DNA from: Marinicauda algicola | GTDB lineage: Bacteria > Pseudomonadota > Alphaproteobacteria > Caulobacterales > Maricaulaceae | Assembly: GCF_017161425.1 (NCBI RefSeq) | Contig: NZ_CP071057.1 | Span: 806,001-870,000 of the forward strand | Reading direction: 5' to 3' | Length of the DNA: 64,000 nucleotides | In this document: positions 1 to 64,000 of the stretch, one piece after another | How positions within the stretch are numbered: position 1 is the first letter of the stretch | Layout of the letters: every line of letters starts with the position of its first letter | The notes under the pieces: model-generated | Told to the model about the DNA's origin: nothing | Databases searched by the model: none | The model's input: the letters and a program-made list of their open reading frames with translations, nothing else | Position numbers and translations under genes: made by a program

Positions 1-369
1 GAAATCCTTGCGCAGGACGGGAAGCGAGGTGGCGGCCCGGGCCGCGCGAAGATAGCTGTCATCGCCCTGGAAGCTCGGCGCGTCGGTCAGCACCGAGAGG
101 CAGGCCGCGCCGCCCGCCTCATAGGCTTTCGCCAGCGCCGGCGGATCGAAATCGGCGCGGATGAGACCCTTGGACGGGCTCGCCTTCTTGATCTCGGCGA
201 TGAGGGCGGGCCGTCCTGCCTGCGACCCCGTCACCAGGGCATCGAGAAACCCGCGCACGGCCGGGGCGGCGGCGGCGGCCCTTTCCAGCTCGCCATAGGG
301 CAGGGCGGCTTCGCGCGCCTTCACGTCTTCGCGCTTGTAGGCCTCGATGCGGGCGAGCACGTCGCTCAT
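1..369 (-). CDS. trpC: Indole-3-glycerol phosphate synthase, N-terminal part
   Basis: This is the first 123 residues of a TIM-barrel enzyme that closes the indole ring in tryptophan synthesis; the rest lies left of the window. The family signature [12 protein letters not shown] is visible at residues 57-68, and the visible part ends in LRKDF, just inside the barrel. The start codon overlaps the trpD stop as ATGA (minus strand, 369-366), so the two are translationally coupled. It is the last visible gene of the trpG-trpD-trpC run. Identity is secure; only the truncation by the window edge limits it. Confidence 0.95.
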
Positions 370-1391
370 GGCTGACCCTCGTTGGTGATTTCGACCAGGC
401 GGAACAGGGCCCGCCTCGCTTGGCCCCCGTCGATCGCCGCGGCCCCGCGCTCGGCGCCTTCCTTCAGCGTGTCGGCCTTGCCGGCAAGAATCAGCGCGGC
501 GGCGGCGTTGAACAGCACGATATCGCGATACGCGCCCGGCGCACCGTCGAGCAGGGCCTCGAGCGCAAGGGCATTGAACTGCGGATCGCCGCCCTTGAGA
601 TCGTCGAGGCTCGCGCGCTTCAGGCCCGCGTCCTCCGGTGTCACGGTGAAACTGCGAATCCCGCCATCCGGCGTGAGCTCGGCCACGCGGCTCTCGCCCG
701 TCGTGGTCAGCTCGTCGAGCCCGTCGCTGCCGTGGACGACCCAGGCGCGCTCCGCTCCGAGGTCCTTCAGCGCCTGCGCCATAGGCTCCAGCCAGCGCGC
801 ATCGAACACGCCGAGCAGCTGGCGTTTCGCCCCTGCCGGATTGGAGAGCGGACCCAGCAGGTTGAAGATCGTGCGCACGCCGAGGATCCGCCGGGCGGGT
901 CCGACATGGCGCACCGCGCCGTGATGGGCCTGGGCGAAGAGAAAGCCGACACGGGCCTCCTGCAGGGCCTTCTCCACCTTGGCCACGGGCGCGAAGAGAT
1001 TGACGCCGAGCGCCTCGAGGATTTCCGCCGAGCCGGATCTGGAGGAGGCTGCCTTGTTGCCGTGCTTGGCGACCGTCGCGCCGGCGCCTGCCGCGACCAG
1101 GGCCGCCGCGGTGGAGATGTTCCAGGTCCCGCGCGCGTCTCCGCCCGTGCCGCAGGTGTCGATGGCGTCCGCAGGCGCCTGGACCGGCGTCATGCGTGCC
1201 CGCATGGCGCGCGCGCCGACCACGAGCGCCTCGGGCGTCTCGCCGACCGCGGCCAGCCCGACGAGGAAGCCGCCGACCTCGACCGGGTCGGCTTCGCCTT
1301 CCATCAGGGCGTCGAAGGCGGCGCGAAGCTCGCCGGTTTCCGGCATGCGCCCTTTCGCGAGAGCCTGTATCGAGGGCGAAAGCGCACTCAT
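366..1391 (-). CDS. trpD: Anthranilate phosphoribosyltransferase
   Basis: The product transfers the phosphoribosyl group of PRPP to anthranilate, the second step of the tryptophan pathway. At 341 residues it has the usual length. The PRPP loop GTGGD is at residues 81-85 and the anthranilate-site motif KHGNKAASS at 109-117. It overlaps trpG upstream (start 1391, trpG stop 1388) and trpC downstream by four bases each, which indicates a coupled trpGDC unit in the cytoplasm. Nothing is missing. Confidence 0.97.
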
Positions 1392-1975
1392 GCCGGCTGC
1401 TTGACCGGCAGCCCGGCGATCTTGAGGAAGTTGGCGAGCAGCTGGTGTCCGCTGTCGGAGGCTATGCTCTCGGGATGGAACTGCACGCCGTGGATGGGGC
1501 GGCTCGCGTGAGCCAGTCCCATGATCTCCCCGTCCGCGGTACGCGCCGTGACCTTCAGCGGCGTGCCTTCGGGCAGATCGACGGCCAGCGAATGATACCG
1601 CGTGGCCGTGAACGGATTGGCCAGGCCCTTGAAGACGCTCGTGCCGTCATGCTCGATGGGACTGGTCTTGCCGTGCATGATCGATTTGGCCTGCACCACC
1701 TTCCCGCCGAAAGCCTGGCCGATCGCCTGGTGTCCCAGGCAGACGCCCAGAATGGGCAGCTCCTCGGGTGCCTGCGCGATGAGGTCGAGACAGATCCCCG
1801 CGCGGTCGGGATCGCAGGGGCCGGGGCTGATCACCACGGCCGCGGGCGTCATCGCCAAGGCTTCGTTAACGCTGAGCGCGTCATTGCGGACCACGCGCAC
1901 CTCGCTTCCCAGTTCCTGGAAATAGTGAACCAGGTTGAAGGTGAAGCTGTCGTAATTGTCGATCAGCAGGAGCAT
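1388..1975 (-). CDS. trpG: Anthranilate synthase glutaminase subunit
   Basis: This is the class I glutamine amidotransferase partner of TrpE, delivering ammonia for anthranilate formation; homologues often also serve as PabA in folate synthesis. The 195-residue form starting at [11 protein letters not shown] is chosen because that motif is the normal N-terminus; an in-frame start seven codons earlier would add an unconserved leader. The triad is visible: Cys79 in GVCLGHQ, and His167 and Glu169 in VQFHPES. It is separated from trpE by about 1.9 kb of unrelated genes. Confidence 0.96.
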
Positions 1976-2065
1976 GGCTTGGCCGGACCCTCTCACGCGC
2001 GAAGGGCGAAGTTAGGCGAGGCGGCAGGCCGCGCCAAGAAGGCCGACTCACGCTATGCAGTCGCC

Positions 2066-2974
2066 ATGATGCGCTCCGCTGCTTCCGCACCCCATCTCGG
2101 CGCTGCGCTCGCCGCCGGACTGATCGTGGCGACCGGACTCGCCTTCCGCGCCGGCGCGCAGGGCGGAGAGCCCGTGACGCGCAGCGCCACCGAACCCGGA
2201 CAGATCGTGAGCGAACTGCAGATACACCCGCGGTCGCAGGGCGTTGACGAGGAAACTTCCGCCACTGCGTCAGCGGAGGCCGCGATTGCGGCCCGGCCCA
2301 TGCTGGCGGTGATCATCGACGATGTCGGCCTCGACACGGCGGCGGCCGAGCGTTTGCTGGCGCTGGAGATGCCGCTGACGGTGTCGATCCTGCCCTACGC
2401 GGCCGAGGCTCCGGAAGTCGCCGCCGCGGCGCGCAGGGCGGGCAAGGAGGTTTTCCTGCACCTGCCGATGGAGCCGGTCGGCCTCGACGATCCGGGCCCG
2501 CTCGCCCTGACGGGCCATCACAGCGGACAGGACCTGAGCGTACGCGCCGAATGGGCGCTCTCGCGCGTGCCCGGTGCGAGCGGGTTCAACAATCACATGG
2601 GAAGCCGGCTGACCGCCGATGCCCAGGCGATGGACCGGCTGTTCGCCTCCCTTTCCGGCCGCGGACTCGTCTTCGTGGATTCCCTCACCAGCCCGGACAG
2701 CGTCGCCGGGGCGCGTGCGCGGGCGGCCGGCCTGACGGCCCTGCGCCGCGACGTCTTCCTCGATCACGACGCCGCGCCCGCGGCGGTCGCGGCTGCGCTG
2801 GAGGAGGCTCTCGATCTCGCCGCGGAGCGCGGTTTCGCGGTCGCGATCGGTCATCCGCACGCGACCACGCTCGATGCGCTCGAAACGCTCTCGGCCCGGG
2901 CCGATGCCGCCGGGATCGAGCTCGTCACGGCAGGCGCGCTCGCCGCGCGCCTCCGGCCGGCGGCGCGTTCCTAG
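2066..2974 (+). CDS. Divergent polysaccharide deacetylase family protein
   Basis: A protein of about 302 residues with an N-terminal hydrophobic stretch (about residues 10-30) that looks like a signal or anchor, then a linker and a NodB-like catalytic fold. AVIIDDVG, FLHLPMEP, GFNNHMGS and IGHPH are the family's landmark motifs, consistent with an exported carbohydrate- or peptidoglycan-acting hydrolase; the substrate is not evident. No good ribosome binding site precedes the paired ATGs at 2066 and 2069, so the start is uncertain. It runs against the trp genes and its stop overlaps that of the SRPBCC gene. Confidence 0.8.
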   Translation: MMRSAASAPHLGAALAAGLIVATGLAFRAGAQGGEPVTRSATEPGQIVSELQIHPRSQGVDEETSATASAEAAIAARPMLAVIIDDVGLDTAAAERLLALEMPLTVSILPYAAEAPEVAAAARRAGKEVFLHLPMEPVGLDDPGPLALTGHHSGQDLSVRAEWALSRVPGASGFNNHMGSRLTADAQAMDRLFASLSGRGLVFVDSLTSPDSVAGARARAAGLTALRRDVFLDHDAAPAAVAAALEEALDLAAERGFAVAIGHPHATTLDALETLSARADAAGIELVTAGALAARLRPAARS

Positions 2975-3498
2975 GACACACCGGCCTCGCGCTCGCAATA
3001 GGCCGCCTCGTAGCGCTCGTGCAGCGTCCAGAAGGAGTCCGGCTCGGCGTCCTCCAGGCGGGATCTGAGGATGTCGAGATGGGTGTGCCAGCCGGCGAGG
3101 ATGCCGAGCCTTTCCTCGCTGTCGGTGATTCCGGTCTGGGTCAGCACGAGCTTCACGCGCTCGTCATAGGTCTCGGTCAGCTCGAAGGTGACCTCGGTCC
3201 CGTCCCAGGTGTGTGCGAAGGCGTGCGGCGGCTCGTAGCGCGTGACCTCGCCGCTGAAGCGCATGCCCTCGAATTCCTTGAAGCGTTCGGGGACGTCCTC
3301 GCTCGCCGCGGAGAGCCGGCTGTTGCGGAAGATCATCTCGATCGTGCCGCCCTCGCGGTGCTCGACCAGACCGCCGGCGAGCCAGGTCTCGCGTTTTCCC
3401 GGCTCGGTGAGAAAGCCCCAGACCCGGTCGATCGGTCCGGGCAGGAGCCGTTCGAACCTTATGGTGCGCGGTTCGACCCGCTTGCCGTACTCGCTCAT
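2971..3498 (-). CDS. SRPBCC / AHSA1-type domain protein
   Basis: A 175-residue START-like (SRPBCC) protein of the Activator-of-Hsp90-homology type. Family features include the opening RTIRFERLLPGPIDRVWGFLTEPGKRETW and a C-terminal GW..HLDIL helix. These proteins bind hydrophobic ligands and are very often paired with a small ArsR regulator, as here: its start overlaps the stop of the upstream arsR gene by four bases. The ligand is unknown. It sits in the gap that splits the trp genes. Confidence 0.85.
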   Translation of the reverse strand: MSEYGKRVEPRTIRFERLLPGPIDRVWGFLTEPGKRETWLAGGLVEHREGGTIEMIFRNSRLSAASEDVPERFKEFEGMRFSGEVTRYEPPHAFAHTWDGTEVTFELTETYDERVKLVLTQTGITDSEERLGILAGWHTHLDILRSRLEDAEPDSFWTLHERYEAAYCEREAGVS

Positions 3499-3827
3499 GT
3501 CTCGTCCTCCTCACGCAAAGCCGCCTCGAGGGCATCGAGCCGGCCGCTCCAGAATTTCTCGTACCGGCGCAACCACTCGCTAGCGCGTCTCAGCGGTTCG
3601 GGTTCCAGCCGGATGGCGTGGGTGCGCCCGCGCACCGTGCGCGCCACGAGCCCCGCCTTCTCCAGAACCTGGACGTGCTTGGACGCCCCGGCAAAGCTCA
3701 TGTCGAGCGGGGCGGCGAGCTCGCCGATACTGTGCTCCCCGGTTTCGAGCGCGGCCAGCATGGCGCGCCGCGAGGGATCGGCGAGGGCGTGGAATACGCG
3801 ATCGAGTGGTACGGTAACTTCAACCAT
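3495..3827 (-). CDS. ArsR-family winged-helix repressor
   Basis: A 110-residue SdpR/ArsR-like regulator. The winged helix spans about residues 12-75: DPSRRAMLAAL, then IGELAAPLDMSFAGASKHVQVLEKAGLV. I see no metal-binding ELCVCDL box, so a metal sensor role is unlikely. The start is placed at the ATG of MVEVTVPLDRVFHAL; the reading frame extends further up only through trpE-antisense-free but unconserved sequence. The start codon sits inside a perfect inverted repeat (3819-3836), so the gene probably represses itself and the coupled SRPBCC gene. Confidence 0.9.
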   Translation of the reverse strand: MVEVTVPLDRVFHALADPSRRAMLAALETGEHSIGELAAPLDMSFAGASKHVQVLEKAGLVARTVRGRTHAIRLEPEPLRRASEWLRRYEKFWSGRLDALEAALREEDET

Positions 3828-3875
3828 GTGGTTGAAGGTAAGAGGGCGCGATCGAACAGTCAACCGAATAGTTGA
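3819..3875. promoter_or_regulatory. Tandem palindromic operators of the arsR-SRPBCC pair
   Basis: Two copies of TCAAC-N6-GTTGA occur 40 bp apart, centre to centre: 3820-3835, extended to a perfect 8-bp-arm repeat at 3819-3836, and 3860-3875. The first covers the arsR start codon; the second lies between it and the trpE stop at 3886. Matching half-sites with the same six-base spacer are what a dimeric ArsR protein would bind. Binding itself is inferred. Confidence 0.65.
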
Positions 3876-3885
3876 ACGAGGGGAC

Positions 3886-5397
3886 TCAGGCGAAGCGCCA
3901 GGCTTCTGCGGCGGCGCGGAAGAGGGCGCGGGCCTTGTTGACCGATTCCATGCGCTCGGCCTCGGGATCGGAATCAAGGACCACGCCGCCGCCGGCCTGA
4001 ACGTGCATGCGCCCGTCCTTCACGATCGCCGTGCGCAGCGCGATGCAGGTGTCGAGCCCGCCGCCGGCTCCGAAATAACCCACCGCGCCGGCATAGATGC
4101 CGCGGCGATGGGGTTCGAGCTCGTCGATGATCTCCATCGCGCGCACCTTCGGCGCGCCCGAGACCGTGCCCGCGGGGAAGCCGGCGAACAGGGCGGAGAC
4201 CGCGTCCTCGCCCTGTGCGAGCCGGCCCTCGACGTTGGAGACGAGGTGCATGACGTGGCTGTAGCGCTCGATGATCTCGCGTTCGGTCACCTTCACCGTG
4301 CCCGGCGCGGCGACGCGGCCGACATCGTTTCGGCCCAAATCGAGGAGCATGAGGTGTTCGGCGCGTTCCTTGGGATCGGCCCTGAGATCGGCCTCGTAGC
4401 GCGCATCGCTGTCGGGCGTCGAACCGCGCGGCCGGGTGCCGGCGATGGGGCGGACCGTTACCTTGCCGTCGCGCACCCGCACGAGGATTTCCGGGCTCGA
4501 GCCGACGATCTGGAAGCCGCCGAAGTCGAAATAATAGAGGAAGGGCGAGGGGTTGGTCCGCCTCAGCGAGCGGTAGAGCGCGAACGGGGGCAGGGCGAAG
4601 GGCGCGGAGAAGCGCTGGCTCGGGACGACCTGGAAGATGTCGCCGGCGCGGATATAGTCGCGCGCCGCCTGGACCCGGGCATGGAAGTCCTCCGGCGTGG
4701 TATTGGACTCCGGTTCCGCGACGTGCCCGGACGGTGCCGACTGGCGGTGCCCGGGGGCGGGGGCATCGAGCCGGTCGAATACCGCCTCGATGCGGCGGGC
4801 GGCGGCCTCCACCGCGTCCTTCGCCGACAGGTCCTCGCGCGGGCGCACCGGCGCCGCGGCGAGGATTTCCTGCGCGAGGGCATCGAACACCACCATCACC
4901 CGGGGGCGTACCAGCACCGCCTCGGGCGTGCCGAGGGGATCGGGAGCGGCAAGGCTGGGCAGCGTCTCGACCTGGCGCACCATGTCGTAGCCGAGATAGC
5001 CGAACAGCCCGGCCGAGAGCGGGGCGAGCCCGCTCGGCATGTCGAGGGCGGATTCGGCGATGAGGCGCTTGAGGGATTCCAGCGGCGGCTCGCCCGCCGG
5101 TGCGAACCGATAGGGCAGCTGGCCGGGGGCCGGCGCGCGCGCAATCTCGGCCTCTCCCTCGCGGCAGCGCCAGATCAGGTCGGGATCGAGCCCGATCGCG
5201 GAATAGCGGCCGCGATAGGCTCCGCCCTCGACGCTCTCTAGCAGGAAGGAGTTCGTCCCGGCCCCGGCACCGGCGAGCTTGAGATAGGCCGAGACCGGCG
5301 TCTCCAGATCGTCGACCCGGCGCGCGGTGAGCAGGACCGGCTTGCCGCTTTCCAGCAGCGATCGCGCGGTCGCCAGGTCGGGCGTGAACGCGGACAT
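3886..5397 (-). CDS. trpE: Anthranilate synthase component I
   Basis: The product makes anthranilate from chorismate using ammonia supplied by TrpG. Its 503 residues carry the N-terminal allosteric tryptophan site (LLES at residues 52-55) and the C-terminal chorismate-binding domain (for example PIAGTRPRG, LDLGRNDVGRV and FPAGTVSGAPKVRAMEII). Presence of LLES suggests that feedback inhibition by tryptophan is retained. It begins six bases after the stop of the PpiD-like gene, so the two are probably one transcript. The trpGDC genes that normally follow are displaced by about 1.9 kb. Confidence 0.97.
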   Translation of the reverse strand: MSAFTPDLATARSLLESGKPVLLTARRVDDLETPVSAYLKLAGAGAGTNSFLLESVEGGAYRGRYSAIGLDPDLIWRCREGEAEIARAPAPGQLPYRFAPAGEPPLESLKRLIAESALDMPSGLAPLSAGLFGYLGYDMVRQVETLPSLAAPDPLGTPEAVLVRPRVMVVFDALAQEILAAAPVRPREDLSAKDAVEAAARRIEAVFDRLDAPAPGHRQSAPSGHVAEPESNTTPEDFHARVQAARDYIRAGDIFQVVPSQRFSAPFALPPFALYRSLRRTNPSPFLYYFDFGGFQIVGSSPEILVRVRDGKVTVRPIAGTRPRGSTPDSDARYEADLRADPKERAEHLMLLDLGRNDVGRVAAPGTVKVTEREIIERYSHVMHLVSNVEGRLAQGEDAVSALFAGFPAGTVSGAPKVRAMEIIDELEPHRRGIYAGAVGYFGAGGGLDTCIALRTAIVKDGRMHVQAGGGVVLDSDPEAERMESVNKARALFRAAAEAWRFA

Positions 5398-5402
5398 GGA
5401 CT

Positions 5403-7295
5403 CTATTGCGGCGCCGACCGGCCGAGCGCCTGGTCGATGATGTCCGGGTTGCGCCGGATCTCGTACTCGTTCAGCAGCCCGCTCTGGACGAGCTGCGAGA
5501 GATCGGCTTCCAGCCCCTCGCGCACGCCCTGCAGCGTCTCCGGCGGCACCGGCCCCTCGGCGGGCGGGATGATCTCGGTCACCACGGCGATCGCCTGCGT
5601 GCGCTGGTCACCGGCACGGGTCTCGAATGGCTCGCCCTGTCCCATGCCAAAGGCTTGCTGGACCATCTGCTGACTGAAGGGCCCGGCCGTCTCGGTGCGC
5701 AGGAGGGTCGCGACCTCGACACGCGCGCCGGCGCCGAGTTCATCGGCGATGGCGTTGAGGCTCTCGCCGGCGGCGACGCGCGCCATGGCGGCCTCGACCT
5801 GTTCATGGAGACGATCGTCGACCTGGCGGAAGCGCCAGAAGGTCTCGGCCTCGTCGCGCACGTCCTCCACTTCGGGCAGGTGCGCGGGCTCGATCGCGTC
5901 GACGCGGACCACGAAATACCCCCCATCGCCATAGGATGTCAGGTCGCTGTCGAAGCCCTCGGGCAGTTCGAAGACGGCGGTGAGGATCTCAGCTTCGTCG
6001 GCCAGCCCCTGAACCGCGAACCCCTGAGCGCTCGCGCCGGACTGCGCGACGAAATCGAAACGCTCGACCGGTATTCCGGCTTCGGCGGCGGCCTCGCTCA
6101 AGGTAAGGCCCGCGGCGCGCTGCTCCTCGAACACGGCGAGCTTGTCGAGCACCACTTCCTCGGCTCGATCTGCAGCGAGATCCTCGAACAGGGCGTCACG
6201 TGCCTCATCGAAGCTCGGCGCAACCGGGTCCGATGCGGCGTCGACATAGACCACGCGCCAGCCCAGGCGCGCCTCGATCGCCGCGGCCTCGCCCCGGGCA
6301 AGGCCGAAAGCGGCATCGGCGATCGCGCTGTCGGGAATCTCGTAGCCCTGGACGTCGTCGAGATCGACGGGCTCGCCGAGGCCGAACTCGTCCGCGACCG
6401 CTGGCGGCGCGGCGCCCTCGTTCAGGCGCGCTGCCGCGGCTTCTGCGGTCGCCTGATCGGGAGCCGCCCAGTGGCGCAGCGAGCGCGTCGCGGGCTCGGC
6501 AAGCTCTCCGTTCTCCAGCCGCACCTCGTAGAGCTGGCGCAGATCCTCTTCGGGCACCTCGACGTCGTGCAGGACCAGGTCGGGCGCGGTGCGCACCAGG
6601 GTGAAGCGGCGCAGCTCCGGTCGCTGGAAGAAGCGCTCGTTCTCCGTGATGAAGGCGGACAGCTCCTCGGTGGTCGGTTCGGGAACGTCTCCGGCCAGGC
6701 TCGGCGACAGGAACAGCGCTTCGATCGTACGCCGCTCGTTGGTGAACGCACGTCGGGCCTCACCCATCACCTCGGGCGCAGCGATGCCGGAGAGGAGCGG
6801 CATGACGAGCTGCCTGCGCACCAGATCCTCGCGAACGCTTGCCTCGAACTCGGCCTCGGTGAAGCCGGCGTTCGACAGCGCCTGCGAATAGGCCTGCCGG
6901 TCGAAGCGCCCGGTAAACGGATTGTTGAAGGCCTCGATGGCGCTGATCGCCTCGCGCACCTCTTCGCTCGGCACGGCGAGACCCAGGGCGTTCGCCTTCG
7001 CGTCGACCGCTGTTTCCGCGATGAGCTGATTGAGGACCTGCTCCGGCAGGCCGATCTCCTCCGCCTGCTCGGCGGTGAAGCCGGGACTTTGCTGCTGTAT
7101 CTGCCGCAACTGGCGGGTCCATGTGGAGGCGAGCTCGCGTGCGCTGATCTGCTCGCCGCCGACGGTGACGGCCGCAGTGGAGCCGACACGGAACACGTCG
7201 GTGACCCCGAACAGGGCGAACGCGGCCAGGAGCGGCACGATGATGATCAGGACCGCCACAGGCGAGCGGGCGAGCGAACGGATGGCTGCGAGCAT
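5403..7295 (-). CDS. ppiD: PpiD/SurA-like membrane-anchored periplasmic folding factor
   Basis: A 630-residue protein with a short cytoplasmic N-terminus, one membrane helix at about residues 11-29 and a large periplasmic part. A SurA-type N-terminal domain follows the helix (Q-rich segment RQIQQQSPG, then NQLIAETAVDAKA), with a parvulin-like central region. I chose the start at MLAAIRSLARSPVAVL because it gives the standard PpiD topology; the open frame continues far upstream without family features. Ribosome binding is weak. It lies directly upstream of trpE and back-to-back with tpiA, an arrangement common in alphaproteobacteria. Confidence 0.88.
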   Translation of the reverse strand: MLAAIRSLARSPVAVLIIIVPLLAAFALFGVTDVFRVGSTAAVTVGGEQISARELASTWTRQLRQIQQQSPGFTAEQAEEIGLPEQVLNQLIAETAVDAKANALGLAVPSEEVREAISAIEAFNNPFTGRFDRQAYSQALSNAGFTEAEFEASVREDLVRRQLVMPLLSGIAAPEVMGEARRAFTNERRTIEALFLSPSLAGDVPEPTTEELSAFITENERFFQRPELRRFTLVRTAPDLVLHDVEVPEEDLRQLYEVRLENGELAEPATRSLRHWAAPDQATAEAAAARLNEGAAPPAVADEFGLGEPVDLDDVQGYEIPDSAIADAAFGLARGEAAAIEARLGWRVVYVDAASDPVAPSFDEARDALFEDLAADRAEEVVLDKLAVFEEQRAAGLTLSEAAAEAGIPVERFDFVAQSGASAQGFAVQGLADEAEILTAVFELPEGFDSDLTSYGDGGYFVVRVDAIEPAHLPEVEDVRDEAETFWRFRQVDDRLHEQVEAAMARVAAGESLNAIADELGAGARVEVATLLRTETAGPFSQQMVQQAFGMGQGEPFETRAGDQRTQAIAVVTEIIPPAEGPVPPETLQGVREGLEADLSQLVQSGLLNEYEIRRNPDIIDQALGRSAPQ

Positions 7296-7473
7296 GACGT
7301 GCGGCGCCGGTTTCGGCGCCTCCCCGGGCAAGACGATTTCAGTTGCGCGCGAACCTAGCGGGGAGCGCCGGGGCCAGCAAGCGGGCGCTGCGCCCGGCGG
7401 TGCCGCGCGTTGCCCCGCCCGGTCGGCGCTGCTATCGCTGCCGGAAGACCCAGCCGACCGGAGGAGAGGGGCC

Positions 7474-8205
7474 GTGCGCCGCAAGCTGATCGCCGCAAAC
7501 TGGAAGATGCACGGTCTTTCGGACGACCTGTCGTGGATCGACGCGTTCCGCGAGGCGCTCGGCGAGGCGCATGACCGCGACATTCTGGTGTGCCCGCCTG
7601 CGACGCTTCTCGCCGCCTTCACGAAGGCGTGCAGGGATGTCGGCATCGCGACCGGCGGGCAGGACTGCGCGGCGGCGCAGGAGGGTGCGTATACCGGTGA
7701 CATCTCGGCGCGGATGATCGCGGATACGGGCGCGCGCTACGTCATCGTCGGCCATTCCGAACGCCGCGCCGGCCATGATGAACGCGACGTGCATGTGCGT
7801 GCCAAGGCCGCCGCAGCCCTCGAGGCCGGTCTTGTCCCGATCGTGTGCGTCGGCGAGACGCTGGAGCAGCGCGAGGCCGGCGAAGCCATTGCGGTCGTGA
7901 CCAACCAGCTCGGGGCGAGCCTGCCGGAGGCGGCAGGAGCGCAGGGCGTGGTGATTGCCTACGAACCGGTCTGGGCCATCGGAACCGGGCGCACGCCGAG
8001 CCCCGAGGATGCCGAGGCAATGCACCGGGCGATCCGCAAGGTCTTTCCGGGTGAAGGCGCGATGTTGCGCATCCTTTATGGCGGCTCGGTCAAACCGGAG
8101 AATGCCGGGGACTTCCTGTCCCGGGCGGAAATCGACGGGGCCCTGGTGGGCGGGGCGAGCCTCGATCCGGAAGGCTTCGCACGTATCGTTAACGCTGTAT
8201 GGTAA
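7474..8205 (+). CDS. tpiA: Triose-phosphate isomerase
   Basis: The product interconverts dihydroxyacetone phosphate and glyceraldehyde 3-phosphate. The start is GTG at 7474, preceded by a strong GAGGAGAGG ribosome binding site, and gives 243 residues. Catalytic residues are visible: Lys11 in ANWKMHG, His94 in IVGHSERR and Glu164 in AYEPVWAIGTG. The phosphate-binding YGGSVKPEN follows towards the C-terminus. It is divergent from the ppiD-like gene, with 178 bp between the two starts. Confidence 0.97.
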   Translation: MRRKLIAANWKMHGLSDDLSWIDAFREALGEAHDRDILVCPPATLLAAFTKACRDVGIATGGQDCAAAQEGAYTGDISARMIADTGARYVIVGHSERRAGHDERDVHVRAKAAAALEAGLVPIVCVGETLEQREAGEAIAVVTNQLGASLPEAAGAQGVVIAYEPVWAIGTGRTPSPEDAEAMHRAIRKVFPGEGAMLRILYGGSVKPENAGDFLSRAEIDGALVGGASLDPEGFARIVNAVW

Positions 8206-8273
8206 TTCGATTTTCATCAATCGCATGGAGACTTCGGGGCTGAGTTCGAACGAGCAGCCCGGGGCGAAGCTTC

Positions 8274-9275
8274 ATGGCAGGACTTGACTACAAGCGGGCG
8301 ACGGCGGTCGTGTTCGATCCCGTGCACGTCAATCTGCGCACCACGCGCTACGCGCTGCACGAACTCGGCTTCCGCGACATCGAGAGCATCGGCTCGCTGG
8401 CCGAACTGCGCCGCCGCCTGGACGAGAAACCGTGTCACCTGCTGATCGTCGAGACGGCGCAGAACGAGGCCGAGGTCTTTCGCCTGGTCCGTGCGATCCG
8501 CTCGGGCGAGGTCGCCACGAATCCGTTTCTCGCCATTCTCCTGACCTGCTGGGCACGCGACGGGGGTGTGTTGAAGCAGGCGATCGGGTGTGGCGCGGAC
8601 GACGTCATCATCCGTCCCTTTTCCACCGCCTTCGCCGAGGAACGCATCCGTACCCTGGTCAAGGCGAGGAAGCCGTTCATCGTGACGAGCGACTATATCG
8701 GCCCCGACCGGCGTCGCGACTCGAACCGGGACAGCGGCAGCGTCAAGCCGATCGAGGCGCCCAACACGCTGAAGGCGGCCGTGGAGGGGGACGAGGACGA
8801 GATGAACCGGGCCGCGGCCTGGATTCGCGAGGCCCAGCAGACCGTCGAGCACGAGCGCCTGCGCCGGCTGTGCATGCGCATCGTGGTGGGCATGGAGGTG
8901 GCGGTGCGCGAGAAGCAAGCCAATCGCGAACCGCAGCTGGACATCGGCGACCTCGAGCGCTCGGCGAAGGAGCTGCGCATGCGCCTGAGCCGGGCGAAGG
9001 CCCGCGAGGCGGGCCGGGTCGCCCAGGCGCTTACCGAGGTCGTTGAATCGCTCAAGACGCCGGACGGATTCACCAGCTCCAATCTCGGGCTCGCCAAGGA
9101 GCTCGCCATGGGCGCCTATGCGGCCTACGCCGGCGGCGATGGCGATTCGGGAATCCCGGGTGCGGGCGACGAGATCGAGCGCACCGTCGAAGCGCTCCGG
9201 AAACGGATGAAGGCGCAACAGCAGAACGGTGGTGGCGCAGAGGGCGACGCTGAGCTAAAACGCGCGGCGAGTTAG
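8274..9275 (+). CDS. Degenerate receiver-domain protein
   Basis: A 333-residue protein whose first 120 or so residues have the layout of a CheY-like receiver, followed by a long charged, probably helical region that I do not recognise. The phospho-acceptor position carries Glu60 (LLIVETAQNE) instead of Asp, the acidic pocket is reduced to Asp15, and the conserved Lys is Arg114 (IIRPFS); Thr91 is kept. It should therefore not be a normal phosphorylated response regulator. No kinase gene is nearby, and no DNA-binding domain is evident. It lies 68 bp after tpiA. Confidence 0.72.
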   Translation: MAGLDYKRATAVVFDPVHVNLRTTRYALHELGFRDIESIGSLAELRRRLDEKPCHLLIVETAQNEAEVFRLVRAIRSGEVATNPFLAILLTCWARDGGVLKQAIGCGADDVIIRPFSTAFAEERIRTLVKARKPFIVTSDYIGPDRRRDSNRDSGSVKPIEAPNTLKAAVEGDEDEMNRAAAWIREAQQTVEHERLRRLCMRIVVGMEVAVREKQANREPQLDIGDLERSAKELRMRLSRAKAREAGRVAQALTEVVESLKTPDGFTSSNLGLAKELAMGAYAAYAGGDGDSGIPGAGDEIERTVEALRKRMKAQQQNGGGAEGDAELKRAAS

Positions 9276-9322
9276 ACGCCGGCCCCTCGGCCCGGCGCAT
9301 TTCAACGCGTGAAGCGAGCGCC

Positions 9323-11475
<2,153 letters not shown>

Positions 11476-11485
11476 GGCTGCCTAT

Positions 11486-12199
11486 TCAGAGCACCGTGAA
11501 TGCGCCGTTGGCGACATTGTGCGCGATGATCGGCATGACGACACTCCCGGTCTTCTCCCGCAGCCAGAGCAGGACGAGCGACGGCACGCCCGTCATCGCG
11601 AAGATCATCGCATCGAAGGCAAACGCCCCGTCCTCGTAGCTCAGGCCATGGGCAAGTCCGAACAGGACCGAGGTGAGCACCCCGCCATAGCCGATCGGAG
11701 CGCCCAGCACGGGCAGTCTTGCCCTGAACGCCTCGTTCATCGCGAGCAGGAGCACGCCGCGGTAGAATATCTCCTCGTCGAGGCCGGGCATGGTCCACTG
11801 GAAGGCTATGGTCTCGGCGTTGGCCGGTCCTTCGCCATCGCTCCAGGCCCAGTAGAAGAACAGGGCGCAGAACAGGGCCAGGACCGCAAGGGCCATCGGC
11901 CAGCCGCGCTCCTGCTTCAGCGTGAGCCCGCAGCGGCGAAACCCGAACGCGGGCAGAGCCGCGATCGCGAGCATCGCGGCGATGGCCATGACCTTGCCCA
12001 GCCAGTTCCAGTCCGCGGCCGGGGGAAAGTTCGGCAGGGTGAAGAAAAAGCGCGTGAGCAGGAGATCGTAGAGCGCGTAAAGGCCGAGCGCGACGAGAAA
12101 CCAGGACAGGCGGAAGCTCTTGCGGAAGGTCAGGGCGCCGATCGCGCCCAGCACGGCGACCGCCCCGATCTGGCCGAGCATGAGAATGAATTCTTGCAT
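11486..12199 (-). CDS. CPBP-family intramembrane metalloprotease
   Basis: A polytopic membrane protein of 237 residues with about seven to eight helices. The CPBP (CAAX protease/bacteriocin-processing) motifs are all there: EE plus YR at residues 142-147 (DEEIFYRG), FGLAHG at 180-185 and HNVANG near the C-terminus. These are the glutamate and histidine residues of the Rce1-like active site. The start at MQEFIL places the first membrane helix normally; an ATG 11 codons earlier is less likely. Substrate unknown. It is convergent with pyrG, 10 bp away. Confidence 0.88.
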   Translation of the reverse strand: MQEFILMLGQIGAVAVLGAIGALTFRKSFRLSWFLVALGLYALYDLLLTRFFFTLPNFPPAADWNWLGKVMAIAAMLAIAALPAFGFRRCGLTLKQERGWPMALAVLALFCALFFYWAWSDGEGPANAETIAFQWTMPGLDEEIFYRGVLLLAMNEAFRARLPVLGAPIGYGGVLTSVLFGLAHGLSYEDGAFAFDAMIFAMTGVPSLVLLWLREKTGSVVMPIIAHNVANGAFTVL

Positions 12200-12275
12200 T
12201 TGCGCCCCCGCTATCGGCGCAAGTTCTATCACCGAAATTTCCTCGCTGTCTTCGCGAAATCCGCGTTCGTCAGCG

Positions 12276-13703
12276 CTATGGCGCAGTCTGGCCGTCCACG
12301 ATTCCGTAGCGCCACGCGCCTTCCAAGAGATAGCGGTCCATCGCCGCGCGTACCGCGTCCGGCGTGACGGCGGCGAGTTCGGAATGCAGCATCATCAGGC
12401 GTTCCGGCGCGGAAGGATCCTGGAAGCTCAGGCCGGCGAGATGGTCCCCGAGCGGGCGAAGATTCGCGGCGTTGAGCCAACGGCGGTAGAAGTCGAGCAG
12501 CTGGTCGCGCGCCTCGAGAATGGCGTCGTCGCTCATCCCGGTGCGCACATCCGCGAGAGCGGACTGCAGGAGTGACGGCGCCGCGGCCGGATCGAGCTCC
12601 GGCCCGCCGAACAGGATCGTGAAATAGGCCGGAGCGCGCTCGGCGAGCGGCGGGATCGCCGCGCCGTAACCCCTTGCATCGGAGAGTGCGGTGACCGAAG
12701 CGCGCCCGGCCAGGGCCCGGCCGAGCGGGGAGAGGGGAGCTCGCGAGACCTGCCACAACGTCTCGAACGGCCCGCGCCCGCCCAGCAGATACTGGTCGAG
12801 CACCAGAAGCGCGGCGAAATCTGGATCAGAGGAAGCCGGCGCGGCAAACCCTGCCGCGACCCAGTCGCCTTCGAGCGTGTCGAAGCGGCGAATGACCGGG
12901 CCCGCGTCCTCCACGATCGCGTCGGCGCGCAGGAGGCCCTCAGGCTGCAGGGGCTCCCGCTGCGGCAGGGGCCCGCGTGTCGCGAAGGCCGCGAGCAAGG
13001 CGCCCTCCATCGCCGCCGGGTCGAGATCGCCGGCCACGACGAGCGTGACGTTCTCCGGCCGGTAGACGATCGCCTGATAGGCTTCGATCGTCTGCCGGGA
13101 GAGGGTCCCGGCGAGCGCGCTTTCCGCCTCGATCTCGGGGCGGTTGCCGTAGAAGGCGTGCTCCAGCGCATATTGTGCGCGGTACTGGCCGTAGGCGCCC
13201 GTGCGTTCGAGCTCGTCGAGGATTCTCTGGCGCTGTGTCTCGACGAGTTCCTCGGGTACGGCGAAGCCCCAGAGCTTGGCGCTGTAGGAGAGGGCGAGCG
13301 CGAGTCCGGAGGCGTCGGTGCCGTCCGGCTTGTTGATGGTCAGCCATGCCGAGACGTAGTCGGATCGCGCCTGCGCATTGCTATCCAGCGAATCGGACCC
13401 CTCCGGATAGGACCAGTCGCGTATCGAGGCGCGGGCGTTGGCGAAGACGTGCTCGGAAAAGTGCGCAAGGCCCGGAATGGCTTCGGTCGCCTGGCCATGG
13501 CGGGTATAGAGCCCGGCGAGGATGCGCGGTTCGATCCCCTCCGGGGCTTCGGCGCGGGCGATGACGACCTGGAAGCCCTGCGGCGCGGTGAAGCTGCGGA
13601 TCGGACCGGTGATCAGCGGATCGTCGCCGGCCGCGGCGAACGCGGGCGGCAGCGCCGCTGCCAGACCCAGCGCCGTCAGGGCGGCGCACAGTTGAAACCT
13701 CAT
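12276..13703 (-). CDS. M16-family metallopeptidase, periplasmic
   Basis: A 475-residue protein with a clear signal peptide (about residues 1-25, ending AFAAAG) and the inverted zinc motif HxxEH at residues 81-85 (HFSEH). The length matches a single M16 unit of two homologous halves, like processing-protease subunits, rather than full-length pitrilysin. With its catalytic motif intact it is probably an active periplasmic oligopeptidase; the substrate is unknown. It is divergent from rpmF, with 190 bp between them. Confidence 0.88.
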
Positions 13704-13893
13704 CGAACTCTCCCCAGCTTCGCGTGGCACCGGCAAGGATGCGCGCAGGGCTCCCGGCGGATGCAGGCGCGCCCTGTGTCTGGCCTGTTGCGCAAATCGT
13801 CCGAGCCTAGTATACGCGCTCGCTCATATTGCCGGGCGGTTGTCCGCCGGGGCAATCCCGGACTCAAATGACTTCAGACGTTGGAGAGGCCCG

Positions 13894-14076
13894 ATGGCGG
13901 TCCCTAAGAGAAAAACCACCCCGTCCAAGCGCGGCATGCGCCGGGCCCACGACGCCCTGTCGGCCCCGGCCTATGTCGAGGACAAGGACTCCGGCGAGCT
14001 GCGCCGTCCGCACCATGTCGATCTGAAGAGCGGCATGTATCGCGGCAAGCAGATCCTGGAGCCGAAAGAGGACTGA
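13894..14076 (+). CDS. rpmF: Ribosomal protein bL32
   Basis: A 60-residue basic ribosomal protein with the N-terminal signature [17 protein letters not shown]. It belongs to the cysteine-free form of L32, without the zinc ribbon seen in some bacteria. GGAGAGG lies shortly before the start. A strong hairpin terminator follows immediately, so it is probably a single-gene transcript. Confidence 0.96.
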
Positions 14077-14106
14077 TCCTCTTTCCGGTTACGGTCGAAT
14101 TCGAGG

Positions 14107-14137
14107 AGCCCCGTGCGGAACGCCGCGCGGGGCTTTT
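14107..14137 (+). terminator. Rho-independent terminator after rpmF
   Basis: A stem of about 12 pairs (arms 14107-14118 and 14123-14134, one G-T pair, loop AACG) is followed by TTTT. It lies 30 bp after the rpmF stop and 64 bp before eno. Confidence 0.85.
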
Positions 14138-14161
14138 CGCATTGACCGGCCTCGTCTATGA

Positions 14162-15478
<1,317 letters not shown>

Positions 15479-15506
15479 ACCGCCGCTACAGGAGCGAAAT
15501 TGCCCG

Positions 15507-15545
15507 CGGGGCCGTGAGAGGGTATCTCACGGCCCCGTATTCGTT
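15507..15545 (+). terminator. Terminator-like hairpin after eno
   Basis: A perfect 13-bp stem (arms 15507-15519 and 15525-15537, five-base loop) is followed by TATTCGTTTT. It lies 28 bp after the eno stop and about 20 bp before the kbl start, so it should separate the two transcripts, although its U-run is interrupted. Confidence 0.8.
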
Positions 15546-15565
15546 TTGCCGACAGGAAGACCGAC

Positions 15566-16768
15566 ATGGCCCAGAGCTTCTACGACCGCCTGAAGGAGAC
15601 GCTCGAGGAGATCGAGGCCGACGGCCTCTACAAACGCGAGCGCGTCATCACCTCGCAGCAATTCTCCGAGATCGACGTCGAGCGCGAGGGCCGCGCCGAC
15701 CATGTCATTAACCTGTGCGCCAACAACTATTTGGGCCTTGCCAACCGGCCCGAGCTGATCGAGGCCTCGAAAGCGGCGCTCGACCGCTACGGCTTCGGCA
15801 TGGCCTCGGTGCGCTTCATCTGCGGCACGCAGGAAATCCACCGCGACCTGGAAGCCAAGCTCGCGAGCTTCACCCAGAAGGAGGATGCGATCCTCTATGC
15901 GGCGGCCTTCGACGCCAATGGCGGCCTGTTCGAGCCCCTTCTGGGCCCGGAAGACGCCATCGTCTCCGATGCGCTCAACCACGCCTCCATCATCGACGGG
16001 ATCCGGTTGTGCAAGGCCAAGCGCTATCGCTACGCGAATTCCGACATGGACGATCTCGAGGCCAAGCTGAAGGAGGCCAGGGCCGACGGCGCGCGCACCA
16101 TCATGATCGCTACCGACGGCGTGTTCTCCATGGACGGCTATATCGCCAGGCTGAAGGAGATCACCGATCTCGCCGCGAAGTACGAGGCGCTGGTGATGGT
16201 CGACGACTGCCACGCGCACGGCTTCATGGGCGCGAAGGGGCGTGGTACGCCGGAGCATTGCGGGGTGATGGACAAGGTCGACATCATCACCGGCACGCTC
16301 GGCAAGGCGCTCGGCGGGGCGATGGGCGGATTCACCGCGGCGAAGAAGGAGGTCGTCGACCTCCTGCGCCAGCGCTCGCGGCCCTATCTGTTCTCCAACT
16401 CGCTGGCCCCCTCGATCGTCGGGGCGAGCCTCACCGCGCTCGACATGGTCGCGCGCGGTGACGATCTCAGGGCCCAGCTCTTCGACAACGCCAAGCGCTT
16501 CCGCAAGGGCATGAGCGAGGCCGGTTTCGAGCTCCTGCCCGGCGAGCACCCGATCATTCCCGTCATGCTCGGCGATGCCGCGCTCAGCCAGAAGATGGCG
16601 AACGCGCTGATGGATGAGGGCGTCTACGTGATCGGCTTCTTCTATCCGGTCGTCCCCAAGGGCCAGGCCCGCATCCGCACGCAGATGAGCGCCGCCCACA
16701 CGCCCGAACAGATCGACCGGGCGGTGGAGGCCTTCACCAAGGTTGGGAAGCGTCTCGGGGTGATCTAA
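15566..16768 (+). CDS. kbl: 2-amino-3-ketobutyrate CoA ligase (glycine C-acetyltransferase)
   Basis: A PLP enzyme of the alpha-oxoamine synthase family that splits 2-amino-3-ketobutyrate with CoA into glycine and acetyl-CoA, the second step of threonine catabolism. It has 400 residues. The PLP Lys is Lys247 in [10 protein letters not shown], and [11 protein letters not shown] supplies the cofactor Asp. Its partner tdh is about 3 kb downstream rather than adjacent. It starts almost directly after the eno terminator. Confidence 0.96.
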
Positions 16769-16777
16769 CCTTCTCGC

Positions 16778-17176
16778 ATGAAGCTCTTCCGAATCATCCT
16801 GCCCGTCGAGGATATCGAAAAGGCCGCAAGGCTTTACGGCGAACTTTTCGGGCAGGATGGCAGCCGCGTCTCGCCCGGCCGGCACTATTTCGACGCCGGC
16901 GGGGTGACGCTCGCGCTCTATGACGCGATCGCGGACGGGGACACCGCGCCGGCCGACGTGGCGAGCGAACCGGTCTATTTCGCCGTCGCCGATCTCGAGG
17001 CGATGCGCGAGCGCTGCGCTAAGGCCGGGCTCGACTTTCCCAAGATGGACCTGCCCGGCGTCGGCGTGCTCGGGCGCATCGAGACCCGGCCCTGGGGCGA
17101 GCGTTGCTTCTACGCCATGGACCCGTTCGGCAACACGCTGTGCTTCGTCGACGAGGCGACCGCGCTCACAGCCTGA
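16778..17176 (+). CDS. VOC-family (glyoxalase/bleomycin-resistance fold) protein
   Basis: A 132-residue protein with the vicinal-oxygen-chelate fold: MKLFRIILPVEDIEKAARLYGELFG at the start is the usual first beta-alpha unit, and the C-terminal FYAMDPFGNTLCFVDE is the usual closing strand with a metal-ligand Glu. Reaction unknown; the family includes dioxygenases, glyoxalases and antibiotic-sequestering proteins. It lies 9 bp after kbl and is probably co-transcribed. Confidence 0.85.
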   Translation: MKLFRIILPVEDIEKAARLYGELFGQDGSRVSPGRHYFDAGGVTLALYDAIADGDTAPADVASEPVYFAVADLEAMRERCAKAGLDFPKMDLPGVGVLGRIETRPWGERCFYAMDPFGNTLCFVDEATALTA

Positions 17177-17180
17177 GCGC

Positions 17181-18251
17181 TCACGAGCCGAGAATCATCC
17201 GCGCGCGCTTTCCCAGCACCGCCCGCGCGCCTGCGCTGATCGCGACGCAGATCGCGAGCGAGCCGGCGAGCAGGCCGGCCATCAGGGCGATCGCGGCGAG
17301 GGGACCGAGCGGGGGGTCGATGACGAGCCGCGCGACATGGCCGATCGCGTAGAGCACGAAGAGGTGCAGGAAGTAGATCGCGAAGGCGTGCCCGGCGAGC
17401 GTGTCGAGGACGCGTGGAACCCGCGGCTCGATGGCCTTCAGCCCGGCGAGGAACAGCCCGGCGAGCGCCGCCTTCTGGAGATAGAACACGCTCTCCTGCA
17501 GGCGCACCGGGCCCGCCAGTCCGGTCCCGTTCCAGACCATCCAGACCAGGAGCGCGCTGGTCACGCCGGCAAGGAGCGCGAGGAGCGGCCAGATGCGCGA
17601 CATCCCGGCCGACACGGTCGCGTAATCGCGCCCGAGCGCCATCCCGCCGGCATAGGCCCCGAGGAAGTAGACCGCGTTCTGGACCGACAGCTCCGCCCCC
17701 GTGCGCGTGACGAGCAGCGGGGCGAGCCCGAGCGCGCCGACCGCCCAGATCCCCCACGAGCGCGACAGCAGCGCGCTCACCAGGGGCGTCAGCGCGAACA
17801 GCACCGCGAGGACCGGGATGTACCAGAACTGGCCCATTGCCGTGCCGAGCAGGATGTGGCGCGCACCGGCTTGCACGAAGGCGAGGGGGCCCTCGCCGAA
17901 CACCTCGAAGTCCTGCGACCAGTGCCAGTGGAAGAGCGTGAAGACCAGGCTCATCACCGCGTAGGGCGCGAGCACGTATTTCAGCTTGCCCTCGAAGAAG
18001 CGCGCCCAGCCACGATCCTTCAGGACCGCGGAGAACAGCAGGCCGGAGATCAGCGCGAAATAGAGCGTGGAATCGTGAAACAGCGCCTCGTTGAGCGCCG
18101 CGATGGCCCTGAGGGCCGGATCGCCTGCCGTCCCGCCGCCGAAGTCATAGACGGCGAGCGAGCCGGCGTGGACCGCCACGATATTGACGATCGCCACGCC
18201 CCGGAATGCGTGCAGGTGCGCGATGAAGCCGGGCTGTCGGTCTTGCGTCAC
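17181..18251 (-). CDS. Acyltransferase 3-family membrane protein
   Basis: A polytopic protein of about 356 residues and roughly ten membrane helices. The N-terminal HAFRGVAIVNIVAVHA is the signature of the acyltransferase-3 (OafA/NodX-like) family, with the catalytic-type Arg and His in the first helix; such enzymes O-acylate surface sugars or lipids. I place the start at the GTG at 18251, preceded by GGAG six bases upstream, because no ATG precedes the family motif closely. Its substrate is unknown. It runs against kbl and the VOC gene and separates them from tdh. Confidence 0.85.
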   Translation of the reverse strand: MTQDRQPGFIAHLHAFRGVAIVNIVAVHAGSLAVYDFGGGTAGDPALRAIAALNEALFHDSTLYFALISGLLFSAVLKDRGWARFFEGKLKYVLAPYAVMSLVFTLFHWHWSQDFEVFGEGPLAFVQAGARHILLGTAMGQFWYIPVLAVLFALTPLVSALLSRSWGIWAVGALGLAPLLVTRTGAELSVQNAVYFLGAYAGGMALGRDYATVSAGMSRIWPLLALLAGVTSALLVWMVWNGTGLAGPVRLQESVFYLQKAALAGLFLAGLKAIEPRVPRVLDTLAGHAFAIYFLHLFVLYAIGHVARLVIDPPLGPLAAIALMAGLLAGSLAICVAISAGARAVLGKRARMILGS

Positions 18252-18389
18252 GGGCGCTCCGGGCGAGGGCGGGACGTCACCCGGCTCGCACGAAACCGGG
18301 GTCCGGGCAAGCCCGCCCGCGCCGCGGCGAGATTTGCATTGCGGTGCGGGCGGCCCCCGGCCTAGATTTCTCGTGGAGGGGGACAGGCG

Positions 18390-19634
18390 ATGACCCGGAA
18401 ATCCGACGACACGCGGACCCGCAATGGGGCCGAGAGCACCAACGCAGCCGGCGATGAAGAGGGCGCGCTTGCCGCAAGCTCGGCCCACCCTTCCGACGAG
18501 ATGCTGCCCTTCCTCAACAATTTCCACGACATATTCACCACGATCGGCATCCTGATCCTGTCGGGCGGGCTCGGGATCGGTGTGGTCCAGCTTCTGTCCG
18601 GGATCGGCTTCGCGGCCGGCAGCCTGGCCTGGCAGATCATCGCGATCCTGCTCCTGGCCGGGACCGCGCTGATCTATTGGGGGATATCGGCCGTCCTGGT
18701 CGGGCGCCAGCGGCGCATCCTTCCGGGCGTCGTCCTCAGCCTCGCCTTCACCGGATCGGCCGCGCTCGTGCTGGGCTGGCTCTACTATCTGGGCGTTACC
18801 GAACTCTGGCAGGTCGATCCCGAGGCGTTCGATGCCGCTTTCGAGGCCGGGGCGTCGGACGCTTCCATCCGCGAGCAGGTCGACGCCGTGCTGGCGGAGC
18901 TGCCCCTTGCGGTACGCATCTTTCCGGTCGTCGCCGTGCTTGCCGCACTGCTTCCGGTCCTCGTGTACTACCGGTCCTTCCGCCTGCCGTTTGCCGGCGG
19001 CCTCACCGGGGTCGCGCTGGTGGCGCTGGCGGCGGCGACCTATCTGGTCGCGGATCCGTACGCCTTCGTGGTCCATCTGCCGCTGATCAACCTGCTGGCC
19101 GGCCTTGCGCTCTTCCTGGCCGGTCTCGTCTTCGACATGCGCGATCCGGCACGCACGACGCGCCTGTCGGGAACCGGGTTCTGGCTGCACTTCTTCGCGG
19201 CGCCGACGCTGCTGGGCGCCGCGGTGAACGCGACCTATACCGGCTGGCGTCTCGACGAGAGCGACTTCGCCGATCCCGCGGCCGCCGGCGGCCCGATCGG
19301 TGCGATGGCGAGCGGGGAAAGCGGGGAGGCGGTCGCGCTCGCCGCCGTGACCCTTGCCGTCATCGCGGGCTTCGCCCTGGTCTCCCTGCTCATAAACCGG
19401 CGCGCACTCATCGTGTCGGGCCTCATCACGGCGGGCATCTCGATCGGGGTTCTCGTCAGCCAGCTCGGCCTCGGCGCGGGCACGGTGGTGGCGGTCACCC
19501 TGCTCGCGCTCGGCGGCGTGGTGGTGATCCTCGGGGCGGCGTGGAACCCGGTGCGCCGCGTGCTGCTCGCGCCGTTTCCCAGGCAGGGTCCGCTCGCGCG
19601 GCTCTTCCCGCCGGCACGCGGGCTCGCCGGCTAG
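18390..19634 (+). CDS. Polytopic membrane protein, unknown function
   Basis: A 414-residue protein with a hydrophilic N-terminus of about 45 residues and about ten hydrophobic helices after it. I do not recognise a family with certainty; the helix-rich layout with periplasmic loops (one acidic, around residues 140-170) resembles DUF2157-like proteins, but that is a weak guess. GGAGGGGG precedes the start. It is divergent from the acyltransferase gene and lies 83 bp before tdh. Confidence 0.75.
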
Positions 19635-19717
19635 GATTTGCGCACCGCGCCGATTGTCTTCGAGGCTGCGCTCGCGCTAGATCACGCGCCAGCGCAGCTC
19701 ACAAGGCCGGAAATTCC

Positions 19718-20752
19718 ATGAAAGCCCTCGTCAAAGCCAAGCCCGAAGAAGGCCTCTGGATGCAGGATGTCGACAAGCCCGGGATCGGGCCGGACGACGT
19801 GCTGATCCGCGTGCACATGACCGCGATCTGCGGGACCGATGTGCACATCTACAATTACGACGAATGGGCGCAGAAGAACGTGCCGGTGCCCATGGTCGTC
19901 GGCCACGAGTTCGGCGGCGTGATCGAGGAGGTCGGGCGCGACGTCACCCGGGTGAAGCCGGGCCAGCGTGTCTCCGGCGAGGGCCATGTGGTGGGCGAGA
20001 AATCGCGCGCCGTGCGCGCCGGACGCTTCCATCTCGATCCGGAGACCAAGGGCGTCGGGGTCAACATGCCCGGCGCGTTCGCCGAATACCTCAAAATCCC
20101 CGCCTTCAACGTGGTGCCGCTGCCCGACGACGTCTCGATGGAGCAGGCCGCCTTCCTCGACCCGCTGGGCAATGCGGTGCATACCGCGACGGCCTTCGAT
20201 CTCGTCGGCGAGGACGTGCTGATCACCGGGGCCGGGCCGATCGGCATCATGGCCGCGGCCGTCGCGCGCCATTGCGGGGCGCGCCACATCGTGGTGACAG
20301 ACATCAATCCCGACCGGCTGAAACTGGCCTCGAAGGTCTGTCCCAGCGCGCGCACCGTGGATACCACGAAGGAAGACCTGCGCGACGTCATGGCCGAGCT
20401 GAAGATGACCGAGGGCTTCGATGTGGGCCTCGAGATGTCCGGGGCCGAGCCGGCCTTCAAGCAGATGGTCGAGCACATGGTGATGGGCGGCAAGATCGCG
20501 ATGCTCGGCCTGCCCGGAAAGCCGTTCAGCCTGGACATGGGCAGCCTCATCATGCGCGCGATCACCTTCAAGGGCATCTACGGGCGGGAGATGTTCGAGA
20601 CCTGGCACAAGATGCTGGCCATGCTGCAATCGGGCCTGGATGTGTCGAAGCTCGTCACCCACCGCCTGCCGGCGAAGGAATTCCAGGCCGGCTTCGACGC
20701 GATGCGCTCGGGCAAGTCCGGCAAGGTGATCCTGGACTGGCGGGACGTGTAG
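19718..20752 (+). CDS. tdh: L-threonine 3-dehydrogenase, structural-zinc-less form
   Basis: A medium-chain alcohol dehydrogenase family enzyme that oxidises threonine to 2-amino-3-ketobutyrate with NAD, feeding Kbl. The 344-residue chain has catalytic-zinc ligands Cys38, His63 and Glu64 and the Rossmann loop [10 protein letters not shown]. In E. coli Tdh the structural zinc is held by Cys93, 96, 99 and 107; the aligned residues here are Gly93, Ser96, Val99 and Asp107, in [15 protein letters not shown]. So the structural zinc site is absent while the rest is conserved. Confidence 0.94.
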
Positions 20753-20784
20753 CCTTCCCCTCCGGCGGTGACAAAGGCGTTCGA

Positions 20785-21453
20785 ATGACCTGTGAAACCA
20801 CTCCGCTCGAGTTCATCACCCGGCCCGAGAGCGAGATGATCGAGCGTGCCCGGGCCTTCTACGCCGAGATGAACCGGCGCCGGACGGTGCGCGACTTCTC
20901 CGAACGCGACGTGCCGCGCGAGATCATCGAGCAGGCGGTGCTCACCGCCGGCACCGCCCCGTCCGGCGCCAATCACCAGCCCTGGCATTTCACCGTCATC
21001 GGCAAGGGTCCCGTCCGCAAACGCCTGCGCGAGGCGGCCGAGGCAGAGGAGAAGGCGTTCTACGAGGACAAGGCCAGCGCCGAATGGCTCGAGGCGCTCG
21101 CCCCGCTCGGAACCGACGCGAACAAGCCCTTCCTGGAGACTGCGCCCTGGCTGATCGCCGTGTTCGCGCAGCGCCGCGGCGGCATCGAGCCGGGTGCGGA
21201 CAAGAAGAACTATTACGTCGCGGAGAGCGTCGGCATCGCCTGCGGGCTCCTGCTGGCGAGTCTTCATCATGCGGGCCTCGCCACGCTTACCCACACGCCG
21301 AACCCGATGGGCTTCCTGTCGGAGATCTGCGGCCGGCCGGCGAGCGAGAAGCCCTACATGCTCATCGTCGCCGGCTACCCGGCGGAGGCCGCGCATGTGC
21401 CGGTCCACGCGCTGAAGAAGAAGCCGCTCGGCCAGATCTGCGATTTCCTGTGA
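20785..21453 (+). CDS. Nitroreductase-family FMN oxidoreductase
   Basis: A 222-residue flavoprotein of the nitroreductase fold. FMN-binding segments are [14 protein letters not shown] near residue 32 and [14 protein letters not shown] around 68-81. The C-terminal half has the conserved [15 protein letters not shown] and Ala-rich dimer helices. This form resembles the dehalogenase/BluB-like side of the family; the natural substrate is not evident. It starts 32 bp after tdh and may be co-transcribed with it. Confidence 0.88.
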
Positions 21454-21550
21454 CGGGCGGCCCTGCGCAGGCCATACCCGTCATGCTGCACCCGGACGGG
21501 TTCAAATCGCCCGCGCCTTCGGGTTAGAACCGGGGCCGAAGGGGAGGGTC

Positions 21551-22054
21551 ATGTCGAGCATCGATAACCAGCATGAGCGCGGAGAGACCGGCGGTGCCGG
21601 TTCCTTCCTGAACCCGGCCGCGCCGATTCCCTCAGAGACTGCCGCTAAGGGGCGGATTCGCCTGGCCGGACTGCTCGGCCTGCTCGTCGTGATCTCGGCA
21701 GCGGTATCGCTCGGCGATGCGGTGCAGACGCTGTTCGGCGACCGCAGCGAGGAGGGGCGGGCAGGGCCCGACATCGTGCTCGCGGGCCTTCTCGCCTATG
21801 TCGTGGCGATCGTCGCTTTCAGCTCGATCGCCATGCTGTTCGTCCAGCGCCTCTGGGTCGTCGGCCTGTTCGTCAACGCGGCCGGGCTCTGGGTCGGCAT
21901 CCGGCTTGTGCTGACCTTCCAGCAGCTCGGTGACGCGCGCGGCGTCATCGTCGGCGCGCTCAACTTCGTCTTTGCCTGTTTCGTCGCGCTCGTCATCGTT
22001 CACGCCCTGCGCGGCGCGCTGCATCTCTACGAGGCGCGCCGGCGGGCGGGATGA
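21551..22054 (+). CDS. Small four-helix membrane protein, unknown
   Basis: A 167-residue protein with a hydrophilic N-terminal 35 residues and four hydrophobic segments at about 38-57, 75-97, 100-120 and 130-155. I do not recognise the family. A GGGGAGGGTC sequence just before the ATG is a strong ribosome binding site. It ends almost tail-to-tail with the superinfection-immunity-type gene (stop 22054, the other stop at 22059). Confidence 0.7.
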   Translation: MSSIDNQHERGETGGAGSFLNPAAPIPSETAAKGRIRLAGLLGLLVVISAAVSLGDAVQTLFGDRSEEGRAGPDIVLAGLLAYVVAIVAFSSIAMLFVQRLWVVGLFVNAAGLWVGIRLVLTFQQLGDARGVIVGALNFVFACFVALVIVHALRGALHLYEARRRAG

Positions 22055-22058
22055 GACA

Positions 22059-22247
22059 TCAGCCGGCGGTGCGGACCCGCGGTTCGCTCGCCGTCACCGA
22101 CCAGATGAGCGCGATGATCCAGCCGATCACCGTCCAGCCCAGCAGCAGGTTCGTCAGGAAGATGGCGAACGCGTTGTGATGGCCGCGCAGCAGGGCGATG
22201 AAGGTGGGCAGGAAGTGCAGCAGGGCCAGCAGGATCAGGATTTCCAT
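22059..22247 (-). CDS. Superinfection-immunity-type small membrane protein
   Basis: A 62-residue protein of two hydrophobic helices with the family pattern FLPTFIALLRGHHN then FLTNLLLGWTVIGWIIALIWS. The name comes from phage Imm-type superinfection exclusion proteins, but chromosomal copies are widespread and of unknown role. The start is at MEILIL, with AAAGG upstream. Two perfect inverted repeats lie 34-70 bp upstream (22281-22317), so its expression may be regulated. Confidence 0.78.
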   Translation of the reverse strand: MEILILLALLHFLPTFIALLRGHHNAFAIFLTNLLLGWTVIGWIIALIWSVTASEPRVRTAG

Positions 22248-22280
22248 ATCGTCCAACCTTTCTTGGTCTCTTCTGGGAGC

Positions 22281-22317
22281 TCCACGGTTGCCTCCGTGGA
22301 TTATCGATTTTCGATAA
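22281..22317. promoter_or_regulatory. Two abutting inverted repeats upstream of the superinfection-immunity-type gene
   Basis: The first, 22281-22300, is TCCACGG-N6-CCGTGGA; the second, 22301-22317, is TTATCGA-TTT-TCGATAA. Both have perfect seven-base arms and touch each other. On the minus strand the second contains a GATAAT that could serve as a -10 element, in which case the first would fold in the 5' leader. A regulator-binding site is the other reading. Confidence 0.5.
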
Positions 22318-22401
22318 ATGTAGCGAGTCGACGCGGCCGCCGCAAGACCGATTTGCTGGCCCGGGCGAATGGACGTATCCGGATCAGGGGCTGGGGCGGA
22401 C

Positions 22402-22622
22402 ATGATCCTGGCCAGGCTCAGCGGTCATCTGCGGACGCAGAACTGGACGGCAGGCGCCGCCTGGACACACCCATCGACGGAGCGCTCGCCGATCCGGAAG
22501 CGGCTTCGAAGGTTTTCGTGATGGCCGGGCTCTATGGCCGGGTGCTCGAAATGCAGTTGCAGATGAACGAGAGCACGCTGGGGCTTCGCGACACCCTGCT
22601 GGAAGCCGTGGAGTCCCGATAG
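22402..22622 (+). pseudogene. Decayed gene with internal deletion (small inner-membrane protein family)
   Basis: An ATG at 22402 opens a peptide of which the first 17 residues (MILARLSGHLRTQNWTA) match from memory the usual N-terminus of a family of single-helix membrane proteins. That frame then loses all resemblance and stops early. In a different frame, 22461-22622 encodes 53 residues (LDTPIDGALADPEAAS... to a TAG) resembling the soluble C-terminal helices of the same family. The membrane helix and middle are missing. I infer a large internal deletion with a frame change. Confidence 0.5.
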
Positions 22623-22700
22623 GGCCCTGTGATCCGCGGCACAGCCGGACTGTCAGGGCAGGAGTAGGAGGGGAAGACGTCTCGCAGCCCGGAGTTCGCG

Positions 22701-22796
22701 ATGAAGCGCTTCACATCTCTCAGCCTTGCCGCCGCCAGCCTCGTGTTCTGCGCCCTGCTGGCCTTCAGCCCGGAACCGGCTCTCTTCATGGCATGA
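22701..22796 (+). CDS. 31-residue leader-like small ORF
   Basis: ATG at 22701 with GGAG ten bases upstream opens 31 codons ending in TGA at 22796. The peptide starts MKRFTSLSLAAASLVFCALL, with a basic start and a hydrophobic core like a signal peptide or a tiny single-helix membrane protein, and ends shortly after (PEPALFMA). It is convergent with and overlaps the end of the XRE regulator gene by 11 bp. Could be a small membrane peptide, a truncated secreted protein or chance. Confidence 0.35.
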   Translation: MKRFTSLSLAAASLVFCALLAFSPEPALFMA

Positions 22797-23529
22797 AGCC
22801 GGACCCCGGCTCCGGCGCCCGCAGCTCGCGCGCGGGAAGCATCGGCGCCGTGGGCGGCGGCGCCGTGAGCGGCCTCTGCGCACCGCGCCCATCATCGTGG
22901 AATTCGATCTCGCCGGTCCTCAGCAGGAGCACTTCGCTGCCGGCCTGGCGCCGGGCGCGATATTCGTCTTGGTCGATCAGGCGATGCGTCGAGAAGACAT
23001 GCCATGCACCGAAGTCGTCGCGGACCGGCACGCTGCGCGATCTCAGGAAGCGTTCGACGCCCCCCTGGCTGGTCGACCAGATGCTTTCAGCAGACGCCAC
23101 CGCGCCATCGAACAAGCCCAGTTGCTCCAGCCGGTCGAATTGGTGATCGGCATCTTCCCCGATCGCGCCGTTGAGCGGCATTCCGGTCTTGATCGTGGCG
23201 AAAGCGCCGCCGAAGGCGCGAAAGCCGTTGGAAAACTCCACGAGGCGAACAGCGCCTGCGCGCAGGTGAATGAGGCTCGAGATCTGTTCTGAGACCGCAA
23301 CGCCGTTGCGCCAGTCATCGAAGATCGGCCGGTTCGCCGGTTCCTCGAGAAGCGCGCGAAGGCGTGCGACGACTTCCGGAGTGGGCTGGAGCCCGCCTTG
23401 CTCTAGCCGGGATATGTAGGCCTGGCTCAGCCCGAGCAGGGCGGCGACGGCCTCTTGCTTCAGGTTCTGACGCTGACGCAGCTTTTTCAGAGCGAGTCCC
23501 CAGTGCGTCGCGTCAGTCCATTCGGTCAT
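22786..23529 (-). CDS. XRE-type transcriptional regulator with unknown C-terminal domain
   Basis: A 247-residue protein. Residues 12-65 form a Cro/C1-like helix-turn-helix (LKKLRQRQNLKQEAVAALLGLSQAYISRLEQGG). The C-terminal part (about 75-215) is not familiar to me; it contains an FGAWHVFSTHRLIDQDEYRARR stretch and ends in a Pro/Ala-rich tail. The gene has an AT-rich upstream region with a perfect TATAAT and two similar inverted repeats, consistent with autoregulation. It is an isolated gene in the accessory patch. Confidence 0.75.
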   Translation of the reverse strand: MTEWTDATHWGLALKKLRQRQNLKQEAVAALLGLSQAYISRLEQGGLQPTPEVVARLRALLEEPANRPIFDDWRNGVAVSEQISSLIHLRAGAVRLVEFSNGFRAFGGAFATIKTGMPLNGAIGEDADHQFDRLEQLGLFDGAVASAESIWSTSQGGVERFLRSRSVPVRDDFGAWHVFSTHRLIDQDEYRARRQAGSEVLLLRTGEIEFHDDGRGAQRPLTAPPPTAPMLPARELRAPEPGSGFMP

Positions 23530-23588
23530 CCCGGAGCCTGTCTGATCTTCGAGTTCGCACTACCTCGGATCAGGCCCGGATTCTCCCC

Positions 23589-23692
23589 TTGTCTTGAAGC
23601 GACAATTCCGCATCTGAATATTTAATTATAAAAAGTGCTAGTTAAAATAGTAAAACGACTATCATACGTGGTGCCGTTGTCCTGGAGGACAA
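23589..23692 (-). promoter_or_regulatory. Probable promoter and paired operators of the XRE gene
   Basis: This AT-rich stretch contains a perfect minus-strand TATAAT at 23630-23625. It is flanked by two inverted repeats with identical arms: TTGTC-N7-GACAA at 23589-23605 and TTGTC-N6-GACAA at 23677-23692 (extendable to TTGTCCTGGAGGACAA). The -35 region is weak. Two equal palindromes around one promoter, 60 bp before the XRE start, suggest autoregulation. Confidence 0.5.
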
Positions 23693-23716
23693 GTAAATTC
23701 GGGTCAGATGAGCCAG

Positions 23717-23749
23717 AAAATGCCCCGGCAGATCGTCTGCCGGGGCATT
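23717..23749 (-). terminator. Terminator of the acyl-CoA ligase gene
   Basis: A perfect 14-bp stem (arms 23719-23732 and 23736-23749, loop of three) sits 22 bp past the ligase stop codon. Read on the minus strand the stem is followed by TTCT; its own 3' end supplies further Ts. Confidence 0.85.
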
Positions 23750-23771
23750 GCCTTGCTGCGTTCATTCTGAA

Positions 23772-25412
23772 CTAGGCGTCTCCCGTTTCCGGAAACTGAT
23801 AGTCCTTGAACATTTCGCGCAGCTTGGTCTTCAGGATCTTGCCCGTCGCGCCGAGGGGCATTTCCTCGATGAACTCGACGCCATCGGGGAGCCACCATTT
23901 CGGCACGCGCTCGGCGAGATATTCGCGGATGCTCTCTGCGGTCGGGGTGGTGCCCTTCTTCGGCTGCACGATCAGCAGCGGACGTTCCTGCCATTTGGGA
24001 TGGGGCATTCCGATCGCTGCGGCCATGGCGACGTCGGGATGACCCATCGCCGCATTCTCGAGGTCGATCGAGCTGATCCATTCCCCGCCGGACTTGATCA
24101 CGTCCTTCGACCGGTCGGTGATGGTCATGTAGCCGTCTTCGTCGATATGGCCGACATCGCCGGTGCGGAACCAGCCGTCATCGGTGAAGGCCTCGGGCCC
24201 GGCGCCGCGGTAATAGCTGTCGATGATCCAGGGGCCGCGCACCTGGATGTGGCCGGCGGACTGGCCGTCACGCGGCAGGACATTGCCTTCGTCGTCCACG
24301 GTGCGCATCTCCACGCCATAGACCAGGCGGCCCTGCTTCAGCTTGATCTTGACCTTCTCGTCCTCGGACAGGTCGTCGTGCTTGGGCAGGAGCTTGCCGA
24401 CGGTGCCGAGCGGGCTCATCTCGGTCATGCCCCAGCCCTGCTGCATGTCGACGCCATACTCGTCCTGATAGGCGCGCAGCAGCGCCTCGGGCATGGCCGA
24501 GCCGCCCATCAGCACCTTGTCGACGCTGTCGATGCGCTTTCCGCTCTCGCGCAGATACTGCAACAGGCCGAGCCAGACGGTCGGCACGCCGAGAACCTGG
24601 CTGACCTGTTCGGTCTCGATCAGCTCCTGGACCGACTTGCCGTCGAGCTGGGCGCCGGGGAAGACGAGCTTCGCGCCGGCCATGGCCGAGGCGTAGGGCA
24701 CGCCCCAGGCATTGACGTGGAACATCGGCACCACCGGCATGATCACCCCGTGCGCCCCGACCCCGATCGTGTCGGTCGACAGGCTCATCAGGGCGTGCAG
24801 CACGGTGGAGCGGTGCGAATAGAGCGCGCCCTTGGGCTCGCCCGTCGTGCCGGAAGTGTAGCACAGCCCGGCGGCCGTGTTCTCGTCGAACTCCGGCCAG
24901 TCGTAGTGCGGCTCGGCATTGTTCAGCAGCGTCTCGTAGACGTCCGGCCGGGTCTTCATGTCCGGCTTGTGCGCCTCGTCGGTCATCACGACCCAGCGCT
25001 TGACCGTCTTGCACGACTTGGCGATGGCGTCGACGATCGGGGCGAAGGTGACGTCGAAGAAGACGTGGCGGGCCTTTGCGTGGTTGATGATCCAGGCGAT
25101 CTGTTCGGGGCCCAGGCGCGGATTGACGGTATGGATCACCGATCCCATGCCGGAGACGGCATAGTAGAGTTCCAGGTGACGATGCGTGTTCCAGGCGATG
25201 GTCGCGACCCGGTCGCCGGGTCGCGTCTTGATGGCCTTGAGCGCATTGGCGAGGCGCATGGCCCGGTCATGGCAGTCCTTCCAGCCGTAGCGGTGGATCG
25301 CGCCGGTGTCGGGAAGCCGGCTGACGATCTCGCGGCCGCCGTGGTTGAGTGCAGCGTGCACGAGAATGCTGGAGATCATCAGCTGACGATTCATCATCTG
25401 CCCGCGAAGCAT
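23772..25412 (-). CDS. Acyl-CoA synthetase (AMP-forming), fatty-acid type
   Basis: An ANL-superfamily adenylating enzyme of 546 residues. The P-loop-like motif YTSGTTGEPKGALYSHRS, the GWGMTEMSP core, WFRTGDVG hinge region and the C-terminal catalytic Lys in GATGKILKTKLRE are all present. It closely resembles the medium/long-chain fatty acyl-CoA synthetases (AlkK/FadD type), activating fatty acids for beta-oxidation. The start is fixed by GGGGAGG 8 bases before the ATG at 25412; earlier in-frame starts lack one. It is divergent from the dehydratase gene and has its own terminator. Confidence 0.92.
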   Translation of the reverse strand: MLRGQMMNRQLMISSILVHAALNHGGREIVSRLPDTGAIHRYGWKDCHDRAMRLANALKAIKTRPGDRVATIAWNTHRHLELYYAVSGMGSVIHTVNPRLGPEQIAWIINHAKARHVFFDVTFAPIVDAIAKSCKTVKRWVVMTDEAHKPDMKTRPDVYETLLNNAEPHYDWPEFDENTAAGLCYTSGTTGEPKGALYSHRSTVLHALMSLSTDTIGVGAHGVIMPVVPMFHVNAWGVPYASAMAGAKLVFPGAQLDGKSVQELIETEQVSQVLGVPTVWLGLLQYLRESGKRIDSVDKVLMGGSAMPEALLRAYQDEYGVDMQQGWGMTEMSPLGTVGKLLPKHDDLSEDEKVKIKLKQGRLVYGVEMRTVDDEGNVLPRDGQSAGHIQVRGPWIIDSYYRGAGPEAFTDDGWFRTGDVGHIDEDGYMTITDRSKDVIKSGGEWISSIDLENAAMGHPDVAMAAAIGMPHPKWQERPLLIVQPKKGTTPTAESIREYLAERVPKWWLPDGVEFIEEMPLGATGKILKTKLREMFKDYQFPETGDA

Positions 25413-25579
25413 GGGCAATCCTCCCCTCAGGTTTCTGGTCCGCCGGACATCTCGCGGCACGGTCGGACCGATCATGGCTGTTGTGCGTATCAAAAGCGGC
25501 GGCGGCGCTTTGCGCAATCCTTTTGCCTGATAAAGTGTGCGCGGCAAAACGCCAAGATTCCCGCGGAGACACGAAACCC

Positions 25580-26563
25580 ATGCGCGATGGCCTTGAGGTG
25601 CCGGTATTCGATGACGTCGAGCAGGCCGCACGCCGCCTGGACGGATGGGCGGTTCGCACGCCGCTGCTGAACAATCCCGCGCTCGACGCGGCGCTCGGCG
25701 GACGCGTGCTGATCAAGCCGGAAATTCTCCAGCGCACCGGCTCGTTCAAGTTCCGCGGCGCATTCAATGCGCTCTCCCGGCTGTCCGATGCGCAGAAGAC
25801 CAGGGGTGTCGTCGCGTTCTCGTCCGGCAATCACGCCCAAGGTGTCGCGGAGGCGGCGAAGCTGCTCGGCATACGCGCGCGCATCGTGATGCCGCACGAC
25901 GCGCCGGCGGTGAAGGCCGAGGGGGTACGCACCCGCGGCGCAGAGGTGATCGGCTATGACCGGGAAACCGAGGACCGCGAGCAGATCTGCACGCGCCTCG
26001 CGCAGGAGACCGGCGCGGCGATCATTCCCTCCTTCGACCATCCCGACATCATCGCCGGGCAGGGCACGTGCGGGCTGGAGATCTTCCAGGATCTCGCCGC
26101 GCGCGGAGAGCGGGCCGACCAGCTGATATGCTGCGTGGGGGGTGGCGGGCTCATCGCCGGCATCAACCTCGCCGCAGAGGCGCTTTCGCCGGACACGCGG
26201 ATTTATGGGGCGGAGCCGGAGGGCTTCGACGACCATGCCCGCTCGCTGGCCTCCGGCGAACGCCAATCCAACATCCGCAAGGGCGGTTCGGTGCAGGATG
26301 CCTTGCTCTCCGAGGCGCCGGGCAGGCTCACCTTCGCGATCAACCGGCCTCGCCTTGCCGGAATCGGGGTCGTCGGCGATGCCGAGGCGATGGGCGCGGT
26401 CCGCTACGCCTTCTCGGTGCTCAAGCTGGTCGCGGAACCGGGCGGAGCCACCGCCCTCGCAGCGGCCCTGTCGGGCAAGATCGATTGCAAGGGCAGGACG
26501 ACCGTGATCGTCATCACCGGCGGCAATGTCGATCCGGCCCTGTTCGCGAAGGCGATCGGCTAG
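25580..26563 (+). CDS. Threonine/serine dehydratase or serine racemase-like PLP enzyme
   Basis: A fold-type II PLP enzyme of 327 residues, the size of catabolic threonine dehydratase or serine racemase, and without the C-terminal ACT regulatory region of biosynthetic IlvA. PLP Lys57 lies in GSFKFRGA; SSGNHAQG and the phosphate-binding VGGGGLIAG follow. It deaminates or racemises hydroxy-amino acids; which one cannot be told from sequence alone. Its stop overlaps the stop of the convergent lytic transglycosylase gene. Confidence 0.88.
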   Translation: MRDGLEVPVFDDVEQAARRLDGWAVRTPLLNNPALDAALGGRVLIKPEILQRTGSFKFRGAFNALSRLSDAQKTRGVVAFSSGNHAQGVAEAAKLLGIRARIVMPHDAPAVKAEGVRTRGAEVIGYDRETEDREQICTRLAQETGAAIIPSFDHPDIIAGQGTCGLEIFQDLAARGERADQLICCVGGGGLIAGINLAAEALSPDTRIYGAEPEGFDDHARSLASGERQSNIRKGGSVQDALLSEAPGRLTFAINRPRLAGIGVVGDAEAMGAVRYAFSVLKLVAEPGGATALAAALSGKIDCKGRTTVIVITGGNVDPALFAKAIG

Positions 26564-28773
26564 TCGCGCGCGCCGGTATCGTCCTCGGGTTCGATCTCGG
26601 GAGCGTCGGGGGCGGGTTCGACCGTGGCGCCCTCCGTGGGCCCGCCGACCGCCGCTTTGGCCGCGGCCGCTTCGGCCTCCGCCGCCAGCGCCTCCATCTC
26701 CTCGAGCGCGCGAATGAATTCCTCGGGCAGGGCGGGCAGGGGACTTGCCCCGCCTTCGCCGACCATGTCGCGTTCCATCAGCAGCGGCGCCGTCGCGTCC
26801 GTGCTCATGCGCGCGCGATAGACCTGCAGGTTCTCGAGCACGCGCATGACGTAGTTGCGGGTCTCGGAGAACGGGATGTGCTCGACCCAGTCGATGGGAT
26901 CGATCGCCCCGGTGCGCGGGTCGCCGTATTCCTCCACCCAGCGCCGCACCCTGTGTCCCCCGGCATTGTAGGCGGCGAGCGCGAGGATCAGCGCCCCGTC
27001 ATAATCCTCGGTCACCTCCTCGAGATGGGCCATGCCGAGGGTGAGGTTGTAGTCCGGGTCGTCGGTCAGCCACTGGAAGTTATAGGGCTGGCCGAGCTGG
27101 CGCGCCGTGTCGCGGGCGGTTGCCGGCATCATCTGCATGATGCCGCGCGCACCGGCCGAACTTACCGCCCGGGCATCGAACTCGGTCTCCTGGCGGATCA
27201 CCGAATGGGTGAGGGCCGCTTCGGGAAAGATCGGCGCGGCATCGGGCAGGTCGATGAGGGGATAGGCGCGTTCGGCGAGCGTCATCCCCTGCATGCGGCC
27301 CGCCTTGGCCGCGCGTACGGCCTGGCGCAGGCGGAAGAATTCCAGCGCGATGTCGGAAAGCATCGCGGTTTCGGCCGGCGACGTCATCTCGTCGTCGAGA
27401 TGATAGATGAAGACGCGGAAATAATAGTCCTCGCCCAGCTCTCCGAGCAGGCGCAGCGCCTGGATGTCCGCCCGCGCCTCGAAGGCGGCGCGCTGCTCGT
27501 CCGTGATCTCCGGGTCCGGCGGCAGGGAGAGCGTGGCGGCGTCCGGGCCGAGCGCGAGGAGGGCGAGCTGGCCGTAATAGGTCGTCGCGTGCTGGGCGGC
27601 GGCGAGGAAGCGCTCGCGGGCGAGTTCCAGATCGCCGGCCGCTTCCGCGGCGCGCCCTTGCCAGTACTTCGCCCGGCCGAGCGAGACCGGCGTCGAGACG
27701 CCCGCCTCCAGCCGGTCGAAGTGGGCGAGCGCCTGTTCCGGCTCGCCGAGCCGGGTCAGCGCGAGCCAGCCGGCGAGGAATTCCGCGTCGGCGAAGTCGA
27801 CCCCTTCGCTCATTCCGTTCGCGGCCGCGAGATCGTAGGCGGTCGCCACGTCTCCGTCACGCAGGAGATCGAGGATCTGCAGCTTGCGTTCGGTCCACAT
27901 CGCGGCGAGCGCGCCGCTGTCGTGATAGCTGTCGGGCAGTTCGAGCAGAAGCGGAAGGTCGGTGTCGAGCCCGGCCTGGCGGCGCCAGCGCGCCCGCTCG
28001 TAGAGCAGGCCGGGATGGGTGGTCAGGCTGTCGGGCACCGCGTTGACGGCCGCGTCCACCCCGCTCGAGCGTGCCGCAAGACGGATCCGCGCCGTGGCGA
28101 CGCGCCGCTCGCCCTCGCTCAGCTGCGGCAGGAGCCGGCTCGCTGCGGTGCGCTGGCCGCTCCACAGCAGCATGTCGACGCGTGCCGCGTGATCCTCGGC
28201 GGTGAAGAGGTCGCCGTGGCGCGACAGCGTCCGGTCCTGGGCGGACAGGCGCATGACCTGCGTGCGCCAGGCCTCGACGAGCTGGGCTTCGCCCTCTTCG
28301 GACCGGCCGATCTCGATCAGCGCCTCGCCGAGCGCGACGCGGCCCTCGCCGGTCACCGGCTCGCGGCCCTCGAACCAGTCGACGATCAGGGCAGCAGAAA
28401 GACCGGAATCCTCGATCTTCCATTCCGCCTCGCGCTGTATGTTCCAGCGCATCGGCCAGCCCTGGAGTTCGTCCAGGGCGAGGTCGAGTTCGGAAAACGC
28501 CGCGCGCGGATCGGAGATCGCGATGCGCCAGAGCAGGAGGTTCTTGGCGACCTCGTTCGCGATCGTCCGGCGTGCGGTGCGAACCTCGTCCCACTCGTCC
28601 TCCTCGGCTGCGGCCATGCCGCGCCTGAAATTCGCGAAATCGGCATCGCCGAGGATTTCGGAATGGTTCTCGACCGGCGGCTTCAGCCGCGGCACGGGAG
28701 CCTGCGCGAGGCTCGGCGCGGCGAGCGTGGCGGCGGCGATGAGGCTGGCGAGAAGGGGGAGGCGAGAGATCAT
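26560..28773 (-). CDS. Soluble-type lytic transglycosylase
   Basis: A 737-residue periplasmic murein hydrolase. A signal peptide occupies about residues 1-24 (ending SLAQA); a long helical superhelix region follows, and the SLT catalytic domain lies near residue 540 with the Glu in [26 protein letters not shown]. An Ala/Glu/Pro-rich tail follows. It cleaves glycan strands to 1,6-anhydromuropeptides. I set the start at [10 protein letters not shown] for the signal peptide; the Shine-Dalgarno is poor. It is divergent from dapA. Confidence 0.92.
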
Positions 28774-28928
28774 CTCAGGACCCGTTGCGGCCGAAAACGG
28801 TCGTTTCGATAGCGTCGCGCAAGCCCGATCCACTGTCTACCGTGCTTGCGCATGCTTGGCGGAGGAAGGCGGCCTCTTTATGGTCCGCCGGGATGTCTTC
28901 ACAGCAGGTTATGGAAAGCGTCTTGCCC

Positions 28929-29801
28929 ATGTTCCGGGGTTCCTTCACCGCCCTCGTCACGCCATTCAAGAACGGTGCCGTGGACTGGCCGGCCTTCGAG
29001 GCGCTGATCGAGCGCCAGATCGAGGCGGGCACGCACGGCCTCGTCCCGGGCGGCACGACGGGCGAGACCCCGACGCTGACCGAGGAGGAGCGCCGCCAGG
29101 TCATCGGGCGCGCGGTCTCCATCGCGGGCGGACGCGTGCCGGTGATCGCCGGGACGGGCACGAATGCCACGGCCTCCACCATCGAATGGCAGAAATTCGC
29201 CAAGACCGTCGGCGCCGATGCCGGCCTCGTCGTCGCGCCGTATTACAACAAGCCGTCCCAGGACGGGCTGGTGGCCCATTTCAGGGCGGTGGCCGAGGCC
29301 GTCGCCCTGCCGATCATCGTCTACAACATTCCCGGCCGCTCCATCGTGGACATCAGGCCGGAGACGATGGCGCGCATGGCCGAGCATCCCAATATCGTGG
29401 GCGTCAAGGACGCCACCGGCGATGTCGTGCGCGTCACCCAGCACCGCAATCTCATCGGCCCGGACTTCGTGCAGCTGTCCGGCGAGGACGCGAGCGCCCT
29501 CGGCTACAATGCCCAGGGCGGGCACGGCATCATCTCGGTCAGTTCCAACGTGGCACCGAAGCTGTGCGCCGAGTTCCAGCAGGCCTGTCTCGACGGCGCG
29601 TGGGAGAGGGCCCGGGAGATGGGCGACCGGCTGCAGCCCCTGCACGAGGCAATGTTCTCCGCGCCGAGCCCGGCTCCGGCGAAATACGCGCTCTCCCTGC
29701 TCGGTCTGTGCCGCAGCGAGGTACGCCTGCCGCTCGTGGAATGTCCCGACGAGGTGAAGGCGAAGGTTCGCAAGGCGCTGGAGGGGCTCGACCTGCTATG
29801 A
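28929..29801 (+). CDS. dapA: 4-hydroxy-tetrahydrodipicolinate synthase
   Basis: The product condenses pyruvate with aspartate semialdehyde in the lysine/diaminopimelate pathway. It has 290 residues of class I aldolase barrel, with the Schiff-base Lys160 in GVKDATGD, Tyr132 in VYNIPGR and the pyruvate-site [10 protein letters not shown] (41-50). Its stop overlaps the smpB start as ATGA, a pairing common in alphaproteobacteria. Confidence 0.97.
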
Positions 29802-30271
29802 GCAAGGCCAGGGGTTCCAATGACGGGCTCGTCGCGGTCAACCGGCGCGCCAAGTTCGACTACGAGATCGAGGACACGTTCGAGGCGGGCCTGCAGCTGA
29901 CCGGCACCGAGGTGAAGACGCTGCGCCAGGGCAAGGCCAATATCGCCGAGGCCTATGTCAGCCCGGAGAAGGGGGCTGTCTATCTCATCAATGCCGACTT
30001 TCCGCCCTACGAGGCCGGCAACCGCTTCAATCACGAGCCGCGCCGGCCGCGTAAGCTCCTCCTGCACAAGAAGGAGATCGACAAGCTCTCCGGCTCGGTG
30101 CAGCGCGAGGGACGCACCATCGTGCCGCTGAAGCTCTATTTCAACGAGCGCGGCATCGCCAAGCTCCTCATCGGCCTCGCCAAGGGCAAGAAGGCCGTCG
30201 ACAAGCGCGAGACCAAGAAGGAACGCGACTGGCAGCGGTCCAAGCAGCGGATCCTGAAGACATACGGGTAG
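29798..30271 (+). CDS. smpB: SsrA-binding protein
   Basis: The tmRNA partner for rescue of stalled ribosomes. It has 157 residues with the OB-fold motif [17 protein letters not shown], the conserved [10 protein letters not shown] and a basic C-terminal tail ([21 protein letters not shown] region). Translationally coupled to dapA. The tmRNA gene itself is not seen in this window. Confidence 0.97.
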
Positions 30272-30361
30272 GGCGCCCGCCCACGCCTGAAAGGTCCCGG
30301 CGTGCGAGACGCCGAGGCATGGGTCCGCCGGTCAACTCGGCGGGTCACACCTGGGCCGCGT

Positions 30362-31033
30362 TCACCCCGAGAGCGCCCCTCTCACCCCCGCGAACACCTC
30401 CTCGAACATCTCGGTCGTCAGTCGGCCCGTGTTCGTGTTGTAGCGCGAGCAGTGATAGCTGTTCACGAGCCTGAAGGCGCGCCCGTCCGGCCCCTCCAGA
30501 TCGTGCCACGCATTGTGCTCGAACTTCCTGGCCGAGGCTTTCACCCCGAGCGCGCGCAGCGTGTTGGTATGGGCGATGCCGCCGAGCGCGAGGATGATTT
30601 CCAGCTGCGGCAGATCCTCGATCCGCGCGGTCAGGAAGGGCCGGCAGCGGTTGCATTCCTCGCCGGTCGGCTTGTTCTCCGGCGGCACGCAGCGCACGGC
30701 ATTGGTGATCATGGCTTCGACGAGTTGAAGATCGTCATCGCCGTCCTTGTCGAACGTGCCGCGCGCAAAGCCGAACTTCTGCAGAGTGGGATAAAGCAGG
30801 TCGCCCGCCCAGTCGCCGGTGAACGGGCGCGCGGTACGGTTCGCCCCGGTACGTCCCGGAGCGAGACCGACGATGAGCAGGCGCGCGCCCGTGTCGCCGA
30901 AGGAGTGGACCGGCGCGTTGTGCCAGTGCGGCTCCTTGCGCGCGTTCTCCTTGCGGTACTCCACGAGGCGCGGGCAGCGCGGGCAGTCGAAGGGCGGCTC
31001 GGGCGGGAAGTCGCCCGCGTCCTTCCTACTCAT
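30362..31033 (-). CDS. Type-5 uracil-DNA glycosylase (UdgB)
   Basis: A 223-residue base-excision repair enzyme of UDG family 5. The active-site loop GLAPGRTGANRTARPFTGD is visible near residues 50-70, and cysteines in CPRC (N-terminal) and in EECNRCRPFL fit the iron-sulfur cluster of families 4 and 5. The final motif NSYHCSRYNTNTG corresponds to the H-containing motif 2. The start overlaps the end of the NYN gene by eight bases, implying co-expression. An earlier in-frame start would read through the NYN C-terminus. Confidence 0.9.
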   Translation of the reverse strand: MSRKDAGDFPPEPPFDCPRCPRLVEYRKENARKEPHWHNAPVHSFGDTGARLLIVGLAPGRTGANRTARPFTGDWAGDLLYPTLQKFGFARGTFDKDGDDDLQLVEAMITNAVRCVPPENKPTGEECNRCRPFLTARIEDLPQLEIILALGGIAHTNTLRALGVKASARKFEHNAWHDLEGPDGRAFRLVNSYHCSRYNTNTGRLTTEMFEEVFAGVRGALSG

Positions 31034-31586
31034 TCTCGTCTTCACTCTCGCGCTGACGGCGCTCGCGCCCGACGAGCTTGCCGAGATCGGCGAGTTCGAT
31101 GAAGGCATCCGCCTGGCGCCTGAGATCGTCGCTGGCCATCGGCGGGCTCGATTTCAACGTCGACACGACGGAAACGCGCACGCCCTTGCGCTGGGCGGCC
31201 TCGACGACCTTGCGGAAATCGCCATCGCCGGAGAACAGGAGGATGTGGTCGAGATAGGCGGAGGCTTCCATGATGTCGACGGCGATCTCGACATCCATGT
31301 CGCCCTTGATGCGCCGGCGACCGGTCTCGTCGGAATACTCCTTGGCGGCCTTGGTCACGACCTTGAAGCCGTTATAGTCCAGCCAGTCGATCAGCGGGCG
31401 GATCGGCGTGTAGTCGTCGTTCTCCAGCAGGGCGGTGTAGTAGTTCGCGCGCAGCAGCCGTCCGCGTTTCTTGAACTCCTCAAGGAGCTTGCGATAGTCG
31501 ATGTCGAAATCGAGCGCCTTCGCGGCGGAATAGAGGTTGGCCCCGTCGATGAAAAGTCCCAGCCGTTCGTTGGGGTAGAAGGTCAT
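31026..31586 (-). CDS. NYN-domain (LabA-like PIN) protein
   Basis: A 186-residue protein of the NYN/PIN-like nuclease fold. The acidic residues expected for metal binding are visible: Asp in FIDGANLY near the start, D in KGDMDVEIAVDI and in LFSGDGDF. LabA-type proteins are probable RNases, roles mostly unknown. I use the ATG at 31586 with AAAGG about eight bases upstream; a TTG two codons before it is a poorer start. It is divergent from folK with only 31 bp between starts. Confidence 0.86.
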   Translation of the reverse strand: MTFYPNERLGLFIDGANLYSAAKALDFDIDYRKLLEEFKKRGRLLRANYYTALLENDDYTPIRPLIDWLDYNGFKVVTKAAKEYSDETGRRRIKGDMDVEIAVDIMEASAYLDHILLFSGDGDFRKVVEAAQRKGVRVSVVSTLKSSPPMASDDLRRQADAFIELADLGKLVGRERRQRESEDENE

Positions 31587-31617
31587 CCGCAATGCCTTTC
31601 CGTAATGGCTAATTCCA

Positions 31618-32163
31618 ATGAAGCACGACCCGGGAATCTATATAGCCCTCGGATCGAACCAACCCTACAGGCGAAAAACGCCCGCTCAAACGCTTTGTTT
31701 CGCGCTCGGGGCGCTGCGGACTGCAGGCGTTGCGGTCGAGTCCGCCTCGCGTCCGTGGAAGACCCCGGCCTGGCCCGATCCGGCCGATCCGCCCTTCGCA
31801 AATGCCTGCGCGCGCATCGAGACCGATCTCGCTCCCGAGAGCCTGATGGTGCTGCTGCATGGGCTCGAGGAGGAATTCGGCCGGGCCCGCACGGTGCGCA
31901 ACGCGCCGCGCACGCTCGATCTCGATCTCGTCGACTATCGCGGGCAGGTCAGGGGCGGCGGCGAACTCCTCCTGCCGCACCCGCGCGCCCACATGCGCGC
32001 CTTCGTGCTGCTGCCGCTGCGCGAGGTGGCTCCGCGCTGGCGCCATCCCGCAAGCGGGGAGGGGATCGACCGGCTCATCGCGGCACTGGCGTGGAGCGAT
32101 CGCCAGCTGGCGCGGCCTGCCGGCCCGCCGCTGAAGCCTGCTGCGGTGCAGCGCGGCGCTTGA
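31618..32163 (+). CDS. folK: 6-hydroxymethyl-dihydropterin pyrophosphokinase
   Basis: The product transfers pyrophosphate from ATP to 6-hydroxymethyl-7,8-dihydropterin in folate synthesis. It has 181 residues with ALGSNQPYR near the start and the substrate/metal motif RNAPRTLDLDLVDY with the two catalytic Asp residues, then LPHPRAHMRAFVLLPL. It lies 31 bp from the start of the divergent NYN gene, and 68 bp before rpoZ. Confidence 0.95.
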   Translation: MKHDPGIYIALGSNQPYRRKTPAQTLCFALGALRTAGVAVESASRPWKTPAWPDPADPPFANACARIETDLAPESLMVLLHGLEEEFGRARTVRNAPRTLDLDLVDYRGQVRGGGELLLPHPRAHMRAFVLLPLREVAPRWRHPASGEGIDRLIAALAWSDRQLARPAGPPLKPAAVQRGA

Positions 32164-32231
32164 AGCGCGGATGCCGACAGGGTATCTGTGAGGTTTGAAC
32201 CGATATCCGCCCATCAGGAGCGCTCCCCCAC

Positions 32232-32612
32232 ATGGCTCGCGTCACCGTCGAAGATTGCATCGAGAAGGTCCCGAACCGCTTCCGGCTGGTTCTCCTGGCC
32301 GCGCATCGCGCGCGCAACATCGCCGCCGGCGCCGAACTGCGGATCGACCGGGACAATGACAAGAACCCGGTGGTGGCGCTGCGCGAGATCGCCGAGGACA
32401 AGCTCAATCTCGACAGCCTGGGCGAGAGCCTGATCGCCGGCCTTCAGCGCGTCATCCCCGCCGAGGACGACGAGGACCGCCCGGTTCGCCGGACCGAGGC
32501 GGCCGAGGAAGCCCCCGAGCCCAAGCAGCTTCCGGCCCCGGAAATGGACGAGGCCGCCATGCTCAAGGCGCTGCAGAGCGACCGCGACGGTCCGACCGAC
32601 GGCCGGATGTAG
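32232..32612 (+). CDS. rpoZ: RNA polymerase omega subunit
   Basis: A 126-residue omega subunit with the signature [20 protein letters not shown] and [13 protein letters not shown], followed by an acidic C-terminal tail that makes it longer than the E. coli protein. It is three bases upstream of the rsh gene; the pairing rpoZ-spoT/rsh is broadly conserved and makes sense because omega takes part in the ppGpp response. Confidence 0.96.
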
Positions 32613-32615
32613 GTC

Positions 32616-34856
32616 ATGACCGCGCTGGCAAGCCCAGCCGCGCTCGCCTCAGCCGACGCCATCCCCAGCGCCGACGACCTGATCGCGCGCGTCCAGAGTT
32701 ACTACAGGGACGCGCCATCCGATCTCCTGCGCCGCGCGTACGACTATGCGCGCGAGAAGCACGCCCATCAGACGCGTTATTCCGGCGAGCCCTATTACGG
32801 CCACACCGTGGCCGTGGCGATGCTGCTGGCCGATCTCAGGCTGGACACCTCCACCATCATCTGCGGCCTCCTGCACGACACCGTGGAGGACACTGACGCC
32901 ACGCTGGAGGAGGTCGAGGAGCTGTTCGGCTCCGACGTCGCCGAACTCGTCGACGGGGTCACGAAGCTCGGCCAGATGGAGCTCACCTCCAAGCGCACCA
33001 AGCAGGCGGAAAACCTGCAGAAGCTGGTGGTCGCGATCACGAAGGACGTGCGCGTCCTGCTCGTGAAGCTGTGCGACCGGCTGCACAACATGCGCACGCT
33101 GCATCACATCCCCAGGCCGGAGAAGCGCGAGCGCATCGCGCGCGAGACGCTGGACATCTACGCGCCCCTGGCGCGGCGCGTCGGGGTGAACCGGGTCTGC
33201 GTGGAACTCGAAGACCTCGCCTTCCGCAACATCAATCCGGCCGCCTACGAATCCATAGTGCGCCGGCTCAACGAACTGCGTTCCACGCGTGCGGAAGCGG
33301 TGGCCTCGGTGTCCATGGCGCTCGGCCAGCGCCTCGAGGAATCCGGGATCGAGGGGCGCGTGTTCGGCCGCGAGAAGCGGCCCTATTCGATCTGGCGCAA
33401 GCTGGAGCGCAAGCATGTCAGCTTCGACGAGATTGCGGACATCTACGCCTTCCGCATCATCGTGGAGCAACCCGACGACTGCTATCGCGCGCTCGGCGTC
33501 GTTCACCAGAGCTATCGCTGCGTCCATGACCGCTTCCGCGACTACATCTCGACGCCGAAGCCGAACAATTACCGATCGCTGCACACCACCATCATCGGCC
33601 CGCAGAACACGCGCGTGGAGCTTCAGATCCGCACCGAGGCGATGGAGGCGATCGCCGAGACCGGGGTCGCCGCGCACTGGCGCTACAAGTCGGGCAGCTA
33701 TGCCTACGACCCGAAATCGGCCGAGGCCGCCGGCGGCGATCCGCTCGCGCGCCTGCGCCCCTTCGTGGAAATCCTCGAGCAGGGCGGCGATCCGGACGAA
33801 TTCCTCGAGCACGCCAAGCTCGAGATGTTCGTCGACCAGGTCTACACCTTCACTCCCAAGGGCGATCTCATCGCCCTGCCGTCCGGCGCGACGCCGCTGG
33901 ACTTCGCCTTCGCGGTGCACACCGAGCTCGGCTACACGGCGATCGGGGCGAAGATCAACGGGCGCAAGCGCCCCCTGCGCACCCGCCTGGTCAACGGCGA
34001 CGTGGTCGAAATCATCAAGGGCGGCGTGCGCCAGCCACCGGCCGGCTGGGAGGACCTCGTCATCACCGGCCGGGCGCGCGCCGCGATCCGCAAGCTGATC
34101 CGTTCCTCCGAAGAGGAGGAATTCAAGCGCATCGGCAAGGTCATCGCCGAGCACGCCTTCCTGCGCGAGGGCAAGGAATTCCGCGAGAACAAGCTGGACG
34201 ACGCCCTGAAGCGGCTCGAGCTCGACAGCGTCGACGCCATGTACCTCGAGCTCGGCCGTGGCCGCATCACCTCGAGCGACGTGCTCGAGGCGGTCTATCC
34301 CGGCCACAGGGAGATGCGCAAGGCCAAGCCCGGCGACCGGGAGCTCATCCAGGACGAGAGGGGTGGGCTCTACGTTGCCGGCCGCGGCCTGACGCCCGGC
34401 GTCTCGCTGCATTTCGCGAGCTGCTGCTCGCCGATCCCCGGCGACCGGATCGTCGGGGTGATGCGTCCGGAGAAGGGCATCGAGGTCCACGTCATCGACT
34501 GCCAGGTGCTGGCGAGCTTCGAGGACGAGGACGGCGAGGGCGAAGGCTGGATCGATCTGCGCTGGACGCCGGAAGCGCTGTCGGACGCGGTCTCGATCGG
34601 CCGGGTCAACGCCACGGTGAGGAACGAGCCCGGTGCGCTCGCCGAGATCGCGGGGGCGGTCGGCGAGGCGCGCGGCAATATCGCGAATATCCGAACGCTC
34701 ACGCGCTCGAAGGACTTCTTCGACATGAGCTTCGACATCGAGGTCTTTGATGCCCGCCACCTGTCGAATATCGTGGCGGCGCTGAAGACCTGCGAACGGG
34801 TGATCTCGGTGGAGCGCGCCCGTTCGGCACAAGCCGAGGCCGACACCCAGGAGTGA
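32616..34856 (+). CDS. rsh: Bifunctional (p)ppGpp synthetase/hydrolase
   Basis: A long RSH protein of 746 residues. The N-terminal HD hydrolase domain retains the metal motif LLHDTVEDT at residues 85-93. The synthetase domain is at about 250-360 ([12 protein letters not shown] and YAFRIIV), then TGS at about 405-465 ([14 protein letters not shown]), a conserved C-x-C zinc/ZFD-like region with [11 protein letters not shown], and a C-terminal ACT domain. No other RSH is visible, so this is probably the sole long RSH, as is usual in alphaproteobacteria. Confidence 0.96.
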
Positions 34857-34858
34857 GC

Positions 34859-35446
34859 ATGACGAGCGACGAGGTGCTTGAGGAGTTCCGCGAGGCGGGT
34901 GCGCTCCTCGAAGGTCATTTCGTGCTGTCCTCCGGACTGCACAGCCCGATCTTCCTGCAGAAGGCGCTGGTATTCCGCGATGCCGGGCGGACCGAGCGCC
35001 TGTGCCGGGCGCTGGCGGCGCGCGTGCGCCAGGAGGTCGGGGACGGTCTCACGGCCATCGTCTCCCCGGCGATGGGCGGGATCATTCCCGGCTACGAGAC
35101 GTCGCGGCATCTCAATCTGCCCTTCCTGTTCGTGGAGCGGGAGGAGGGCGAGTTCCGGCTGCGCCGCGGCTTCGAGCTGAACCGCTCCGACCGCGTGCTG
35201 ATCGTGGAGGACATCGTCACGACCGGGCTGTCCTCGCGCGAATGCATCGCCGCGGTGGAGAAGACCGGGGCGAAGGTGGTCGCCGAGGGCTGCCTCGTGG
35301 ACCGCTCGGGCGGGCGCGCCGATGTCGGCGTTCCCCTGGTCGCGCTTGCGACGGTCACCTTCCCCGCCTACCCGGCAGACGACCTGCCGCCCGAACTCGA
35401 ACGGATCCCGGCCATCAAGCCGGGCAGCCGGGGACTGCAGGCATGA
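34859..35446 (+). CDS. pyrE: Orotate phosphoribosyltransferase
   Basis: The product converts orotate and PRPP to OMP in pyrimidine synthesis. It has 195 residues with the PRPP-binding motif [14 protein letters not shown] and the N-terminal [12 protein letters not shown] take the ATG at 34859, five bases after AGGAG; a GTG at 34853 that overlaps the rsh stop is possible. It overlaps pdxJ by four bases (ATGA). Confidence 0.95.
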
Positions 35447-36192
35447 GTGTCAGGCTCGGCGTCAATATCGACCATGTCGCGACGATCCGGAACGCGCGCG
35501 GCGGGGACCATCCCGATCCGGTCCGGGCCGCCCTGATGGCACAGGAGGCCGGCGCGGACGGCATCACGGCCCATCTGCGCGAGGACCGGCGGCATATCGG
35601 CGACCGCGACATCGAGCGCCTGATCGAGGCGATCGACCTGCCGCTCAACTTCGAGATGGCCGCCACCGAGGAAATGCTCGCCATCGCGGTGCGCCACCGC
35701 CCGCATGCAGCCTGCATTGTCCCGGAGAAGCGCGAGGAACGCACCACCGAGGGCGGGCTCGACGTAGCGGCCAACCATGCCCATCTGCGCCCCTGCATCG
35801 AGAAGCTCGCCGCGGCCGGCTGCAGGGTCTCGCTCTTCATCGAGCCCGATCCCGTCCAGGTCGCGGTCGCCCACGCGCTCGGCGCGGCGGTCGTCGAGCT
35901 GCATACCGGCAAGTATGTCGAGCTCGTCTTCGCCGGCGAGACCGAGAAGGCGGCCGAGGAACTGCGCCGGCTGACCGCCGCGGCGGCCGACGGACACAGC
36001 CGGGGCCTCGAGATCCATGCCGGCCACGGCCTGACCTACGACACGGTCAAGCCGGTCGCGGCCATTCCCGAGGTCGCCGAGCTCAATATCGGGCACTTCC
36101 TCATCGGCGAGGCGATCTTCTCCGGGCTGGATTCGGCGATAAAGCGCATGCGCGCGCTGATCAGGGATGCGCGCGAAGAGGCGGCGGCGTGA
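35443..36192 (+). CDS. pdxJ: Pyridoxine 5'-phosphate synthase
   Basis: The last step of the DXP-dependent vitamin B6 pathway, condensing 1-deoxyxylulose 5-phosphate with aminoacetone phosphate derivative. It has 249 residues; the TIM-barrel signature [18 protein letters not shown] is at the start and [12 protein letters not shown] near the end. It overlaps pyrE and acpS by four bases each. The pdxJ-acpS pair is conserved across proteobacteria. Confidence 0.97.
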
Positions 36193-36590
36193 TCATCGGC
36201 ATCGGCACCGACATCATCGACATAAGGCGCATCGAACGCTCGATCGAACGCTTCGGCGAGCGCTTCGTGAACCGCGTCTTCACTGACATCGAACGCGCCA
36301 AGGCCGAGAGCCGCCTGCGCTATGCCGACACGCTCGCCAAGCGCTTCGCGGCAAAGGAAGCCTGCGCCAAGGCGCTCGGCACCGGGATCTATCGCGGCGT
36401 CATCTGGCGCGATCTCGAAGTGATCAACATCAGGGGGGGCAAGCCCACGCTGAACCTGACGGGCAAGGCCGCCGCACGGCTCGACGAGCTGATGCCGCCC
36501 GGCCATGTCGCCAACATACAGCTCACCCTGACCGACGATCACCCCTGGGCCCAGGCCTTCGTCGTCATCGAGGCGGTGAGGGCGCCGTGA
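36189..36590 (+). CDS. acpS: Holo-acyl-carrier-protein synthase
   Basis: The product attaches phosphopantetheine from CoA to a serine of the acyl carrier protein. It has 133 residues. GTG start with [15 protein letters not shown], and [15 protein letters not shown] supply the metal-binding Asp and Glu. Start codon overlaps the pdxJ stop, and its stop overlaps lepB. Confidence 0.96.
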
Positions 36591-37441
36591 GCAGCCATGA
36601 GGATCCGAGCGCGCCTGACGCAATGGTCGCCGGCGATGCGGCCGAATTCGACACGGCCTGGACGCGCGCACCCGAATCCGTCGCGCGCGTGCCGGAGCGA
36701 ACTCCGAACCGTGCGCTCCAGACCGCGCGCACGCTGATCTGGGCGCTGCTGATCGCGCTCGCGGTGCGCTCCCTGCTGTTCCAGCCCTTCCACATCCCGA
36801 CCGGATCGATGAAGCCGACGCTTCTGGAGGGCGATTACGTCATCGCGTCGAAATTCGCCTACGGATTCGCGCCGGCCTCGCTGCCGGGCAATCCCCCGCT
36901 CGGTGACTGGCGCGTGTTCGGTGCGGCGCCCGCACGCGGCGATATCGTCGTGTTCCGCGCCCCCCAGGAACCGCATCAGGCCTACATCAAGCGGGTGATA
37001 GGACTGCCCGGGGACCGCGTCGCGATGATGGGCGGCGTGATCCTGCTCAACGACGTCGAGGTTCCGCGCGGCGATCGCGCCGAAAGGGCCGGGGAGACGG
37101 CGATGGGCCGCCACGTCGCCTATGAGAGCTGGCGCGAGATCCTGCCCGAAGGCATCGCCTATACCGTGCTCGACCGGGGTGACAGCGCCCTCGACCATGT
37201 CGCCGAGTTCACCGTTCCCGAGGGACATTACTTCGTCCTCGGCGACAATCGCGACGAATCCCGCGACAGCCGGGTGGCGCAGCCCGAGGGTCCGGGTCTG
37301 GTGCCGGCGAGCCATCTGATCGGGCGTGCCGAGATCGTCCTTCTCTCCGTCGACGAGCAATTCCAGCTCTTCGCGCCCTGGACCTGGTGGCGGGTCCGTC
37401 CGGCACGCTTCGCGCTCGGCCTCGACGGGAGTGCCGCATGA
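36587..37441 (+). CDS. lepB: Signal peptidase I
   Basis: The membrane protease that removes Sec/Tat signal peptides. It has 284 residues with a GTG start, a hydrophilic N-terminal segment of about 45 residues, one membrane helix at about 49-66, and the Ser-Lys dyad as Ser74 in PTGSMKPTL and Lys135 in [11 protein letters not shown]. The [11 protein letters not shown] box is box E. The N-terminal extension is longer than usual. Coupled to acpS and rnc by four-base overlaps. Confidence 0.95.
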
Positions 37442-38127
37442 CGACGCGCCTCGACCGGTTCCAGGAGCGAATCGGCTACCGCTTTGCCGACCTCGCGCTG
37501 CTCGAGCGCGCGCTCACCCATGCGAGCTATGGCGACGGGCGCCGGCGGGCGACCTCGAACGAGCGCCTGGAATTCCTCGGCGACCGGGTGCTGGGACTGC
37601 TCGCGGCCGAGCGCCTGTTCGCCGCATTCGAGGGCCTCGACGAGGGCGGGCTCGCCCATCGCCTCAACGCCCTGGTCAACAAGGAAGCCTGTGCCCGCGC
37701 CGCGCAGCGCTGTGGTCTCGGCGCGGCGCTGCAGCTCAGCCCGGCCGAGGAGCGCCTCGGGGGCCGGGAAAAGACCTCCATCCTCGGAGATGCCTGCGAG
37801 GCCGTGATCGGCGCGCTCTATCTCGATGGCGGGGTGGAGGCGGCCGGCGACTTCTTCGAGGCGTTCTGGGGCGAGGATCTCGCCGACATGATCCACCGCC
37901 CGAAGGATCCCAAGAGCCGGCTCCAGGAATGGGCGGCCCGTCTCGGCAGGCCGGCCCCGGTCTACGAGACCCTCGGCCGTTCCGGTCCCGATCACCGGCC
38001 CGTCTTCACCGTCGAGGTGGCTGTGGACGGGATCGGATCGGCGCAGGCGCAGGGACGTTCGAAACAGGAAGCCCAGCGCGCCGCGGCCCGCGCGCTGCTG
38101 GAAAGGGAGAATGCCGATGAACGCTGA
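37438..38127 (+). CDS. rnc: Ribonuclease III
   Basis: The double-strand-specific endoribonuclease for rRNA and mRNA processing. It has 229 residues with the signature NERLEFLGDRVLG at 41-53 (Glu45, Asp49) and LGDACEAVIGALYLDGG further on; a C-terminal dsRBD spans about 155-225. It lies between lepB and era in the conserved lepB-rnc-era order, overlapping both. Confidence 0.97.
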   Translation: MTTRLDRFQERIGYRFADLALLERALTHASYGDGRRRATSNERLEFLGDRVLGLLAAERLFAAFEGLDEGGLAHRLNALVNKEACARAAQRCGLGAALQLSPAEERLGGREKTSILGDACEAVIGALYLDGGVEAAGDFFEAFWGEDLADMIHRPKDPKSRLQEWAARLGRPAPVYETLGRSGPDHRPVFTVEVAVDGIGSAQAQGRSKQEAQRAAARALLERENADER

Positions 38128-39058
38128 CATGCGAGCGGGGTTTGCCGCCATCATCGGCGCGCCGAACGCCGGCAAGTCCACGCTGGTCAACCGGCTGGTC
38201 GGCCGCAAGGTCTCGATCGTGACCCACAAGGTCCAGACCACGCGCTTCCAGGTGCGCGGCGTCGCCATGCGCGGGAGGAGCCAGATCGTGCTGGTCGACA
38301 CGCCCGGCGTGTTCGCACCGCGCCGCCGGCTCGACCGGGCCATGGTGGCCGCCGCATGGGCCGGCGCGGAGGATGCCGACGTCATCGTCCACGTCGTGGA
38401 TGCCCCCGCCGAGGCGCGGGGGCGCGCCGGTCGCGCCAAGCCCCAGGACGCGCGCGCCGCTGACGATGTCGAGCGCGTCGTCGACGGGCTGAGGGCGGCG
38501 AACCGCAAGGCCATCCTCGCGCTCAACAAGATCGACCAGATGAAGCGCGAGGATCTTCTAGCCCTCGCGCAGAAGCTCTTCGAGACCGGGGTCTATTCGG
38601 AGGTCTTCATGATCTCCGCCGAGACCGGGGACGGCACCGAGAAGCTCGCCGAGCGCCTCGCCGAACTCATGCCGCAAGGGCCTTTCCTCTATCCCGAGGA
38701 CCAGATCGCCGACCTGCCCGAGCGCCTGCTCGCCGCCGAGGTGACGCGCGAGAAACTTTTCCTGCGCGTGCACGAGGAGCTGCCCTACAACGCGACCGTG
38801 GAGACCGAGACCTGGCAGGAGAAGAAGGATGGCTCGGTCCGGATCGATCAGGTCATCCTGCTGGAGTCCGAGCGCCACAAGCCGATCGTGGTGGGCAAGG
38901 CCGGCAGCGTCATCAAGGAGATCGGCCAGCGCGCGCGCGAGGAACTCGAGGACCAGCTCGGGCGCAAGGTCCATCTCTTCCTGCGAGTCATCGTCCGGCC
39001 TGGCTGGCAGGAACGGCGCGGCCACTACACCCCGCTGGGGCTCGATTTCGAGGCGTGA
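38117..39058 (+). CDS. era: GTPase Era
   Basis: A ribosome-associated GTPase involved in 16S rRNA maturation. It has 313 residues with the G1 motif GAPNAGKST at 14-22, the DTPGV G3 motif, NKID G4, and a C-terminal KH RNA-binding domain. There is an Arg/Ala-rich insert after G3 (VDAPAEARGRAGRAK). Possible starts are the ATGs at 38111, 38117 and 38129; 38117 has the best spacing to AAGGGAG. It overlaps the rnc end by 11 bp. Confidence 0.95.
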   Translation: MNADMRAGFAAIIGAPNAGKSTLVNRLVGRKVSIVTHKVQTTRFQVRGVAMRGRSQIVLVDTPGVFAPRRRLDRAMVAAAWAGAEDADVIVHVVDAPAEARGRAGRAKPQDARAADDVERVVDGLRAANRKAILALNKIDQMKREDLLALAQKLFETGVYSEVFMISAETGDGTEKLAERLAELMPQGPFLYPEDQIADLPERLLAAEVTREKLFLRVHEELPYNATVETETWQEKKDGSVRIDQVILLESERHKPIVVGKAGSVIKEIGQRAREELEDQLGRKVHLFLRVIVRPGWQERRGHYTPLGLDFEA

Positions 39059-39070
39059 TACGACGCAGTC

Positions 39071-39799
39071 ATGGAATGGACCGAATCGGGCCGCATCGTC
39101 TCCGTACGCTCTCACGGAGAGACTTCGGCCATCGTCGAGATCCTCACGCGTGAGCACGGCCGCCATGCGGGCCTCGTGCGCGGCGGGCGCTCGCGCGCGA
39201 TGCGGCCGGTCCTCCAGCCGGGAAACCGGGTGCAGGCCCATTGGCGCGCCCGGCTCGACGAGCATCTGGGAAACTACGAGGTCGAGGCCGACGCTTTGTC
39301 CGCCGGCATGCTGATGGACGACGCGCTGGCGCTCGCCGGGCTCAACGCAGCCTGCGCGGTCGCCGTCGCCGCGCTGCCCGAGCGCGAGCCCCATCCCAAT
39401 GTCGCCGATGCCTTCGAGGTGCTGGTCCGCGCGCTCGAACAGCCCGAGGTCTGGCCGGCGATCTACGTGCGCTGGGAGGCGGGCCTGCTCGCCGATCTCG
39501 GCTACGGCCTCGATCTTCGAAAATGCGCGGCGACCGGCCAGACCCACGATCTCGCCTATGTCAGCCCGAAGACCGGCCGCGCGGTGAGCGTCGAGGCCGG
39601 CAGGCCCTATCACGACAAGATGCTGAAGCTTCCCGGCTTCATGACCGGCACGGGCGAACTCTCGCCCGGCGATGTGGAGGCAGGCCTTCGGATCACCGGC
39701 CATTTCCTCGAACGCCGCGTGCTCTGGCCGGCGGACCGTGTTCTGCCCGAGGCACGCCTGCGCATGATCGACCGGCTGGCAGGTGCGGGGGCGCTGTAA
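39071..39799 (+). CDS. recO: DNA repair protein RecO
   Basis: A RecFOR-pathway mediator that loads RecA on gapped DNA. It has 242 residues with an N-terminal OB fold (GRIVSVRSHGETSAIVEILTREHG) and a helical C-terminal half including YVSPKTGRAVS. Twelve bases after era; era-recO adjacency is standard. It is the last gene of the rpoZ-recO run. Confidence 0.94.
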   Translation: MEWTESGRIVSVRSHGETSAIVEILTREHGRHAGLVRGGRSRAMRPVLQPGNRVQAHWRARLDEHLGNYEVEADALSAGMLMDDALALAGLNAACAVAVAALPEREPHPNVADAFEVLVRALEQPEVWPAIYVRWEAGLLADLGYGLDLRKCAATGQTHDLAYVSPKTGRAVSVEAGRPYHDKMLKLPGFMTGTGELSPGDVEAGLRITGHFLERRVLWPADRVLPEARLRMIDRLAGAGAL

Positions 39800-39808
39800 A
39801 CGCCCCGC

Positions 39809-40147
39809 CTAGTTCGCCCTGCCGGCGACTTCGCGCTTGAGCACGTAGCGCTGGCCGTCGAAGCCTTCGAACAGGTCGCCGGTCTGGGGGTGGCCGACCG
39901 CGCCGTTGTGGGCGTCGGGCAGCAGGTTCTGCTCGGAAACGTAGGCGGTGTAGTAGCTCTCCGCGTTCTCCGCGAGCAGGTGGTAGAAGGGCTGGTCCCG
40001 TCTCGGTCGGATCGCCTCGGGGATGGACTGATACCATTCCTCGGTGTTGGCGAACTGGGGATCCACGTCGAACACCACGCCCCGGAACGGGAACAGGCGG
40101 TGGCGGACCACATCGCCGATCGAGAACTTCGCGTCTTTCGATTGCAT
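39809..40147 (-). CDS. hspQ: Heat-shock protein HspQ
   Basis: A 112-residue hemimethylated-DNA-binding/YccV-like (SH3-type) protein, a specificity-enhancing factor for Lon. Signature FSIGDVVRHRLFPFRGVVFDVDP is at residues 8-30, and YYTAYVSEQNLLPD follows. I chose the start with GGAA nine bases upstream; the open frame extends further up but lacks conserved residues. Convergent with recO (stops 10 bp apart). Confidence 0.93.
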   Translation of the reverse strand: MQSKDAKFSIGDVVRHRLFPFRGVVFDVDPQFANTEEWYQSIPEAIRPRRDQPFYHLLAENAESYYTAYVSEQNLLPDAHNGAVGHPQTGDLFEGFDGQRYVLKREVAGRAN

Positions 40148-40378
40148 AATCGTATTCCGCATGGAAATGAGGCACTTGGCGCACCGCCTCGGAGGGACGA
40201 ACCGACTTTCGCCGACCGGTTGCAGCGCGCCTCGCTTCCGATATAGCGCGGTCATGTTATCATTTCCCTGAACGAAACACTCCGGCCGGGCGATGTGCCC
40301 GCTACACGCGCCGCTCCCCACGTGACAACGCGGCTGGCGCGAGGTGGAATCGGTCCGGTCTGACGAGGGAATTGCGCC
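40148..40378. other. Divergent intergenic region between hspQ and the Ppx/GppA gene
   Basis: 231 bp without a convincing gene. It holds the promoters of both neighbours. On the minus strand the CGCTATAT near 40245 could be part of an hspQ heat-shock promoter, but I see no clear -35 partner. No strong hairpin was found. Confidence 0.4.
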
Positions 40379-41488
40379 ATGGCCAAGGACGCAGCCGGCA
40401 GCGAGCCGGCGCGCTCCGGCCCGAATCGGCCCCGGCGCCAGAGCCGGGGCGAGCCTCTTTACGGGGCGATCGATCTGGGCACGAACAACTGCAGGATGCT
40501 GGTTGCGCGCAAGACGCGCGAAGGCTTCCGCGTGGTCGACGCCTATTCGCGGATCGTTCGCCTCGGCGAAGGACTCGGGGCCTCCGGCACGCTGTCGCAG
40601 GCCGCAATGGACCGGGCCCTGGAGGCGCTGAAGGTCTGCGCCCAGAGGCTGGAGAAGAAGCACGTCGCACGTCTGCGCGCGATCGCGACCGAGGCCTGCC
40701 GTCGGGCTTCCAACGGACCGGCCTTCATTGAGCGCGTGCGCGAGGAGACAGGGCTCGAGCTGGAGATCGTCACACCGGAGGAGGAAGCGCGTCTCGCCGT
40801 CCAGGGCAGCCTCGACCTGCTCGACGAGGGCATGGATGCGGCGGTGGTGGTCGACATAGGGGGCGGATCCACGGAGCTTTGCTGGGTGGATCTCGCCGAA
40901 TGGCGTGCCCGCGGCGGCTTCGCCAGCGGCGGGCGTCCGCCGCTGCGGGGCTGGTCGACCATGCCGATGGGCGTGGTCACGCTTTCCGAGCACTTTCCCG
41001 AGCCCGAGGACGACGCGGCCCGCGGGGAATGGTACGAGGCGATGAAGGCCCATGTGCGGGCGCACATGAAGGCGCCCAAGGGCGCACGCCGCCTCCGCCC
41101 CGTCTTCCAGGCCGGCAAGGCGCACATGGTGGGCACTTCGGGCACGGTGACCTCCGTCGCCGGCGTCCATCTCGGGCTGGAGCGCTACGACCGTTCGCGC
41201 GTGGACGGGCTCTGGATCGAGACCGAAGAGGCCCATGCGGTTTGCAGGCGCCTCGCGTCGAAGGACGCGGCGGGCCGGGCGCGGGAAGGCTGCATCGGCA
41301 CCGAGCGGGCCGATCTCGTGGTCGCCGGCTGCGCGATCCTCGAAGCGGTGATGGAAGCCTGGCCCACGCAGCGCATGCGCGTCGGCGACCGGGGCCTGCG
41401 CGAGGGGCTTCTCCTCAATCTCATGCGCAAGAAGCGCCGGCGCGGGCGGCGCGGCGGCGCGCCCCGCGGCAAGGGACCGACATCATGA
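40379..41488 (+). CDS. Ppx/GppA-family phosphatase
   Basis: An exopolyphosphatase/pppGpp phosphatase of 369 residues, an ASKHA fold. Phosphate-binding motifs are [14 protein letters not shown] near residue 28 and [11 protein letters not shown] near 160, with the TEACRR element between. The N-terminus is a basic, Pro-rich extension of about 25 residues. Coupled to rlmE by a four-base overlap; the ppx-rlmE pair is typical of alphaproteobacteria. Confidence 0.9.
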
Positions 41489-42213
41489 GCGACGAGAACG
41501 AAGGCGACGGCGAGGAACGCCGCCGGCGCCGGACCGGTCCGGTGAAGAGGGGCGGGGACACCCGCGCCGCCAAGCAGTTCCACGAGCGGGTCAAGACGGC
41601 GCGCAAGCGCAAGCTCTCCTCGCAGCGCTGGCTCGAGCGCCAGCTCAACGACCCGTACGTCCAGCGGGCGAAGCAGGAAGGCTATCGCAGCCGCGCCGCC
41701 TACAAGCTCACCGAGCTCGACGACCGGTTCCATTTCCTGAAGGCCGGCGCGCGCGTGGCCGATCTCGGCGCGGCGCCCGGCGGCTGGGTGCAGGTCGCCC
41801 TGCAGCGCGGCGCCTCGAAAGTGGTCGGTGTCGATCTCCTGGAGATGGAGCCGATCGCCGGAGCCGAACTTCTCACGCTCGACTTCACCGAACCCGGCGC
41901 ACCCGATCAGGTCAAGGCCGCGCTCGGCGGGCCGGCCGACGTGGTGCTTTCCGATCTCGCGCCCTGGACGACCGGTCACAAGCAGACCGACCACCTGCGC
42001 ATCATGGCCCTGGTGGAGGCCGCGGCGCAGTTCGCCGTCGAGACCCTGAAACCGGGCGGCACCTTCGTCGCCAAGGTCTTCCAGGGCGGAGCGGAGAGCG
42101 AGGTGCTGGACATGCTCAAGGCGCGCTTCGACAAGGTCAAGCATGCCAAGCCCGAGGCCAGCCGCGCGGAGAGCGCGGAGACCTATCTCGTTGCGACGGG
42201 CTTCAGGGGCTAG
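41485..42213 (+). CDS. rlmE: 23S rRNA 2'-O-ribose methyltransferase (U2552)
   Basis: An RrmJ/FtsJ enzyme of 242 residues with a basic N-terminal extension of about 30 residues rich in Arg. It has the SAM motif [13 protein letters not shown], the catalytic K-D-K-E tetrad (Lys in [12 protein letters not shown], Asp in VLSDLAPW, Lys in VAKVFQGG) and the terminal [11 protein letters not shown]. Start overlaps the phosphatase stop. Confidence 0.95.
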
Positions 42214-42233
42214 GATCCCGCCATTGATCACAT

Positions 42234-42244
42234 GAACGTTGTTC
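42234..42244. promoter_or_regulatory. Small palindrome upstream of coq4
   Basis: GAAC-GTT-GTTC, eight bases before the coq4 start and embedded in an ATGAAC...GTTCGT near-palindrome. It resembles a TetR-type half-site pair, but no such regulator gene lies nearby. Confidence 0.3.
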
Positions 42245-42251
42245 GTATAAG

Positions 42252-43055
42252 ATGGTGGGCATGACCGACGCCACGCTCAGTTCCGCTTCCGAATCCCGCG
42301 CCCTGCCGGACTTCCCGCACGGGCCGATCCGGCCGTTCGAAGCGTGGCGGGCCTTCTGGGATCTCGTCGCGGACCGCGACAACACGGTGCACGTCTTCCG
42401 GTTCTTCATGGCGGTGAACGGCAAGACGGCCGGCACCTCCTTCCGGCGGTTCCTGAAATCCGATTTCGGACGCAAGATGCTCGCCGACCCGCATTACATC
42501 GACCGCATCCTGCTCGACCGGAAAACCCTGGAGGCAGCGGGGCCCGGCACCGTCGCGGCCAGCTATCTGCATTATCTCGACAGCGAGAACCTGCATCCGC
42601 TCGGCGTCCACCAGGCCGCCAAGGACGCCGCCCCTGAACTCTGGGCGCGCATGGAGCGCGACTATCCCGAATATGCCGTCATGCGCCGCACCACGGCCAT
42701 CCTGCACGATCTCTACCACGTGCTGACCGGCTACGGCCGCGACCCGCTGGGCGAGGCGGTGCTGCTGGAGTTTTCCGGTGCGCAGAGCGGCAATCGCGGC
42801 GCGCGCCTGCTCGGCCGCGCGGCGGGCCTGCGCATCCGCTCGGAGATCCGCTCCTGGCCGGTGGGCCGGATGATGGACAACGCCGTCAGGATGGCGCGCG
42901 AGGCCACCGATCTCGCCCTCGTCGATCCGGCCGACTATCTCCACCTGCCGCTCGACGAGGCACGGGCCATGCTCAACATCGTGCCCGATCCGGTCTACCG
43001 GAAGATCCGCGCGGAGTGGACCGGTCCGGAGCCCGTGAGCGGCAAGGCAGCCTGA
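42252..43055 (+). CDS. Ubiquinone biosynthesis protein Coq4
   Basis: A 267-residue Coq4 homologue, a scaffold or decarboxylase/hydroxylase component of ubiquinone synthesis. The conserved metal motif HDxxH with a later Glu is visible in LHDLYHVLTGYGRDPLGE. The start at 42252 (MVGMTD) has an alternative ATG three codons later. The inverted repeat GAAC-GTT-GTTC at 42234-42244 lies just upstream, in its promoter area. Confidence 0.9.
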   Translation: MVGMTDATLSSASESRALPDFPHGPIRPFEAWRAFWDLVADRDNTVHVFRFFMAVNGKTAGTSFRRFLKSDFGRKMLADPHYIDRILLDRKTLEAAGPGTVAASYLHYLDSENLHPLGVHQAAKDAAPELWARMERDYPEYAVMRRTTAILHDLYHVLTGYGRDPLGEAVLLEFSGAQSGNRGARLLGRAAGLRIRSEIRSWPVGRMMDNAVRMAREATDLALVDPADYLHLPLDEARAMLNIVPDPVYRKIRAEWTGPEPVSGKAA

Positions 43056-44612
<1,557 letters not shown>

Positions 44613-45926
44613 ATGCGGGACGGCGGACGTATCCAGGCCGCGATCGAGGTCGTCGACGCGGTGCTGAACCGGCATCAGCCGGTCAAGGACGCCCTGCGCG
44701 ACTGGGGCAAGGCACACCGCTTCGCCGGCTCCGGCGACCGCGCCTGGATTTCCGGTCTCGTCATGGACGCGCTGCGCTCGAAGGCCTCGGCGGCCTTCCT
44801 GATGGGCGAGGATACGCCCAGGGCCATCGTGCTCGGCACGCTCGCGCGCGGCTGGGCGCTGACGCCGGACGACATCGCGCGCACCTTCGAGGGCGACGAG
44901 CACGCGCCCGAAGCGCTGGGCGAGGCCGAGCGTGCCGCGCTGTCGCGCGACATGGCCGATGCGCCGCTGCCCGTGCGCGCCGACATCCCGGAATGGCTGG
45001 AGGAAAGCTTCACGCGTGCCTTCGGCGAGGATGCGGTGATCGAGGGCCAGGCCATGGCGGGACGCGCGCCGGTCGACCTGCGCGTCAACGTACTGAAGGC
45101 CGAGCCGGACAAGGCGCTCGCCGCGGTCGTGGCGAAGCTGAAGGACGCGCAAGCCAGCGAGCTGGTCAAGAACGCCATCCGCATTCCGGAGACCGACCCG
45201 AAGGCCAAGTCCCCGCCCGCCGACGCCATTCCCGCCTACGGCAAGGGCTGGGTCGAGGTGCAGGATCTCGGGTCCCAGATCGCCGCGCTCGCCGCCGGGG
45301 CAGCACCGGGTTCGCAGATCCTGGATTATTGCGCCGGCGCGGGCGGCAAGACGCTGGCGCTCGCCGCGCTGCTGAACAATACCGGCCAGATCCACGCCTG
45401 GGACTATGACTGGCGGCGCCTGCGCGCCATCTGGCCGCGCCTTCAGCGCGCCGGCGTGCGCAATGCCCAGGTCCATGACGGCAGCGAGGCCGACGCCCTC
45501 TCGGGCCTGGCGGACAGGATGGATGTCGTCTTCGTCGATGCGCCGTGCACCGGCTCGGGCACCTGGCGCCGGCGCCCGGATTCCAAGTGGCGCCTGAAGC
45601 CCGAAGCCCTCGACAAGCGCATCAAGGAACAGACGCTCGTCCTTGAAAATGCAAGCAGATACGTCAAGCCCGGCGGGCGGCTCGTCTACGTGACCTGCTC
45701 CATCCTGCCGCAGGAGAACGAGGACCGCGCCGCCGAATTCCTCGACGCGCACCGCGATTTCGAACCCGTTGCGGCGGTCGAGGCGATGGCGTCGACAGGG
45801 CTGCTCACCGAAGAGGGCGAGATCCAGATCGGCGCCTGCGCGGGCCGCTTCGGCGCGGTGCAACTCACTCCGGCGAGGACCGGCACGGACGGATTTTACG
45901 TCTGCGTGATGGAGAAGAAAGAATAG
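44613..45926 (+). CDS. RsmB/NOP-family rRNA cytosine-C5 methyltransferase
   Basis: A 437-residue SAM-dependent RNA m5C methyltransferase. It has an N-terminal NusB-like region, then the SAM-binding [15 protein letters not shown] and the two catalytic cysteines in [14 protein letters not shown] and [12 protein letters not shown]. The ATG follows the guaB stop without a gap, and guaA follows by two bases, so it is translated within the gua operon. Whether it acts on 16S C967 (RsmB) or another site is not determinable here. Confidence 0.93.
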
Positions 45927-45928
45927 CG

Positions 45929-47500
45929 ATGACGACCGACATCACCGAACATCACGAGAAGCTGCTGGTCATCGATTTCGGCAGCCAGGTCACCCAGCTC
46001 ATCGCGCGCCGGCTTCGCGAGAGCGGGATCTATTGCGAGATCCATCCCTTCAACAAGGTGGACGACGCCTTCCTGCAGAAGTTCGCGCCGAAGGCCGTGA
46101 TCCTGTCGGGCGGGCCGGCGAGCGTGCACGGCGAGGGCACGCCGCGCGCGCCGCAGCGCGTCTTCGAGATGGGCATCCCGGTCCTGGGCATCTGCTATGG
46201 CGAGCAGACCATGTGCGCCCAGCTCGGCGGCAGCGTCGAACCGGCCCAGGAGCGCGAGTTCGGCCGCGCCGATATCGAGATCGTCGCCGAGAGCCCGCTC
46301 TTCGAGGGGCTCGGCGGGGTCGGTCATTCCGAGCGCGTCTGGATGAGCCATGGCGACCGCGTGAACGCGATCCCGCAGGGCTTCCACCCGATCGCGGTCA
46401 CCCGCCACGCGCCCTTCGCGGCGATCGCCGACGAATCCCGGCGCTTCTACGGCGTGCAGTTCCACCCCGAAGTCGTCAACACGCCGCGCGGCGCGCTCAT
46501 CCTGCGCAATTTCACGCACCGGATCGCCAACATGCACGGCGACTGGACGATGGCCGCCTTCAAGGACGAGGCGATTGCCAAGATCCGCGAGCAGGTCGGT
46601 GACGGCAAGGTGATCTGCGGGCTTTCGGGCGGGGTGGACTCTTCCGTGGCCGCGGTGCTGCTGCACGAGGCGATCGGGGACCGGCTGACCTGCGTCTTCG
46701 TCGATACCGGCCTGATGCGCCACGGCGAGGCCGACCAGGTCGTCGAGCTGTTCCGCGAGCACTACAACATCCCGCTGGTGGCCGCCTACGAGGAGGAGCG
46801 CTTCCTCTCCGCGCTCGAGGGCGTCAGCGACCCGGAAACGAAGCGCAAGACGATCGGCAAGCTCTTCATCGACGTGTTCGAGGAGAATGCGAGGATGGCC
46901 GGCGGGGCGGACTTCCTCGCCCAGGGCACGCTCTATCCGGACGTGATCGAGAGCGTCTCCTTCGCCGGCGGCCCCTCGGTCACGATCAAGTCCCACCACA
47001 ATGTCGGCGGCCTGCCCGAGCGCATGAACATGAAGCTCGTGGAACCCCTGCGCGAGCTGTTCAAGGACGAGGTGAGGGAGCTCGGCCGCGAGCTCGGCCT
47101 GCCCGAGGCCTTCGTCGGGCGCCATCCCTTCCCGGGACCGGGCCTGGCTATCCGCATTCCGGGTGCCGTCACAAAGGAGAAGGCCGATATCCTGCGCCAT
47201 GCCGACCGGATCTATATCGAGGAGATCCGCAATGCCGGCCTCTACGACGCGATCTGGCAGGCCTTCGCCGTGCTGCTTCCGGTCCAGACCGTCGGCGTGA
47301 TGGGCGACGCGCGCACCTACGACCACGTGCTCGCCCTGCGCGCGGTCACCAGCGTGGACGGCATGACCGCCGACTACTTCCCCTTCGACCACGACTTCCT
47401 CGGCCGCGTCGCCACCCGCATCATCAACGAGGTGCGTGGCGTGAACCGCGTCGTCTACGACGTGACCTCCAAGCCGCCGGGGACGATCGAGTGGGAATGA
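45929..47500 (+). CDS. guaA: GMP synthase (glutamine-hydrolysing)
   Basis: The product aminates XMP to GMP. It has 523 residues: an N-terminal class I amidotransferase with Cys89 in [10 protein letters not shown], an ATP-pyrophosphatase domain with P-loop [12 protein letters not shown] near residue 231, and the C-terminal dimerisation domain ending PPGTIEWE. The gene is full length although a mobile element begins right after it, consistent with integration that regenerates the guaA 3' end. Confidence 0.98.
47461..47500. other. Probable left attachment site (attL) at the guaA 3' end
   Basis: The last about 40 bp of guaA (encoding [12 protein letters not shown] and the stop) directly precede the integrase region. 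The guaA 3' end is an established hot spot for integrative elements. No second copy of this segment occurs in the window, so attR, if present, lies to the right. The exact core cannot be fixed without it. Confidence 0.6.
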
Positions 47501-47794
47501 TTCCGCGTCTCTCGCGGACTATCGCGAACGATCAATAAATTCAACAAATACAATAGCTTGATACCGATTTTCGTTCGGTGTCTATCGCCTTCTATCGCGG
47601 GCCAACGGAACATTCTGACGGTATCGCCTGACGGTATACAAATTGCCTCTTCCTGCCTAAAGTCAAAATACCGTCAGCCCATTTTGGCGGCCTGACGGTA
47701 TTTTTTCGGCATAACGCATTGAAAAATAAGTTTTTTGTTGTGGAAAATTGGCCATTTCGGCCTGACGGTAAAATTGGTGGGAAGGAGGCGCAAC
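47501..47794. repeat. Repeat-rich int promoter/attachment region
   Basis: Between guaA and int are: an inverted repeat TCCGCG/CGCGGA at 47502-47518; three CTATCGC copies (47519, 47582, 47592); and four same-strand CTGACGGTA copies (47615, 47628, 47692, 47762) plus one in opposite orientation (47669-47677). The opposed copy and the third copy form a perfect 13-bp stem (47665-47677 with 47692-47704) followed by T-run, terminator-like. The repeats look like arm-type integrase or excisionase sites. No gene is seen here. Confidence 0.65.
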
Positions 47795-49054
47795 ATGCTG
47801 ACCGATATTGCAATCAAGTCTTTGAAATCAAAGGATAAACCCTACAAGGTCGCAGACCGGGACGGTCTCTATGTGTCCGTCGCGCCGACGGGCACCAAGA
47901 CCTTCCGCTACGATTACCGTGTGAACGGGCGCCGGGAGACGCTGACCATCGGGCGTTATGGCAAGTACGGGATCACGCTGGCGGCTGCGCGCGAGAAGCT
48001 GATCGATGCGAAGAAGCTCGTGGATGAGGGTGTCTCACCCGCCAAGGAAAAGAAGCGGGCCAAGGCCAAAGCGAAATCCGAAGGGACGTTCGGGGAGCTT
48101 GCTCAGCGCTGGCTCGCTGAGAGCGAGATGTCGGACTCGACCCGCGACATGCGTCGTCACATTGTCGATCGTGACCTGATCCCGGCGCTGGGCAATTACA
48201 CCTTGCGCGAAGTGACGAGCGAGGACGTCCGTCAGCTCTGCGACAAGATCAAGAAGCGGGGCGCGCCTTCAACGGCGCTGCACGCCCGCGAGTTCATCAA
48301 GCTCATCTACGCCTTCGCCAATTTGCACGGCATCCGTGTCGAGAATCCCGCCGAGGAGGTCGATCCCCGGTCGATCGCGCGTGTCCGGCCCCGCGACCGC
48401 TCGCTCACGCCGCTGGAGATCCGGGTCCTCTATCGCGTGCTCGAAGAGATCACCGCCAATCCGACGCTGAAGCTCGGCGTGAAATTCATCCTGCTGACGA
48501 TGAAGCGCAAGACCGAGGTCGCCCATGCGACATGGGATGAAGTCAGTTTCCAGGATGCGGTCTGGACCATCCCGAAGAAGCGGATGAAGACCGGCCTCGA
48601 CCACAATGTCTATCTGTCGAACCAGGCGCTCGATATTCTGGTGGCGCTTAAAACCTGCGCAGGCGGATCGAAATACGTCTTCCCGTCGCGCTATGACACG
48701 TTTCGCCCGATATCGAATGCGACCTTCAACCGGATCACCGACAGCGCCCACAAGCTGGCAAGCGAGATGGAGCTTCCGCTGGAGCCTTTCACCGTCCACG
48801 ACCTGCGGCGCACGGGCTCGACGCTCCTGAATGAGCTTGGTTTCAATCGCGACTGGATCGAAAAAAGCCTCGCGCACGAAGACCGGCGCTCTTCGCGTGG
48901 GGTCTACAACAAGGCCGAATATGCAGACCAGCGCCGCCACATGATGCAGGAATGGGCCGACATGATCGATGCCTGGGCTGCGGGTGAAAGCCGCAAGCCG
49001 AACATCATCCCGGAGAGCATGGCGGTCTACGCCGCTGATCCGAGGGTGGGGTGA
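47795..49054 (+). CDS. int: Tyrosine-type integrase (P4 family)
   Basis: A 419-residue site-specific recombinase for excision and integration. The N-terminal DUF4102 arm-binding domain (about 1-85, DRDGLYVSVAPTGTKTFRY), core-binding SAM-like domain (about 97-185) and the catalytic domain have the residues Arg238 (KRKTE), Lys around 262, His335 and Arg338 (HDLRRT), His361 and nucleophile Tyr371 (SRGVYNK). Start at 47795 has GGAGG six bases upstream; an ATG 20 codons earlier has no family residues and no such site. Confidence 0.94.
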   Translation: MLTDIAIKSLKSKDKPYKVADRDGLYVSVAPTGTKTFRYDYRVNGRRETLTIGRYGKYGITLAAAREKLIDAKKLVDEGVSPAKEKKRAKAKAKSEGTFGELAQRWLAESEMSDSTRDMRRHIVDRDLIPALGNYTLREVTSEDVRQLCDKIKKRGAPSTALHAREFIKLIYAFANLHGIRVENPAEEVDPRSIARVRPRDRSLTPLEIRVLYRVLEEITANPTLKLGVKFILLTMKRKTEVAHATWDEVSFQDAVWTIPKKRMKTGLDHNVYLSNQALDILVALKTCAGGSKYVFPSRYDTFRPISNATFNRITDSAHKLASEMELPLEPFTVHDLRRTGSTLLNELGFNRDWIEKSLAHEDRRSSRGVYNKAEYADQRRHMMQEWADMIDAWAAGESRKPNIIPESMAVYAADPRVG

Positions 49055-49250
49055 TCGTCACTTCCGGTTCGGGCGCAGAAGGAGTCTTTACGACCGGCAT
49101 GAAGCGTAGGCCAAAGCTGACGTTTGCGATTGCGGCGCGAAGCAGCGCTGATGGCGCCAAACGGCCAATCGTGGATCCCAGGTCAGATTGGATGAATGTC
49201 GTGGACAATCCCATGTTGCAACACATCGGTCTAAGTAGGAAGGTGTAACT

Positions 49251-50426
49251 ATGGGGGGCACCGTGGACATCAAAGACATTTTCCCGCCGCCTGGTCACGT
49301 GCAGCGCTTGAGGTGCTCTGACTGCGACGGTTGGCTCGATCTCGCTTATGCTGACTTCGACGAAACTGTGTCAGGGGCGCGGATAGCCATCAAAGGGCTG
49401 CCCGTACTTCGGTGTTCTACGTGCGAGAAGGACTATCTTCCGGACCGATCGCGCATCTCGATCATCCGGCTGCACGAGCAGTGCGTGTCCAAGGTATCCG
49501 CCGGTGTCACCGTAACGCGTAGGAAGCTTGAAGACCGCTACCCCTTCACGGACGTGCCGTTCCAGTATGATGCGGACGACTACGAATACCTGCCTGGCCT
49601 TCGCGGGCAGGGGGACGGTTTTCTCACACTTGTGTTCTTCAAGAGAGGGGTCTTGCTGAAATACGACACGGCGTCGGGCTATCGCCTGACGTTTGCGTCT
49701 CGGACGTACGGCACGATCACCACGGACGAAGACAACCAGATAAGCTTTGGCATCAACCGAAATGGCCGCGTCGTGATGTGGCTCGGCGACATCGCGACAT
49801 TGCCCGTGCCGGAACAGTATTACCTGCTGTCTGAAAACGTGGAATCGGATCACTCCATCGGCAGCGAATTCTACGATGGACAGATCGACTGCATATTTTC
49901 CGATCCAACACCGGAAAACGACCTACTCGCGGCAAGGACGGACTTCCTCGAAGCTGCCAGGATGCATTTTGGAGCGACGCTCGCCCACCTTGAAGCCGAA
50001 GTGGTGGCGATCGCCCTCGACTTTGCGAGGCCGCTCACAGACAGCGTGAAGAACCAACAGCATGCGGCGGACGCGCTCAACAAGATCCACGTCGAATCTC
50101 TGGATACACAGGCCATCGGGAAGTTGCTGAGCGCGGCCGGAGGCGATCCCAAAGGCCTTGGCGGCCTGAAGCGCCTGCAGACACTACTTGAAACGCTTCC
50201 CGGCAGTTCCGCAATTTCGAATCTCATGCTGCCGCTCTTCGTGACCTACGATCTCCGGGTGGCAAACCTGCATCTCACATCTACGGGGACGGCGTCGGAC
50301 AAGATGGACGATATCACGAGCCGCCTTGGTCTCCCGGCCGCCGCGCCGTTCTTTGATGTCTACGACGCGCTGGTGAAGCAGCTTGCGGCGGCTTATCGCG
50401 GGTTGCAGGAGCTCCTCACCCCGTAG
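49251..50426 (+). CDS. Zinc-ribbon cargo protein of unknown function
   Basis: A 391-residue protein I do not recognise. CxxC pairs at Cys22/25 and Cys55/58 look like a zinc ribbon; the middle (about 100-215) is beta-rich with no familiar motif; the C-terminal about 165 residues are predicted helical and include DLRVANLH with Arg336 and His341, an R-x4-H spacing as in HEPN RNases, but without other support. GGAAGG precedes the ATG. It is the only cargo gene between int and the trb operon, so a defence or element-maintenance role is conceivable. Confidence 0.7.
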   Translation: MGGTVDIKDIFPPPGHVQRLRCSDCDGWLDLAYADFDETVSGARIAIKGLPVLRCSTCEKDYLPDRSRISIIRLHEQCVSKVSAGVTVTRRKLEDRYPFTDVPFQYDADDYEYLPGLRGQGDGFLTLVFFKRGVLLKYDTASGYRLTFASRTYGTITTDEDNQISFGINRNGRVVMWLGDIATLPVPEQYYLLSENVESDHSIGSEFYDGQIDCIFSDPTPENDLLAARTDFLEAARMHFGATLAHLEAEVVAIALDFARPLTDSVKNQQHAADALNKIHVESLDTQAIGKLLSAAGGDPKGLGGLKRLQTLLETLPGSSAISNLMLPLFVTYDLRVANLHLTSTGTASDKMDDITSRLGLPAAAPFFDVYDALVKQLAAAYRGLQELLTP

Positions 50427-50650
50427 CTGCAAGAGGCGGTGGCTGATCTTTCGCGGCCTCTAGTCCAAGACGGGGCCAAGCGATGCACTGTGCCTTCGTC
50501 AGCTGCTTGTTCAACTCATCCTGCGGTGGGCGGCTCGGAAGATGCTTTGGCGGTGTCGCAGTCAATACGACTTAACGATTGGATGTCTGCTAACGGGCGC
50601 GCTGCCTACGAAACGCAGCATTGTCCGCAATGAGGGATATTTGAGACAGT
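50427..50650. other. Gap between cargo gene and trb operon end
   Basis: 224 bp between two stop codons (the cargo gene and the AlpA gene, convergent). I see no gene, strong hairpin or repeat. Some sequence here may belong to transcript 3' ends. Confidence 0.4.
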
Positions 50651-51001
50651 TCACCGCATTCGATAATCCGGATGCGGTCCGCAGCCTTCGCGACCCTTGC
50701 GCCTTTGGGCGTCGATCCACTCCAGCACTTCGGCGAGGGGCCAGACGACGCATCGGGGTGTCAGGTAGAACCGCTGCGGAAATTCGCCCTTCTGTTCGAG
50801 TTCGTAGATCGTCGTATCGGAGAGCGGCACAAGCTTGCGAAGCTCCGGCCGCCTGACGGTTCGGCGCCTGAAGATGTCGGCGGGCGTGATCCGTTCAGGA
50901 TCGGTTGAAGTGACCGGAGCAGGGGCCTTTGGCGGCGGGTTCAGGTCCCGCGCGAAATCCCTAAGCCCTGTGCGCCCGCCCTCCTTTACGCGATGCAACA
51001 T
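50651..51001 (-). CDS. AlpA-type small DNA-binding protein (putative excisionase)
   Basis: A 116-residue protein. The C-terminal half (about 58-98) has the winged helix-turn-helix pattern of AlpA/Xis factors: LVPLSDTTIYELEQKGEFPQRFYLTPRCVVWPLAEVLEWI region. The first about 40 residues are Pro/Arg-rich linker. It is the last gene of the trb operon, 12 bp after DUF736; CGGAG precedes the start. By position it is a candidate recombination directionality factor for the integrase, though a transcription regulator is also possible. Confidence 0.75.
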   Translation of the reverse strand: MLHRVKEGGRTGLRDFARDLNPPPKAPAPVTSTDPERITPADIFRRRTVRRPELRKLVPLSDTTIYELEQKGEFPQRFYLTPRCVVWPLAEVLEWIDAQRRKGREGCGPHPDYRMR

Positions 51002-51013
51002 GACGCACTCCGA

Positions 51014-51328
51014 TTACACCGTCTTCGCCCGGTTCCACACCATCACGCCGGTGCCGTCTTTCTCGTTCTCGAAGAAGGCCGCGCGCATGGGGCTGGCAAA
51101 GCTCGGGTCGTCGAGTTTGACGGCGAGGTAGGGCGTTTCGCCATCCTTGCTTTCCTGACGCCAGGCAGCGCCGAGTTCGGCCCCGCCGGCATAGAGGCGG
51201 AAGTCGGGGGCACCGTCTGAGGCCTTGTCACTGTTGGGAACAAGCTGGGCTTTGACATTGATGGTCATGGTGCGGATGGTGCCGGTATAGCTGCCTTCCT
51301 TCAGGGTGAATGTTCCGATCTGTGCCAT
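51014..51328 (-). CDS. DUF736 protein
   Basis: A 104-residue DUF736 protein starting MAQIGTFTLKEGSYTGTIRT. This family is nearly universal in alphaproteobacterial Trb-type elements and always lies near the transfer genes, but has no established role. Four bases after DUF2274. It has a clear GGAAGG-like site just upstream of the ATG. Confidence 0.88.
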   Translation of the reverse strand: MAQIGTFTLKEGSYTGTIRTMTINVKAQLVPNSDKASDGAPDFRLYAGGAELGAAWRQESKDGETPYLAVKLDDPSFASPMRAAFFENEKDGTGVMVWNRAKTV

Positions 51329-51332
51329 GGGT

Positions 51333-51569
51333 TTAGGTCTCCGTGCTGGCGGTTGAATGAAGGGCGCGTCGCGCCCGCTTGAACCCGGCGTCGGACGCCA
51401 GGAAGCTCTCGATCATGGCCGGGATCAGCGCTTCGGGCTTTTCCTCCGCGCCGTAGGTCTGGCGGTAGATTTCGGCATAGTCGCTGAGCGCGCTGGCGAG
51501 GTCGGGATCAACCGAGAGGCTCATGCGCACCGGCGTGCGGTCGGGTAATTTGTCGAGACGAAGGGTCAT
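51333..51569 (-). CDS. DUF2274 protein
   Basis: A 78-residue small acidic protein, recognisable by MTLRLDKLPDRTPVRMSLSVDPDL, found almost only directly downstream of trbI in transfer operons. Overlaps the trbI stop by four bases. Function unknown; the N-terminal KLPDRTPVR... strand-helix layout resembles ribbon-helix-helix proteins, so a regulatory role is possible. Confidence 0.85.
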   Translation of the reverse strand: MTLRLDKLPDRTPVRMSLSVDPDLASALSDYAEIYRQTYGAEEKPEALIPAMIESFLASDAGFKRARRALHSTASTET

Positions 51570-52843
51570 CGTGTGGCTCCTTGGGGATGGGGTCTGAGGA
51601 TGAGATCGCGGGTGACGACCACACGCACCGGCCAGCCGGGGCGCACGCGGATGGTCGGCTGGATGCCAAGGTTGCGCTCAACCACGCGCTGACCGGCTTG
51701 GTTGATGGTGTCCGTCGTGCCGCGGCGGATGGCGCGTTCGAGATCGCCGTCTCCGTCTGCGCCGAGTTCGGCCCCGACGCCGAGGATGGTCGCAAGACCG
51801 GCCGCGACAAACACGCGATCCCAGTGATGATCGGTTCTGTCTGAGAGGCCTGCAAAGCCCTGCGCGTCCGCGCCGGGCGCAGAGATGAGGATGGAGGACC
51901 CGTCAGGGAAGATGATCCTGTCCCAGGTCACCAGAGCCCGGTCCTGCCCGAATGAGACTTCGGACTGGTAGCGTCCGATGAGGCGTGAGCCTTGCGGGAT
52001 CAGGAGATACTGCCCGGTCACGGTGTCATAAACGGGCTGCGTCACCTGCGCGACGATTGTGCCGGGCAGGTCCGAGTTGATGCCGGTGACCAGCGAGGCC
52101 GGGATCAGCGTGCCCGCCATCACCTGATAAGGCGAGGCCGGGTCCTGCAGCCCATGCGGATTGTAGATGTCGCTGGCAGAACCCTCGCTCGCAAAGGCGA
52201 GCTTGCGGCTTTGGAGATTGGTATCGGCGGGCTGACCGAACGCTGACGGTGCGCCTTGCGGCAGGGCCGCGAGTGCAAGAAGCTCCGAGCCGAGATCAAG
52301 TGCTGGGTCGCGATAAGCGGGGCGAGCCCCGGTGGTGCTTGCCATGCCGCTCTGAGAGTCGAGCCGGAAGAAGACCGGCGCGCGGGCGGCTTCATCGGCG
52401 AGCGCTGCCTCGCGCATGCGCCGGGCGCGTTCGGCCTCGTCAGCCGGGTTCGGGCGGAAATCGTCTTCGAAGCGGGTCACGTATTCAGGCTCGATGCCAA
52501 GCTCGCGTTCAGCGCGCAGCATGGTCGCGCCGAGATCGCCCGACAGCGGCGGGCCAAGGCGTGCTATGCGGTCTTCGACCGGCGCGATGTCGCTATAGCT
52601 TGTCGGGAGTGTGGAGAGGCCTTCGGGCTTGCGTGTGTTGGTCGTGTTGTAAAGCTCGCGGCGGGCATCGGGGTCGACCGCAGTTGGCGGCTTCAGGGCA
52701 ATGCTCATGGCGGCGAACAGGGCGAGCACGCCAATGCCTGCGCCGACCATCAGGACCTTGCGATTGATCCGTGTAACCGGCTTCGGGCTGGAGCGGATCT
52801 TCAGCCGCTCGGCATGCTCGTCGAAGGGAATGGGCTCGGACAT
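51566..52843 (-). CDS. trbI: Conjugal transfer protein TrbI (VirB10-like)
   Basis: The inner-to-outer-membrane spanning core protein of the mating channel. It has 425 residues: cytoplasmic about 1-28, one membrane helix at about 29-50, a Pro-rich periplasmic linker and a VirB10-type C-terminal domain (GTLIPASLVTGINSDLPG, PQGSRLIGRYQS). Start is the ATG at 52843 four bases after the trbG stop; the frame continues up but carries no family residues. Confidence 0.92.
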   Translation of the reverse strand: MSEPIPFDEHAERLKIRSSPKPVTRINRKVLMVGAGIGVLALFAAMSIALKPPTAVDPDARRELYNTTNTRKPEGLSTLPTSYSDIAPVEDRIARLGPPLSGDLGATMLRAERELGIEPEYVTRFEDDFRPNPADEAERARRMREAALADEAARAPVFFRLDSQSGMASTTGARPAYRDPALDLGSELLALAALPQGAPSAFGQPADTNLQSRKLAFASEGSASDIYNPHGLQDPASPYQVMAGTLIPASLVTGINSDLPGTIVAQVTQPVYDTVTGQYLLIPQGSRLIGRYQSEVSFGQDRALVTWDRIIFPDGSSILISAPGADAQGFAGLSDRTDHHWDRVFVAAGLATILGVGAELGADGDGDLERAIRRGTTDTINQAGQRVVERNLGIQPTIRVRPGWPVRVVVTRDLILRPHPQGATR

Positions 52844-52847
52844 CTTC

Positions 52848-53885
52848 CTAGCCCCCGAAGATCGCGGCCAGCGGCGGACGGCGCTCATTGCGCGAGATGC
52901 GGACAACGGTCTGATTGCGCTCGCCAAGGCGCAGCTCGGCCGCGCGGAACAGCCGGTCGACGACATAATAATTGCCGCGCACGCGATAGTTGACGAGTTC
53001 CGCGTCGCCATCCGCGCCCAGAACAAAGAGCGGCGGCATGTCCGTGGTGGCAATGTCCTCCGGCATCTGGATGAACACCTGACGGCCATCATCGAAGACC
53101 CGCACCGGCTTCCAGTCGGGGCTGTCGCCGGAGAGCCGGTAATCGAAGTTGAGGCCTTCAAGGGTAAGGCCGCGTTCAATGCTGCCAGCGTCGCGTGCGA
53201 TGGCGCGTTCATTGCGGGCGGTCAGGCCCGCGAGTTCATCAGCCGGATAGCGCCAGGAGAGCGCGGCCATGTAGCCGCCTTCGGTACTTTCCAGTTCGAG
53301 GTGATAGGTGCGCCGGTCGGTGGCGATCATCAGGTTTGTGCGGATGCCGGATGAGATCGGCTTGACCAGCACATGGGCGCGGGCCGTTGCGCCCGATCCT
53401 GAGATCGTGTCGCCGACCACCCAGCGGACCGTGTCACCCGCTGAGACCGACACCAACTCTTCGCCCGGCTGAAGCGCGATGTCGCTGACCTGACCGGGAC
53501 TGGCATAGAGGCGGTAGAGCGCGCCCTCGGTATAAGGATAGACTTGGATCGCGTTGACGTATCCATCGACCGAAGGTTCGATCAGCGCGCTGGTGCGGCC
53601 TTGTCTTATCGCTTCTGCCGGTGAAACCGAGGGCGCGCTGACGGTCCTTGTATAGGTCCGCGTGACGCTGCCATCGGGATTGGTGGTGACCCGCGCGCCG
53701 ATTGGCATCATCTGGCCGGGCAGCGGAAGTGCCACGGCGGTTTCGACGATTTCGACGGGATAGTCGGCGCGGTCCTCGACGGGCGTGGCCGCGACAAAGG
53801 CCGCCGGATCAATCGGTTCGAGTTCCGTCGTGGCGCAGGCCGTGGTGAGTGCGAGGGCCGAAGTGGCAAGCAGAATACGAAGCAT
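52848..53885 (-). CDS. trbG: Conjugal transfer protein TrbG (VirB9-like)
   Basis: The VirB9-type outer core component. It has 345 residues from ATG 53885, with a lipoprotein-like N-terminus (LLATSALALTTAC with Cys16). Two start choices: an ATG at 53894 overlapping the trbF stop (ATGA), or this one, which lies ten bases after AGGAG; the other would have only one base between. The C-terminus has the GDSPDWKPVRVFDDGRQ and ADGDAELVNYRVRG portions typical of VirB9. Confidence 0.9.
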   Translation of the reverse strand: MLRILLATSALALTTACATTELEPIDPAAFVAATPVEDRADYPVEIVETAVALPLPGQMMPIGARVTTNPDGSVTRTYTRTVSAPSVSPAEAIRQGRTSALIEPSVDGYVNAIQVYPYTEGALYRLYASPGQVSDIALQPGEELVSVSAGDTVRWVVGDTISGSGATARAHVLVKPISSGIRTNLMIATDRRTYHLELESTEGGYMAALSWRYPADELAGLTARNERAIARDAGSIERGLTLEGLNFDYRLSGDSPDWKPVRVFDDGRQVFIQMPEDIATTDMPPLFVLGADGDAELVNYRVRGNYYVVDRLFRAAELRLGERNQTVVRISRNERRPPLAAIFGG

Positions 53886-53890
53886 GGGGA

Positions 53891-54583
53891 TCATTCTCCT
53901 GTGACAAGGTCCTGACCCCAGTTCAGGGCATGGACATAAAGGCCGAGCGGATTGGCGCGCAGGGTCTCTGCGTCCGTCGGCGGCTGGGTGATGAGAGTGA
54001 AATTGCCGGTGAACCTTTGGGCACGGACCAGCGCGCCATTCTCATAGGTCTTCTCGATCCAGCGGGCCTGGAAGCTGTCGTCCGAGACGCGCACCACGCT
54101 GACCACATCCACGGTGCGGGACTTGCGGCCGACATCGGCGAAGGGATCATTGGCCGAGGCGTATTCGTTGAGCGTGGTGGCGGCGCGGTCAGTCACGAAG
54201 TCATAGGCACGCAGCCAGTTCTCGCGCACGACGACAGGATCGACGGAAAGGCCCCGGACATGTTCAATGAAGTTGGCAAGGTGATGGGCGATCTGGGCAT
54301 CGGTCGGCGTATAGCGTTCCGTCGCCGGAGCAACGGCGCGGGCCGCGCCGGTCTCATCGACTTCCACGACATAGGGCGTGACGGTGGACTGCATCGAGCG
54401 CCAGACCAGCGCGCCGGAGGTGACGAAGCAAAGCCCGAGACAGCCGATCGCCATGAGCCGCCAGTTTTTCGCCTGCACGCGGGCGGAACCAATTCTTTCG
54501 TCCCATACCTGTCCGGCCTTCTGATAAGGCGTTTCGGGGAACGGGCTTGGCCCATAGCTGGAGGAAGATCGCCTGAAAGCCAT
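53891..54583 (-). CDS. trbF: Conjugal transfer protein TrbF (VirB8-like)
   Basis: A bitopic 230-residue protein of the inner-membrane complex: about 40 cytoplasmic residues, membrane helix at about 42-62, then a periplasmic NTF2-like VirB8 domain with ENWLRAYDFVTDRA and RWIEKTYENG. Lies three bases from the trbL stop. Confidence 0.92.
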   Translation of the reverse strand: MAFRRSSSSYGPSPFPETPYQKAGQVWDERIGSARVQAKNWRLMAIGCLGLCFVTSGALVWRSMQSTVTPYVVEVDETGAARAVAPATERYTPTDAQIAHHLANFIEHVRGLSVDPVVVRENWLRAYDFVTDRAATTLNEYASANDPFADVGRKSRTVDVVSVVRVSDDSFQARWIEKTYENGALVRAQRFTGNFTLITQPPTDAETLRANPLGLYVHALNWGQDLVTGE

Positions 54584-54586
54584 TGT

Positions 54587-55903
54587 CTAATCGTCCTTGT
54601 CTTTGAGGGTGGGGTTCGCGCCCGAAGCGCCGCGATCACCGTCGCGGATCGAGTGCGCGGCCATCTGCCCTGCCTGTCCCATGCGCTGGCTGGTCTGCAT
54701 GCGCCGCGCCCAGCCGGGGCTTTGGGCAGAGGATGATGCGGAGGCAGGGTTTTGCATGGATGCGGTCGGCGAACCGCCGGTGGCGCGCCAGGCGCCTTGA
54801 CTGCCGCGCTGGTAGGCCTCACGCATGGACTGGGCGGGACGGCTTGCTGCGCGGCGCATGGCGTCCCCGCCAGCGCGGGCGACACCGGCAAGGCCTGCGG
54901 CGACACCCGCCGCGCCGGATGCGCCGGAGGCGACAGAGCCCAGCGTATAGGAGGTGCGCGCCGCGCCCGCCATGCTCGCACCGGCCTTGACGGCGCTTGA
55001 AGCACCGCCTGCCACAGCGCCGACGGCGGCGCGCCCGCCCATCCCGGCGACATACGTCCCGGCAGCGACACCGGCCGCCGCGCCTGCAGCGGAGCCTGCG
55101 CTAAGCTGCGGCGCGCCGGTAATGAGGCCGGAGGCAATGCCGGGCGCAAAGATGCCCATCCAGAAGAAGACAATCGCGGCCAGCACCGTGCCCATGACCT
55201 GAGCGAGCGTGACATCATCGCCGGTGCGGAATGCGTCGGTGACAGACGAGAAGAGCGTCGAGCCGATACCGATGATGACGGCGAGCACCATGAGCTTGAT
55301 GCCGGAGGTGATGACATTGCCGAGCACGCGTTCAGCCAGAAACGTCGTCTTGTTCCAGAGCGCGAACGGCACGAGCACGAACCCGGCCAGCGTCGTCAGC
55401 TTGAACTCCAGGATCGTGATGAAGAGCTGCACGGCGAGCACGAAGAAGGCGACCATGATGATGGCCCAGGCGATGAACATCACCGCGATCATGATGAAGT
55501 TATGGAAGAAAGAGATTGGCCCCAGCATGTCGCCGATCTCTTCCAGAAGCGGCTGACCGGCATCGAGGCCGACACTGGCGATGAAGCCGGGGCGCAGGAG
55601 ATCATCGGCGGTCATCGTGCCGCCGCCTGCGGTCACGCCGAGTTCGGCGAAACTGTCGAAGACGATGCCTGCAAGGAGCGAAAAGTTGCCGATCACGAAG
55701 GCGAAGAAACCGACATAGAGCACCTTTTTGAGGAGCCCCGCGATGACGTCGGTGTTCTGAGACAGCGCCCAGAACAGGCCCGCCAGGGTGATGTCGATGG
55801 CGATGAGCGTGGTCGACAGGTAAGCGACATCGCCCGCCAGCAGGCCGAACCCGCTGTCTATGTAAGCGATAAAGGTCGCGAGGAAGGTGTCGATCACGTC
55901 CAT
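54587..55903 (-). CDS. trbL: Conjugal transfer protein TrbL (VirB6-like)
   Basis: A polytopic inner-membrane channel component of 438 residues with about six to seven helices in the first 260 residues, then a long Gly/Ala/Ser-rich low-complexity C-terminal tail. The start MDVIDTFLATFIAYIDSG is family-like. It directly follows trbJ by six bases, leaving no room for trbK. Confidence 0.92.
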   Translation of the reverse strand: MDVIDTFLATFIAYIDSGFGLLAGDVAYLSTTLIAIDITLAGLFWALSQNTDVIAGLLKKVLYVGFFAFVIGNFSLLAGIVFDSFAELGVTAGGGTMTADDLLRPGFIASVGLDAGQPLLEEIGDMLGPISFFHNFIMIAVMFIAWAIIMVAFFVLAVQLFITILEFKLTTLAGFVLVPFALWNKTTFLAERVLGNVITSGIKLMVLAVIIGIGSTLFSSVTDAFRTGDDVTLAQVMGTVLAAIVFFWMGIFAPGIASGLITGAPQLSAGSAAGAAAGVAAGTYVAGMGGRAAVGAVAGGASSAVKAGASMAGAARTSYTLGSVASGASGAAGVAAGLAGVARAGGDAMRRAASRPAQSMREAYQRGSQGAWRATGGSPTASMQNPASASSSAQSPGWARRMQTSQRMGQAGQMAAHSIRDGDRGASGANPTLKDKDD

Positions 55904-55909
55904 GGCCCG

Positions 55910-56608
55910 CTACTCTCCGAGAAAGGCCCGGGTACGGGCGCGGCCACGTTCGGCCTCGGCGAGTTGGCGGGCGCGCTCCAGCGCCTCGGCGCGGTAATGG
56001 GCCGCCATCATCGCTTCCATCTGCATCAGCTGCTCAGTCTGCAGGGCCTCGATCTGATTGCCCGCCTGCGCGACCTGGAGATTGCCGACGGCGGACTGGC
56101 TGTCTGCGATCAGCCGGTCGAGGCTGTCACTGTCAGCGCGCGCGGTTGAGACGACCTGCGCCGTGACGGTGAGGCTTTCCCGGTAAGCCGTGCGGGACTG
56201 ACGCCAGCGGGCGCGGGCCTCTTCGACGAGGACGGCCTGACGCGGCGGTTCGGCGCCATAGTCTTCCGGGTAGACCTCTTCATACTCGCGCTCGATTTCC
56301 TCGACGCGGTAGCCGATGCCTTCGGCCTCGCGCATCAGCTCCTCGATGCGGCGCATACGGCGCAGGATGTCGTCAGCGATAGAATCCGGCAGTGCTTCCA
56401 GATCGCGCGCCATGTTTTCCAGCATTTCGATTTCATGGGTGAGCTGCTGGATCTGCTGGTTGACCTCCTGAAGCGAGCGGATGGCCTGGTAGATGTTCTG
56501 GATGTGATTGGCCGGGTCATACACCGTCCATTGGGCCGAAGCGGGCGGCGCGATGAGGATGGAGAGCGGCGCGGCGCAGATCAAAGCGGAGGCAAGTATG
56601 CGTTTCAT
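55910..56608 (-). CDS. trbJ: Conjugal transfer protein TrbJ (VirB5-like)
   Basis: A periplasmic 232-residue minor-pilus type protein. Signal peptide about residues 1-25 (ending PPASAQW), then a long helical coiled-coil (IRSLQEVNQQIQQLTHEIEMLENM). It lies nine bases after the trbE stop. Confidence 0.92.
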   Translation of the reverse strand: MKRILASALICAAPLSILIAPPASAQWTVYDPANHIQNIYQAIRSLQEVNQQIQQLTHEIEMLENMARDLEALPDSIADDILRRMRRIEELMREAEGIGYRVEEIEREYEEVYPEDYGAEPPRQAVLVEEARARWRQSRTAYRESLTVTAQVVSTARADSDSLDRLIADSQSAVGNLQVAQAGNQIEALQTEQLMQMEAMMAAHYRAEALERARQLAEAERGRARTRAFLGE

Positions 56609-56617
56609 CGGGGGCTC

Positions 56618-59089
56618 CTATTCGGCGGCGAGGATGTGGGAGGGATTGAAGGGCGCGTGCGCCTCAGGCTCCGGCGCATGGCCGGGCCAGCGGGTGAGAA
56701 GCTCGGCTGCCCAGGGCAGGCCCTTTTCGATCAGCCAGCAGGCGGAAAAGCCGTCGCCTTCCGTCTCGGCCCAGATGCGATCCATGCGGGCCTGGTCTTC
56801 GGGCGATGACGCGCCGCAGACGGACAATGCAATCGGCCCGAGGCCAAGATCGAAGACACGGGCCCCGAGGGGCGACTGGTAGTAATAGTCGCGCTTCGGT
56901 GTGGCCCTGCTGATCAGTTCGATCTGGCGCGCGTTGAGGCCGAACCGCTGATAGGTCTCGCGGGATTGTGGTTCCTGCGCGCGCTCGTTCGGCAGGAAGA
57001 TGCGCGTGGGGCAGGATTCGACGAGGGCTGGCGCGATGGTGCTGTTCGCAATGTCGGCAAGGCTTTGCGTCGCGAACACGACGGACACGTTCTTCTTGCG
57101 AAGGGTCTTCAGCCATTCACGGATGCGCGCGGCAAACATGGGATCATCGAGGAAGAGCCAGGCTTCATCGAGGATGAGCAGTGTTGGCCTGCCATCAAAC
57201 CGCGCTTCCAGCCGGTGGAAGAGATAGGTGATCACAGGCGCCACGGCGCCTTTCGCATGCATCAGCTCTTCCATCTCGAAGCAGACTGTGTCGGCGAGCG
57301 CGAGGCTTTCATGGTCGGCATCGAGGAGCCGTCCGTGCGGACCTTCCAGCGTGAACGGATGCAGCGCGGATTTGAGCGTGTCGTCCTGCAGCATCAGGCT
57401 GAGGCCTGTCAGCGTGCGTTCGGGTTCAGGCGCTGAGCTGAGAGACTGGATCGCTTCCCAGAGCTTTGCCTTGAGGTCCGGCGTCATCGCGACGCCTTCA
57501 TTGGTGCAAAGACCCGCGAGCCAGTCGGCGGCAAAGCTTGCGCCATGTTCGGTGTCGATATCTTTCAGCGGCTGGAGACTTGGCGCGCGGGCACCGCCGA
57601 GATCGATATGTGCACCGCCCATGCAGAGCGTCGCGGCGCGGGCCGAGCGGCCCTTGTCGAACAGGAAGACCTGCGCCCCCTCATAGCGCTTCCATTGCAG
57701 GGCTAAGAGCGAGAGCAGAACAGACTTGCCCGCGCCGGTCGGGCCGACGACCAGCGTATGGCCGACATCGCCAATATGCAGGTTCAGGCGGAACGGTGTC
57801 GTGCCATCGGTCTGCGCCTGAATGAGCGCCGGGGCGTTGTGGTGACGATTGGTGTCTTCGCCCGCCCAGACGGCCGAGAGCGGCACCATATGGGCAAGGT
57901 TCAGCGTGTGCAGAATGGGCTGGCGGACATTGGCATAAGGATGACCGGGCAATGAGCCGAGCCAGGCATCGACCGCGTTCAGTGTTTCCCTGATCGCGGT
58001 GAAACCGCGGCCATTCACGATGCGCTCGGCAATTCGGATATGTTCGTCCACCGTGCGGCGGTCGGGGTCAGCAACGGTGATGGTGGTCGTGACATAGCCG
58101 TAGGAAACGAGATCACTGCCCAGTTCCTGCAGCGCCGCATCGGCGTCAGCGGCCTTATTGTCAGCGTCATTGTCGACGAGCGCCGCCTGCTCATTGAACA
58201 TGGTCTCACGCAGCACCGCGCCGATGGATTTGCGCTTGGCGAACCAGTGGCGGCGTTTCTTGCCGAGGACTTTCTCGGCTTCGGCCTTGTCCATCGCGAT
58301 GAACCGGGTCGCCCAACGATAGGCAAAGCCTTGACGGTTCAGCTCGTCGAGAATGCCCGGCAGGGTCGTGGCCGGAAAGCCGAGAATGGTCAGCGTGCGC
58401 AAATGCGCCTCACCAATCATCGGTTCGAGCCCGCCCGCGAAGGGCTCATCGGCGAGAATGGCGTCGAGGAAGACCGGCAGTTCCGGCGTCACGACCGGGT
58501 GGCGCTTGGTTGAGATCGTCGAGTGCAGATAAGTCAGCGTCTCGTCGTCAGAGAGCTTCGCAATCTCGGCGAGGCAGGTGGCCAACAGATCAAAGACGCG
58601 GTCAGCGTGCTGCTGGAAGGTCTCAAGCCTATGCCGCCAGGTCGCGGCGTCTTCCGTTTCGACACGCTGGATCAGGGCCTTCTCGGCGCGGCCGGTGGCA
58701 TCGGCGGGCGGCAGCCAGAGCAGGGTCAGATAATACGAACTCTCAAACCGGGTTCCGGCTTCTTCCGCCTGTAATGACCGTTCCTGATCGGTGAGCCAGG
58801 TCAGCGCATCGGGAAACTCCGCCTCCGGATAGTCATGCACTTCATGGCGCTGGGCTTCGAAGAAGAGGGCCCAGCCCGAGCCGAACCGGCGCAGCACATT
58901 ATTGACCCGCGCCATGACGGAGACGAGTTCTTCTTCCGTCGAACTTTCGAGGTCAGGGCCGCGATAGCGGAACGTCGTCTGGAAGCTGCCATCCTTGTTG
59001 AGGACAACGCCCGGCGCCACGATGCAGGCCCAGGGCAGATAGTCGGCCAGAAGCGTCGGCGCGTCGGCATATTCTCTGAGGTTCAGCAT
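56618..59089 (-). CDS. trbE: Conjugal transfer ATPase TrbE (VirB4-like)
   Basis: The largest secretion ATPase, 823 residues. It has an N-terminal CagE/VirB4 domain, Walker A GPTGAGKS at 449-456 and Walker B TLLILDEAW around residue 640. It powers pilus assembly and substrate transfer at the inner membrane. It overlaps the trbD stop by seven bases. Confidence 0.95.
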   Translation of the reverse strand: MLNLREYADAPTLLADYLPWACIVAPGVVLNKDGSFQTTFRYRGPDLESSTEEELVSVMARVNNVLRRFGSGWALFFEAQRHEVHDYPEAEFPDALTWLTDQERSLQAEEAGTRFESSYYLTLLWLPPADATGRAEKALIQRVETEDAATWRHRLETFQQHADRVFDLLATCLAEIAKLSDDETLTYLHSTISTKRHPVVTPELPVFLDAILADEPFAGGLEPMIGEAHLRTLTILGFPATTLPGILDELNRQGFAYRWATRFIAMDKAEAEKVLGKKRRHWFAKRKSIGAVLRETMFNEQAALVDNDADNKAADADAALQELGSDLVSYGYVTTTITVADPDRRTVDEHIRIAERIVNGRGFTAIRETLNAVDAWLGSLPGHPYANVRQPILHTLNLAHMVPLSAVWAGEDTNRHHNAPALIQAQTDGTTPFRLNLHIGDVGHTLVVGPTGAGKSVLLSLLALQWKRYEGAQVFLFDKGRSARAATLCMGGAHIDLGGARAPSLQPLKDIDTEHGASFAADWLAGLCTNEGVAMTPDLKAKLWEAIQSLSSAPEPERTLTGLSLMLQDDTLKSALHPFTLEGPHGRLLDADHESLALADTVCFEMEELMHAKGAVAPVITYLFHRLEARFDGRPTLLILDEAWLFLDDPMFAARIREWLKTLRKKNVSVVFATQSLADIANSTIAPALVESCPTRIFLPNERAQEPQSRETYQRFGLNARQIELISRATPKRDYYYQSPLGARVFDLGLGPIALSVCGASSPEDQARMDRIWAETEGDGFSACWLIEKGLPWAAELLTRWPGHAPEPEAHAPFNPSHILAAE

Positions 59090-59340
59090 GTCAGATGCTC
59101 CTTGTGGCGCGTCGAGCGGCCTGCGACGGCCATGAAATCCGGATCAGACCGCGCCATGAATACCGCTGCCGAATGCCCCACCGCCCAGAGCACAAGGCCC
59201 GGTATCCAGAGCTGGAGGCCGAGGCCGACAGCAGCCGCGAGGGTCCCGATGGCGATGGCGGCGGTTCTTGGCGCGCCCGCCATCAGGATTGGCTCGGTCA
59301 GGGACCGGTGGAGCGGGATTTCATAGCCGTCGGCAGACAT
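59083..59340 (-). CDS. trbD: Conjugal transfer protein TrbD (VirB3-like)
   Basis: An 85-residue inner-membrane protein with hydrophobic segments in the middle (about 23-57) and the VirB3-type start EIPLHRSLTEPILMAGAPR. Its start shares bases with the trbC stop. Confidence 0.9.
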   Translation of the reverse strand: MSADGYEIPLHRSLTEPILMAGAPRTAAIAIGTLAAAVGLGLQLWIPGLVLWAVGHSAAVFMARSDPDFMAVAGRSTRHKEHLTC

Positions 59341-59675
59341 CAGATGAGCGCTCCGCCGCCGAACGAGAAGAAGGTCAGGAAGAAGCTTGTCGCGGCAAAC
59401 GCGATCGAAAGCCCGAACACGATCTGGATCAGCTTGCGCATGCCGCCCGAGGTCTCACCAATGGCCAGCGTCAGGCCGGTAATCGTGATGATGATCACCG
59501 CGACGATGCGCGCGACCGGTCCCTCGATCGAGGTCAGGATCTGATCGAGCGGGCCTTCCCAGGGCATGCCGGAGCCTGCCGCATGGGCGGGACCGGCGAT
59601 CATCAGGCCGAGGCCGATACAGGCCGCGACCTGCACCGTTCGGTTTACGGTCTGGAGGTGGGTGTAGAGGGTCAT
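59340..59675 (-). CDS. trbC: Conjugal transfer pilin TrbC (VirB2-like)
   Basis: A 111-residue major pilin precursor: signal segment around residues 15-33 (ending HAAGSG), then two hydrophobic helices (about 50-75 and 85-108). Start overlaps the trbB stop by four bases. Confidence 0.9.
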   Translation of the reverse strand: MTLYTHLQTVNRTVQVAACIGLGLMIAGPAHAAGSGMPWEGPLDQILTSIEGPVARIVAVIIITITGLTLAIGETSGGMRKLIQIVFGLSIAFAATSFFLTFFSFGGGALI

Positions 59676-60667
59676 TGGGTTTCTCCATGTTGGACGAGGG
59701 ACAGGGAACGGGAGACGAGCGGGGCGGTCTGATACCCCTCGCCGTCAAAACCTGTGACTCGCAGCGCCTCTTCGACGCGGCGCTGGCCGCCCGCGCGGCT
59801 CATGAACACGACCACGTCAATCGCCTCTGCGATGAGGTCGAAGGGCGCGCGCGGTGTGGCTTCCAGGGTGAGCTGTTCAAGCCGGGTTAGCGCGCCGTGT
59901 GCGGAGTTGGCATGAAGCGTCGTGATCCCGCCCGGATGGCCGGTGTTCCAGGCCTTGAGGAGGTCGAGCGCTTCAGGCCCCCGGACCTCGCCGACAATGA
60001 TCCGGTCGGGTCGTAGCCTTAAGGTCGAGCGGACAAGGTCCTGCAGGCTGGTGCTGCCGCGATGGGTGCGCAGCTGCACCACATTGGGCGCGGCGCAGCG
60101 CAGCTCGCGCGTGTCTTCCAGGATGACAATGCGGTCGTTTTGGAGTGAGGGTTCTGCCAGCAAGGCATTGGTGAACGTCGTCTTGCCGGACGATGTGCCG
60201 CCCGCGATGAGGATGTTGGCCTTGCTGGCGATAGCGTCTCTGAGCGCCTGTGCCAGCGCCGGAGCCAAGGCGCCCTGGGTGACATAGTCGCCGAGTTCGA
60301 ACGGCGTCGTCGCGGGCTTGCGGATCGAAAAGCATGGGCTGGTCGAGACAGGTGGGAGAAGCCCTTCAAACCGCTCGCCGCTGCCGGGGAGTTCGGCCGA
60401 GACGATCGGGGACTTGGCGTGAGCGGCCTCTTCCACCCCGGAGGCGACCAGGCGGATAACGCGCTCGCGGTCGCAAGGGGCAAGTGTGTGCTGCGAAATG
60501 ATGACGCCCACGCCAGCCTTCTCGATCCAGACCGAGCCGTCCGGATTGGCCATCACCTCGATCGTGTCCGGCGCTTCCAGCGCCTCACGCACCACCGGGC
60601 AGAAGGCCGTGCGCAGCATGGTGCTGCGCCGGGTTTCTGTTTCGGTATGGTGCGCATGAAGGGACAT
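59672..60667 (-). CDS. trbB: Conjugal transfer ATPase TrbB (VirB11-like)
   Basis: A hexameric secretion ATPase, 331 residues, with Walker A GGTSSGKTT at 156-164, then ILEDTREL and the RPDRIIVGEVRGPEALDLL Walker B/His box. It opens the trb operon; in most related elements copG and traG lie just upstream, here they do not. An in-frame ATG at residue 17 (MLRTAF) is an alternative start. Confidence 0.94.
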   Translation of the reverse strand: MSLHAHHTETETRRSTMLRTAFCPVVREALEAPDTIEVMANPDGSVWIEKAGVGVIISQHTLAPCDRERVIRLVASGVEEAAHAKSPIVSAELPGSGERFEGLLPPVSTSPCFSIRKPATTPFELGDYVTQGALAPALAQALRDAIASKANILIAGGTSSGKTTFTNALLAEPSLQNDRIVILEDTRELRCAAPNVVQLRTHRGSTSLQDLVRSTLRLRPDRIIVGEVRGPEALDLLKAWNTGHPGGITTLHANSAHGALTRLEQLTLEATPRAPFDLIAEAIDVVVFMSRAGGQRRVEEALRVTGFDGEGYQTAPLVSRSLSLVQHGETQ

Positions 60668-60994
60668 ATCCCAGGGCTCCGACTGTTCATTTCAACAAAG
60701 CCAAGGATCGCAGACGGATGAATTCTACGGGAGTGTGAATGGCGGCAAATGGAGGCCGAACGCGGCGCAAGGCGGCGCGTTCCGGCATATTGCGGTAAAG
60801 GATGACAAATGCGCTTTTCTGTAGAGTTTGCGGCAGTTTTTCGTGTCACAAGCGAAACGAAAAAGGGTCGTTGTTTAGACGCAAAGCAATTAGAACACTG
60901 TTTTCAGACATCTTAATTGAGGTCGTCAGAGAGAAGCGCCAAACAAGCGTTGGCACACTTCTTGCCGGAATTCTCGTAAGAAGGGAGTTCAACC
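60668..60994. promoter_or_regulatory. Divergent promoter region of trbB operon and DUF6499-DUF2285 gene
   Basis: 327 bp without a convincing gene; it must hold the promoters for both directions. It includes a near-perfect inverted repeat GCCGAACGCG...CGCGTTCCGGC (60755-60764 with 60776-60786, one-base bulge) and becomes AT-richer towards the regulator gene. A 79-codon plus-strand frame at 60802-61041 overlaps the regulator start and is probably spurious. Confidence 0.55.
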
Positions 60995-61837
60995 ATGAAA
61001 ACATTCACACTCGAAACAGACGCATTCACCGCAAAGTATGATTATTTGTGGCGGCTCTCGGAGGATCGCTGGGCCTGGGAATATGCCCGTCGCAGCAATA
61101 AGGTTCGCCGCTACGCGGAAAGCCGCACGCCGGACGACATTTCCGAGATGCAGGCGCCCTGCGCCAGCATCCGCCTCCTGAAATCCCGCGTGCCTCAGAC
61201 CATGGCCGAACGGCTCGGCTTTGCCTTTATGCCCGATCCTGCAAAGAACGGATTCGAGGCCGATGTCGTCTGGACCCGGCTTGCCTATCCCGATCAGGTC
61301 GAGGTCAATTGCAGCTCGCTTCGCCCCGGCCAGACCTGCGATATCTGGGAGCGCACCGTACCGATCTGCAACATCACCCACATCACCGATTCCATCGGTC
61401 GCGAATTCCTGCTGATCCGCGGCAAGGGCTGCGTCGTCCAGGTGCGCTGCACAGGTCTCTCCCTTCTCGGGATGGAGCCAGTGAGGATGAACCTCACCAT
61501 TTCTGATCTTGATGCCTTCGAGCGCAAGGTGAAGGCCCAGAAAGCCGCGCTTGCGCTGATCGGCGATGGGCCGGACCTGACAGAGCCGCGCTGGACCAAA
61601 CGAACGGCGATGCTGCGCAATGGCCTCATCGCGCTGGACTGTCTGGAAGCCGGCCTCAATCGCCGCGAAATCGCAGAAGTGATCTTTGGCAAGGACCGCG
61701 TGGCCGAGGACTGGAATGGACCGTCGCTGAAACACAGCATGCGTTACCTCATCCTGAAAGCCGAAGCGCTGCGCGATGGCGGCTATCTCGTCGAACTCCT
61801 CGGGTCGCAGTTCGGGATCACGAAGACCGCCGCCTGA
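60995..61837 (+). CDS. DUF6499-DUF2285 transcription-activator-like protein
   Basis: A 280-residue protein. Residues about 13-42 match DUF6499 (YDYLWRLSEDRWAWEYARR), and about 204-271 match DUF2285 (EAGLNRREIAEVIFGKDRVAEDW then GGYLVELL), the helix-turn-helix-like domain of FseA and QseM. In FseA the two domains activate excisionase and transfer genes of a mesorhizobial element; here they are in one uninterrupted frame. AAGGGAG seven bases before the ATG. Divergent from trbB; it most likely controls the trb operon. Confidence 0.85.
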   Translation: MKTFTLETDAFTAKYDYLWRLSEDRWAWEYARRSNKVRRYAESRTPDDISEMQAPCASIRLLKSRVPQTMAERLGFAFMPDPAKNGFEADVVWTRLAYPDQVEVNCSSLRPGQTCDIWERTVPICNITHITDSIGREFLLIRGKGCVVQVRCTGLSLLGMEPVRMNLTISDLDAFERKVKAQKAALALIGDGPDLTEPRWTKRTAMLRNGLIALDCLEAGLNRREIAEVIFGKDRVAEDWNGPSLKHSMRYLILKAEALRDGGYLVELLGSQFGITKTAA

Positions 61838-62137
61838 TCAGGGCGTTCAGCGGCACGGAGTCTTTTGCGGCCTGCCCGCGCCTTTGGCGCGGGGCTGTTC
61901 GCCCGGCTGTAGGGGCCGTTGAGAGGCATCGGGGCGGTCCGGGGTGATCGCCGACCTTCGCCCGGCGCTCGCCCCGGAGCCGCAGGAGCCATCCTACGCC
62001 GACCGGCCCGGCGAGGCTCAATGAGGGTCCGGTTGTTCGTCTAAAGAACGTGGTGCTGGGCCTCGCCGGCTGACCGCGCGCCCGCGCTTCCCACTGGCTG
62101 GCGCCAGAGGGGTCGCGGACGCTGATGGTTCAGGTCA
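61838..62137. other. GC-rich hairpin region between the regulator and hsdR
   Basis: 300 bp between two convergent genes, with no convincing protein frame. It contains CCCGCGCC-TTT-GGCGCGGG (61875-61893, perfect 8-bp arms) and a 10-bp inverted repeat CCGGCGAGGC...GCCTCGCCGG (62008-62017 with 62060-62069) around the sequence GTTCGTCTAAAGAAC (62034-62048). The role is unknown: transcript ends, an oriT or a small RNA are possible. Confidence 0.4.
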
Positions 62138-64000
62138 TCAGGCTGCGTCGCCTTTGACCTCACGAAGCGCCCGGTTGAAAAAGAAGCGGATCAGCTTGTC
62201 CCGGGCTGCCGGATCGGTGAGCACGATATCGCGCATGTCATTGTCACGCTGGAACATGCGGATCGCGCCCTGAAAGAACGCTTGCGAGAAAGCGGAATAG
62301 ACTACATCAGGTGCATTGTTCCGAAGCATGTCTGTCATGTCGTCGTCGAGCGTGGCCTGATAGGTCGGCTCATAACGAATAAAGTCATTCTCGGTGAATT
62401 CCGTACCATGACGGTCGTTGAAAGCCTTCACGATTTCCGAGAGCTCGCGCTGTTCATCTTCGGTATAGGGCTTGGCACCAAACTCGCTGATCGCCTTTAG
62501 CGCTTCCTTGTCCCCCGGCGAGAGGGAAGCGCTGCCCTGTTCCTTCTGCACGACCTTGAAGGCCTGCAGGCGGAGCATGTCCTGTGTGATTTCTATGTCG
62601 GGCGGCACTTCACGGTTCGGCAATAAACGCGAAAGCCAGGACGCATAGCTGTAGAGCTTTTCGAGCGAGGTATCCTCGAGCCGGATAACCTGCGCAACGA
62701 AGCCGTAGAAGCGCATATAGCTTTTCAGAAGCTGACGGAATTCTTCCTGGCGGCCTTCATCCTCATCGGCTTCGAAGCGCTGCACCGCTTCTCGGACAAG
62801 GCCCTCAAGACGCGCCCGGTCGCTGCCGCTGAGTGCGCCTGAATAGAATGTCTCTGCGAAGCGGTCGATCTCACCGCGATCGAGATAGCCGAATTTGAAA
62901 AGGCGGCCTTCGAGTTCGTAGACCTGATTGGGGTCCGACATCGCCTCAAGCGAGGTCGCTTCATAAAAAGGCCGGAACGCGGTCTGGATATCCTCCATCG
63001 TGTTCTGGAAATCGAGAATATAGGTGTTCTCCTTGCCAGCTTTCGTCCTGTTGAGGCGCGATAGTGTCTGTACCGCCTGCAATCCGGCAAGTTTGCGATC
63101 AATATACATGGCGCAGAGCTTTGGCTGGTCGAACCCAGTCTGGTACTTTTCCGCGACGATCAGGATTTGGTACGTGTCAGGATAAGGCGTGCCGTCCGGC
63201 TTGAACCCGTCAAACCGTCCCGGTAGCTCTGTTTCACTAAATCCGTTCAGGTCGGCTTCGGTATAGGTTTCGCCCTCATGGGTGAGTTCGCCGGAGAAGG
63301 CGACAAGCGCGCGAAGGTCGCCATAGTTCTCAGCATCGAGATAGGCCTTGATCCCGAAATAATAGCGCAGTGCATGCTCGCGGCTTTGGGTGACAATCAT
63401 GGCCTTTGCCTGACCGCCAAGTTCGCCCATCACATGGCGGCGGAAATGTTCGACAATGATTTCGACCTTCTGGCCGATCGCGGTCGGATGCAGGGATGCA
63501 AACCGCGCCACTTTCCGCTGCCCGCGCCGGCCGCTCAGTTCCGGATCGTCTTCAATCGTCTTCTCGAGTTGGTAATAGGCCTTGTACGTCATGTAGTTCT
63601 GGAGGACGTCCAGAATGAAGCCTTCCTCGATGGCCTGACGCATCGAATACTCATGGAAAGCGACCGGCAACCCGTCCGAACCTTTGACGCCGAATCGCTC
63701 AAGCGTCACGTTTCGCGGCGTCGCGGTGAAGGCGAAGAAGCTGAGATTGGCCTGCGGTCCGCGGGACTTCTGATAGTCGAGGATCAGATCCTCGATATCT
63801 TCGCTTGAGGTTTCATCGCGGGTCAGCGCATCCGTCATCGCCTGGGCCGATTTGCCGGACTGGCTGGAATGGGCTTCGTCGATGATGACGGCGAAGGTGC
63901 GCGCGCCCTGACCGGAGATCGCCTTGAGATGATCGGTTGAGAATTTCTGGATCGTCGTAACGATGATCCGTGCCCCCTTGGCGATCGCCTCTTTCAGCTG
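62138..64000 (-). CDS. hsdR: Type I restriction enzyme R subunit (HsdR), C-terminal part
   Basis: The translocase/nuclease subunit of a type I restriction system; about 620 residues visible, the N-terminus beyond the right edge. Visible SF2 helicase motifs are II (VIIDEAHSSQSG), III (FFAFTATPR), V (ILIVAEKYQTGFDQP) and VI (QTLSRLNRT). The endonuclease domain and motif I would lie outside the window. HsdM and HsdS are not visible and presumably follow to the right or are missing. Element cargo. Confidence 0.9.
   Translation of the reverse strand, partial: QLKEAIAKGARIIVTTIQKFSTDHLKAISGQGARTFAVIIDEAHSSQSGKSAQAMTDALTRDETSSEDIEDLILDYQKSRGPQANLSFFAFTATPRNVTLERFGVKGSDGLPVAFHEYSMRQAIEEGFILDVLQNYMTYKAYYQLEKTIEDDPELSGRRGQRKVARFASLHPTAIGQKVEIIVEHFRRHVMGELGGQAKAMIVTQSREHALRYYFGIKAYLDAENYGDLRALVAFSGELTHEGETYTEADLNGFSETELPGRFDGFKPDGTPYPDTYQILIVAEKYQTGFDQPKLCAMYIDRKLAGLQAVQTLSRLNRTKAGKENTYILDFQNTMEDIQTAFRPFYEATSLEAMSDPNQVYELEGRLFKFGYLDRGEIDRFAETFYSGALSGSDRARLEGLVREAVQRFEADEDEGRQEEFRQLLKSYMRFYGFVAQVIRLEDTSLEKLYSYASWLSRLLPNREVPPDIEITQDMLRLQAFKVVQKEQGSASLSPGDKEALKAISEFGAKPYTEDEQRELSEIVKAFNDRHGTEFTENDFIRYEPTYQATLDDDMTDMLRNNAPDVVYSAFSQAFFQGAIRMFQRDNDMRDIVLTDPAARDKLIRFFFNRALREVKGDAA

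Follow-up and report, generated by a model that had tools for sequence, protein, structure and literature searches.

A lone cargo gene of a trb-type integrative conjugative element encodes a protein with an MqsA-type zinc domain and a HEPN-like C-terminal domain

Introduction

Proteins of the HEPN superfamily (Abi_C, ApeA, DUF4145 and others) carry an R-x4-6-H motif that closes a helix, the histidine opening the next loop, with an acidic residue upstream in helix 2, and they occur as lone or fused defence proteins (PMC3710099). One of them, Tha of S. aureus, is a prophage-borne anti-phage protein of 301 aa that is activated by the tail, and both its anti-phage and its RNase roles are proven (PMC11087260). 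In E. coli, a selection for phage defence brought up a zinc-finger-like protein with the C-terminal domain of a ribonuclease family (PMC9519451). Zinc is also bound by the N-terminal part of the antitoxin MqsA (MqsA-N), via Cys3, 6, 37 and 40, and this part holds the MqsR toxin (PMC2791442).

We analysed 64,000 nucleotides of the Marinicauda algicola genome (NZ_CP071057.1, positions 806,001 to 870,000, hereafter the window), in which an unnamed 391-aa protein is encoded next to an integrase gene (int). It shares with the HEPN superfamily an R-x4-H motif at a predicted helix end in a lone gene product, and a conserved acid precedes the motif in sequence; searches with it and its family gave no significant hit to the HEPN families compared, nor a HEPN structure among the best 50 Foldseek matches. 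Like Tha, it is the product of a single gene on a mobile element and has a C-terminal R-x4-H domain; in Tha the N-terminal part is unlike known domains. This likeness is one of description: Tha is shorter, has no reported zinc domain, and is the only one of the two with proven roles. The E. coli zinc-finger-like protein (PMC9519451) is similar in architecture as worded, again by description only. MqsA and the cargo protein both have two CxxC pairs separated by 29-30 residues (inner Cys spacing of 31 positions in MqsA-N and 30 here), long strands and a helix. Unlike in MqsA, the zinc domain is fused to a central and a different, helical C-terminal domain, and the HTH-XRE of the MqsA C-terminus is absent by Pfam. 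Whereas the mqsR toxin gene adjoins the MqsA system, the neighbours of the cargo gene are int and alpA, with no mqsR.

Results

A single gene in the cargo slot of a conjugative element

On re-reading of the sequence, the coordinates and residue numbers given by the first-pass annotation for the ORF, its CxxC pairs, Arg336 and His341 were correct (Table 1). The ATG is preceded by AGGAAGG, which resembles a ribosome-binding site. The ORF begins 196 bases after the int stop and ends 224 bases before the end of the convergent alpA gene. It had been called the only cargo gene between int and the trb operon, and this holds for genes of cargo size. An extra 65-aa ORF (49051-49248, + strand) shares bases with the int stop (GTGA) and finishes 2 bases short of the cargo ATG; it has no homologues beyond identical copies of the element and its codon bias is weak, and it was rejected as a partner gene.

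In a sister element on the Acinetobacter plasmid p1UC20804, int (62% identical) abuts alpA, which is followed by DUF2274, TrbI, TrbG and TrbF, and in Agrobacterium CP146241 int likewise lies against alpA. The window gene thus occupies a slot that these elements leave unfilled, and it counts as accessory cargo of an integrative conjugative element of the trb type.

Table 1. Positions of the features discussed (window coordinates unless a locus is named)
Feature	Position	Strand	Basis or remark
P4-type tyrosine integrase, inserted at guaA 3' end	47795..49054	+	Pfam Arm-DNA-bind_3 and Phage_integrase; junction GAGTGGGAATGA
Cargo slot flanked by convergent int and alpA	49055..50650		Empty in sister element of Acinetobacter plasmid p1UC20804
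Lone cargo gene, unnamed family, 391 aa	49251..50426	+	ORF
MqsA/YgiT-type zinc domain: Cys 22, 25, 55, 58; strands 28-40, 43-55; helix 65-78	49314..49490	+	AlphaFold2 model, Foldseek, Cys conservation
Central alpha/beta domain, conserved, residues 104-217; F130, D180, L184 and N196 invariant	49560..49901	+	Alignments of 31-33 homologues
C-terminal helical HEPN-like domain, residues 220-389	49908..50417	+	AlphaFold2 helices, pLDDT about 90 in most blocks
Glu282 codon, end of helix 266-282; E or D at this position in all 33 homologues	50094..50096	+	Alignment, AlphaFold2
Arg336 codon, invariant (33/33)	50256..50258	+	Alignment
His341 codon, invariant (33/33)	50271..50273	+	Alignment
AlpA-type regulator, last gene on trb side	50651..51001	-	Pfam PF05930, E=2.3e-11
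Conjugation (trb) genes	51333..59089	-	ORFs; individual names inferred from same gene order in L107
Stand-alone N-terminal + central proteins	L034:4944-5570, L035:4902-5540		Without helical domain

From about 47501 to 51500, a segment spanning int, the cargo gene and alpA, the window is 99.6-100% identical in nucleotides to six Hyphomonadaceae genomes (L001-L006), while guaA is 71-77% identical in the five loci that extend into it, so this module has moved recently between genera. Compared with the same six genomes, identity drops to 85-93% from 51500 to 56000 within a trb block (51501-56500), rises to 95.6% at the block end and then returns to 100%. The element is thus a mosaic, and the trb block appears to be a sign of recombination between related elements.

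A second copy of the guaA junction, as the attachment-site repeat of the far end, was not found within the 100 kb read. A decayed guaA-like 3' fragment (genome positions 906240-906319; L048:16240-16319), 81% identical over 80 bases, lies about 52.8 kb past the end of int and is possibly the scar of an older integration. A search for sister copies of the element in those genomes of the same family that were covered found, at E<=1e-100, the window's own int alone. The element also contains type I restriction (R) and modification (M) genes (window 62138-64000 and L047:2777-4804, - strand), the M match being of full length, and two apparently identical insertion sequences of two ORFs each (L047:772-2117 and, in the window frame, 89914-91259), one of them sitting between the restriction genes.

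A divergent family with differing N-termini

The protein had been reported as unrecognised, and searches of Pfam, NCBIfam, PADLOC and PDB sequences indeed gave no family above cut-off. Neither the protein nor its family matched any PADLOC-DB 2.0 system model; by these searches, the family is undescribed in the libraries used, with no Pfam, NCBIfam or PADLOC model.

Relatives were nonetheless found. GTDB contigs yielded six identical proteins (100%, Hyphomonadaceae) and one 52% relative (Caulobacteraceae MAG), plasmids yielded proteins of 20-30% identity, mostly 530-590 aa long, whole genomes gave further ones, and in IMG/VR relatives were present on thirteen distinct viral contigs. An E. coli relative, WP_044862893.1, occurs in 20 of 5,426 genomes, and its DNA is 68.9% identical to a long form (see below). 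With one relative each in Halorubrum and on a P. syringae plasmid, the family ranges over proteobacteria, Rhodococcus and Halorubrum. Residues were counted in 33 homologues, bacterial and one archaeal; L028 and L031 were excluded, their frames not being cleanly readable. The first 31 homologues form 11 clusters at 50% identity, with a median pairwise identity of 0.31. Exactly six window positions are invariant in the 33 sequences, F130, D180, L184, N196, R336 and H341.

The family falls into several forms. The short forms (window, L007 and L023) are 47-52% identical to the window protein; L033, also a short form, lacks the Cys pairs. In the long forms, about 270 different residues precede the common central and C-terminal parts; an AlphaFold2 model of a long form was unusable (pLDDT 54). 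Two proteins of viral contigs, of 209 and 213 aa (L034, L035), consist of the N-terminal and central parts only. One of these stand-alone versions comes right after a GHKL ATPase gene, and the other follows a DUF5677 gene close to a P2-type portal gene.

An MqsA-type zinc domain in the short forms

The AlphaFold2 model of the window protein was built from 14 eligible sequences and has a mean pLDDT of 76. Its middle is rich in strands and its C-terminus is helical from residue 220, in keeping with the beta-rich centre and helical end proposed earlier. The two CxxC pairs, at residues 22-25 and 55-58, had been taken for a zinc ribbon. The zinc site itself is supported, all four Cys being common to the three short forms, whereas the generic label was replaced: the best structural matches of the N-terminus by Foldseek are MqsA structures (3hi2, 3gn5 and 3ga8; probability 0.99-1.00, with E values of only 0.04-0.16), and a YgiT_finger match was sub-threshold in the NCBIfam search (E=0.13). 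In BFVD, matches of good probability were of zinc-domain size only. This MqsA-type domain is peculiar to the short-form branch and not a property of the whole family.

Conservation of a putative HEPN-like site

A resemblance to a HEPN RNase motif had been proposed, with the caveat that it rested on the spacing of Arg336 and His341 only. R336-H341 is the only R-x4-H of the cargo protein. However, 27 of the 38 long ORFs of the window contain R-x4-H, and 33/38 contain R-x4-6-H, so that the spacing is uninformative as evidence and conservation had to be the test. The caveat was well placed for the spacing alone, but the resemblance now has more behind it, as R336, H341 and an acidic residue at position 282 are conserved in 33/33 homologues. 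The number of residues between R and H is 4 in 26 of the 31 homologues counted and 5 in the other 5. In the model, the final turn of a confidently predicted helix (319-340) contains R336, and H341 comes directly after this helix, a predicted placement that fits the HEPN geometry (PMC3710099). Against the resemblance, R336 is followed by V337, at a place where the usual HEPN residue is polar (N, D or H).

Searches for a known relative of this domain were negative. A Pfam scan of the C-terminal domain at E<=10 returned no HEPN family, and with the whole three-domain model Foldseek gave no HEPN structure among the best 50 of 466 matches, and none at E<=0.001. Profile-profile comparisons of the family with Abi_C, HEPN_T and DUF4145 were also negative, but they have low power, because accepted HEPN families fail against each other: two of three control comparisons between such families failed too, among them that of Abi_C with HEPN_T. 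The structure prediction and remote-homology searches thus gave predicted helices and an MqsA-type zinc fold, while Foldseek, Pfam and profile-profile comparison gave no HEPN match. The proposed HEPN-like end thus keeps its predicted helices and its invariant R-x4-5-H, but neither profiles nor folds gave it a significant hit to a HEPN domain already described. From the model and the conserved residues, membership of the HEPN superfamily is likely, not established. We call the domain HEPN-like and not a proven member, because no profile or Foldseek search tied it to a known HEPN family.

Genomic company of the relatives

Linkage of the homologues to mobile elements, on which the earlier proposal depended, was found: many relatives lie on conjugative plasmids, on ICE-like or mobilizable elements, and on viral contigs. 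The E. coli relative stands alone, flanked by a tRNA-Asn integrase on one side and pilV/bfpA/traD/MobQ on the other. Sister elements have, in this interval, the Septu genes PtuA (E 9.5e-174) and PtuB (E 6.4e-103), a DUF262 gene that matches NsnA and PD-T4-2_A and has a HEPN gene next to it, a nuclease matching LmuA/HamA, or unnamed genes. The P. syringae relative comes after the GMT trio gmtY-VPA1269-gmtX, and GMT islands are known to carry anti-phage and antibacterial cargo (PMC12039261). L035 has a P2-type portal gene, an integrase and genes of DUF4062 and DUF5677 in its neighbourhood, and the site next to the P2 portal is established as a hotspot of defence genes (PMC9519451). Another relative adjoins an nSTAND-like NTPase gene, and the short form L023 directly follows a HigB/HigA-like pair, named from sequence. 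Relatives therefore keep company with defence genes or lie in slots that hold them. Such positions would suggest a defence role by association, and these slots hold non-defence genes too.

Discussion

The protein has three parts: a zinc domain of MqsA type, the conserved central domain and, at the C-terminus, predicted helices that carry the R-x4-H motif and the acid before it. We read it as a single-protein HEPN-like RNase effector that would act against phage and be kept inactive by its own zinc and central domains, and we give this reading a probability of roughly 0.55. The reading draws on the fold match of the zinc domain, the invariant R and H and the acid at 282, the predicted helix position of the motif, the slot found empty in a sister element, the recent transfer, the defence genes near relatives and the type I restriction genes of the element. 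In a healthy cell, the zinc and central domains would keep the RNase off. They would sense a cue of infection and activate the protein, upon which R336 and H341 would cut RNA, and the cell would be arrested ahead of phage spread. We infer the RNase activity, the anti-phage role and the N-terminal sensing. More speculatively, and with odds clearly against it as a whole, an MqsA-N may have been captured in cis by a HEPN-like RNase, making a self-inhibited one-gene immune switch, opened at the zinc domain by a phage product or by a freed MqsR-like toxin. The branches with a different N-terminus of about 270 residues would then represent one effector with exchangeable triggers across bacteria and archaea.

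The protein could instead be a one-protein addiction or maintenance module, a HEPN-like toxin with a built-in MqsA-type zinc domain that stabilises the element and has no phage role. MqsA-N, which the N-terminus matches in fold, is the toxin-binding part of an antitoxin (PMC2791442), the cargo gene adjoins int, and the L023 short form sits right after a HigB/HigA-like pair. But the sister element has nothing in this slot, and the gene is therefore not needed for maintenance; moreover, the long forms are without the zinc domain, and no second gene provides an unstable antitoxin. We consider this reading improbable. Many relatives are found on viral contigs, ICE-like elements and conjugative plasmids, which are mutual competitors, and this could also mean that the protein keeps out plasmids or ICEs, or rival phage satellites, and not lytic phage; the genes sharing the E. 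coli slot match anti-phage models, however, and we hold this to be unlikely as well.

A different objection concerns the enzyme itself. The C-terminal helices may be an unrelated fold, with R and H in a structural or nucleotide-binding role, and the protein may regulate the element, or bind RNA or DNA, through its zinc and central domains. The searches gave no HEPN profile or fold match, some proteins have the N-terminal and central parts alone (L034, L035), and the other four invariant columns are in the central domain, so the key function may sit there. Yet the R/H/acid pattern, the range of spacings and the position on the helix all fit the HEPN description, and we give a non-RNase protein little chance, about the same as either of the two preceding alternatives.

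If the C-terminal fold holds, the HEPN-like effector would be a new variant of its kind, and the family, with no model in Pfam, NCBIfam or PADLOC, is well placed as a candidate one-gene defence system that may have been overlooked. An antitoxin fold and an RNase-like effector in one chain would make it testable how HEPN effectors are kept off, and WP_044862893.1 brings the family within reach of phage laboratories. The E. coli slot holds further candidates among the unnamed genes of the int-pilV interval in L099 and L100: those tested had no match in PADLOC, and they include an MvdC/D ATP-grasp gene with two partners and a pair encoding proteins of 530 aa and 366 aa.
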